Shown: in pieces, positions 1-36,742 of the stretch
How positions within the stretch are numbered: position 1 is the stretch's first letter
Layout: every line of letters begins with the position of its first letter
DNA from: Elusimicrobia bacterium HGW-Elusimicrobia-3
GTDB taxonomy: Bacteria; Elusimicrobiota; Elusimicrobia; Elusimicrobiales; UBA9959
DNA length: 36,742 nucleotides
Assembly (NCBI GenBank): GCA_002840355.1
Contig: PHAL01000024.1
Span: 1 to 36,742, forward strand
Direction: 5' to 3'
Position numbers and translations under genes: made by a program
The notes under the pieces: generated by a model
What the model was told of the DNA's origin: nothing
The model's input: only the letters and a program-made list of their open reading frames with translations
Database searches by the model: none

Positions 1-1008
1 GACGGCGCCGGCGGCGGCTCGGGCGCGGAGATCACCGCTTACGACGCCGCCTTCGGCGCCGGCTGGGCCCGCCGCTACGGCTGGCTGGACCTGGGGATCA
101 ACCTGAAATTCATCCGGTCCCGCCTGGCCGAAGCCTCCGGTAATTCCGCCGCGCTCGACGCCGGCGTAGTGCTGCGCGAGCCTTACCCGTCCCGCACCGA
201 GCTCGCCCTGGCCGTGCGCAACTTCGGCCCGCCGCTGCGGCTGGGGTCGGAAAAAGCGCCGCTCCCGTTCGAGCTGGCCGGCGGCCTGAAGTGGAAGTAT
301 ACCCCGGATTTCAACATCCTTTTCGAGGGGCGCCTGCCCGCCGACCACGCCCCGTACCTGGTCTTCGCCGGGGAATGGTTCCTGCCTTACTCGGCGGGCA
401 ACGGCCTCTTCCTGCGCTCGGGCCTCAATTTCAGGAATTACGACGATCACGGCGCGATGGGGGCTTTCGCCGGCGGTTTCGGGTTGCGCTGGGGCGGCTT
501 CACGGCGGACTACGCTTTCTCCCCCTACGGCGACCTGGGCTCCGCCCACCGCCTGACCGCCGGCTTGTACTGGGGCGGCGCCGCCGGGCCGGAGCGCCCG
601 GAGCGCCTGCCGCAGGCGGCATTGCTGGCCGTGGCCCCCTTCTCCGGTGAGACCGGCGTGACGGACACCGAGGCCGCCGTGGTGCGCAACCTGGTGGAAG
701 CCGAGCTGCGCAGGACCGGGCGGTTCAGGACGGTAGAGCGCTCCAAGCTGGATTTCATCCTGGCCGAAAAGCGCCTGGCCTACTCCGGCCTGAGCGCCGC
801 GGGTTCCGCCGCCGAGCTGGCCAGGGTTACCGGGGCTGATATAGCCGTTTTCGGCAGCGTGCGCCGGGACGCCGAAGGCTACCATATCATGGTAAGCCTC
901 GCGGACCCGGTCACAACGGCCGTGCTCCGCAGCGAAACGGCTATTGCCGCCGAGGATTATCTGTTCAGGGAAGCGGCCAGGACCCTGGCCGCCGCTTTGG
1001 CCGACTAG
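1..1008 (+). CDS. PorV/PorQ-like outer-membrane barrel fused to a CsgG/LpoB-like domain (5' end missing)
   Basis: The frame is open from the first base of the window, so the N-terminus lies outside; 335 residues are visible. The first ~195 visible residues are alternating Gly/aromatic strands such as GLDLGINLKF-type and GFGLRWGGFTADYAF, typical of the PorV/PorQ (UPF0164) outer-membrane barrel family. After a Pro-rich linker (PERPERLPQA) the residues from ~208 on read LLAVAPFSGE, then a helix with VERSKLDFILAEKRL and a strand with GADIAVFGSV. This is the alpha/beta fold pattern of CsgG, LpoB or FlgT-type periplasmic domains. Seen: both patterns in one frame. Inferred: the C-terminal domain sits in the periplasm below the barrel. 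It ends 3 bp from the stop of a convergent gene. Family assignment is by pattern only. Confidence 0.7.
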   Translation, partial: DGAGGGSGAEITAYDAAFGAGWARRYGWLDLGINLKFIRSRLAEASGNSAALDAGVVLREPYPSRTELALAVRNFGPPLRLGSEKAPLPFELAGGLKWKYTPDFNILFEGRLPADHAPYLVFAGEWFLPYSAGNGLFLRSGLNFRNYDDHGAMGAFAGGFGLRWGGFTADYAFSPYGDLGSAHRLTAGLYWGGAAGPERPERLPQAALLAVAPFSGETGVTDTEAAVVRNLVEAELRRTGRFRTVERSKLDFILAEKRLAYSGLSAAGSAAELARVTGADIAVFGSVRRDAEGYHIMVSLADPVTTAVLRSETAIAAEDYLFREAARTLAAALAD

Positions 1009-1011
1009 GCC

Positions 1012-1506
1012 TCAATCTTCATTCAACTGCTTGATCCGCCAGCGGTTGCGCTCGGTGGGTTCCAGTTTTTCCGCCATCCGGGCCGCTTCCAGCGCCCGGT
1101 CTTTTTCGCCCAGTTTGCAGTGCAGGTCGCTGAGCCGCCCGAAGTAGGCGGCGTTGGCCGGGTCTTTTGAGATGTAGATGTTGAGCAGCCGCACCTCGGC
1201 CCGCCACCGGTGGGCGATGCGCTTCTGCTGCAGTTTGTAGGTGCTCTCCTTGTACAGGCAGAAACCGGCCAGCGCCGTGACGAGCAGGACGTTAAAGCTG
1301 GCGGCAGAGCGCGGCCAGATGATGAACACGAAGATGTTGGACAGGTAGACGAGGACCAGGGTCACGGAACCGGCCAGGAAGGCGTCGCTGAACGACAGCG
1401 CGCCCTGGCCGTACTTCTTCTCCCGGCGTTCGAGCACCCACACCAGCACCCAGGAGTAGGCCAGCGCGAAGAACGTGGAATAGGCTAGCGCCTGGAGGAG
1501 CCGCAT
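1012..1506 (-). CDS. small membrane protein with a C-terminal TPR-like region
   Basis: A 164-residue protein. Three hydrophobic stretches (about residues 3-25, 44-65 and 70-88) suggest three membrane spans. The cytoplasmic tail carries a single TPR-like helix pair, recognisable from DPANAAYFGRLSDLHCKLGE followed by DRALEAARMAEKLEPTE. The frame stays open further upstream, but I chose the ATG at 1506 because a strong AAGGAGG lies 8 bases before it and because upstream sequence is the end of the inositol phosphatase gene, which this start overlaps by 22 bp. It is the last gene of a three-gene minus-strand operon. No specific function is recognisable; the TPR suggests a protein-protein contact. 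Confidence 0.75.
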   Translation of the reverse strand: MRLLQALAYSTFFALAYSWVLVWVLERREKKYGQGALSFSDAFLAGSVTLVLVYLSNIFVFIIWPRSAASFNVLLVTALAGFCLYKESTYKLQQKRIAHRWRAEVRLLNIYISKDPANAAYFGRLSDLHCKLGEKDRALEAARMAEKLEPTERNRWRIKQLNED

Positions 1507-2297
1507 TCGCCCGCCTCCTTGAGCCTGCGCCTGACTATTTTCATCATCTCGGCGTGGATGCGGCCGTTGGTGACCAGCGTCTGGGCGCCCATCCCGGCGT
1601 CCACGGTCCACGGCCGGCCGTTGAAATCGGTGACGGAGGCCCCGGCTTCGGCCGCTATGAGGCCGCCGGCCGCCACGTCCCAGGGCCTGAGGCCGAATTC
1701 CCAATAGCCGTCGGTGCGCCCGGCGGCCAGCCAGGCTAGGTCCAGCGAGGCCGAGCCCATGCGCCGCACGTCGTGCGAGATCTTCATGAACTCGGCGAAG
1801 AAGCCGCAGTAGAACTCGGCGCGTTCGGCGCGGTCGTAGGGAAAACCGGTCACCAGCAGCGACTCCGAAAGTGCCGCGGTCTTAGAGACCCGCAGGGGTT
1901 TGCCGTTGAGGGTAGCGCCGCCGCCTTTTTTAGCGAGGAACAGTTCCTTGCGGAAAGGGTCGTACACGCCGCCGGCCCGGACCACGCCGCGCTCGGCGAA
2001 GCCTATGGAGACGGCGGCCGCCGGGAAGCCGTGGGCGTAATTGGTGGTGCCGTCCAGCGGGTCTATGATCCAGAGCCTGCGGTTGGGCGTGGCTTCCAGC
2101 GGGCTCTCCTCGGCCATGAAGCCGTCCTCGGGGAAAGCTTTCCTTATCAGGTCTATGACGGCGCGTTGCGAGGCCAGGTCGGCCTCGGTCAGCAGGTCGG
2201 CCCTGCCCTTTAGCCTGTAGCCCACCTTGCCGAACTTGGCGGCCAGCACCCGGCCGCCGGCCAGCGCGGCCCGCTCTAGTACTTGCAGTTCTTTCAT
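1485..2297 (-). CDS. suhB: inositol-1-monophosphatase family protein
   Basis: A 270-residue member of the Mg-dependent, Li-sensitive phosphatase superfamily, which hydrolyses inositol monophosphate or related sugar/nucleotide phosphates. The metal-site motifs are intact: EES at 63-65, WIIDPLDGTTNYAHGFP at 76-92 (ligands D79 and D82) and PWDVAAGGLIAAEAGA at 205-220 (D207). Length is normal for the SuhB/IMPase group. The start codon overlaps the stop of the upstream kinase gene as ATGA, so translation is probably coupled. A sugar kinase followed by a phosphatase suggests work on a shared phosphorylated sugar or polyol, but substrate cannot be read from sequence. CysQ-like activity is an alternative. 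Confidence 0.9.
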   Translation of the reverse strand: MKELQVLERAALAGGRVLAAKFGKVGYRLKGRADLLTEADLASQRAVIDLIRKAFPEDGFMAEESPLEATPNRRLWIIDPLDGTTNYAHGFPAAAVSIGFAERGVVRAGGVYDPFRKELFLAKKGGGATLNGKPLRVSKTAALSESLLVTGFPYDRAERAEFYCGFFAEFMKISHDVRRMGSASLDLAWLAAGRTDGYWEFGLRPWDVAAGGLIAAEAGASVTDFNGRPWTVDAGMGAQTLVTNGRIHAEMMKIVRRRLKEAGECGSSRR

Positions 2298-3106
2298 GGT
2301 GTCCTTTTTAGCCCCAGCGCCATGCGGGCCGCCGCCTGCTCGGCCGGCAGCGCGGCCTCTATGAACGAAACGGCGCGCGGCGCCAGCGCCAGCCTGGCGG
2401 CCTTGATGAAGCCTGCCCTGAAGTGGAAATTCTTTATCAGCCCGCCGGCCAGCGCCACCTTGACGGGGCCCCGCCCGCCCGCGGCCGCCGCTTTGAGCAG
2501 CCCGGCCAGCTCCTCTTGCGCCAGGGCCGCTATGCCGGCGGCGTGGTAGTGACCGTCCAGCGCCAGCAGCAGCAGTTTTTTCGCGTAGGCGGCCGAGCGG
2601 CCATGTCCCATGGCCCTGGCTTCGCCCAGGCGCCCGCGCAGTTTAAGGTAGTGGCGGCCCAGCCAGCGGCCCGAGCCGGGGTCGCCCGAGACAGGGTTGA
2701 AGCCGCCGGTCTTTTTAAAATCCCCCGGCCTGCCGCCGAACACCACGGCGCCGGTGCCGGCTATCAGCAGGAAGCCCCGCTTGCCCCCGAAGGCCGCGTA
2801 ATGCGCGGCCTCGGCGTCCGAGATCACCGCCTTGAGATTGAGCTTGCCGGCCAGCGCCTTCTGAAGGTAGGCGCTCTTCCAGGGTTTGCTGAAGGCACCG
2901 CGGGTGGCGACTACCAGCGGCGCGGCGGTCCCCCCGGGCCAGGCGGAGATCAGCGGCACCAGTTTTTTGGGCAGGGAGCGCAGGGGCCGGGTGCGGAAAC
3001 GGGCCGTTTTCACCGGCCGCAGCGAGGCGTCCAGCGCGGCCACCCTGGTCCAGGTACCGCCCCGGTCCGTGCCGATGGCCGCTACTGCTTTTTTTTCGCG
3101 TTTCAT
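2294..3106 (-). CDS. BadF/BadG-type ATPase, N-acetylglucosamine-kinase-like
   Basis: A 270-residue protein of the ASKHA (sugar kinase/Hsp70/actin) fold. The N-terminal phosphate loop reads GTDRGGTWTR (residues 12-21), a second phosphate loop reads LLIAGTGAVVFGG, and SGDPGSGRWLG follows. That order is typical of BadF/BadG/BcrA/BcrD ATPases and of the related eukaryotic-type N-acetylglucosamine kinases. No CxxC iron-sulfur ligands of the dehydratase activators are visible, which favours a sugar kinase. I placed the start at the ATG at 3106, with AAGGAA seven bases upstream, rather than at an earlier codon in the same frame. It is the first gene of the operon with the IMPase and a membrane protein. 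Confidence 0.75.
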   Translation of the reverse strand: MKREKKAVAAIGTDRGGTWTRVAALDASLRPVKTARFRTRPLRSLPKKLVPLISAWPGGTAAPLVVATRGAFSKPWKSAYLQKALAGKLNLKAVISDAEAAHYAAFGGKRGFLLIAGTGAVVFGGRPGDFKKTGGFNPVSGDPGSGRWLGRHYLKLRGRLGEARAMGHGRSAAYAKKLLLLALDGHYHAAGIAALAQEELAGLLKAAAAGGRGPVKVALAGGLIKNFHFRAGFIKAARLALAPRAVSFIEAALPAEQAAARMALGLKRTP

Positions 3107-3166
3107 GCAGGTTCCTTGACGACGGGAACGGCTAAATGATAACATATAAGCATTACGTAGTCCTAT
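3107..3166. promoter_or_regulatory. divergent intergenic region between the BadF-like kinase and the EIIA-like gene
   Basis: This 60-bp gap holds the start signals for both directions. On the plus strand TATAAG at 3145-3150 lies 16 bases before the EIIA start, and TTGACG at 3116-3121 lies too far upstream for a standard 17-bp spacer. No Shine-Dalgarno sequence precedes the plus-strand ATG. On the minus strand an AAGGAA ribosome site serves the kinase. The promoter assignment rests on sequence resemblance only. Confidence 0.3.
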
Positions 3167-3637
3167 ATGATCAAACAGTCAGACGGCATCGGCCTTTCAG
3201 CCATCATCAGCCCCGAAAAAGTGGTATTTATATCCGGCTCCCCCTCCAAGGAGGAGGCCGTGCGCCAGCTTACCGAGGCTATGCTGCCCCGCGTGGACGG
3301 CCTCATCGGCCGCAAGGCCCTCTTCGACCGGGTGGCCGAAGTAGAGAAGCTCAACCAGGTGCTGGAGAGCGGCTTCTACATCCCACACGCCAAGTTCCCT
3401 GAACTGGACGGCTTCCACGCCGTGCTCGGGATCATCCCGGAAGGCTTCACCGACCAGGCCACCGGCCTCAAGGTGCGGGCGCTGATCCTGCTGCTCTCCC
3501 CCCATAAGCCGGCTTTTTTTCAGCGCCACCTGAACATGCTGTCCCTGCTCAGCCAGACCTTCCAGCCCGAGCTGATAGACAAGCTCGCCGCGCTGAAGGA
3601 CCCGGCCGCGGCCTCTTCCCTTATACTTGGCAAGTAG
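3167..3637 (+). CDS. PTS EIIA-like phosphocarrier domain protein
   Basis: A 156-residue stand-alone EIIA domain of the fructose/nitrogen (PtsN) type. The phosphoacceptor histidine is visible as H74 in GFYIPHAKFPELDGFHAVLG, matching the family's GIAxPHxR active-site pattern. PTS EIIA proteins take phosphate from HPr or NPr and either pass it to a sugar transporter or act as regulators. No EI, HPr, EIIB or EIIC is present in the window. The next gene, 50 bp downstream, is an APC-type permease, so a regulatory role on that transporter is plausible but inferred. The ATG has no Shine-Dalgarno sequence. Confidence 0.85.
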   Translation: MIKQSDGIGLSAIISPEKVVFISGSPSKEEAVRQLTEAMLPRVDGLIGRKALFDRVAEVEKLNQVLESGFYIPHAKFPELDGFHAVLGIIPEGFTDQATGLKVRALILLLSPHKPAFFQRHLNMLSLLSQTFQPELIDKLAALKDPAAASSLILGK

Positions 3638-3651
3638 CCCGGCCCCGCCGC

Positions 3652-3681
3652 TTCCCAGCGCGGCGGCGTAATATATATAAT
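3652..3681 (+). promoter_or_regulatory. candidate promoter giving a leaderless mRNA for the permease
   Basis: TTCCCA at 3652-3657, an 18-base spacer and a perfect TATAAT at 3676-3681. The ATG of the permease begins six bases after the -10 box, at the expected transcription start, and there is no Shine-Dalgarno sequence, so the transcript would be leaderless. The same TTCCCA-N18-TATAAT layout occurs before rpsP. Confidence 0.5.
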
Positions 3682-3687
3682 TTAATT

Positions 3688-5691
3688 ATGGTTCCCAACC
3701 AGAGGTTTAAGCAGGTTTTCGTCCTGAGCACGGCCATGCTCAGCTTCATCTCTTTCTGGAAGGCCGCGGCCATCGTGCTGTGCGACTTCGGCTCCAGCGC
3801 CTATTATTCCGGCGGCATCGCCATGCGGGCCTACGGCCCGGCCTTTCCCTGGTTCGTCCTGGGCGTCATGCTTTTCGCCGGCGTCATGCTGGCCGTTTAC
3901 GTGGAATCCTGCTCAATGTTCGTGCGCGGCGGGGTGTACGTGGTGGTGCGCCACGCCATGGGCAAGTTCCTGGCCAAGATCGCCGTCTCCTCGCTGGTCT
4001 TCGACTATGTGCTCACCGGCCCCATCAGCGCCATCAGCGCCGGCTTGTATATCTCTTACCTGGCCAAGAGCCTGCTGGAGATGGCCGGCATGCATTTCCC
4101 CTTCTCCCCCAATATCCTGGCCGTGGTCTTCGGCGTGGCTGTTATCGCCTATTTCTGGAAGGAGAACATCAAGGGCGTCAAGGAATCCGGGGACACCAAC
4201 GTCAAGATAGTCCTTTTCGTGGCGGCCATAGCCGCGGTACTCCTGGTCTGGTCTTTCATTACCATCTATGTCCGCGGCTTCACCCTGCCGCCTTTCAAAC
4301 TGGAGTTCAGCGAGGAGGCGCTCGGCTGGTCCAAACATTTCTCCTGGCTCAAGCCCATTGGCATGATAGGCATTTTCATGGCTTTCGGCCATTCCATCCT
4401 GGCCCTTTCCGGCCTGGAGAGCATGGCGCAGGTCTACCGGGAGATAGAAGACCCTAAAGTCCCCAACCTCAAGCGCACCGCCATAATCGTTTTTATCTTC
4501 AGCGTGCTGTTCACCGGGGTGCTCACTTTCCTGTCCTCCCTGATAATCCCCGCCGAGCTGGTGGCGGGCGAGTATTCGGAGAACCTGCTCAGCGGCCTGG
4601 CCCTGCACCTGCACGGCCCGTACCTGGCGCGGCTGGCCCTCCAGATCCTGGTGGTCATCTCCGGCGGGCTGATCCTGATGGGCGCGGTGAACACCTCCTT
4701 CGTGGGCGCCAACGGCATCCTCAACCGCGTGGCCGAGGACGGCATCCTGCACGACTGGTTCCGCAAGCTCCATCCCAAATACGGCACCACTTCCCGCATA
4801 ATCACCATGGTCGCGGCGCTGCAGATCGTCATAATAATAATTTCCCGCGGCAACATTTTCCTGCTGGGCCAGGCCTACGCCTTCGGCGTGCTCTGGAGCC
4901 TGGTCTTCGACACGCTTTCGCTGGTGGTGCTGCGGTTCAAGGAAGCGGATATGGAACGGGAGTTCATGTTCCCCCTGAATATCCGGGTGAAGCGCTACCA
5001 GGTGCCGGTGGGCCTCATGTCTGTGCTGGTGGTGCTGCTGATCACCGGCGTAATGAACCTTATCACCAAGCCTACGGCCACCGTGGCTGGCCTGATCTTC
5101 ACGGCCGTCTTCTTCACCATTTTCCAGGTCTCGGAGAAGATGAACGAGAAGAAAGCCCAGCTGTACAAGCCCGACGAGGACAAGGACGAGGAATTGAACC
5201 TGCGCCGGGCCGACGATATCCACACTGTGGTGCCGGAGCTCACCAAGGCCCGCCGCGTGCTGGTGCCCGTGCGCAATCCCAACAACCTGCACCACCTGAC
5301 CGAGGTGCTGGAGACCGCCGACGACGAGACTACCGACATCATCGTGCTCAGCGCCAAGATCGCCAAGGGCATCCAGTCCGGAGGCGAGACCATGTCCGAC
5401 GAGGACAAGGAAGTGTTCAGCGCCGTCGTGCTGCTGGCCGAGAAATACGGCAAGACCGTGAAGCCCATTTTTGTTTTCTCCAACGACCCGTTCTTCTCCA
5501 TGGCGCAGGTGGCCCAGGCCGCCGGAGTGGACGAGATCGTGATGGGCGTTTCAGGCTCCACCGGCGCCGAGGTGCAGATGGAGCGCCTGGCCATGGCCTG
5601 GGGCATGCTCAAGAAGCCCGACGCGCCGGCCAAGCCGGTGCTCGCCAGGGTGGTCTGGGAGGGGCGGCAGATGACGTTCCAACTTTCGTAG
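3688..5691 (+). CDS. APC-superfamily amino acid permease with C-terminal USP-like domain
   Basis: A 667-residue integral membrane protein. The N-terminal ~470 residues contain about twelve hydrophobic spans in the style of the amino acid-polyamine-organocation superfamily. Recognisable elements include a helix-1 region around FISFWKAAAIVLCDFGSSAYY, a GLESMAQVYREIEDPK stretch, and NTSFVGANGILNRVAEDG typical of AA_permease_2 members. After a charged linker (about 480-520) the last ~145 residues begin ARRVLVPVRNPNNLHHL and end near a VDEIVMGVSGSTGAE strand, resembling a universal stress protein (USP) domain. USP tails on transporters bind nucleotides in some families and may regulate transport. 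The substrate is unknown. The adjacent EIIA-like gene may supply a second regulatory input. Confidence 0.8.
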   Translation: MVPNQRFKQVFVLSTAMLSFISFWKAAAIVLCDFGSSAYYSGGIAMRAYGPAFPWFVLGVMLFAGVMLAVYVESCSMFVRGGVYVVVRHAMGKFLAKIAVSSLVFDYVLTGPISAISAGLYISYLAKSLLEMAGMHFPFSPNILAVVFGVAVIAYFWKENIKGVKESGDTNVKIVLFVAAIAAVLLVWSFITIYVRGFTLPPFKLEFSEEALGWSKHFSWLKPIGMIGIFMAFGHSILALSGLESMAQVYREIEDPKVPNLKRTAIIVFIFSVLFTGVLTFLSSLIIPAELVAGEYSENLLSGLALHLHGPYLARLALQILVVISGGLILMGAVNTSFVGANGILNRVAEDGILHDWFRKLHPKYGTTSRIITMVAALQIVIIIISRGNIFLLGQAYAFGVLWSLVFDTLSLVVLRFKEADMEREFMFPLNIRVKRYQVPVGLMSVLVVLLITGVMNLITKPTATVAGLIFTAVFFTIFQVSEKMNEKKAQLYKPDEDKDEELNLRRADDIHTVVPELTKARRVLVPVRNPNNLHHLTEVLETADDETTDIIVLSAKIAKGIQSGGETMSDEDKEVFSAVVLLAEKYGKTVKPIFVFSNDPFFSMAQVAQAAGVDEIVMGVSGSTGAEVQMERLAMAWGMLKKPDAPAKPVLARVVWEGRQMTFQLS

Positions 5692-5710
5692 GGTATAAAG
5701 AGAGGGATAT

Positions 5711-6262
5711 ATGGCAATAAGGCGCATCACCAAGTACGGCGAGAAGATCCTCGCCAAAAAAACCAAGCGGGTCGTTTTCGACGAGATGAAGAAAGAGCTG
5801 CCGGCGCTCCTGGCCGACATGTTCGAGACGATGGACGCCGTAGGCGGCGCCGGGCTGGCCGCCAACCAGGTGGGCCTGGACCTGCGCCTGGCCGTCATCA
5901 AGATCCACCGCGAGGACGAGGACCCGCTCTCCATCGTCATCATCAACCCCGAGCTGGTGGAGAAATCGGGCAGCATGTACGAGGACGAGGGCTGCCTCTC
6001 CTTCCCCGGCCTGTTCGCCAAGGTGCGCCGCGCCGCCAAGGTGAAGGTGCGCGCGCTCAACGAGAAGGGGCTGCCGATAGAGATCAACGCCGAAGGGCTT
6101 TTCGCCAAAGCCCTGCAGCACGAGATGGACCACCTCGACGGCGTCACGTTCGTCGACCGCCTGCCGCTGCTGTCGCGCCTGAAGCTCAAGCCCACGCTGC
6201 TCAAGCTCAAGGCCCAGTGGAAGAAGATCGACGAGCGCAAGATGAAGCCCGAGACCCTTTAG
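5711..6262 (+). CDS. def: peptide deformylase
   Basis: Removes the N-formyl group from nascent proteins at the ribosome. The 183-residue protein has all three metalloprotease motifs: GAGLAANQVG at 46-55, EGCLSFPG at 93-100 with ligand C95, and QHEMDHLDG at 136-144 with ligands H137 and H141 and catalytic E138. An AGAGGGA sequence lies just upstream of the ATG. It lies 19 bp after the permease and 38 bp before fmt, its functional partner, which adds the formyl group to initiator tRNA. Length and motifs are those of a functional bacterial enzyme. Confidence 0.97.
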   Translation: MAIRRITKYGEKILAKKTKRVVFDEMKKELPALLADMFETMDAVGGAGLAANQVGLDLRLAVIKIHREDEDPLSIVIINPELVEKSGSMYEDEGCLSFPGLFAKVRRAAKVKVRALNEKGLPIEINAEGLFAKALQHEMDHLDGVTFVDRLPLLSRLKLKPTLLKLKAQWKKIDERKMKPETL

Positions 6263-6300
6263 GCCGCGGGCCGGCTCTCCGGCCGCGGCGTCAGCCACTC

Positions 6301-7248
6301 ATGCAAAAACTCCGCCTCGCTTTCCTCGGGACCCCGGACATCGCCTGCCCGTTCCTGCGCCGCGCGGCCGCCTCCGGCCACGAGGTGGCCGGCGTGATCT
6401 CGCAGCCCGACCGGCCCGTGGGCCGGGGCCTCAAACTCTGCTGCGCCCCGGTCAACGCGCTCGCCGGCGAGCTCGAACTCAGGGCCTACAAGCCGGCCAA
6501 CAGGCGCGAGCTGCACGCCGCGGTGGCGGAGCTCAAGCCCGACCTCGGAGTGGTGGTGGCCTACGGCCGCCTGATCCCCGAGGAGACGCTGGCGCTGGCG
6601 CGCTACGGTTTTCTCAACGTGCATTTTTCCCTGCTGCCCAAGTACCGGGGCGCCGCCCCGGTGCAGTGGGCCCTGATCAACGGCGAAAAGGTGACCGGCG
6701 TCACGCTGTTCTGGCTGGACAAGGGCATGGACACCGGCCCTGTCTTCCTGCGCCGGGAGGAGCCCGTGCTGGAGTCCGACGACGCCGCGTCGCTGTTCGC
6801 CCGGCTCGTCTCCGTCGGCGAGGACCTGCTGGCCGAAGGCCTGGCGCGCGTGGCCGCCGGCGACATCGCCCGCGAGCCGCAGGCCGGCGAGCCCTCGCCG
6901 GCGCCCAAACTCACCGCCGCCGACGCGCTGCTGGATTTCTCCCGCCCGGCCCCGGAACTGCTGGGCCGCGTGCGCGGCCTGGCCTGCGGGGCCAGGGCCC
7001 GGTTCTTCCTCGAGCGCGACGGCAGGCGGACGGCCGTCCAGGTGATGTCGGCAGCGCTGCCGACCGGCCCGGAACGCGGCGGCGCGCCCGGCTCGGTGCT
7101 CGCCGTTGAGCCCGGCGGCGGCTTTGTAGTAAAATGTGGCGTCGGGGGGCTGCTCTTGAAAACGCTGAAGCCCGAGGGCAAGAAAGAGATGCCGGCCGCG
7201 GATTTCCTCAACGGTCTGCGCCTGAAGCCGGGCGACCTGCTGCGGTAA
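6301..7248 (+). CDS. fmt: methionyl-tRNA formyltransferase
   Basis: Transfers a formyl group from 10-formyltetrahydrofolate to Met-tRNAfMet. The 315-residue protein begins MQKLRLAFLGTPD, a standard Fmt start. The catalytic residues N106, H108 and D144 fall at the same numbers as in the E. coli enzyme, within FLNVHFS and KGMDTGPVF, and the SLLPKYRGAAPVQWA motif is intact. An upstream in-frame extension exists but runs through the end of def in another frame and lacks family sequence, so the ATG at 6301 is preferred. It has no obvious Shine-Dalgarno sequence. The C-terminal domain includes a late LKPEGKKEMPAADFLNG segment that is normal for the family. Confidence 0.96.
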   Translation: MQKLRLAFLGTPDIACPFLRRAAASGHEVAGVISQPDRPVGRGLKLCCAPVNALAGELELRAYKPANRRELHAAVAELKPDLGVVVAYGRLIPEETLALARYGFLNVHFSLLPKYRGAAPVQWALINGEKVTGVTLFWLDKGMDTGPVFLRREEPVLESDDAASLFARLVSVGEDLLAEGLARVAAGDIAREPQAGEPSPAPKLTAADALLDFSRPAPELLGRVRGLACGARARFFLERDGRRTAVQVMSAALPTGPERGGAPGSVLAVEPGGGFVVKCGVGGLLLKTLKPEGKKEMPAADFLNGLRLKPGDLLR

Positions 7249-7265
7249 GGTTCAAGGAGACAATC

Positions 7266-8273
7266 GTGGGATTCAAAGAATTCTGGCAGAAACATTTTTC
7301 CAACTCCAGCGAGAAGATCGTCAGCCTCGGCTTCGTGCTGCGCGTCGGGAGCGTGGGCCTCGGGCTCTCCGTGATGACCTATTTCCTGTTCTCCTGGACG
7401 ATGCAGACCGTGATCCACAACCGCAAGGAAGTGCTGGTTCCCGACATCTCGGGCAAGTCCTCCGTCAACGCGCTGCAGGCCCTCTCCGAGCTTAACCTGG
7501 CCATGAAGATCGAAGGCTACGAGTTCAACGAATCCGTGCCGATAGGCACCGTGCTGCGCCAGGTGCCCGGCGCCGGCTCCACCGCGCGCGAGGGCAAGAT
7601 CGTGCGCGTCGTCTTCAGCCAGGGCGGCGAGTCCGTGTTCACCCCCAACCTCATCGGCCTGCCGCTGCGCAACGCCGAACTGCTGCTGCGCCAGCGCCAG
7701 CTGATGCTGGGCGAGGTCAGCGAATCCTATTCCCTGAAGGCCGAGAAGGGCACCGTGCTCTCGCAGGACCCCAAGTCCGAACTGAGCGTGTCCAAGAACA
7801 CCATGGTGCAGGTGGCGGTCTCGGCCGGCGCGCCCCCCGCCGGCATCATCATGATGCCAGACTTCCGCCAGAAGAAGAGCGACGAGGCCCAGCAGTGGGC
7901 GGCGCAGAGCGGCGTCACGATGAGCCTGCTCGAGGATTCCAATTCCCTTTTCCCCGGCGGCACCGTCATCGACCAGGACCCGCAGCCCGACACCGTCGTG
8001 CCCGCCGGCGGCAAGGTCGCTTTCACCGTCAGCTCCCGCAAGGGGCAGGCGGGCGCCTCGGATAAGGAATTCAGGGTGCATTACGAGGTATCGCAGAGCG
8101 GCTCCCAGCGCCACATCCGCGTGGTCGCGCTCGGCAAGAGCGGCGACAGGGAGATCTTCAACGGCCTGCGCGATCCCGGCTCAAAGATAGACCTTTCCGT
8201 GCCCCAGGCCGGCGCGCAGAAGATCCGAATTTTTGAGAACGGCATACTGGTAGAGGAGCGCCCCGTAAAATGA
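7266..8273 (+). CDS. membrane-anchored PASTA-domain protein
   Basis: A 335-residue protein. A short cytoplasmic N-terminus is followed by one membrane span (about 20-43) and three PASTA repeats at about 54-118, 125-188 and 196-257, each opening with a VPDI-, TPNL- or MPDF-type motif and containing xGTVxxQxPxxG. A Lys/Gln-rich linker and a unique ~75-residue beta-type tail follow. PASTA domains bind muropeptides or beta-lactam-like ligands; here there is no kinase or transpeptidase domain attached. The start is a GTG at 7266 preceded by AAGGAGA; an upstream in-frame extension overlaps fmt and is rejected. The stop overlaps rpe as ATGA. A role in cell-wall sensing is inferred. Confidence 0.9.
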   Translation: MGFKEFWQKHFSNSSEKIVSLGFVLRVGSVGLGLSVMTYFLFSWTMQTVIHNRKEVLVPDISGKSSVNALQALSELNLAMKIEGYEFNESVPIGTVLRQVPGAGSTAREGKIVRVVFSQGGESVFTPNLIGLPLRNAELLLRQRQLMLGEVSESYSLKAEKGTVLSQDPKSELSVSKNTMVQVAVSAGAPPAGIIMMPDFRQKKSDEAQQWAAQSGVTMSLLEDSNSLFPGGTVIDQDPQPDTVVPAGGKVAFTVSSRKGQAGASDKEFRVHYEVSQSGSQRHIRVVALGKSGDREIFNGLRDPGSKIDLSVPQAGAQKIRIFENGILVEERPVK

Positions 8274-8941
8274 CCCCGGCCTTCCCCCTCCCCTCCGGGC
8301 GCCTGGCCCTCTGCCCGTCGGTGCTGTCGGCGGATTTTTCCTGCCTCAAGAGCAGCCTGGCCAGGGTCAGCAAGAACGCGGACTGGATGCACGTCGACGT
8401 GATGGACGGGCGCTTCGTGCCCAATATCAGCTTCGGCCCGGTCATCGTGCCCGCCGTGCTGCGCGCCGGCGGCCTGCCGGCGGACTCGCATCTGATGGTG
8501 GAGAACCCCGCTATGTTCATCGGGCCTTTCGCCAAAGCCGGCGCCTCGCTGATCACCATCCACGCGGAAGCGCGCGGCGCCGCCGCCTGCCTCCGGCAGA
8601 TCAAGGCCCTCGGCCTCAGGGCCGGCATGTCGCTGCGCCCCAAAACCCCGCTGTCGCGCGCGCTGCCGTACCTGCGCCAGCTGGACCTTCTCCTTATAAT
8701 GACGGTAGAGCCCGGCTTCGGGGGCCAGGCCTTCATGGCTGAAATGCTGCCCAAGGTGCGCGCCGCGCGCGCGGCTATCGCCAGATCCGGCCGCCCGGTC
8801 TGGCTGCAGGTGGACGGCGGCATCAACGCCGAGACCGCCGCCGCCGCCGTAGCGGCCGGCGCGGACGCGCTGGTGATCGGCAGCGCCCTGTTCTCCGCCC
8901 GCAATCCCGCGGCGATGCTGAAGGGGCTGAGGAAGATCTGA
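8270..8941 (+). CDS. rpe: ribulose-phosphate 3-epimerase
   Basis: Interconverts ribulose 5-phosphate and xylulose 5-phosphate in the pentose phosphate pathway. The 223-residue TIM barrel shows the family sequence: CPSVLSADFSCL near the N-terminus, MHVDVMDGRFVPNISFGP with the first catalytic aspartate, MTVEPGFGGQAF, and QVDGGINAET with the second aspartate, then ALVIGSALF for the phosphate site. The ATGA overlap with the PASTA gene indicates translational coupling. The oxidative branch enzymes that feed it are encoded near the other end of the window. Confidence 0.96.
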   Translation: MTPAFPLPSGRLALCPSVLSADFSCLKSSLARVSKNADWMHVDVMDGRFVPNISFGPVIVPAVLRAGGLPADSHLMVENPAMFIGPFAKAGASLITIHAEARGAAACLRQIKALGLRAGMSLRPKTPLSRALPYLRQLDLLLIMTVEPGFGGQAFMAEMLPKVRAARAAIARSGRPVWLQVDGGINAETAAAAVAAGADALVIGSALFSARNPAAMLKGLRKI

Positions 8942-8942
8942 C

Positions 8943-9308
8943 ATGTCCAAAAAAATTCTTATCGTCGAGGACGAGCCGCTGATCGTGAAAGTGCTGGCCA
9001 TCCGCCTGGAAGGGCTGGGCTACAAGGTGGTTTCCGCGATGGACGGCGAGGAAGGGCTCGACGCGGTGAGAAAGGAGAAGCCGGACCTGGTCATCCTCGA
9101 CATAGGTCTGCCCAAGATAGACGGCAACACGCTCTGCGAGCTGATCAAGACCGGAGCGGAGACGAAACAGGTCAAGGTCATCATGCTGACCGGCAAGCGG
9201 CTGATGGGCGACATGGAAAGTTCGTTCGCCGCCGGCGCGGACCTCTACATAAACAAGCCCTACGAGTGGCAGCGCCTGATGGGCCACATCAAGGACCTGA
9301 TAGGCTGA
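8943..9308 (+). CDS. stand-alone response regulator receiver protein
   Basis: A 121-residue CheY-like receiver domain with no output domain. The acidic pair E9/D10/E11 (VEDEP), the phosphoacceptor D53 in LVILDIGLPKIDG, the switch T83 in VIMLTGKR and K105 in YINKPYEW are all present, so phosphorylation should be possible. It follows rpe by 1 bp and no histidine kinase is nearby. Single-domain regulators like this usually act by protein-protein contact, as CheY or Spo0F do, but the partner cannot be read here. Confidence 0.93.
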   Translation: MSKKILIVEDEPLIVKVLAIRLEGLGYKVVSAMDGEEGLDAVRKEKPDLVILDIGLPKIDGNTLCELIKTGAETKQVKVIMLTGKRLMGDMESSFAAGADLYINKPYEWQRLMGHIKDLIG

Positions 9309-9320
9309 CGCCCGGGCCCA

Positions 9321-9350
9321 TTCCCAAACCCCGCCCAAATATAATATAAT
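9321..9350 (+). promoter_or_regulatory. candidate promoter of the rpsP-trmD-rplS operon
   Basis: TTCCCA at 9321-9326, an 18-base spacer and TATAAT at 9345-9350; a second overlapping TATAAT occupies 9340-9345. The layout equals that seen before the permease at 3688. Transcription would start near 9357, just before a hairpin and a run of T. Confidence 0.5.
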
Positions 9351-9357
9351 AACTGTT

Positions 9358-9397
9358 CGCGCAAACCCGCGAAAAACGGGCGCGTGGGCGATTTTTT
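9358..9397 (+). promoter_or_regulatory. hairpin plus T-run in the rpsP leader (possible attenuator, or terminator of the receiver gene)
   Basis: CGCG (9358-9361) and CCCG (9366-9369) can pair with CGGG (9377-9380) and CGCG (9381-9384). A competing 6-bp stem pairs CCCGCG (9366-9371) with CGTGGG (9383-9388, one G-U pair) and is followed at once by CGATTTTTT. The AAGGAGGA ribosome site of rpsP at 9411 lies downstream of the T-run. If the promoter at 9321-9350 is real, the structure lies in the leader; otherwise it terminates transcription from upstream. Confidence 0.4.
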
Positions 9398-9422
9398 CTG
9401 TTAGGTATTCAAGGAGGACAAC

Positions 9423-9692
9423 ATGGCAGTTGTTTTGAGGCTTCAGAGAATAGGCAAGCGCACCCAGCCGCATTACCGCATCGTGGCCATCGAGAAATCG
9501 AGCGGCCCGCACGGTCAGCCGCTGGAAGTGGTCGGTCATTACGACCCTAAGGCCGCCAAGGACAAGTCGAAGGTCACGCTCAAGAACGAGAAGGTGGACC
9601 TCTGGATCAAGAACGGCGCCAAGCCGTCCGAGACCGTTGGCTCCCTTATCGTCCGCGCCCGCAAGGCAGAGAAAGCCGCGGCGCAGAAATAA
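9423..9692 (+). CDS. rpsP: 30S ribosomal protein S16
   Basis: An 89-residue small-subunit protein, opening with a standard S16 N-terminus (VVLRLQRIGKRTQPHYRIVA) and containing the GHYDPKA segment. It ends in an Ala/Lys-rich tail. AAGGAGGA lies six bases before the ATG. It heads the operon rpsP-khpA-trmD-rplS, which in many bacteria also contains rimM between khpA and trmD; here that gene is absent. Confidence 0.97.
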   Translation: MAVVLRLQRIGKRTQPHYRIVAIEKSSGPHGQPLEVVGHYDPKAAKDKSKVTLKNEKVDLWIKNGAKPSETVGSLIVRARKAEKAAAQK

Positions 9693-9703
9693 CGGGGACC
9701 AAA

Positions 9704-9931
9704 ATGAAAGACGTGTTAATGTTCATCATAGGTTCCCTGGTGGAGAAGCCGCAGGAGGTAAAGGTAGGCGTTAATGAGGACGGGGATATCACCCGCTTCA
9801 AGCTGACGCTGGCCTCTTCCGACCGCGGCAAGGTCATCGGCAAGGAAGGGCGCGTGGTGAAAGCCATCCGCACCGTGCTGCAGACCGCCGCTGCCAGGCA
9901 GAACAAGAAAGTCTATCTCGACATAGACTGA
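9704..9931 (+). CDS. khpA: KH-domain RNA-binding protein KhpA
   Basis: A 75-residue single KH domain. The RNA-binding GxxG loop is GKEG within GKVIGKEGRVVKAIRTVL. The N-terminal residues include the usual IIGSLVEKPQEVKV helix. KhpA (YlqC) proteins pair with KhpB in several bacteria to bind many transcripts and affect cell-shape control. It lies 11 bp after rpsP and 7 bp before trmD, its classical neighbourhood. Confidence 0.95.
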   Translation: MKDVLMFIIGSLVEKPQEVKVGVNEDGDITRFKLTLASSDRGKVIGKEGRVVKAIRTVLQTAAARQNKKVYLDID

Positions 9932-9938
9932 CCGGGCC

Positions 9939-10652
9939 ATGCCCCCTGCCCTGAAAGTTGACGCGGTCACGCTCTTCCCGGGGATGATAGACGCCCCGCT
10001 TTCGGAAAGCATCGTGGGCCGCGCCAGGCAGGAAGGCTTCCTCGAGCTGGGTTTTTCCAACCCGAGGGATTTCACGGAGGACCGCCACCGGACCGTGGAC
10101 GACAGGCCGTACGGCGGCGGGACCGGCATGCTGATGATGGCCGAGCCGGTCTACAGGGCGCTCAAGGCCGTAAGGAAGAAAGGGTCCACCGTGATCCTGC
10201 TGACCCCCAAGGGGCGGCGCTTCGACCAGCGCACGGCGCTGGAGCTGGCCAAGAAGAAGCACCTGATCTTTATCTGCGGGCATTACGAGGGAATAGACGA
10301 GCGGGTAACACCGCTGGCCGACCTCGAGCTCTCGATAGGGGACTACGTGCTCACCGGCGGCGAACCCGCGGCGGTAGCCGTGATAGACGCGGTGACCAGG
10401 CTGATCCCCGGCGTGCTCAAGCGCAGCGACGCCACCGTCAACGAGACTTTTACCGACGGCCTGCTGGAAGCGCCGCATTACACGCGGCCGGCGGTGTGGA
10501 GAGGCAAAAAGGTGCCGCCCGAATTGGTGAGCGGCAACCACAAGCTGATAGCGGAGTGGCGCCGCAGGCAGGCCGAAAGCCTGACCGGCGATACGAGGCC
10601 CGACCTGGCCCCCGCCCCCAAGAAAGCGCGGAGCGCGGCGAAGAAGAAATAG
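9939..10652 (+). CDS. trmD: tRNA (guanine-N1)-methyltransferase
   Basis: Methylates G37 of tRNAs using S-adenosylmethionine, which prevents +1 frameshifting. The 237-residue protein has the SPOUT trefoil-knot motifs: YGGGTGMLM, ICGHYEGIDERV and LSIGDYVLTGGEPAAVAVIDAV-type sequence leading into the RLIPGVL segment. The DRPYGGGTG pattern is complete. It ends in an unusual Lys/Ala/Pro-rich tail (APAPKKARSAAKKK). The start ATG at 9939 has only a weak upstream ribosome site, and the 7-bp gap to khpA suggests coupling. Confidence 0.97.
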   Translation: MPPALKVDAVTLFPGMIDAPLSESIVGRARQEGFLELGFSNPRDFTEDRHRTVDDRPYGGGTGMLMMAEPVYRALKAVRKKGSTVILLTPKGRRFDQRTALELAKKKHLIFICGHYEGIDERVTPLADLELSIGDYVLTGGEPAAVAVIDAVTRLIPGVLKRSDATVNETFTDGLLEAPHYTRPAVWRGKKVPPELVSGNHKLIAEWRRRQAESLTGDTRPDLAPAPKKARSAAKKK

Positions 10653-10679
10653 ATTTGTTTCAACTAACGAGGAGGCAGT

Positions 10680-11081
10680 ATGAAAGACATTGCTAAATAC
10701 CTGGGCATCAAGAACGATAACTTCGATTTCAATCCCGGTGACACCGTGAAAGTGCACACCAAGGTCGTTGAAGGCGACAGCGAGCGCATCCAGATCTTCG
10801 ACGGCGTCGTGATCTCCCGCCGCGGCAGCGGCATCTCCGCCAGCTTCACCGTGCGCAAGATCTCTTACGGCGTGGGCGTGGAGCGCGTGTTTCCGCTGCA
10901 CTCCCCCCGCATCGACAAGATCGAAGTCATGAAGACCGGCAAGGTCCGCCGCGCCAAGATCTATTATCTCCGCGGCCTCTCCGGCAAAGCGGCCAGGCTG
11001 GCGGAAGTGGACAAGGCAGTGTCCGCGCCCGCCCCGAAGGACGAGCCTGCCCCCGCCGCCCAGCCGGGCGCCGGTAACTAA
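10680..11081 (+). CDS. rplS: 50S ribosomal protein L19
   Basis: A large-subunit protein at the subunit interface. The 133-residue sequence carries the L19 core ([14 protein letters not shown], then [34 protein letters not shown] and [20 protein letters not shown]). The last ~20 residues are a Pro/Ala-rich extension beyond the usual ~115-residue length. AACGAGGAGGC lies just before the ATG. It is followed by an 11-bp GC hairpin. Confidence 0.97.
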
Positions 11082-11094
11082 GCCGGTTTCCTCT

Positions 11095-11119
11095 CCCCCC
11101 CGCGCCGGGCGCGGGGGGG
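11095..11119 (+). terminator. perfect 11-bp GC hairpin after rplS
   Basis: CCCCCCCGCGC (11095-11105) pairs perfectly with GCGCGGGGGGG (11109-11119) around a CGG loop. No T-run follows, so it may act as an mRNA 3' stabiliser or a partial, factor-dependent terminator rather than a classical intrinsic one. It separates the ribosomal genes from rnhB. Confidence 0.5.
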
Positions 11120-11143
11120 CAGGCGGTCTCAGGCATAAATATC

Positions 11144-11791
11144 GTGCCCCTCGCCAAATTCGACCTTGCACTCCTTGAAACCAGGCGGCCGGCTTTCCTT
11201 ATCGGCGTCGATGAAGCCGGGCGCGGCCCTTTGGCCGGCCCCGTTACCGCTTGCGCGGCCTGGGTCCCTCTTTCCGCCCACGGCGCCATTTCCCCGCTAG
11301 TCAACGACAGCAAAAAACTTTCCCCGCAGCGGCGCGAGCGCGCGCTGGCCCTCATGCGCGCCTCCGGCGTGCGCTTCGGTTTCGGCTACGCCGGCCCCTC
11401 CGAGATCGACGGGGTCAATATCCTGGAAGCAACTTTTAACGCCATGGGGGCCGCCGTCAGGCGGCTCCTGTCCTATACCGGCGCGGCCCCCGGTTCGGCG
11501 CTGCTGCTGGTGGACGGGCCGCTGCGCATCAAGCGCCTGGAGGGCTGCGCGCAGCAGCCGCTGGTGGACGGCGACGCTAAATCCCTTTCTATCGCGGCCG
11601 CCAGCATCTACGCCAAGGTGGTCCGCGACCGCTGGATGGCCGTGCTCGACGCCCGCCATCCCGGCTACGGCCTGGCCGCCCACAAGGGCTACGGCACGGC
11701 GGCGCACCTGGAGGCGCTGCGGCGGCTCGGGCCCTGCCCGCAGCACCGCAGAAGCTTCGCGCCGGTGCGCAGGGCCGCCGGGGCGGCGTGA
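11144..11791 (+). CDS. rnhB: ribonuclease HII
   Basis: Cleaves RNA in RNA-DNA hybrids and removes misincorporated ribonucleotides. The 215-residue protein has the DEDD catalytic set: D23 and E24 in IGVDEAGRGPLAGP, an aspartate in LLVDGPLRI, and the DGDAKSLSIAAASIYAKVVRD region. The GTG start at 11144 has a weak ribosome site but gives the normal family N-terminus. Its stop overlaps the GTG of yraN as GTGA. Confidence 0.95.
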   Translation: MPLAKFDLALLETRRPAFLIGVDEAGRGPLAGPVTACAAWVPLSAHGAISPLVNDSKKLSPQRRERALALMRASGVRFGFGYAGPSEIDGVNILEATFNAMGAAVRRLLSYTGAAPGSALLLVDGPLRIKRLEGCAQQPLVDGDAKSLSIAAASIYAKVVRDRWMAVLDARHPGYGLAAHKGYGTAAHLEALRRLGPCPQHRRSFAPVRRAAGAA

Positions 11792-12144
11792 ACGGGCGCG
11801 GCGCCGCGGCGGAAGAGCGGGCGGCCCTCTTCCTGAAGGACGCGGGCTACGAGATCCTGGCCCGCAACTGGGCCTGCCCGCTGGGAGAGCTTGATATCGT
11901 TGCGCGCAAGGGATCCGCTGTGGTTTTTGTCGAAGTCCGCTCCAGGTCCAGCAGCGCCTACGGCAGCCCGGCGGAGACCGTGACCGCCGCCAAGCGCGGC
12001 AGGATCATAAGGACGGCGCAGGCCTATATCAAGGCCGCGCGCCCGCGGGCGGAAGAGTACCGTTTCGATTTTATCGGCATCGTGCCCGGCGAATCGCCGG
12101 AACACATAGAGAACGCGTTCGGCGCCGACGGCTTCGGCTTCTAG
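11788..12144 (+). CDS. YraN family (UPF0102) endonuclease-like protein
   Basis: A 118-residue protein of the YraN/UPF0102 family, related by fold to archaeal Holliday-junction resolvases. The family core is clear: GELDIVARKGSAVVFVEVRSRS, with the E-D-ExK-type motif appearing as E..D..EVR. The start is a GTG overlapping the rnhB stop, and the rnhB-yraN pairing is common in bacteria. The exact cellular role of the family is not well established. Confidence 0.93.
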   Translation: MNGRGAAAEERAALFLKDAGYEILARNWACPLGELDIVARKGSAVVFVEVRSRSSSAYGSPAETVTAAKRGRIIRTAQAYIKAARPRAEEYRFDFIGIVPGESPEHIENAFGADGFGF

Positions 12145-12169
12145 CGCCTACGCGGTAAGGAGAGACTAC

Positions 12170-13012
12170 ATGGAACCTTCCGACATACTCAGGGACGTAG
12201 AGAAAACCGCGGGCTGGCTTAAAAAAGTGGCCGCAGGCTTCAATCCCGAAACCGCCATCATCGCCGGGTCCGGCCTGGGCGGCGCGCTGCCCCGCCTGGA
12301 GGGCAAGGTATCCGTCTCCTACCAGGACATCCCCGGCTTTCCCGCCCCCACCGTGAAAGGCCACGCCGGCGAGCTGATCTTCGGGCGCATGGGCGGCGCC
12401 GACGTGGTGATGATGAAGGGCCGCTTCCACTACTACGAGGGCCGGCCGCTCTCGTTCATCGCCTTCCCCATCCGCGTGCTGCGCGCTCTCGGCGTGAAGA
12501 ATCTGCTGCTGACGGCCGCCGTCGGCTCGCTCAAGCCGGCCGGCAAGCCCGGCGACATGGTGATCCTCAGGGACCACCTGAACCTGATGGGCTCCAACCC
12601 GCTGATGGGCAACTACCACCCCGCCTTCGGCGAGATGTTCCCCGACATGAACGGCCCCTACGACGCCGCGCTGCGCCGCGAAGCCATGCGGCTCGCCAAG
12701 AAGCTGCGCATCCGCGCCCGCGAGGGCGTCTACACCGCCGTCACCGGCCCGTCGTACGAGACGCCCGCCGAGGTGAAGATGTACCGGCAGCTCGGCGGCG
12801 ACATAGCGGGCATGAGCGTGGTGCCCGAGACCATCGCCGCGCGCCAGCTGAAGCTGCGCGTGGCCGGCGTCTGCTGGATCTCCAATTTCTGCAGCGGCAT
12901 CTCCAAGCAGGTGCTGTCGCACGAGGAAGTGCTGGAGCTCGGCCAGAAAGTTTCCGGGAAGATGCAGGGCCTGCTGGAGGGCCTGCTCAAGTCCAAAGCG
13001 ATCAAGGGGTAA
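12170..13012 (+). CDS. punA: purine nucleoside phosphorylase
   Basis: Phosphorolyses purine (deoxy)nucleosides to base and (deoxy)ribose 1-phosphate. The 280-residue protein belongs to the trimeric PNP/MTAP family: IIAGSGLGG (phosphate site), GRFHYYEG, LLTAAVGSLKPAGKPGD and the TGPSYETPAEVKMYRQLGGD segment, then GMSVVPE and a WISNFCSGIS segment. A TAAGGAGAG ribosome site lies ahead of the ATG at 12170. The next two genes salvage pyrimidines, so this is a nucleoside salvage operon. In the usual position of the family's GMSTVPE motif, Val replaces Thr. Confidence 0.95.
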   Translation: MEPSDILRDVEKTAGWLKKVAAGFNPETAIIAGSGLGGALPRLEGKVSVSYQDIPGFPAPTVKGHAGELIFGRMGGADVVMMKGRFHYYEGRPLSFIAFPIRVLRALGVKNLLLTAAVGSLKPAGKPGDMVILRDHLNLMGSNPLMGNYHPAFGEMFPDMNGPYDAALRREAMRLAKKLRIRAREGVYTAVTGPSYETPAEVKMYRQLGGDIAGMSVVPETIAARQLKLRVAGVCWISNFCSGISKQVLSHEEVLELGQKVSGKMQGLLEGLLKSKAIKG

Positions 13013-13022
13013 AGGGAAAATC

Positions 13023-14333
13023 ATGAGAATGCTCGACCTGCTGCTGAAAAAACGTTCCGGCCTGGAGCACACCCCCGCCGAAATAGAGTTCATAGCGATG
13101 GGCGCCGCCGACGGCTCCATCCCCGACTACCAGCTTTCCGCCTGGCTGATGGCCTCTTTCCTTAACGGGCTGACCCCCGCCGAGACCGCCGCGCTGACGA
13201 AGGCGATGGCGCAGTCCGGCGACCGGCTGGACCTTTCTTCCATAAAAGGCATCAAGGTGGACAAGCATTCCACCGGCGGCGTGGGCGACGGCGTCTCCAT
13301 AGCGCTCGCGCCGATAGCGGCCGCGGCGGGCGTGGTAGTGCCCATGATGAGCGGCCGCGGCCTGGGCCACACCGGCGGCACGCTGGACAAGCTCGAAGCC
13401 ATGAAGGGCTTCAACGTGCGCCTGAAGCCCGGATACGTGGTCAAGCAGCTCAAGGCCACCGGCCTGTCCATGTTCGGCCAGACCGAGCGCCTGGCCCCGA
13501 GTGACAAGAAGCTTTACGCCCTGCGCGACGCCTCCTGCACGGTCGAGGCGCTGCCGCTGATCGTGGCCAGCATCCTCTCCAAGAAGTACGCCGAGGACAT
13601 CACCGGCCTGGTGATGGACGTGAAATACGGCTCCGGCGCATTCCTGAAAGAGTTCAAGCCCAGCCGCGAGCTCGCGGTGGCGCTGATGAAGACCGCCAAG
13701 CTGCTGGGCATCCGCTGCGTGGCAGTGATGACCGCCATGAACGAACCTCTCGGCGTGGCTATAGGCAACGGCATAGAGACCTCGGCCTGCATAAAGATAC
13801 TGCAGGGCGAGAAAGCCCCGGAGGATTTCACGCGAGTGCTCGAAACCCTCGCTGGCTGGATGATACACCTGGGCGGCAAGGCCCGCACGGCCGAAGAGGG
13901 CATTGAAAAAGCCAGGGCGGTCGTCGCCGACGGCAGCGCGCTGGAGAAGTACCGCCTGATGGCCAAGTGGCAGGGCGCCGACCCCAAGGTGGCCGACGAC
14001 CCGGACCGCCACATGCCCAAGGCCAAACTCTCGAAGAAAATACTCGCTAAGAAAGCCGGCTTCCTCACCGCGATGGAGGCCCGCACCGTAGGGTTCGCCG
14101 CCGTGGCGCTGGGCGCCGGCCGCGCCAAGGCCGAGGACGCCGTGGACTTCGGCGCCGGCTTCATCCTGGAGAGGAAGCCCGGAGACCGCGTTAAGCCCGG
14201 CGACGTGATCGCCACCGCCTACGCATCCGCCCCGGGCAAGCTCGCCGACGGCGTGAAAATGTTCGAGTCCTCGCTGGCCTACGGGCCGCGGGCGCCCCGC
14301 AAGGAGCCCCTGATACGCGAGATCATAAAGTAA
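13023..14333 (+). CDS. deoA: pyrimidine-nucleoside / thymidine phosphorylase
   Basis: Cleaves thymidine, deoxyuridine or uridine with phosphate. The 436-residue protein has the family signature region VDKHSTGGVGDG (79-90) for phosphate binding and GRGLGHTGGTLDKLEAM, then VMDVKYGSGAF. The C-terminal domain ends near VKPGDVIATAYA. Length fits both DeoA and Pdp; distinguishing thymidine-only from broad pyrimidine use needs the active-site alignment. It lies 10 bp after the purine phosphorylase and 13 bp before upp. Confidence 0.95.
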   Translation: MRMLDLLLKKRSGLEHTPAEIEFIAMGAADGSIPDYQLSAWLMASFLNGLTPAETAALTKAMAQSGDRLDLSSIKGIKVDKHSTGGVGDGVSIALAPIAAAAGVVVPMMSGRGLGHTGGTLDKLEAMKGFNVRLKPGYVVKQLKATGLSMFGQTERLAPSDKKLYALRDASCTVEALPLIVASILSKKYAEDITGLVMDVKYGSGAFLKEFKPSRELAVALMKTAKLLGIRCVAVMTAMNEPLGVAIGNGIETSACIKILQGEKAPEDFTRVLETLAGWMIHLGGKARTAEEGIEKARAVVADGSALEKYRLMAKWQGADPKVADDPDRHMPKAKLSKKILAKKAGFLTAMEARTVGFAAVALGAGRAKAEDAVDFGAGFILERKPGDRVKPGDVIATAYASAPGKLADGVKMFESSLAYGPRAPRKEPLIREIIK

Positions 14334-14346
14334 GCCCGGGAGGCCT

Positions 14347-14973
14347 ATGAAGAACGTCCATGTTTCCAAGCACCCGGTAGTGCTGGACAAGATAGCCAGG
14401 CTGCGCGACCGCAAGACGAGCGTGGCCGACTTCAGGCGGCTGATGGGCGAGCTCGCCATGTTCCTCGCCCACGACGCGCTGCTCAACGCCCGCGTGAAGA
14501 AGGCCAAGGTGCGCACGCCGGTCGGCGTGGCCGACGCCCTGCGCCTGTCGCACGACCTGGTCTTCGTCGCCATCCTGCGCGCCGGCCTCGGCATGGTGGA
14601 CGGCCTGCTGAAGATGTACCCGGAGGCCAAGCTGGCCCACATCGGCATCTACCGCGACGAGGAGACGCTCAAGCCCGTGAAGTACTACGTGCGCCTGCCC
14701 GAGAACGTGGCCGACAGCCTGGTGGTGATAGCCGACCCGATGCTGGCCACCGGCGGCTCGGCCGTGGAGGCCGTGGAGATCATGAAGAGCCGCGGCGCGA
14801 AGAATATCTGCTTCGTCTGCATGATCGCTTCTAAGGAGGGCATCAAGCGCCTCTCCTCCGCGCACCCGGAAATGCCCATCTACGTCGGCACCGTCGACGA
14901 GCGCCTTAACGGCGACGGCTACATCGTGCCCGGCCTCGGCGACGCCGGAGACAGGATGTTCGGCACAGCCTAA
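14347..14973 (+). CDS. upp: uracil phosphoribosyltransferase
   Basis: Makes UMP from uracil and PRPP. The 208-residue protein has the PRPP-binding loop VIADPMLATGGSAVEAVE, the uracil-binding region GYIVPGLGDAGDRMFGT at the C-terminus, and the VAILRAGLGMVDGLL segment. It starts MKNVHVSKHPVVLDKIARLRD, the usual family N-terminus. Uracil released by the preceding phosphorylase is its likely substrate source. A GGGAGG sequence precedes the ATG. Confidence 0.97.
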   Translation: MKNVHVSKHPVVLDKIARLRDRKTSVADFRRLMGELAMFLAHDALLNARVKKAKVRTPVGVADALRLSHDLVFVAILRAGLGMVDGLLKMYPEAKLAHIGIYRDEETLKPVKYYVRLPENVADSLVVIADPMLATGGSAVEAVEIMKSRGAKNICFVCMIASKEGIKRLSSAHPEMPIYVGTVDERLNGDGYIVPGLGDAGDRMFGTA

Positions 14974-14978
14974 TGGGC

Positions 14979-15142
14979 TCCAGGGGGTCAGAACGCAAAA
15001 ACGTGGTCACTGCTGTGTCGCTGTGCTCCACCCGCACACCGTGCTCGCCACTCCCCGTCGCTGCAGTGGCTTTCGGCCACCCGGCCCTCGCGCTACGCAA
15101 GCTCGGGCCTCCGACAGGGTTTTGCTAACCTGACCCCCTGGA
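14979..15142. mobile_element. MITE-like element with perfect 13-bp terminal inverted repeats
   Basis: TCCAGGGGGTCAG at 14979-14991 is the exact reverse complement of CTGACCCCCTGGA at 15130-15142. With one mismatch the repeat extends outward to 14976 and 15145. Inside each end a GCAAAA block recurs in inverted orientation, offset by one base. The interior has a GTGGC-TTTCG-GCCAC hairpin (15066-15080) and a GGCCC...GGGCC pair (15083-15109). No coding frame of note lies inside. It sits just after the upp stop and before a terminator. No target-site duplication is obvious. A REPIN-like or non-autonomous IS derivative is the best reading. Confidence 0.7.
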
Positions 15143-15160
15143 TCCCTTTTGTGGATAAAT

Positions 15161-15193
15161 AAAAAAGCCCGGCTCCGAGCCGGGCTTTTTTTT
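15161..15193. terminator. bidirectional rho-independent terminator
   Basis: A6, then GCCCGGCTC (15167-15175), one central C, GAGCCGGGC (15177-15185) and T8. The stem is perfect and is flanked by A-runs and T-runs on both sides, so it can end both the plus-strand salvage operon and the minus-strand regulator gene whose stop lies at 15206. Confidence 0.93.
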
Positions 15194-15205
15194 GAGCCTT
15201 GCCGC

Positions 15206-15931
15206 TTACTCGAGGGCCTTGGCGTGCGGGTCGGCTATGCGGACCAGCGTCTTGTGGTCCAGGATCTTTATGGACTTCACTTCGCGCTTGATGACGCTGC
15301 GCTTCTCCAGCTCGGCGAGCGTGCGCACGACGGTCTCCAGCGCCAGGCCGGTGATCTCGGCGATCTCGGTGCGCTTGAGGCCGTGTATGGCCGGGTTGGC
15401 GGTGTCCTTGGATTTGAAGGAGATCGCGTTGATCAGCGCCCTGGCCACCTTGGAGCGGGCCGGCTTGTAGGCGGTATCCTTGAGCTTGAGCTGCAGGCCG
15501 CGCATCTCCGTGGCGATCTTGTGCAGCAGCACCTTGTAGGTCTTCGGGTGGTCGGTGAGGAACTGCTCCAGGGTCTTGCTGTCCATGAAGGAGAGAATGG
15601 TGTCTCCCATGGCCCTGCTATTGCAGAAATATTCCTTGCCGGAGAAGAAGGCGATGTGGCCGAAGGTCTCGCCGGGATGGCGGATCCAGGTGATCATCTG
15701 CTGGCCCTTGGCGTCGGTGGAGAAGATCTTGGTGCGGCCTTTGCAGACGGTGAAGATGCCCTGCGGCACCTGCGCCTCGTTGTAGATGGCCTCGTCGTCC
15801 GCGAATTTGCGGCCGGTCTTGAGCTGGTTCCACGCTTTCTGGGCCTGCGGGTCCAGCCGGCTGTAAAAACAAATGGCTTTGAAGCGGCAAGGGCCGCAGT
15901 CAGGTGCCTGGTCTTTTTTGAATCTGTTCAT
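15206..15931 (-). CDS. CRP/FNR-family transcriptional regulator with an FNR-like cysteine cluster
   Basis: A 241-residue protein with a cyclic-nucleotide-binding-type sensor domain, a long dimer helix and a C-terminal helix-turn-helix (RTEIAEITGLALETVVRTLAELE). The N-terminus has C12-x2-C15-x5-C21, the same spacing as C20, C23 and C29 that hold the oxygen-labile [4Fe-4S] cluster of E. coli FNR. Where FNR has its fourth ligand (C122) the rough alignment gives Ser; C103 or C63 could substitute. In the recognition helix E..VR resembles FNR's E..SR with Val for Ser. I chose the ATG at 15931 with GGGGG before it; a GTG 21 bases upstream is the alternative. It is divergent from the flippase. Oxygen or redox sensing is inferred. 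Confidence 0.88.
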   Translation of the reverse strand: MNRFKKDQAPDCGPCRFKAICFYSRLDPQAQKAWNQLKTGRKFADDEAIYNEAQVPQGIFTVCKGRTKIFSTDAKGQQMITWIRHPGETFGHIAFFSGKEYFCNSRAMGDTILSFMDSKTLEQFLTDHPKTYKVLLHKIATEMRGLQLKLKDTAYKPARSKVARALINAISFKSKDTANPAIHGLKRTEIAEITGLALETVVRTLAELEKRSVIKREVKSIKILDHKTLVRIADPHAKALE

Positions 15932-15969
15932 ATTCCCCCGTCCCGGCCTCACACCGGGCTGCTGGTTAT

Positions 15970-15999
15970 ATTATATCTTATTTGCCCCCCCGTCGTCAT
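15970..15999 (-). promoter_or_regulatory. candidate promoter of the CRP/FNR regulator
   Basis: On the minus strand ATGACG (15999-15994), an 18-base spacer and a perfect TATAAT (15975-15970) precede the regulator by about 40 bases. The region overlaps the candidate -10 of the divergent flippase (TAGAAT, 16004-16009), so the two promoters may interfere. No clear FNR (TTGAT-N4-ATCAA) palindrome is seen. Confidence 0.45.
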
Positions 16000-16021
16000 T
16001 TGATAGAATAGGACTCGCGCC

Positions 16022-17479
16022 ATGTTCAAAGACCTTAAAGCCCTCGGCAAAGAATCGCTGATCTACGGACTCTCCACCGTGGGCGCGCGCCTGCTCAATT
16101 TCATCCTGCTGCCGTTCTATACCCACTACCTGGTGCCGGCCGATTACGGCGTCGTGGCGGCGGTCTTCTCCTATGTCGCCTTCCTCAACATCGTCTACCA
16201 TTACGGCCTCGACCAGGCCTACATGCGGCATTACGCGGACCGGGAGAAGGCCTTTCCCGCCGCCGTCGCCTGCCTGGGCGTCACCACGCTGCTGCTGACG
16301 CTGCTATTCTGCGCCGCCGCGCCGTTCTGGGCCGGCGCCGCCGGCATCGGCGCCGGCAACTCCAGGCTGGTCTATTACGCGGCCGCCATCCTGCTGCTCG
16401 ATACCGCCACCATTATCCCGTTCGCCGACCTGCGCATGCGCCACCGTGCGCTGCGCTTCGCCGGGGTGCGCACCGCCTCCATCGTTATCAACGTGGCGCT
16501 CAACGTCGTTTTCCTCTCCTACCTGGGGCTGGGGCTGGAGAGCGTGTTCCTGGCCAACGTGATCTCCTCCGCCGCGGCCGCCGCGCTGCTGGCGCCCGAG
16601 TTCCGGGCCGCCGCCGCCAGGGTCGACCTGCCCGTGCTCAGGAACCTGCTGTCCTTCGCGCTGCCGCTCCTGCCCGCCGGGCTGGGCGCCATGGCCGTGC
16701 AGGTGCTGGACCGGCCCATCATGCTGCACCTCACCGACACCGCCTCGGTGGGCGTCTACCAGGCCAATTACCGGCTGGGCATCTTCATGATGATGGTGGT
16801 GACGATGTTCGACCAGGCCTGGCGGCCGTTCTTCATAGAGCGCTCGCACCGCCCCGACGCCGCGCCGGTGTTCGCCCGCGTGCTGACCTATTTCACCGTC
16901 GGCGGCCTCTGGCTGTGGCTGGGCCTCTCGTTCTTCATAGGCGACCTCGCCCGCCTGCGGGTGGCCGGGGTCAACCTGATACACCCGGACTACTGGTCGG
17001 GCCTGGGCATAGTGCCGGTGGTGCTGGCCGCCTACCTGCTCAACGGCGTCTACGTGAATTTCCTGGCGCCGGTGATCATCGCCAAGCGCACCGGCATAAT
17101 ACTCTCGGTGACGCTGGCCGGCGCCGCCGTAAGCATCGGCGGCAACTTCGCCCTGATCCCGGTTTTCGGCATGTACGGCGCCGCCTGGGCGCTGCTGCTC
17201 TCCTACCTGGTCATGGTCGTCATGGTGCACCTGCGCGGCCGCTCCTTCTACCCGGTGCCTTACGAGTTCGGCCGTATCGGCGCCGCGGTCGGCCTGGCGG
17301 CCGCCTGCGCGCTGCCGGCTTTCCTGCTGCCCTACGGCGGTCCGGCCGGCGCAGCGGTACGGGCCGCGGCTTTCCTGGCTTTCCCGCTGCTGGCCTGGCA
17401 CGGCGGCCTGCTGCTCCCCGAGGAGAAAGAGGCCGTCCTGCGCCGCTTCTCCCGCCCCCTCCCTTCGGACCATTCATAA
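16022..17479 (+). CDS. oligosaccharide flippase family protein (Wzx/MOP superfamily)
   Basis: A 485-residue, about 12- to 14-span membrane protein. The N-terminus (ESLIYGLSTVGARLLNFILLPFYTHYL, here given only by its key GARLLNFILLPFYT core) and the following PADYGVV are typical of polysaccharide-biosynthesis flippases of the MOP superfamily, which move lipid-linked oligosaccharides across the inner membrane. A second half repeats the pattern with a FALPLLPAG segment and a GMYGAAWALLLSY segment. No glycosyltransferases are adjacent, so its substrate (O-antigen, capsule or exopolysaccharide) is unknown. The ATG has no ribosome site; TAGAAT lies 12 bases before it. Confidence 0.9.
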   Translation: MFKDLKALGKESLIYGLSTVGARLLNFILLPFYTHYLVPADYGVVAAVFSYVAFLNIVYHYGLDQAYMRHYADREKAFPAAVACLGVTTLLLTLLFCAAAPFWAGAAGIGAGNSRLVYYAAAILLLDTATIIPFADLRMRHRALRFAGVRTASIVINVALNVVFLSYLGLGLESVFLANVISSAAAAALLAPEFRAAAARVDLPVLRNLLSFALPLLPAGLGAMAVQVLDRPIMLHLTDTASVGVYQANYRLGIFMMMVVTMFDQAWRPFFIERSHRPDAAPVFARVLTYFTVGGLWLWLGLSFFIGDLARLRVAGVNLIHPDYWSGLGIVPVVLAAYLLNGVYVNFLAPVIIAKRTGIILSVTLAGAAVSIGGNFALIPVFGMYGAAWALLLSYLVMVVMVHLRGRSFYPVPYEFGRIGAAVGLAAACALPAFLLPYGGPAGAAVRAAAFLAFPLLAWHGGLLLPEEKEAVLRRFSRPLPSDHS

Positions 17480-17482
17480 AAG

Positions 17483-17504
17483 CGGGCCGCTTGAGGGCGG
17501 CCCG
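17483..17504. terminator. stem-loop between convergent flippase and ABC permease genes
   Basis: CGGGCCGC (17483-17490) pairs with GCGGCCCG (17497-17504) around TTGAGG. There is no T-run on either side, so its terminator strength is uncertain. Its place in the 50-bp convergent gap supports a shared 3'-end role. Confidence 0.5.
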
Positions 17505-17529
17505 GTATTACGCTCGCTATACAGCGGGG

Positions 17530-18285
17530 CTATTTTTCCTGCTGGAGTTTGCCGAAGGCGGCTACGCCGACGGCGGTGGTGAGCAGGCAGAAGACGGCTA
17601 TGGCGGCGAGGTTGGTCCAGGCGGAAAAATGGCCCTGGCCCAGCATGATGATGCGCATGAGGTCCACGGCGTAGGTGACCGGGTTGGCCAGGCTGACGGC
17701 GCGGATGTACGGCGCTGCGCCGGACAGGTCGAACAGCGCCCCGCTGAAGAAGAACATGGGCCAGGTCAGGAAGCTCATGACCAGGCCGAAGCCTTCCATG
17801 GATTTCATCCTGGCGCCTATGGTCAGGCCGAGGTTGGTGATCATGTAGGCCACCGGGAAGGCCGCGGCCAGGGCCAGCAGCACCTGCAGCGGGCCCATGG
17901 GCAGGATGAACAGGGCCCCGATGACCAGCAGCAGCAGCGTCTCTATGAGGGCGCCCAGCATGCCGCCCAGCGATTTGCCGAAGAACAGCGTGGCGCGCGA
18001 GATGGGCGCCGCGAGCACTTCCTTGAGGAAGTCCAGCCGCTTGTCCCAGATGATATACAGCCCGTAGGTGATCGACGTGAAGAGTATCACCATCGCCAGG
18101 ATGCCCGGGAAGATGAACTGCTGGTAGGTGTAGCCTGCCACCGGGCTCTGCCCGCCCGACATGCCCTTGCCCATCACGAACAGGAACAGCAGCGGCGAGA
18201 TGAGGATGGAGATGATTCGTTCCTTCTCTCGGAAGAAGATCTTGGCTTCGCGCAGCAGCAGGGCCCAGACGGCGTTGAAGTTCAC
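17530..18285 (-). CDS. ABC-2 type transporter permease
   Basis: A 251-residue membrane protein with six hydrophobic spans and the ABC-2 permease pattern: an N-terminal FREKERIISILISPLLFLFVMG region and, near the C-terminus, a SLANPVTYAVDLMR segment followed by a last span. This layout is that of DrrB/NodJ-type exporter permeases. The start overlaps the stop of the ATPase gene as ATGA, so both subunits are made together. Exported substrate is unknown (drug, lipid or polysaccharide are all possible). Confidence 0.92.
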   Translation of the reverse strand: MNFNAVWALLLREAKIFFREKERIISILISPLLFLFVMGKGMSGGQSPVAGYTYQQFIFPGILAMVILFTSITYGLYIIWDKRLDFLKEVLAAPISRATLFFGKSLGGMLGALIETLLLLVIGALFILPMGPLQVLLALAAAFPVAYMITNLGLTIGARMKSMEGFGLVMSFLTWPMFFFSGALFDLSGAAPYIRAVSLANPVTYAVDLMRIIMLGQGHFSAWTNLAAIAVFCLLTTAVGVAAFGKLQQEK

Positions 18286-19256
18286 CGGCGCACCGCCTTG
18301 TTGACGGCCACGCGCTCGAAGATCCCCTCGGCGTGCTCTTCGGCGTCGTCGCTGATCTGCTGGCCCGCGAACTTCAGGAACACGTCGTCTAGCGTGACGC
18401 GGCGCACTTCCACCTCGTCTATCCGCCCGCCCGCGTTAAGCAGCGCCTGCAGGTTGACCCCGGACTCCTCTATGCTGATCTTGTAGCGGCCGTTCTCCAG
18501 CTCCACGCTCTGCACGAAAGGCAGCGCCCTGACGGCGGCCTCGTCGAGCGCGCCGGTGACGAAGACCAGGTCCCGGCCCACCTTGCGCTTGAGCTCGTCC
18601 GGGGTGCCCAGCTCTATGATCTTGCCGCGGTTGATGATGCCGATGCGGTCGGCCAGGCTGTCCGCCTCTTCCATGTAATGGGTGGTCAGGATGATCGTGG
18701 TGTTATGCGTCGCCCTGAGCTCGCGGATATGGCTCCACACCGCCTTGCGGCTGGCCGGGTCGAGGCCCAGCGTGGGCTCGTCGAGGAAAAGGATCCTGGG
18801 CTTGTGGATCAGGCCGCGGGCTATCTCCAGACGCCGGCGCATGCCGCCGGAATAGGTCTTTACCAGGCTGCCCGCCCGGTCGGTGAGCTTTACCATTTCC
18901 AGCATGCGGTCTATGCGGCCCGGGATCTCGGCGCGGGGCACGCCGTAGAGCATGGAATGCAGGTAGAGGTTCTCGCGGCCGGTCAGCAGGTCGTCCACGC
19001 TGGGCTCCTGGAAGACTATGCCGATGTTGCGGCGCACTTCCAGCGGCTCGCGGTTGATGTCCCGGCCGGCCACCACCGCGGTGCCCGACGTAGGCTTGAC
19101 CAGCGTGGAGAGCATGCTGATCAGCGTGGTCTTGCCGGCGCCGTTGGGGCCCAGCAGGCCGAAGACCTCGCCTTCCGGTATTTCCAGCGATACGCCGTCC
19201 ACGGCCGTGACTTCGGCGTAGCGCTTTACCAGATCAGAGGTGACGATGGCGGCCAT
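18282..19256 (-). CDS. ABC transporter ATP-binding protein (DrrA-like)
   Basis: A 324-residue ATPase of the ABC-2 export class. Walker A is GPNGAGKT (36-43), the Q-loop lies in VFQEPSVDDLLTGREN, the signature is YSGGMRRRLE (135-144), Walker B is ILFLDEP (155-161) and the switch histidine is H193 in LTTHYMEEAD. The C-terminal ~90 residues form the extra domain found in DrrA-type proteins. It pairs with the ABC-2 permease and follows the alpha/beta hydrolase by 16 bp. No clear ribosome site precedes the ATG, suggesting coupling to upstream translation. Confidence 0.95.
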   Translation of the reverse strand: MAAIVTSDLVKRYAEVTAVDGVSLEIPEGEVFGLLGPNGAGKTTLISMLSTLVKPTSGTAVVAGRDINREPLEVRRNIGIVFQEPSVDDLLTGRENLYLHSMLYGVPRAEIPGRIDRMLEMVKLTDRAGSLVKTYSGGMRRRLEIARGLIHKPRILFLDEPTLGLDPASRKAVWSHIRELRATHNTTIILTTHYMEEADSLADRIGIINRGKIIELGTPDELKRKVGRDLVFVTGALDEAAVRALPFVQSVELENGRYKISIEESGVNLQALLNAGGRIDEVEVRRVTLDDVFLKFAGQQISDDAEEHAEGIFERVAVNKAVRR

Positions 19257-19272
19257 ATATGGATTCTAGCAA

Positions 19273-20133
19273 TTAGAGACTGCTCCGGAAAAAGGCCGCT
19301 AGGCGGCGTTCGTACTCGGCCGGCGCCGTGTAGTGGTTCTGGCCGTGGTCCGCGCCTTCCACCAGCCACAGCTCGGCGGCCGGGTTGGCGGCCTTGAGCG
19401 CCGCCGAGTTGGAGGGCGGCACCGTGCCGTCCAGCGTGCCGTGCACCAGCAGCATCGGCGCGGCGAACGCCGCGGCGTTTCCTACCGGGCTGACCGCCCG
19501 GATGTCGACGCCGGTGAACAGCAGCATCCAGCCGCGCATCAGCAGCAGCAGGGGCCGGCGCAGCGGGCCCCAGCCCGCGAAGATATGTTCCAGCTCGCCG
19601 TGCAGGTCGGCGAAGGGGGCGTCCAGCGCGCGGGCCTTCACGGCCGGGTTGTCCGACAGCAGCACCGCCGCTCCCCCCATCGAGAAACCGAACAGGCCTA
19701 TGGCGCCGCTGGGCAGGCGGCCGGCGGCGAAGGCCGCGGCCGCGTCTATGTCGCGCGTCTCCCTGGCCCCGCCGGTGGAAAAGAAGCCGCCGCTGCGGCC
19801 GGTGGCCCTGAAATCGAAATAGAGCAGATTGAACTCGCGCGCGAGGAAAGAGGTGAGCCCCAGCACGTCGCTCTTGTCCATCGGGTAGCCGTGGCAGATT
19901 ATCACCGTGCTCCGCGAGGTCTTGTGCGGTATGAACCAGGCGTCCAGTTCTATCCCGTCGGAGGTGCGCAGGCGCAGCGGCTCGGCCTTCAGGCCGAAAT
20001 CCTCCGGAGTGTAACTGCCGATATGGCGGCGCGGATGCGCGTACAGCCAGAAGAAAAAGAAGGCGAGCGCGGCCAGCGCCAGCAGCGGGTACAGCAGCAG
20101 GCGCCAGGCCACCTTGAACGCCAGCCCGTTCAC
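19273..20133 (-). CDS. membrane-anchored alpha/beta hydrolase
   Basis: A 286-residue serine hydrolase. One N-terminal hydrophobic span (about 10-31) anchors it. The oxyanion region HGYPMDKSD, the nucleophile S151 in FGFSMGGAAV, an aspartate in LVHGTLDGTVP and the histidine in GADHGQNHY form a complete catalytic triad. The pattern resembles BAAT/YfhR-type lipases and peptidases; no specific substrate is indicated. The GTG start overlaps the pcm stop as GTGA. Confidence 0.9.
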   Translation of the reverse strand: MNGLAFKVAWRLLLYPLLALAALAFFFFWLYAHPRRHIGSYTPEDFGLKAEPLRLRTSDGIELDAWFIPHKTSRSTVIICHGYPMDKSDVLGLTSFLAREFNLLYFDFRATGRSGGFFSTGGARETRDIDAAAAFAAGRLPSGAIGLFGFSMGGAAVLLSDNPAVKARALDAPFADLHGELEHIFAGWGPLRRPLLLLMRGWMLLFTGVDIRAVSPVGNAAAFAAPMLLVHGTLDGTVPPSNSAALKAANPAAELWLVEGADHGQNHYTAPAEYERRLAAFFRSSL

Positions 20134-20789
20134 TTGGGCTCCACCAGCGGCACGAAGCGCACGGAGCAGACGGAAGTGGTTTCGAGCCCGGCCGGGGTTT
20201 TGCGGATCAGGCGCAGGTCCTGCGTTCCTACCCCGACGGGAACGACCAGGCGGCCCCCCTCTTTAAGCTGCTGGCCCAGGGCGGGCGGCACCTCGCGCGC
20301 GGCGCAGGTGACCACGATGGCGTCGAAGGGCGCTTCCTCCGGCCAGCCGGCGGCGCCGTCCCCGACGCGGAATTTAATGTTCTTGCGGCCGAGCCCGGCC
20401 AGTTTCTCCCGGGCCGCGGCGGAGAGTTCCGGCAGCAGCTCCACCGTGCGCACCTCGGCGGCCAGCTCGGAGAGCACGGCGGTTTGGTAGCCCGAGCCGG
20501 TGCCGATCTCCAGCACCCGCTCGCCGCCTTTGAGTTCCAGCAGTTCGCTCATCAGCGCCACTATATAGGGCTGCGAGATGGTCTGCCCCCCGGCGATGGG
20601 CAGCGGGTAATCCTCGTAGGCGCGCGTCACCATGTCTTCGGTGACGAAGCAGTGCCGGCAGACCTTGTCCATGGCGGCCAGCACGCGCGGGTCTTTAACG
20701 CCGCGCGCCTCTATCTGGTCCTTTATCATCTGGCGCCGGATGAAGCCCAGGTAGGCGTCGTAATGCTGGCCCAGTATCTTTTGTATCAC
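20130..20789 (-). CDS. pcm: protein-L-isoaspartate O-methyltransferase
   Basis: Repairs isoaspartyl residues in aged proteins using S-adenosylmethionine. The 219-residue protein (from the GTG at 20789) has the family substrate loop PLPIAGGQTISQPYIVALM, the SAM site VLEIGTGSGYQTAVL (G96-G100 core) and DAIVVTCAAREVP. I chose the GTG because AAGGGAG lies seven bases upstream and its first base is shared with the stop of the CoA-binding gene; an ATG 20 codons later (MIKDQIEARG) is an alternative, and further upstream sequence lies inside the neighbour. surE, a stress survival gene often linked to pcm, heads the same operon. Confidence 0.95.
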   Translation of the reverse strand: MIQKILGQHYDAYLGFIRRQMIKDQIEARGVKDPRVLAAMDKVCRHCFVTEDMVTRAYEDYPLPIAGGQTISQPYIVALMSELLELKGGERVLEIGTGSGYQTAVLSELAAEVRTVELLPELSAAAREKLAGLGRKNIKFRVGDGAAGWPEEAPFDAIVVTCAAREVPPALGQQLKEGGRLVVPVGVGTQDLRLIRKTPAGLETTSVCSVRFVPLVEPK

Positions 20790-21160
20790 TACCAGACTCC
20801 CTTGGCCACCATGAAGCAGGCCAGCGTGGTCTTTATGCCGTATTCTTTGGCCTTCGCCGCGGCGGCGTCGGACTCGGAGCCGGGCTGCATCCAGATATGT
20901 TTTACGCCCAGGCGGTTGCATTCCTCTACCGCCAGCTCGGTGACGCCGGGGTGCACCACCGTGATGACCAGGTCCGGCTTTTTCTCTATGTCCGAAAGGC
21001 TCTTGTAGATATGCTGCCCCAGCACGAAGCCCCCCTTCGGGTTGACGCCCGCCACCGGGTAGCCGGCGTTGAGCAGGTCGCGGAAGATCTTGTGGCCGTA
21101 CTTGGAAGCGTCGCCCGAGACGCCGACCACCGCTATCTGTTTATATTCTTTAGTGTTCAT
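20789..21160 (-). CDS. CoA-binding domain protein (YccU-like)
   Basis: A 123-residue Rossmann-type protein of the CoA-binding (YccU/succinyl-CoA-synthetase-alpha N-domain) family. The nucleotide-binding region VVGVSGDASKYGHKIFRDLL, the VNPKGG loop, and the VHPGVTELAVEECNRLGVKH-type segment with HIWMQPGSE are recognisable. The function of this family is not firmly known. The ATG at 21160 overlaps the stop of the preceding membrane protein as ATGA. The frame stays open upstream, but that extension lies in the neighbour's coding region. Confidence 0.9.
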   Translation of the reverse strand: MNTKEYKQIAVVGVSGDASKYGHKIFRDLLNAGYPVAGVNPKGGFVLGQHIYKSLSDIEKKPDLVITVVHPGVTELAVEECNRLGVKHIWMQPGSESDAAAAKAKEYGIKTTLACFMVAKGVW

Positions 21161-21612
21161 GGGAGTTGTCCGAAGTCCGTCCTTAATTTTTCCTCCCAGA
21201 GCCGCAGGCGCGGGAAATGGTAGACCTCCAGCCCGGCCGAGAAAATCAGCAGCAGGTAAAAGTCCGCTTTGTAGCCCGTAAGGATGAAGAGGATAAGGCC
21301 GGCCACGGCCGGCACTTCGCACAGGGCGGCCGTTACTATGGCCCGCGCGGTCAGGGCTTTTACGGCGGCCTCCGGCGTGGCCCGGCGCGCGTCCAGCCGG
21401 GCGGCCGCGAACCTGAGGGCGAAAACCGAAGCGATGGAGAGGATGTAGACGGCGTATTTTACGGCGTAGGCCGCGGGCGGCGGGAGCGGGGGCTTGTGCC
21501 CCGCGCGGGCAAGCACCTCCCCCACTACCGCGTAGAGGACGATGGCGACTATGATCCCGGCCGAGGAGAGCGCCGCGGCCAGGTAGGATTTCTTAATGAG
21601 TTCCCTGGTCAA
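21157..21612 (-). CDS. small multi-span membrane protein of unknown function
   Basis: A 151-residue protein with about four hydrophobic stretches (near 10-32, 48-68, 87-108 and 108-130) and charged loops. No family is recognised. The start is a TTG at 21612 with TAGGAG six bases before it; the TAG of that site is the stop codon of the preceding gene. Its stop overlaps the CoA-binding gene as ATGA. Its place in the surE-pcm operon is the only functional hint. Confidence 0.7.
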   Translation of the reverse strand: MTRELIKKSYLAAALSSAGIIVAIVLYAVVGEVLARAGHKPPLPPPAAYAVKYAVYILSIASVFALRFAAARLDARRATPEAAVKALTARAIVTAALCEVPAVAGLILFILTGYKADFYLLLIFSAGLEVYHFPRLRLWEEKLRTDFGQLP

Positions 21613-21620
21613 GCGCGCTC

Positions 21621-22238
21621 CTAGTGCTCGAAGAACTTCATGCCGTCGGGACCCGGGTTGGCCGAGTCCAGCAGCAGCAGGCCGTAATAGGCCGAGTTGG
21701 GGTTGGAGAAATACAGCCAGCCGCCGGAACCGGTGACGGCCTTGGAAAGGTCCTTGTCGAATTTCTTGGAATCCACGATCTTTATCCCCGCGGTGCGCTC
21801 ATGGCCGGGCAGGTGCAGCTCCGGCACGGCGGAGATGCTGTCCGGGGCCAGGTCGGCCGGGGACTTGGGATATCTGCCGCCGGTCTGCGAGTAGTAGACC
21901 TGCAGCGCGCCGCGGAAGGCCTGCAGCGTCTTCATGGCGGACTCGGTGCGCGCCTTCTCGTCGGCCGCCTTCTCCCTGGCGGCGATCTCGGCCAGGATCT
22001 CCTCGCCGAGGGCCTCGCGGACGGCGGCGTTGAATTTCTCCATCTCCGGCGCCAGCTTCCGCAGGCGCTCGGCCGGGATCTCGGCGTACTTCTCGGCCAG
22101 TATGGCCAGGTTCCTGCCGGTGCGCTCCAGCGCGGGGTCCAGGCGGGAGGGCGCGGCTTGGGCGGCTTGCGCGGGGGCCTCCTGGGCGTGGGCCCCGCTG
22201 CTCAGCAGCAGCGCGGCGGTGAATAGCAGGTCTTTCAT
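21621..22238 (-). CDS. secreted protein with a pseudopilin-like C-terminal region
   Basis: A 205-residue protein. The first ~19 residues (MKDLLFTAALLLSSGAHAQ) form a cleavable signal peptide. A charged helical section (about 35-100, rich in Glu, Ala, Lys) is followed by LQAFRGALQVYYSQTGGRYP, where the TGGRYP and surrounding pattern resembles the major-pseudopilin turn of type II secretion and type IV pilin-like proteins. It lacks the prepilin methylation helix at its own N-terminus. GAGGAGAAAC precedes the ATG. Family function is unknown; pilin-like globular domain as a soluble module is one reading. Confidence 0.75.
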   Translation of the reverse strand: MKDLLFTAALLLSSGAHAQEAPAQAAQAAPSRLDPALERTGRNLAILAEKYAEIPAERLRKLAPEMEKFNAAVREALGEEILAEIAAREKAADEKARTESAMKTLQAFRGALQVYYSQTGGRYPKSPADLAPDSISAVPELHLPGHERTAGIKIVDSKKFDKDLSKAVTGSGGWLYFSNPNSAYYGLLLLDSANPGPDGMKFFEH

Positions 22239-22253
22239 TGTTTCTCCTCGGGG

Positions 22254-23012
22254 TTAAAGTTTCAGTTCCCAGTTCTGCAGCTCGGTGATGAACTTGTAGT
22301 CCGTCAGGTCGAACTGTATGGGCGTCACCGAGACGTAGCCGGCATTCAGCGCGTTGAGGTCGCTGGCGGCGTCCGGGTCTTTGGGCTTGTAGTCGCCGGT
22401 CATCCAGTAGTAGGTGTTGCCGTGCGGGTCGGTGCGCTTGTCGAACCAGTCGTTGAAGCAGGTGCGGCTCTGGTTGGTCACGCGCACGCCCTTGAGCCTG
22501 GAGGTAGGCAGGTTGGGCACGTTGACGTTGAGCAGCGTGCCGGCCGGCAGCTTGCGCTTCTTAAGCGTGCCCGCCAGCCGGGCGGCGAAGGCCGCGGCCG
22601 GTCCGAAGTCGGGGTTCTTGAAGGTGTCCAGCGAGACCGCGATGGACGGGATGCCCAGCAGCGCGCCCTCGGTGGCGCCCGAGACGGTGCCGGAATAGAG
22701 GATATTGTAGGCCTGGTTGCCGCCCAGGTTGACGCCCGAGACCACCAGATCGGGGCGCTTCTTCATCAGCGCCTTGATGCCGAGCTTTACGCAGTCGGCC
22801 GGCGTGCCGCTGGCGGCGTAGCCGAAGAATTGGCCGTTGCGCTTGGCCGTGGTCACCCGGAGCGGGTCGGTGATGGTGATGGCGTGCCCTACCGCGCTGC
22901 GCTGCGTGTCCGGGGCTACCACGGTGACGTTGCCCACTTTCTTCATCGCGGTCGCCAGCGCGCCTATGCCCTCGGCGTAAATGCCGTCGTCGTTGGTTAT
23001 GAGTATTTCCAT
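22254..23012 (-). CDS. surE: 5'/3'-nucleotidase SurE
   Basis: Dephosphorylates nucleoside monophosphates and short polyphosphates; a stress survival protein. The 252-residue protein has the metal-site residues D8 and D9 in LITNDDGI, S39 in DTQRSAVGHA and N95 in SGVNLGGN, with TVSGATEGALLGIPSIAVS following. Length is normal. It is the first gene of a minus-strand operon that runs through pcm to an ABC exporter. A -10-like TACAAT lies a few bases upstream, and no strong ribosome site is seen. Confidence 0.96.
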   Translation of the reverse strand: MEILITNDDGIYAEGIGALATAMKKVGNVTVVAPDTQRSAVGHAITITDPLRVTTAKRNGQFFGYAASGTPADCVKLGIKALMKKRPDLVVSGVNLGGNQAYNILYSGTVSGATEGALLGIPSIAVSLDTFKNPDFGPAAAFAARLAGTLKKRKLPAGTLLNVNVPNLPTSRLKGVRVTNQSRTCFNDWFDKRTDPHGNTYYWMTGDYKPKDPDAASDLNALNAGYVSVTPIQFDLTDYKFITELQNWELKL

Positions 23013-23041
23013 AGTTCTTTGACCTATATTGTATAAATTTA

Positions 23042-23076
23042 AAAGCCGCCCCTTCCGGTTAAAAAGAGGCGGCTTT
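23042..23076 (-). terminator. terminator after the receiver gene at 23097
   Basis: AAAGCCGCC (23042-23050) pairs perfectly with GGCGGCTTT (23068-23076) around a 17-base loop. Read on the minus strand the stem is followed by TTTTAAATTT. It ends the long directon that starts at gnd and insulates surE. Confidence 0.75.
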
Positions 23077-23096
23077 CTCTCCGGCGGGCGGCCGCG

Positions 23097-23516
23097 CTAT
23101 CTGCGCGGCATCCGGGCCGGCGGTACGGTGCCCAGCAGCTTGTGCAGCAGGGCCGCCAGCGTCTCGGTCTTCACCGGCTTCTCCAGGTACTCGCGCACAT
23201 TGCTCTCACGCTTTATGAGGTCCGCGGTGGAGCGGTCCATCATCCGGCCGGTCATGATGACCACCGGTATCTGACCGGTCTCGTCGTTCTGCAGCTCGTG
23301 CACTATCTCGAAGCCGCCGGCTTTGGGCAGCATCAGGTCCAGCAGTATCAGGTCCGGCGAGACCGTCCTGGCCTTGGTGAGCCCCTCGCTGCCGTCCGCC
23401 GCGGCCTCCGCCCTGAACCCCTCGCGGGTCACTACGATCCTGAGGAATTCCCGGACGGCGGCATCGTCGTCTACTATCAGTATGAGCTTGTCGGCCGCTG
23501 AAACTGGCTCTGTCAT
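23097..23516 (-). CDS. response regulator receiver protein
   Basis: A 139-residue single receiver domain. D16-D18 (IVDDDAAVREFL), phosphoacceptor D60 in LILLDLMLPKAGG, T89 in VVIMTGRMMD and K113 in EYLEKPVKTETL are all present. A short basic tail (PPARMPRR) follows instead of an output domain. GGGGGGAGAA lies just before the ATG at 23516. It follows an 87-residue unknown gene by 16 bp. No histidine kinase is nearby. Confidence 0.93.
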   Translation of the reverse strand: MTEPVSAADKLILIVDDDAAVREFLRIVVTREGFRAEAAADGSEGLTKARTVSPDLILLDLMLPKAGGFEIVHELQNDETGQIPVVIMTGRMMDRSTADLIKRESNVREYLEKPVKTETLAALLHKLLGTVPPARMPRR

Positions 23517-23532
23517 TTCTCCCCCCGCGCCG

Positions 23533-23796
23533 TCAGATCTCGGCGGTGGCGATGGCGTCTATCTTGGTCCAGTCCACGTAGGAGCGCTTGCCCTGGCCGC
23601 GGTTGACCACCAGGCATTCCTCGGTGTCGGTCAGGGACTCGGCGCGCAGCGCGCCGGCCGGCGTGGCCGACCGTATGACCACTACGAACATCCTGTCCTG
23701 GACATGGTAGGTGGTCTCGCCGGGCAGCGCCTCGGGGCTGTCCGGTATCACCTGGAACCGCTTCTTCAGAACGCTTACCCATGCTGCTCTGTCCAT
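23533..23796 (-). CDS. hypothetical 87-residue protein
   Basis: A soluble, mixed alpha/beta sequence of 87 residues with no signal peptide or membrane span. Strands such as MFVVVIRSATPAG and ECLVVNRGQG alternate with short helices. GGGAGGCAAC precedes the ATG, and the gene sits 16 bp ahead of the receiver gene, which supports it being real. I do not recognise a family. Co-transcription hints that it may act with the receiver protein. Confidence 0.7.
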   Translation of the reverse strand: MDRAAWVSVLKKRFQVIPDSPEALPGETTYHVQDRMFVVVIRSATPAGALRAESLTDTEECLVVNRGQGKRSYVDWTKIDAIATAEI

Positions 23797-23881
23797 GTTG
23801 CCTCCCGCCCGCTTAAAATAACGGCGCTCTCGCGCTCCTGAACATGATACAAAATGCCCCGCGCTTTTGCCTCGCGGAAAG

Positions 23882-23909
23882 CGGAACCGCCGGCCTGCCG
23901 GCGGTTCCG
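23882..23909 (-). terminator. 13-bp hairpin after the PRC-barrel gene
   Basis: CGGAACCGCCGGC (23882-23894) and GCCGGCGGTTCCG (23897-23909) are perfect complements separated by CT. It lies 22 bases after the stop of the PRC-barrel gene on the minus strand. No T-run follows, so strength is uncertain. The remaining intergenic sequence from 23797 to 23881 shows only the ribosome site of the 87-residue gene. Confidence 0.6.
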
Positions 23910-23931
23910 TAATTCTATGCCGCCTGTCCGG

Positions 23932-24735
23932 CTACCGGCGCCCGGTCCGGGTAGCGGCCGCGTCTCGCTCGGCGGCTTTTTCCAGCTTGGGGCGGCCGTA
24001 GTGGTCGTAGAGAGCGCTCTCGTAGTCCTCGCTGACCGGCTGCGACGGGTCGTATTCAGGACTTGCCTCGATAGCCAGGCGCGTCAGGTCCACGTACACT
24101 TCCGAGGTTTCCCAGTCCACGCTCTCTATCCAGTGCGGCGACACCAGCACCTTCCTGCCCGGCAGCCAGTTGCCCGTGTCGGCTACCAGGTAGCGGATAG
24201 CCCACCTGGCGTCGTCGATTATGAAATTCTCCACGTGGCCGATGGTCCCGTCGGCGGCGTGCAGGCGGTAGCCCGTCACCGCGCGGGTGCTCTGCAGGTG
24301 CGTCTCCGGCGGCGGTTCGCGGTCCTGCGTGGTCCCGGCGCGCTCCTCCGCCTCGGGGCTCTCCGGGAACAGCGTGCCGCCGGACATGCTGCCGGCGTAG
24401 AAGCCCTCCCCCCAGTAGAGCGGCCAGGCGTAATGCTTGTGCAGTTCCAGCTCGTGCAGGCGCGTTACGGTCTTGTCTGTGTCTATGTCCGGGCTGTTGC
24501 GCACCTGCTCGCGCGTCAGCAGTACCGGCAGGGCCCTGGCCCGCAAGTCCGGCTCGCGTTTGAGCGCCGCCGTGGAGATGAGCACCTTGCGGCCGGACAG
24601 CCAGCCCCCGGTGCGCACCACCAGGTAGCGCAGGTTCCAGGTCTGGTCGTCGAAGCAGAAATCGTCCACCTCGCCCAGCTCGCCGTCCGTGGCGTGTATC
24701 GTGAGGCCCTTAAGGCCGTTAATGTCTCGCAGCAT
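23932..24735 (-). CDS. tandem PRC-barrel domain protein
   Basis: A 267-residue soluble protein with two PRC-barrel domains. Residues ~1-60 carry HATDGELGEVDDFCFDD, then RYLVVRTGGWLSGRKVLIS; residues ~155-215 repeat this as HAADGTIGHVENFIIDD, then RYLVADTGNWLPGRKVLVS. PRC-barrels occur in photosynthetic reaction-centre H subunits and in RimM, and stand-alone ones are of unclear function. The linker between the repeats is rich in Glu and Pro. AAGGGGGAAGA precedes the ATG. It could bind RNA or a protein partner; nothing here decides that. Confidence 0.9.
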   Translation of the reverse strand: MLRDINGLKGLTIHATDGELGEVDDFCFDDQTWNLRYLVVRTGGWLSGRKVLISTAALKREPDLRARALPVLLTREQVRNSPDIDTDKTVTRLHELELHKHYAWPLYWGEGFYAGSMSGGTLFPESPEAEERAGTTQDREPPPETHLQSTRAVTGYRLHAADGTIGHVENFIIDDARWAIRYLVADTGNWLPGRKVLVSPHWIESVDWETSEVYVDLTRLAIEASPEYDPSQPVSEDYESALYDHYGRPKLEKAAERDAAATRTGRR

Positions 24736-24829
24736 TCTTCCCCCTTTTCCTTTCGGAAAAACCCTTAACCTAACCCTGCTGGAATTCTAACTCTCTGGCC
24801 CGCGCAAGTCAAGGCTGGGCCGGGCGCCG

Positions 24830-27103
24830 CTATAACGGCGTGAGGCGGTAGTTTTCGCCTATGAGGCTGCGCCAGAGGGCGCGAGGGATGTTTATGTAAT
24901 CGTCGGACCAGGCGCGCCCGGGCGGCGCCTCGATGAAGGCCCAGCCGGGCATGGCGGACAGGGGCAGCAGCGGCAGCACCGCCGGCGACTTCGCCACTAT
25001 CATGGCGCCCGCCCCCAGCGCGCCGAAGTAAGAAGCGTACGGATGGTCGTAGGCCGGGCTGACGCGGAAGAGCGCCGGGACGTCGAGGTCGCGGGCCAGC
25101 CGCGCCGCCTCGGAGATGAGCGCCAGGCTGGCGTTGGACAGGTGCAGCACCACTATCCCCCGCTCGCTGGTCTTGCGCAGGTAAAGCGCCAGGGCTTCGC
25201 GGGTAAGCAAATGCGCCGGGATTGAGTCGCCGGAGAAAGCGTCTACCACTATCACGTCGAAGGCGCCGTCCGGCTCGCCGGCTATCTTCAGCCTCGCGTC
25301 GCCCAGCACTACGCGCGCCCCCGGTTGGCATTCCTGGACGTAGGTGAAATCCCCGCCGGGACTGGCCGCCAGGCGGACTACCGCGGGGTCTATCTCGAAG
25401 ATGGTAAGGCGGTCCGCGGGCCGCAGCAGGCAGGCGCTGGCGCCCGCGCCCAGGCCGACGAGCGCCACCCGGCCCGGCTCTCCGACGCTGAGGCCGGCCA
25501 GTATCGCCTCGCCCAGCGCGGTGCGCGGGTTGTAATACGTCATCGGTATGCGCGTCAGGCCGGGGCTGGTCAGCTGCGCGCCGTGCACCACGTTGGAATG
25601 CGTCATGATGCGGAAGATCGGCGTGCCGGGACTGCCCGGGTCGTAGATCTCGCGCGTGCGCAGTATGCCGAAGAAACCGCGCTCCTGCGTGATATAGCGC
25701 CCCGCTCTGTCCTCCGTGAGGAAGAGCACCATGAAAGTCAGCAGCACCAGGGCCGCCAGTCTCGCCGGCCTGGCGCGATTCAGGAAAACGGCGGCCAGGC
25801 AGGTCCAGAAAGCTGCCAGCGTCAGGGTGCGCTGATGCTGTCCTATCACCCGCAGGGCCCAGCCGGGATCTACGAGCCGCAGCAGCGCCATCACCAGGCC
25901 CAGCGCCAGCGCGGCCATGACCGCCGCCGAGGCCAGGCGCGGCGTTGGCCCGCCGCGCGGCAGGAACAGCGCCGCCGCCGCCAGGGCGAGCGGATACTCG
26001 TAGACATTATTGAATACCAGCGGCGCCAGCAGCGCGGCGGCCGCGCCGCCCAGCACGCCGCCCAGGGAGACGAAAAAATAAAATTCGGTCAGCCTGTCGG
26101 CGGCCGGCCGCGAGCGGGCCAGCGCCAGGTGGCAGATCAGGGCGCTCAGGAAAAAACCGGCGAGGTTGCCGAGGGCTACCGGCAGCAATTGCCCCGCCAG
26201 CAGGTAGGAGGCGAGCAGTAAAAGCAGCGCGAACGGGTAAGCCGTGACGGCGGCAGGTGCAAGTCTCTCGGCGCTCCGCGAGAAGGCCAGGACGAAAGTG
26301 GCGAGGTAGAGGGCCAGCGGCAAGACCCAGAACAGCGGCGTGGAGCCGGCGCTGTTGGCGATCTGCAGCGTCACCCCCAGGACGAGCGCCGAAGGCACGG
26401 CGGCCGCGCCCAGCCAGTAGAGCCGCCTCGCCGGGGACGGCGCCGGGGAAACGGCCAGCTCTTTCTCTTGTCCCCTCAGCGCCCCACCGGAGACCAGCGC
26501 GGCGGCGGCCGCCGCCAGGATCAGGGCGATGACCGCCCAGTAGCCCCATTGCCAGGCGGCGCTTTGCGCCCGGGTGCCGAGCAGCGGTTCTATCAGCGCC
26601 GGGTAGGCCAGCAGGCCGGCAAAGCTGCCGAGATTGCTCGCGGCATAGAGGTAATAGGGATCGTGCGCGTCGGCGCGGCCTGTGCGCGCGTACCAGGCCT
26701 GCAGCAGCGGGGCCGTGGCCGAGGCGGCGGCGAACGGCGCGCCTACGGAGACGGCCAGCACGGCCAGCAGCCAGAGCGCGGGATGTTCGTAATTGGGCGG
26801 CCCGAAGGCGCCGCTGACGCGCAGCGGCAGGGCCAGCGCCGCGAGCCCCAGTACGGCGGCGTGCAGCCCCACCTGCAGCCGCAGGTCCCTAAGCCGCGCC
26901 AGCAGGTGAGCGTAAATATAACCTAGCAGGAGTGCCGCCTGGAAGAACACCATGGAGGCGTTCCACACCGCCGGAGCCCCGCCCAAGAGCGGCGTGGTCA
27001 GGCGCGTGAAGAGCGGCTGCAGGGAGAAAATGAGCGCCGCGCTGCAGAACAGCGTAAGGGCGAATAGGCCCGGGGTCAGTCGGCGCGCCAGCGGTTGTTT
27101 CAC
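24830..27103 (-). CDS. membrane-fused spermidine-synthase-like methyltransferase-fold protein
   Basis: A 757-residue protein. About 14 hydrophobic spans fill the first ~480 residues, starting FALTLFCSAALIFSLQPLF. A cytoplasmic domain of ~270 residues then shows the spermidine-synthase fold: RVALVGLGAGASACLL (nucleotide site), LTIFEIDPAVVRLA, and IVVDAFSGDSIPAHLLTREA with the catalytic-site aspartate region. This is the fused MFS/spermidine-synthase-like family; polyamine synthesis is not proven for it. The start is a GTG at 27103 without a ribosome site, nine bases after a TGTAAT box. It lies downstream of the type III PKS. Confidence 0.88.
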   Translation of the reverse strand: MKQPLARRLTPGLFALTLFCSAALIFSLQPLFTRLTTPLLGGAPAVWNASMVFFQAALLLGYIYAHLLARLRDLRLQVGLHAAVLGLAALALPLRVSGAFGPPNYEHPALWLLAVLAVSVGAPFAAASATAPLLQAWYARTGRADAHDPYYLYAASNLGSFAGLLAYPALIEPLLGTRAQSAAWQWGYWAVIALILAAAAAALVSGGALRGQEKELAVSPAPSPARRLYWLGAAAVPSALVLGVTLQIANSAGSTPLFWVLPLALYLATFVLAFSRSAERLAPAAVTAYPFALLLLLASYLLAGQLLPVALGNLAGFFLSALICHLALARSRPAADRLTEFYFFVSLGGVLGGAAAALLAPLVFNNVYEYPLALAAAALFLPRGGPTPRLASAAVMAALALGLVMALLRLVDPGWALRVIGQHQRTLTLAAFWTCLAAVFLNRARPARLAALVLLTFMVLFLTEDRAGRYITQERGFFGILRTREIYDPGSPGTPIFRIMTHSNVVHGAQLTSPGLTRIPMTYYNPRTALGEAILAGLSVGEPGRVALVGLGAGASACLLRPADRLTIFEIDPAVVRLAASPGGDFTYVQECQPGARVVLGDARLKIAGEPDGAFDVIVVDAFSGDSIPAHLLTREALALYLRKTSERGIVVLHLSNASLALISEAARLARDLDVPALFRVSPAYDHPYASYFGALGAGAMIVAKSPAVLPLLPLSAMPGWAFIEAPPGRAWSDDYINIPRALWRSLIGENYRLTPL

Positions 27104-27128
27104 CGCATATAGATTACAATATCGCCCT

Positions 27129-27147
27129 CCGCCCGTCTACCGGGCGG
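27129..27147 (-). terminator. hairpin between the type III PKS and the spermidine-synthase-like gene
   Basis: CCGCCCG (27129-27135) pairs with CGGGCGG (27141-27147) around TCTAC. It lies 31 bases after the PKS stop and ahead of a -10-like TGTAAT, so it may separate two transcripts. There is no T-run. Confidence 0.4.
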
Positions 27148-27173
27148 CGGCGCTGATCGCCGCCAGTCTTCCG

Positions 27174-27199
27174 CAGGTCAAGAATCAAGACCTGACCCC
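27174..27199. repeat. short REP-like inverted repeat overlapping the type III PKS stop
   Basis: CAGGTC (27174-27179), a nine-base loop and GACCTG (27189-27194), continuing into ACCCC. Read on the minus strand it begins GGGGTCAGGTCTTGATT, a kind of sequence seen flanking REP-associated elements. It shares the GGGGTCAG core with the ends of the MITE-like element near 14979. The last codons and the stop of the PKS gene lie inside it. Confidence 0.5.
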
Positions 27200-28257
27200 G
27201 ATACATTTTTCAGAAGATAGGCGTGCGCGGACAGGCCGGCGCCGAAGGCCAGCATTACCACCAGCTCGCCGGGCTTCAGCCCGTCGCGCCGCAGTTCCTC
27301 GAGGATGAACCAGACGGTCGCCGACGACATGTTCCCCAGCCCGGCCAGCACCTCGCGGGTGCAGCGCATGTCTTCGTCCGCCAGGCCAAGTTTCTCCTGC
27401 ACGGCCTTTATGACGTTCTCGCCGCCGGGGTGTATCGCCCAGCGGCCGATATCCCTGCGCCTCAGCCCGTTGGCGGTCAGGAGTTCCTCTACCAGCGCGC
27501 CGGCCGTTTCGGCCGCCAGCCCCGGCAGCCTGGCGGAAAGCTGGTTATGCAGCTGGCCGTTCCTGTGGACGAAGCGGATGTCCTCCCTGTACTCCGGCGC
27601 GTAGCGCGAAGCCGAGGACACCATGGCGAACCCGCCGGGCCTGGCCCGCACCACGGCCGCGGCCGCCCCGTCCCCGAACAGCGCGTTGGAAACGATCAGG
27701 CTGGCGTCGTCGCCCATCTGGAAGGTGCAGCTGCAGACCTCCACCGAGACGCTCAGCACCGCCCCGCCCGGCCGCTCCCTGGCCAGCGCCCCCGCGAGCT
27801 GCAGGTTGGGCACCGCGCCCCCGCAGCCGCTGCCTACCAGGTCATAGGCCCTCACCGACCGGTTCAGATCCAGCTCCTCCACCAGGTAGGTGGAAATTCC
27901 GGGGCACAGGTAGCCCGTGCAGGTATTCACTACCAGCCCGTCTATGTCGCGCGGCGCCAGCCCGGCCTTTTTAAGCGCGGCGCGGCCCGCCTCGGCGGAA
28001 AGTCTCAGCGCCCAGCGGGCGAACCGCTCCGCCCGCCTGTCCGGGTCTTCGTCCACCAGCGCGCGCGGGTCCTCGAACGCGAAACGCCGGCTCTGCACCG
28101 ACGGATGCGCGAACACCCGCTCCATGAGCTTCAGGCTGCCCGGCTTAAGCCTGCCGGTATAATTTTGCTTAAGGAAGGCCGAACCGGCGGCCTGGTTTAT
28201 CGCCAGCGGCGGCAGCGCCGTGGCTATCCCGTCCACGAAACAATCCGGAGCCTTCAT
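27178..28257 (-). CDS. type III polyketide synthase (chalcone/stilbene synthase family)
   Basis: A 359-residue homodimer-type ketosynthase that extends an acyl-CoA starter with malonyl-CoA without an acyl carrier protein. The catalytic triad is visible as C145 in VGSGCGGAVPNL, H276 in WAIHPGGENV and N309 in LGNMSSATVW. The 33-residue His-Asn spacing equals that of plant chalcone synthase, and GFG-like FGAGLSAHA lies near the C-terminus. Related FabH/KAS III enzymes have a shorter His-Asn spacing, which disfavours that call. The ATG at 28257 overlaps the radical SAM stop as ATGA. The C-terminal SGSGLDS runs into a REP-like repeat. Product (alkylpyrone, alkylresorcinol or other) cannot be read. 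Confidence 0.88.
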   Translation of the reverse strand: MKAPDCFVDGIATALPPLAINQAAGSAFLKQNYTGRLKPGSLKLMERVFAHPSVQSRRFAFEDPRALVDEDPDRRAERFARWALRLSAEAGRAALKKAGLAPRDIDGLVVNTCTGYLCPGISTYLVEELDLNRSVRAYDLVGSGCGGAVPNLQLAGALARERPGGAVLSVSVEVCSCTFQMGDDASLIVSNALFGDGAAAAVVRARPGGFAMVSSASRYAPEYREDIRFVHRNGQLHNQLSARLPGLAAETAGALVEELLTANGLRRRDIGRWAIHPGGENVIKAVQEKLGLADEDMRCTREVLAGLGNMSSATVWFILEELRRDGLKPGELVVMLAFGAGLSAHAYLLKNVSGSGLDS

Positions 28258-29681
28258 GCGTTTACCCCCATTGCCCGCAGCCCCCGCCTTAACAGGCGGG
28301 TGTGCTTCCAAACCGGTTGCCTGACCCCGGCGAAATGCGCCAGCCGGTGCAGCCGGGAAAGGAAAGGCAGGGCCAGCGAATCGGTATTGATGAAGTTCAT
28401 GTTTTCCCTCGTCGCCGCCGCGACCCTTTCCAGCAGCCAATCCTTCTTCACCCCCGGCGAAAGATAGAATACCGGCTCCAGCATGCCGGCGGGCGGTACT
28501 TCCAGCGCGCCCTCCCGCCTGGCGGCGGCCTCGAGGGGCGTCCCGGGGTATATCCTTATCCCGGTATTGAAAAACACCGAGTCCGAAGGCCGGACCCGGC
28601 TCCGGGCGAATTCCAGCGTGCGCTCCACCGTCGCGCGCGTTTCCCCGGGCCCGCCCAGCATGAAGACCCACATTGTCGGGATCCTATGCCCGGCCACAGC
28701 CCGGGCCGCGCGCTCGAGGTGCGCGCTGCTGTAGTTCTTGCCCAGCGCGGCCAGCACGCCGTCGTCCGCGCTCTCGGCCGTGATGCCTATGCCGGCGAAC
28801 CCGGCCCGCTCCATGGCGTCAAGCAGCGGGGCGTCGGTGAACTCCGGGTTCAGTTCCATGGTGTGCAGGCGGACGCCGGCCGCGTCTTTCGCCAGCAGTG
28901 CGCAGAGCTCGAGGGCGTGGGCATAAGGCGAATTAAAAACGTTGTCCACGAACTCTATGTCCCGCACGCCGGCGGCGGCCAGCCTGCGCACGGCGCGCGC
29001 CGCGTCGGCCGGCGGGTAAAGCCGGTAGTCACGGCCTTCGGCGGCGTTGTAGGTGCAGTAGACGCAGCCGAAAGGGCAGCCGAGCTTGGTCTTTAAAGGC
29101 ACGGCGCTCATCTGCCGGGCGTAAGCCCTCAAGTCGAGCCAGCGGGCGAAGTCCGGGAAGAACTCCGGGCCGCAGCCGGGCGAACGGTAGGCCGGCGTCG
29201 CGGCGTATTTCCCGTTCACCAGCGCGCCCACGCCGGGGACCGAAAGCGGGTCGGCGCCCGAGCATAGCGCCTCGACAAGGCGCGGGAAAACAGCGGCCCC
29301 GTCCCCGGTAACGCAGCAGTCCGCTCCCGTGCTCCGCAAAATGGCCTCCGGCATTATGGGCACGGCCGCCCCGCCCAGCACCAGCTTTGCCCCGCAGGCC
29401 CGGCGCGCCGCGGCTATCAGCCCGGCCGCCTCGCGCGTGTACAAGACCGGCGCGCGCATGTCGTTGTTGTCGATATTGCGCAGCGAGAAGCCGGCCACGT
29501 CGGGCCGGAACTCGCGGCAGGCCCTTTCAAGCGCTTTCTGCGGGGCAGGCTCGAACATCAGGTCCAGCAGCCTCGTCTCATGCCCGGCGTCCAGCGCGGC
29601 CTGGGCGGCCGCGCAGGCGCCGTAAGGCATCACGGCCATCGGCTGGCGGCTGCGGTTGAGGGCGACAACGAGTATTTTCAT
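28254..29681 (-). CDS. B12-binding-domain radical SAM protein
   Basis: A 475-residue enzyme. Residues ~1-150 form a cobalamin-binding-type Rossmann domain (KILVVALNRS, AGHETRLLD, KLVLGGAAVPIMPEAIL). The radical SAM core holds the [4Fe-4S] ligands C202, C206 and C209 in GCPFGCVYC, followed by a TIM-barrel with IEFVDNVFN, MELNPEF and WVFMLGGPGETRAT. Class-B members methylate unactivated carbons or build rings; related enzymes act in lipid and natural product pathways. It is coupled (ATGA) to the type III PKS and follows the superoxide dismutase by 45 bp. Acting on the PKS product is inferred from that coupling. Confidence 0.92.
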   Translation of the reverse strand: MKILVVALNRSRQPMAVMPYGACAAAQAALDAGHETRLLDLMFEPAPQKALERACREFRPDVAGFSLRNIDNNDMRAPVLYTREAAGLIAAARRACGAKLVLGGAAVPIMPEAILRSTGADCCVTGDGAAVFPRLVEALCSGADPLSVPGVGALVNGKYAATPAYRSPGCGPEFFPDFARWLDLRAYARQMSAVPLKTKLGCPFGCVYCTYNAAEGRDYRLYPPADAARAVRRLAAAGVRDIEFVDNVFNSPYAHALELCALLAKDAAGVRLHTMELNPEFTDAPLLDAMERAGFAGIGITAESADDGVLAALGKNYSSAHLERAARAVAGHRIPTMWVFMLGGPGETRATVERTLEFARSRVRPSDSVFFNTGIRIYPGTPLEAAARREGALEVPPAGMLEPVFYLSPGVKKDWLLERVAAATRENMNFINTDSLALPFLSRLHRLAHFAGVRQPVWKHTRLLRRGLRAMGVNA

Positions 29682-29726
29682 TCGGGCTATACGCGGCCGT
29701 AGCGCCGCGCATTACGCCAGACGCGA

Positions 29727-30416
29727 CTATTCGTGGAAGCGCTGGTCCGCCGCCTCCCACTCTATGGCGTTCATGAAGGCCTCTATGTACTTCGCCCTTT
29801 CCAGCCGGTAGTCGGTAAGATAGGCGTGCTCGAACACGTCCATCACCAGCAGCGGCACGCAGCCGGCCAGCTGCCCGCCGTCGTGCTCGTTCACCCAGGC
29901 GTTGAACAGCCGCCCGGAGACCTTGTCCTTGTAGAGCACCGCCCAGCCTATGCCGCGCATGGCGCCGGTGGCCGTAAAGTCCTTCTTCCAGGCTTCGAAG
30001 CTGCCGAAACCTTCCTGTATCGCCTTGAGCACGTGGCTGTCCATCCTCGGCGTGCCGGCGCCGCCCAGGTTGCCGAAGTAGAGTTCGTGCAGCCGCATGC
30101 CGCCGAACTCCCAGCCAAAGCGCCGCTTAAGTTCGGCGTATTCCGGAGTGCGCTCCTTGCCGTCGGCCAGCAGCGCCGAGAGCTTCTCCGACAACGCATT
30201 GACGTTGGTGACGTAGCCCTGGTAGAGCTTCACGTGGTCGGCTATCAGCTTTTCGCTGAAGCCGGGCATCCCGGCAAGGCCCGGGTATCCGATTGCTTTG
30301 TAACCCTGTATGGTAAGCTGCATTTTCCCCCCTTTGTCCGCGTTCTGCTGGGCGTTCACGGCGAGCGCGGCCGCTACGCTCGCTATTAAAGCATACGCTA
30401 CGATGGTCTTTTTCAT
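29727..30416 (-). CDS. secreted Fe/Mn-family superoxide dismutase
   Basis: Converts superoxide to oxygen and peroxide. The 229-residue protein has an N-terminal signal peptide (MKKTIVAYALIASVAAALAV, then NAQ), so it acts outside the cytoplasm, unlike most Fe/Mn enzymes. Metal ligands are H61 in ADHVKLYQGYV, H110 in MRLHELYFGN, D193 and H197 in DVFEHAYLTDY. Aligned rigidly with E. coli FeSOD, H61 is one place off the first ligand, as in a divergent clade with HxKLYxGYV. AAGGAGAAGAT precedes the ATG. It sits between korB and the radical SAM gene. Confidence 0.9.
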   Translation of the reverse strand: MKKTIVAYALIASVAAALAVNAQQNADKGGKMQLTIQGYKAIGYPGLAGMPGFSEKLIADHVKLYQGYVTNVNALSEKLSALLADGKERTPEYAELKRRFGWEFGGMRLHELYFGNLGGAGTPRMDSHVLKAIQEGFGSFEAWKKDFTATGAMRGIGWAVLYKDKVSGRLFNAWVNEHDGGQLAGCVPLLVMDVFEHAYLTDYRLERAKYIEAFMNAIEWEAADQRFHE

Positions 30417-30435
30417 CTATCTTCTCCTTGTCGTG

Positions 30436-31284
30436 CTACCTGAAGTCCGCCAGCAGCGGGGCAATGTCGACGGCTGAAATATCGGCGCCGGCCAGCGGCG
30501 GCAGGGCGTCCAGGCCGCTGAGCTCGCCGTAGTCGGGCCGGGGCTTGCTGTAGATGACGCCTATGGGCAGGCGGTCGCGTTGTTCAGCGAGCGCCAGCGC
30601 GGCGGCCTTGCTGGCGGAGTCATGCTCCGGCCCTACCTTGTATACCCGCTTGCCGTACCAGTCGAAAGTGTTCAGCTTATTGAAAGAGATGCAGGGCTGC
30701 AGCACGTCTATAAGCGAGAAGCCCTTGTGGGCTATCCCGGCCAGTATCAGGTCTGCCAGATGCTCTTTCTCCGCCGCGTAGCCGCGCGCCACGAAACCGC
30801 AGCCCAGCGCCAGCGCGGTCTCGAGCGGCGGGAAGGGGGCCAGGATCACCCCGCCGGGCTGTATCTTGGTCCGCATGCCGGGCTCGGACGTGGGCGAGGC
30901 CTGGCCCTTGGTCAGGCCGTAGATCTGGTTGTCGTGGACTATCACCGTGATGTCCGAGTTTCGCCGGATATTGTGGATGAAGTGGTTGCCCCCCTCGCCG
31001 TAGCAGTCCCCGTCGCCGGTGGTGACTATCACCGTCAGTTCCCGGTTGGCTATCTTCGCCGCGGCCGCGGCGGGCAGCGCCCGGCCGTGCAGGCCGTTGA
31101 AGAAGTTGGCCTTGATGTAATGCGGCATCTTGGCCGCCTGGCCTATGCCCGAGACCAGCAGCAGCTCCTGCGGCTTCCTGCCCAGTTTCACCAGCGCGGT
31201 CTTGAGCGCGGCCTGTATGCCGAAGTTGCCGCAGCCGGGGCACCAGGCCACCGGGTCGGTCGAGTTGAAATCCTTTAATTCCAT
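30436..31284 (-). CDS. korB: 2-oxoacid:ferredoxin oxidoreductase, beta subunit
   Basis: The thiamine-diphosphate subunit that decarboxylates a 2-oxoacid and passes electrons to ferredoxin. The 282-residue protein starts MELKDFNSTDPVAWCPGCG, with cluster cysteines C15 and C18, then the ThDP/Mg motif GDGDCYGEGGNHFIHNIRRN, NQIYGLTKGQASPTS and the cysteine in VLQPCISFNKLN. The ATG overlaps the last base of the alpha-subunit stop (TGATG). An open frame extends upstream but is the alpha gene in another frame. 2-oxoglutarate or a branched/general 2-oxoacid is the likely substrate; pyruvate is possible. Confidence 0.93.
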   Translation of the reverse strand: MELKDFNSTDPVAWCPGCGNFGIQAALKTALVKLGRKPQELLLVSGIGQAAKMPHYIKANFFNGLHGRALPAAAAAKIANRELTVIVTTGDGDCYGEGGNHFIHNIRRNSDITVIVHDNQIYGLTKGQASPTSEPGMRTKIQPGGVILAPFPPLETALALGCGFVARGYAAEKEHLADLILAGIAHKGFSLIDVLQPCISFNKLNTFDWYGKRVYKVGPEHDSASKAAALALAEQRDRLPIGVIYSKPRPDYGELSGLDALPPLAGADISAVDIAPLLADFR

Positions 31285-32978
31285 CAGTCCCCCCTTTCCA
31301 GCGCGGCCGTCACTTCGTCCACCGTGAATGGGCGCCCGTCGTATTTCAGCACCGAACCGGTGACTTCCAGGCCCGTTTCGCGGCGCAGCAGCCGGGCCAG
31401 CTGGCCGGTGGCGTTGTTCTCCACGGTCAGCACCCGCACCGCGCCCTGAAGCCCGGCCAGCGCGGCCTGCGCCGGCAAGGGCCAGACCTGCGGAAAATGC
31501 ACGAAGCCCGCGTCCCTGACGGCGGCGCAGGCGTCGCGCAGCACGCCCAGCGTGGAGCCGAAGCCGCAGAGCATGGTCTTCGCGCCCGGGTTCACTATCG
31601 TCGGCGTCAGCGCTTCTTTGGCCAGGCCGGCGAGTTTTAGGTGCAGGCGCTTGCCCGTCATCTTGACGCGGACCTCCGCGAGTTCCGTGATATGTCCCTC
31701 GGGGCCGTGCTCGTCGCTGTCGGCCGCGGCCAGCGGGCCAGGGCGTCCCGGCACTGGCCGCGGCGAGACGCCGTCGGCGGCGTAGGCATAGCGGTCCGCC
31801 GGCGCGTCGGCGCCGGACCTTAAGAGCCTGCCCCGGTCCGGGGGCTCCGCGGCCTGGTCCGGGAAGGCGATATTGGTGAAAGATTCGGCCAGGTGCTGGT
31901 CGGACATGATCAGCGCGGGTACCTGCCAGCGCTCGGCGGTGTTGAAAGCGCGCTTGGCCGCCAGGAAACATTCCTCCGGCGAGCCAGGCGTATAGACGGC
32001 GCGCGCGAACTCGCCGTGCCCGGCGTGCAGGACGAACTCCAGGTCCTCCTGCGCGGTGCGCGTCGGAAAACCCGTAGCCGGCCCCGGCCGCATCACCACG
32101 GCCAGCACCAGCGGGGTTTCGGTCATCGCGGCCAGGCTGACGCCCTCGCACATCAGCGCGAAGCCGCCGCCGGAACTGGCGGTCATGGAGCGCACGCCGG
32201 CATAAGCCGCGCCCACGGCCATGTTCACCGCCGCTATCTCGTCCTCGGCCTGCTCCACTATTATGCCGAACCTGGCGGCGTAGTCCGCCACGGTGTTCAT
32301 AACTCCGGTGGAGGGCGACATGGGATAAGCGGTATAGAATTTGCAGCCGGCCGAGATCGCGCCCAGCGCCAGTGTTTCGCTGCCGGCCAGCAGGCAGTCG
32401 CAGCCGTGCGGCACGGCGTCTACCCTGGCCAGGCGCTCTTTGATATGCCCGGAGACGTAATCGTACCCCTTGCGGGCGGCTGCCGCGTTCTTCTCGGCCG
32501 TCTCGCCGCCTTTGGCCGAAAACTCCCGCCGCGCGGCTTTAGCGGCGTCGTCGAAACTTTCACCGGTAAGCGCGGCTACCGCGCCCAGCGCGACAGAGTT
32601 GGCGTATATGGTCCCGCCCGCCTCCTGCGCCAGCGCGTACAGCGGAACGTCCACCCATCTTTCCCGGAGTTCCACTATGCCGTATTTCTGCTTATCCAGC
32701 ACCATCAGCCCCCCGGGCGCCAGCTCCGCCTGATTGGCCGCCACCGCGTCCTTATCGAGGGCGACTATGAGGTCGCATTTCTCCCTCGGAGAATGCACCG
32801 GCACCGCCGCGGCGCGCACCTGGAAGAAATTGGTGCCGCCCCGGATGCGGGACATGTAGTCCTGTATGGCGAAGATGTGCCTGCCGCTGTCTTTGTACAT
32901 GCGGCATAGCATCATCCCGGCGGACACTACGCCCTGCCCGGCCTCGCCGGAAATACGTACGTTGATCTCTAGGCTCAT
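31284..32978 (-). CDS. korA: 2-oxoacid:ferredoxin oxidoreductase, fused gamma-alpha subunit
   Basis: A 564-residue fusion. Residues 1-~185 are the gamma domain (INVRISGEAGQGVVSAGMML and YMSRIRGGTNFFQVR). From ~205 the alpha domain follows with ALGAISAGCKFYTAYPMSPST, then VEQAEDEIAAVNMAVGAAYAG and MTASSGGGFALMCEG. Such gamma-alpha fusions are common in KorA-type enzymes. A separate ferredoxin-like delta subunit is not encoded here. The start overlaps the pgl stop as ATGA, so this enzyme is made in one operon with the oxidative pentose phosphate genes. Ser replaces Thr in the usual YPITPS motif region (YPMSPS). Confidence 0.93.
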   Translation of the reverse strand: MSLEINVRISGEAGQGVVSAGMMLCRMYKDSGRHIFAIQDYMSRIRGGTNFFQVRAAAVPVHSPREKCDLIVALDKDAVAANQAELAPGGLMVLDKQKYGIVELRERWVDVPLYALAQEAGGTIYANSVALGAVAALTGESFDDAAKAARREFSAKGGETAEKNAAAARKGYDYVSGHIKERLARVDAVPHGCDCLLAGSETLALGAISAGCKFYTAYPMSPSTGVMNTVADYAARFGIIVEQAEDEIAAVNMAVGAAYAGVRSMTASSGGGFALMCEGVSLAAMTETPLVLAVVMRPGPATGFPTRTAQEDLEFVLHAGHGEFARAVYTPGSPEECFLAAKRAFNTAERWQVPALIMSDQHLAESFTNIAFPDQAAEPPDRGRLLRSGADAPADRYAYAADGVSPRPVPGRPGPLAAADSDEHGPEGHITELAEVRVKMTGKRLHLKLAGLAKEALTPTIVNPGAKTMLCGFGSTLGVLRDACAAVRDAGFVHFPQVWPLPAQAALAGLQGAVRVLTVENNATGQLARLLRRETGLEVTGSVLKYDGRPFTVDEVTAALERGD

Positions 32979-33697
32979 TTTTTCCTCCGCGCCGGCCGCT
33001 GTCGCGCCGGGCTTTCGTCCGAGTAAAGCAGGTAAAGCTCGCCGTGCGGGCGCAGCCGCCCGGCCGGCAGCGCCGCGTCGCCGGCGGCGGCCCTGGCGAA
33101 GACCGCTTTTTTAGCCCGCCCAATAGCCATCAGCGCCACCGTCGGGGCCGCATTCAGCGCCGGGAGAGAGAGCGTAATTCTCGAGACCGGCTTTACGCCC
33201 GCCGGCGCCCTGGCCGGCAGCACCGGCCCTGCCGCGGCGCGCAGGGCGGCGGAGCCGGGGAACAAGGAGGCTATATGCCCGTCCTCGCCCAGACCCAGAA
33301 AGACCAGATCCGGTACGCCGGCGCGGCCGGCCAGTTCCTTTATCTCCCGCCCGTAAGCGGCGGCCGCCCGCCGTGGCGGGCCCGGCTTTACCGCGTGCAG
33401 GTTACGGGGCGGTATGGCTATCTTTGAAAAGAAAGACCTGGAGGCCTGGCCGAAATTGGAGGCCGGCGAACCGGGCGGGACCAGGCGCTCGTCGGCCATG
33501 AAAAAATGGACGCGGGACCAGTCCGCCCTAGCGGCGGCCAGGGCCTCGAAGAGCGCCAGCGGTGTCCTGCCGCCGGGCAGGGCGACCAGCAGGGGGCCTT
33601 TCCTTTCGCGCAGGGCTTTGGTCAGCAGCCCGGCGGCGAAGCGCGCCAGCGCTCCTTGCTCGCGGAACCTCTTTATGACGCGCTTTTTCAAAGCCAT
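32975..33697 (-). CDS. pgl: 6-phosphogluconolactonase
   Basis: Hydrolyses 6-phosphogluconolactone, the second step of the oxidative pentose phosphate pathway. The 240-residue protein (ATG at 33697) has LLVALPGGRTPLALFEAL, FFMADERLVPPGSPASNFG and LVFLGLGEDGHIASLFPG, all diagnostic of the NagB-fold lactonase family (DevB). A longer open frame upstream lies inside zwf and is rejected. The start overlaps the zwf stop by 10 bp and the stop overlaps korA as ATGA. Confidence 0.95.
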   Translation of the reverse strand: MALKKRVIKRFREQGALARFAAGLLTKALRERKGPLLVALPGGRTPLALFEALAAARADWSRVHFFMADERLVPPGSPASNFGQASRSFFSKIAIPPRNLHAVKPGPPRRAAAAYGREIKELAGRAGVPDLVFLGLGEDGHIASLFPGSAALRAAAGPVLPARAPAGVKPVSRITLSLPALNAAPTVALMAIGRAKKAVFARAAAGDAALPAGRLRPHGELYLLYSDESPARQRPARRKK

Positions 33698-35169
33698 GCC
33701 CGGCCGTCCTTTTCTATCAGGGCCGCCGCCTGGGCCGGGCCGTCCGAGCCCTCCGGATAAGTGTAAAGCGAGCCGCCGCCGGGGTCCGCCTGCCAGGCCG
33801 CCAGCAGGGGCGAGAGGAATTCCCACATGAACTGCATCTCGAAGACGCTCAGGAACAGCGTCTGGTCGCCGGCCATGGCCTCTATCAGCAGCCGCTCGTA
33901 ATCGGTGGGGGCCGCGGCTTCCTCGGCGTGCTCCCTGTAACCCAGCCGCATGGTCCTGGGCACGAAGCAAAGCTTGGGCCCCGGGTGTTTGGCGATAAGG
34001 GAAAAAGTCATGTCTTCTTCGGGATGGATGTTGAAGGTGAAGACATTGGGGTAGCCGATATCCGTGCCGTGGAATACCCCGTGTTCCGGTTTTTTGTAGA
34101 CCAGGCTGATCTTGGTCCGTTTGGCGCCTGTCTTTTTCCCCGCCCGCACGTAGAACGGCACGCCGCGCCAGCGGTCGTTGTCGACGAAGAACCTGAAGGC
34201 GATAAAAGTTTCCGCGGCCGAGCCCGCGGCCACGCCCGGCTCCCGCCGGTACCCCTCGTACTGCGCCCGCACCGCGCAGGCCGCGGCGGCGGCCCTTTCC
34301 CGCGCAGGGATGCTGCCGAAAAAGCGCAGCTTCTCGGCCTTGAAATCGGTGTCCCTGAACGAGGCCGGCAGGTCCATGGCCGTAATGGCGGCCAGCTGCA
34401 GCAGGTGGCTCATCATGTCCCTGGCCAGGCCCAGGTTCTCGAAAAAACCGGTGCGGCCTTCCAGGCCCAGCGCCTCGAAGACCGTTATCTGCACGTGGTC
34501 TATGCAGCGGCTGTTCCAGGTTTCGTCGAATACGCTGTTGGCGGAGCGCAGCGCCAGGACGTTCTGCACGGTTTCCTTGCCGGTGAAATGGTCTATGCGG
34601 TAGATCTGGCTTTCGTCCGCGCCCTGCTTCAGCCCGGCGTCCACGGCGCAGGCGCGCTCCAGGCTGGCGCCGTAGGGCTTTTCTATAATCAGCCTGGACC
34701 AGCAGGTGCAGTCCCCCGGGTCGGCCAGCAGGCCCGCGTCCCGGATCCCGTCCGTTACCGTGCCGAAGGCCGCGGGCGGGATGGCCAGGTAAAACAGGCG
34801 CTTCTTACTTACGCCGTGCTTCGCGTCCAGCTCGTCGAGGCGGGCCGCCAGGCCGCGGTAGAAGTCAACGCTCGTATAGTCGGCCCGCAGGTACTCCACG
34901 CGGCCGAGAAAATCGGCCAGACAGTCCCCCTCGGCGCTGAGGCCGGCGCGGGCGAGGAGCCCCGTCAGGCGGCTTTCCAGCTCAGGGCGGGTCAGCGCGG
35001 TGCGCGCTATCAGCAGGATGTAGAAATTATGGGGCGCCAGCTTTTTCTGACAGAGGCCGAAGAGCGCCGGCAGGATCTTCTTCCCGGCCAGGTCGCCCGT
35101 GGCGCCGAAGAGAACGAAGCCGCAGTTGTCCGGGCGTGTCTCCTGGCAGAAACCTATAGTGTCGGTCAT
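33688..35169 (-). CDS. zwf: glucose-6-phosphate 1-dehydrogenase
   Basis: Oxidises glucose 6-phosphate to the lactone, first step of the oxidative pentose phosphate pathway. The 493-residue protein has the cofactor loop GATGDLAGKK (22-31), EKPYG (163-167) and the signature RIDHFTGKE (191-199) around the active site. In the cofactor loop GKK replaces the KRK of the Leuconostoc enzyme, so the arginine that contacts the NADP 2'-phosphate there is Lys. Coenzyme preference is therefore open. It lies between gnd and pgl. Confidence 0.97.
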   Translation of the reverse strand: MTDTIGFCQETRPDNCGFVLFGATGDLAGKKILPALFGLCQKKLAPHNFYILLIARTALTRPELESRLTGLLARAGLSAEGDCLADFLGRVEYLRADYTSVDFYRGLAARLDELDAKHGVSKKRLFYLAIPPAAFGTVTDGIRDAGLLADPGDCTCWSRLIIEKPYGASLERACAVDAGLKQGADESQIYRIDHFTGKETVQNVLALRSANSVFDETWNSRCIDHVQITVFEALGLEGRTGFFENLGLARDMMSHLLQLAAITAMDLPASFRDTDFKAEKLRFFGSIPARERAAAAACAVRAQYEGYRREPGVAAGSAAETFIAFRFFVDNDRWRGVPFYVRAGKKTGAKRTKISLVYKKPEHGVFHGTDIGYPNVFTFNIHPEEDMTFSLIAKHPGPKLCFVPRTMRLGYREHAEEAAAPTDYERLLIEAMAGDQTLFLSVFEMQFMWEFLSPLLAAWQADPGGGSLYTYPEGSDGPAQAAALIEKDGRAWL

Positions 35170-35200
35170 TGGCGTAGGGTGGCCCGCAGCCGCGGGCCCT

Positions 35201-36103
35201 TTATTCTTTAGCCGCCGCGTGCCCGCCGAACTCGCGGCGGAGCGCCGCGGTCAGGCGGTCGCTGAAGCTGCTCTTTGCCCGGGAACTGAAGCGCCTGAAC
35301 AGCGCGGCTGAAATGGCGGGCAGCGGCACTCCGAGGCGCACACCCTCTTCTACCGCCCACCGCCCTTCTCCGGAGTCGCCCACGCGCCCGGCTACCTGCT
35401 CCAGCCCGGGGTCCTTCCGAAAGGCCCCCTGCGCCAGTTCCAGCAGCCAGGAGCGGATTACGCTGCCCCGGTTCCAGAGCCCCGCCACGGCCGCCAGGTC
35501 GGCGCCGCCGTAAGGCGAGGCCTTCAGCAGCTCGAAGCCCTCGGCATAGGCTTCCATCAGGCCGTACTCTATGCCGTTGTGCACCATTTTCAGGAAATGA
35601 CCCGCGCCGGCCGGCCCGCAATGCAGGCAGCCGCCGGGCTGGCAGAGCGCTTTGAGGAACGGCTCCGCCCTCCTATAAGCCGGCTTTGTGCCCCCGGCCA
35701 TTATGCAGTAGCCTTCTGCGAGGCCCCAGATGCCGCCGGAAACCCCGGCGTCGAGGAACTCCACGCCGCGGGCCGCGGCTTCTTTGGCGTGCCGCAGCGC
35801 TTCTTTCCACTCGGAGTTGCCACCGTCTACGATCATGTCCCCGGGCCCGAGCAGCGGCAGCAGGCTTTGGAAAATAGTTTCGGTAACTTCGCCGGCTGGC
35901 AGCATCAGCCAGACTATGCGTGGGGCCTCCAGCGCGGCCACCGCTTCGGCCAGGGTGCCGGCCGCTACCGCGCCTTTGGCGGCCAGTGCGTCGGCTTTTT
36001 CCGGGGTGCGGTTCCACACTACGGGCTTTATCCCGTTGGCGATCAGGCGCAGCGCCATATTGGCGCCCATCCGGCCCAGGCCGGCGATAGCGATTGAGTT
36101 CAT
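35201..36103 (-). CDS. gnd: 6-phosphogluconate dehydrogenase, short (GndA/YqeC) type
   Basis: Decarboxylates 6-phosphogluconate to ribulose 5-phosphate. At 300 residues it is the short form (classical Gnd is ~470). The Rossmann loop GLGRMGANMALRL (8-20), DGGNSEWKEALRHA, the DAGVSGGIWGLAEGY substrate region and the catalytic KMVHNGIEYGLMEAYAEG segment are present. NRT at 31-33, after the second strand, is the residue set associated with NADP binding in this superfamily; many short Gnd enzymes use NAD instead. GGGGGAG precedes the ATG. It is the first gene of the long minus-strand directon. Confidence 0.95.
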   Translation of the reverse strand: MNSIAIAGLGRMGANMALRLIANGIKPVVWNRTPEKADALAAKGAVAAGTLAEAVAALEAPRIVWLMLPAGEVTETIFQSLLPLLGPGDMIVDGGNSEWKEALRHAKEAAARGVEFLDAGVSGGIWGLAEGYCIMAGGTKPAYRRAEPFLKALCQPGGCLHCGPAGAGHFLKMVHNGIEYGLMEAYAEGFELLKASPYGGADLAAVAGLWNRGSVIRSWLLELAQGAFRKDPGLEQVAGRVGDSGEGRWAVEEGVRLGVPLPAISAALFRRFSSRAKSSFSDRLTAALRREFGGHAAAKE

Positions 36104-36156
36104 TGTCTCCCCCTACACTGATTAGAGTAAAAGCGCCGTCTGCTGTCATATCCGGA

Positions 36157-36185
36157 ATTATACGCGGTTGACTGCGCGGGGTTAA
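36157..36185 (-). promoter_or_regulatory. candidate promoter of the gnd-zwf-pgl-kor operon
   Basis: On the minus strand TTAACC (36185-36180), a 17-base spacer and a perfect TATAAT (36162-36157). Transcription would start near 36150, ~47 bases before the gnd ATG. It overlaps the candidate wrbA promoter on the other strand. Confidence 0.5.
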
Positions 36186-36196
36186 AGGTATAGCAT
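36168..36196 (+). promoter_or_regulatory. candidate promoter of the WrbA-like gene
   Basis: TTGACT (36168-36173), a 17-base spacer and TAGCAT (36191-36196). Start of transcription near 36203 leaves a short leader with TAAGGGGGC before the ATG at 36226. Its -35 lies between the -10 and -35 of the divergent gnd promoter, so the two could be mutually exclusive. Confidence 0.4.
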
Positions 36197-36225
36197 TGCC
36201 CCAAGGTTAGCGCTAAGGGGGCAAA

Positions 36226-36742
36226 ATGAAAATATTGCTGGTTTATTATTCCATGTACGGCCATGTCTACGAGCTGGTCAAGGCCGCCGCCGAAGGCGCC
36301 AAGGGCGTTGCGGGCGCCGAGGTGGTCATCAAGCGCGTGCCCGAAACGCTGCCGGCCGAAGTGCTGGGCAAGATGGGCGCGCTCGACGCGCAGAAGGCGC
36401 AGGCGGCGGTCCCCGTCTGCACTCCGGAGGACCTGCCCTCGGCCGATGCCATAATCTTCGGCACGCCCACGCGCTTCGGCAATATGTGCGGGCAGATGCG
36501 GCAGTTCCTGGATTCCACCGGCGGCCTGTGGGCGAAGGGCGCGCTGGTGGGCAAGGTCGGCGGCGTGCTGACCAGTGCGGCTACCCAGCACGGCGGGCAG
36601 GAGTCCACCATACTCTCTTTCCACACCACGCTGCTGCATCACGGCATGGTGATAGCCGGCCTGCCTTACACCTACCAGGGCCAGATGGACATCAAGGAGA
36701 TGACCGGCGGCTCGCCTTACGGCGCCAGCACCATCGCCGGCG
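36226..36742 (+). CDS. wrbA: WrbA-type NAD(P)H:quinone oxidoreductase (3' end missing)
   Basis: A flavodoxin-like, FMN-binding enzyme that reduces quinones by two electrons and so avoids semiquinone radicals. 172 residues are visible before the window ends. The FMN phosphate loop [13 protein letters not shown], the [18 protein letters not shown] segment and [13 protein letters not shown] then [11 protein letters not shown] are characteristic of WrbA. AGGGGG lies five bases before the ATG. It is divergent from gnd; NADPH made by that operon is its possible reductant. Confidence 0.96.

Follow-up and report, generated by a model that had tools for sequence, protein, structure and literature searches.

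A type III polyketide synthase (PKS) gene that overlaps a gene for a cobalamin-binding radical SAM enzyme (rSAM) raises the question of whether the two proteins act together and, if so, on what product. The pair lies in the 36,742-nucleotide stretch of Elusimicrobia bacterium HGW-Elusimicrobia-3 analysed here (contig PHAL01000024.1; the window). Beyond an earlier note on this DNA, the analysis found the distribution of the pair amongst anammox bacteria, a pattern of replacement amongst the genes that accompany related PKSs, a WrbA neighbour, and the closeness of the rSAM to the 'ladderane' family TIGR04072.

Gene pair in the window

The coordinates, strand, gene order and ATGA overlap recorded earlier, with a span of 27178-29681 that includes both genes, are all correct (Table 1). 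A longer PKS reading frame (27178-28671) was rejected, as its GTG start falls deep within the rSAM gene and the conserved start is the ATG at 28257. The overlap, or a start codon allowing one, is present in all 12 testable Elusimicrobiota pairs (spacing of -4 or -1), and the spacing between the rSAM and PKS genes in 28 anammox-class genomes ranges from -4 to +431 nt. Of the claim that the two proteins are made together, the overlap stands, and the translational coupling that it suggests has to be read alongside the wider anammox-class gaps. The superoxide dismutase gene next to the pair in the window does not adjoin it in the relatives inspected. Neighbouring genes differ between groups, such that the conserved unit is the pair and not a larger cluster.

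Table 1. Positions of the gene pair, its neighbours in the window and features at related loci
Feature	Position	Strand	Remarks
Cobalamin-binding rSAM	29681-28254	-	475 aa; first gene of the pair
Type III PKS	28257-27178	-	359 aa; second gene of the pair
ATGA overlap of rSAM stop codon and PKS start codon	28254..28257	-	read from the sequence
Fe/Mn superoxide dismutase	29727-30416		signal-peptide-like N-terminus; immediately upstream of the rSAM gene
2-oxoacid:ferredoxin oxidoreductase beta and alpha, 6-phosphogluconolactonase, glucose-6-phosphate dehydrogenase, 6-phosphogluconate dehydrogenase	30436-36103	-	
PKS copy in a Lac Pavin MAG	L036:278-1160		without residues about 37-92; pseudogene or assembly error
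Fibrobacteres type III PKS locus	L041:8013-11053		divergent methyltransferase and U32-family protein with a cysteine cluster adjoin the PKS
PAPS reductase-like and COQ7-like ferritin-family genes, Scalindua	L037:11204-12372		downstream side of the PKS; COQ7-like gene two genes downstream
PAPS reductase-like and COQ7-like ferritin-family genes, Scalindua	L039:11984-13067		downstream side of the PKS; COQ7-like gene close downstream

Distribution and conserved pairing

Amongst 150 relatives the PKS is present in nine genomes, all of one family, and its close relatives elsewhere belong to Candidatus Scalindua, another anammox-associated planctomycete and one Fibrobacteres record. When 341 Elusimicrobiota were searched by profile, the pair-type PKS was recovered in 13 genomes, including four outside the class of the window in which the rSAM gene is directly upstream and the junction overlaps or nearly so. 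Of 75 anammox-class genomes, about 31 (fragments counted) have the pair-type PKS, and an rSAM profile places the rSAM gene directly upstream. In this survey of two phyla and the one Fibrobacteres record, the two genes share a strand, with the rSAM first, in 40 of the 40 genomes where both could be placed (12 Elusimicrobiota and 28 anammox-class). The pair is clearly not unique to this genome, and pairing conserved across two phyla strongly supports a functional link between the enzymes, from which we infer that they act together.

Phylogenetically, the rSAMs of the pair form one clade (support 100/98) relative to other TIGR04072-type enzymes, and the PKSs form one clade with support that is not fully secure (90/78). 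Protein divergences of the PKS and rSAM are correlated across 36 genomes (r = 0.96), and dN/dS values of 0.11-0.24 for both genes in seven Elusimicrobiota genomes indicate purifying selection.

The anammox carriers include a genome (G376, locus L169) whose hydrazine synthase alpha subunit is identical in sequence to the Kuenenia stuttgartiensis protein (PDB 5c2v), and its PKS exceeds the Pfam cut-offs for chalcone/stilbene synthases. Rattray et al. 2009 (PMC2649909) report that PKS searches of K. stuttgartiensis gave none, and a 2016 study (PMC4790861) likewise states that no polyketide synthases were found. No description of the pair appears in the titles, abstracts and selected passages of the open-access literature searched.

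Replacement of tailoring genes around related PKSs

The PKSs that branch just outside the pair clade have different partners, adjoining a methyltransferase and an FAD-binding oxidoreductase (L062, L063, L065, L066 and L069; in L067 the start of the methyltransferase is also visible at the contig end). Methyltransferase and FAD-binding genes likewise adjoin the more distant PKSs of L072-L074. In contrast, none of the 29 pair loci compared (9-21 kb each) has a homologue of the methyltransferase, the FAD enzyme or U32 proteins, which places these loci outside the polyketide quinone operons and puts numbers to the contrast with methyltransferase- and flavin-enzyme-bearing PKS loci drawn earlier.

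Two kinds of described operon offer a comparison. The PkqABC polyketide quinone and Srs-type phenolic lipid operons of actinobacteria, where operons of a PKS, a methyltransferase and an oxidoreductase make polyketide quinones (PMC9927152), resemble the pair in combining a PKS with tailoring gene(s) in one transcription unit, but tailor with a SAM methyltransferase and an oxidoreductase/hydroxylase, whereas the pair has a single cobalamin rSAM; the further likeness of a quinone product is suggested for the pair by WrbA (see below). The planctomycetal and cyanobacterial methyltransferase-oxidoreductase-PKS operons (hierridin HidABC) have a PKS of the same family as the pair, and those of planctomycetes make alkylresorcinols, with one methyltransferase that probably C-methylates and C-methylation reported to follow the PKS (PMC10896814). 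The sister PKSs of the pair in Elusimicrobiota sit in loci of this type; HidABC-type operons hold two tailoring genes, and pair loci lack both and have the rSAM gene instead.

The Fibrobacteres PKS has a third set of partners (Table 1) and may represent a second O2-independent tailoring variant, as the U32 proteins UbiU/V are described as O2-independent hydroxylases of ubiquinone synthesis (PMC6747719). Taken together, tailoring around related PKSs is exchanged three ways, between a methyltransferase with an FAD enzyme, a methyltransferase with a U32 protein, and a B12 rSAM, a pattern that fits adaptation to low O2.

The oxygen setting of the Elusimicrobiota carriers differs in one respect: a haem-copper oxidase (E<1e-100) was found in eight of nine carriers of the methyltransferase/FAD-type PKS clade and in none of 13 pair carriers (Fisher p = 2.8e-5), a descriptive contrast, as carriers cluster by family and the 22 genomes are not independent. 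COX1-family matches of ~1e-55 in some pair carriers appear, from their ~760-aa frames, to be quinol NO reductase-like and were excluded from the O2 reductases. Cytochrome bd is present in seven of the nine pair carriers in the family of the window, its own genome among them, and these carriers are therefore not strictly anaerobic.

Features of the two enzymes

The PKS matches Chal_sti_synt_C (PF02797, 72.7 bits) and Chal_sti_synt_N (PF00195, 62.5 bits; cut-off 27 each) as well as FAE1_CUT1_RppA. The intact Cys-His-Asn triad noted before (C145, H276, N309) is invariant in 36 of 36 pair members and identifies the protein as a type III PKS. The closest solved sequence is pks18 (1ted, E 3.9e-37) and the AlphaFold model resembles the PKS11, PKS18 and CHS folds; with sequence and model nearest to long-chain pyrone synthases, the ring may be a pyrone too. 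Trp273 was considered as a resorcinol marker, as it resembles the resorcinol-diagnostic Trp, and was rejected; because the pyrone synthase pks18 has the same Trp, the residue is not diagnostic of ring type.

The rSAM combines an N-terminal B12-binding domain (PF02310, 50.7 bits) with a radical SAM core (PF04055, 76.7 bits) whose Cx3Cx2C cysteines (C202, C206, C209), reported as intact in the earlier note, are invariant in all 36 pair members, making it a class B cobalamin-dependent rSAM. The best NCBIfam match is TIGR04072 (rSAM_ladder_B12), at 269.9 bits against a cut-off of 360; the three pair rSAMs scored reach 270, 294 and 316 (316.3 for the Kuenenia pair copy), while the K. stuttgartiensis copy that lies in a FASII cluster scores 440 and so passes. 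The pair rSAM shares the domain order and RN-(I/L)-D motif of the TIGR04072 enzymes, but these are FASII-linked, and the pair enzyme scores below the cut-off, forms its own clade and has a type III PKS as partner. Clustering with hopanoid enzymes, named in the earlier note as a refuting outcome, was not observed. Scores for the hopanoid enzymes HpnR and HpnJ and for BchE (TIGR02026) are 54, 52 and 47 bits against cut-offs of 650, 577.6 and 481. Eight weaker matches to the rSAM occur in the same genome (best, 69.6 bits). Carriage of the rSAM on plasmids was rejected on zero matches in a plasmid collection.

By profile (E 7e-37) and fold (TMq 0.77; model pLDDT 73), the closest solved relative of the rSAM is the tryptophan 2-C-methyltransferase TsrM (6wte), an aromatic C-methylase that acts on the indole ring; AprD4 and the methylase MgmA are also amongst the nearest by sequence. 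Within an RN-I-D-N motif, R68 aligns with Arg69 of TsrM, and the equivalent Arg is retained in 36 of 36 pair rSAMs, as it is in 16 further family-type homologues. Being common to all TIGR04072-type relatives compared, it is not a mark of methylation. The position of the cluster-capping Glu273 of TsrM is occupied by Val (V248) in all 36 pair members, and the score against the TsrM family TIGR04428 is 88 bits (cut-off 500). In TsrM, Arg69 blocks the lower face of cobalamin (PMC8992657). Since this Arg is kept and Val replaces the cluster cap, the pair rSAM is predicted from its residues to have a TsrM-like cobalt environment with an FeS cluster free to bind SAM, and for the same reason the non-radical mechanism of TsrM is not simply transferable.

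Proposed reaction and product

On balance, with confidence that is evenly divided, we regard the pair as a self-contained two-enzyme cassette that would make an aromatic polyketide lipid and tailor it, both independently of O2. The PKS would extend an acyl starter with malonyl-CoA and close the chain to a ring, most likely of the alkylresorcinol type, and the rSAM would then act on this product, most likely by transferring a methyl group from methylcobalamin to a carbon of the electron-rich ring. The rSAM would replace the SAM methyltransferase of the sister PKSs, and perhaps the O2-dependent FAD hydroxylase as well, with independence of O2 as the presumed reason. Of the earlier suggestion of C-methylation or rearrangement of an alkylpyrone or resorcinol lipid, C-methylation stands as the likeliest reaction, as it is favoured by the relationship to TsrM and by the tailoring of alkylresorcinols by a C-methyltransferase in a canonical locus; the product class is as yet a putative assignment.

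A quinol/quinone end product, which an adjoining WrbA would hold reduced in many anammox-class bacteria, is plausible. In 13 anammox-class genomes a gene for this NAD(P)H:quinone oxidoreductase (TIGR01755, 190.6 against a cut-off of 132.5) shares the strand of the rSAM gene and is located upstream of it, mostly as the next gene (one small gene intervenes in G360 and G363), and such a gene also precedes one sister PKS (L181); it was not found at the remaining anammox-class pair loci or at any Elusimicrobiota pair locus. A missing menaquinone pathway was rejected as the rationale for the pair: the genome of the window lacks MqnA/D and has MenA, and would therefore not require a second quinone, and other carriers have MqnA/D.

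The same neighbours bear on an alternative that we consider unlikely, in which the rSAM is a BchE-like, O2-independent oxidase or hydroxylase that takes the place of the FAD hydroxylase and converts a resorcinol to a hydroquinone or quinone. Non-methylating B12 radical SAM enzymes such as BchE and OxsB exist, and BchE yields hydroxy and keto intermediates without O2 (PMC13142503). The absence of the FAD hydroxylase from pair loci, the adjacent WrbA and the COQ7-like gene downstream of the PKS in two Scalindua loci (Table 1) would all agree with such a role, but the low score against TIGR02026 and the presence of two methylases amongst the nearest solved sequences do not, and the C-methyltransferase would be lost without a substitute.

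That the rSAM instead acts ahead of the PKS, modifying (e.g., methylating or cyclising) an acyl starter that is then extended, is quite improbable. The rSAM gene comes first in every testable genome, and the TIGR04072 relatives encoded in FASII clusters, alongside ketosynthases, FabG and FabZ, make acyl-ACP substrates plausible for the family; against this, the pair rSAMs form a clade outside the FASII-linked enzymes, no ACP or FAS genes were recognised beside the pair loci by ORF-level inspection, and the tailoring enzymes of sister loci act post-PKS. We likewise assign little probability to a small non-lipid aromatic, either DpgA-like or another soluble polyketide, as the PKS product, with the pair yielding a secreted metabolite: DpgA is the best NCBIfam match of the PKS, at 172 bits far below the cut-off of 425, but its closest solved relatives, by sequence as by fold, are two long-chain pyrone synthases (pks18 and PKS11), transporter and regulator families are not conserved beside the pair, and the sister loci resemble phenolic-lipid operons.

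More tentatively than the cassette itself, one type III PKS and one cobalamin rSAM may together yield, without O2, either a membrane quinone derived from a polyketide or a phenolic lipid that carries a methyl group in anammox bacteria, K. stuttgartiensis included, and in Elusimicrobiota, a route that would have been overlooked because the PKS resembles FabH. If true, anammox bacteria, whose model genome reportedly gave no PKS matches, would have an unrecognised lipid or redox cofactor, and the pair would provide a cobalamin rSAM enzyme with a guessable substrate.

A role in ladderane biosynthesis, to which the TIGR04072 match and the frequency of the pair in the anammox class could point, is highly implausible given that the pair rSAMs scored fall below the family cut-off passed by the FASII-cluster copy, that Elusimicrobiota carry the pair, and that the pair is absent from 19 of 40 hydrazine-synthase genomes, some incomplete (42 had the domain; G406 and G407, with 11 and 16 copies, were set aside), an absence so frequent that it argues against an essential role. 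Separately, two Elusimicrobia genomes (G004 and G007; L189 and L190) hold a TIGR04072-like B12 rSAM gene within FabF/FabG/ACP-type clusters that resemble ladderane-candidate clusters.
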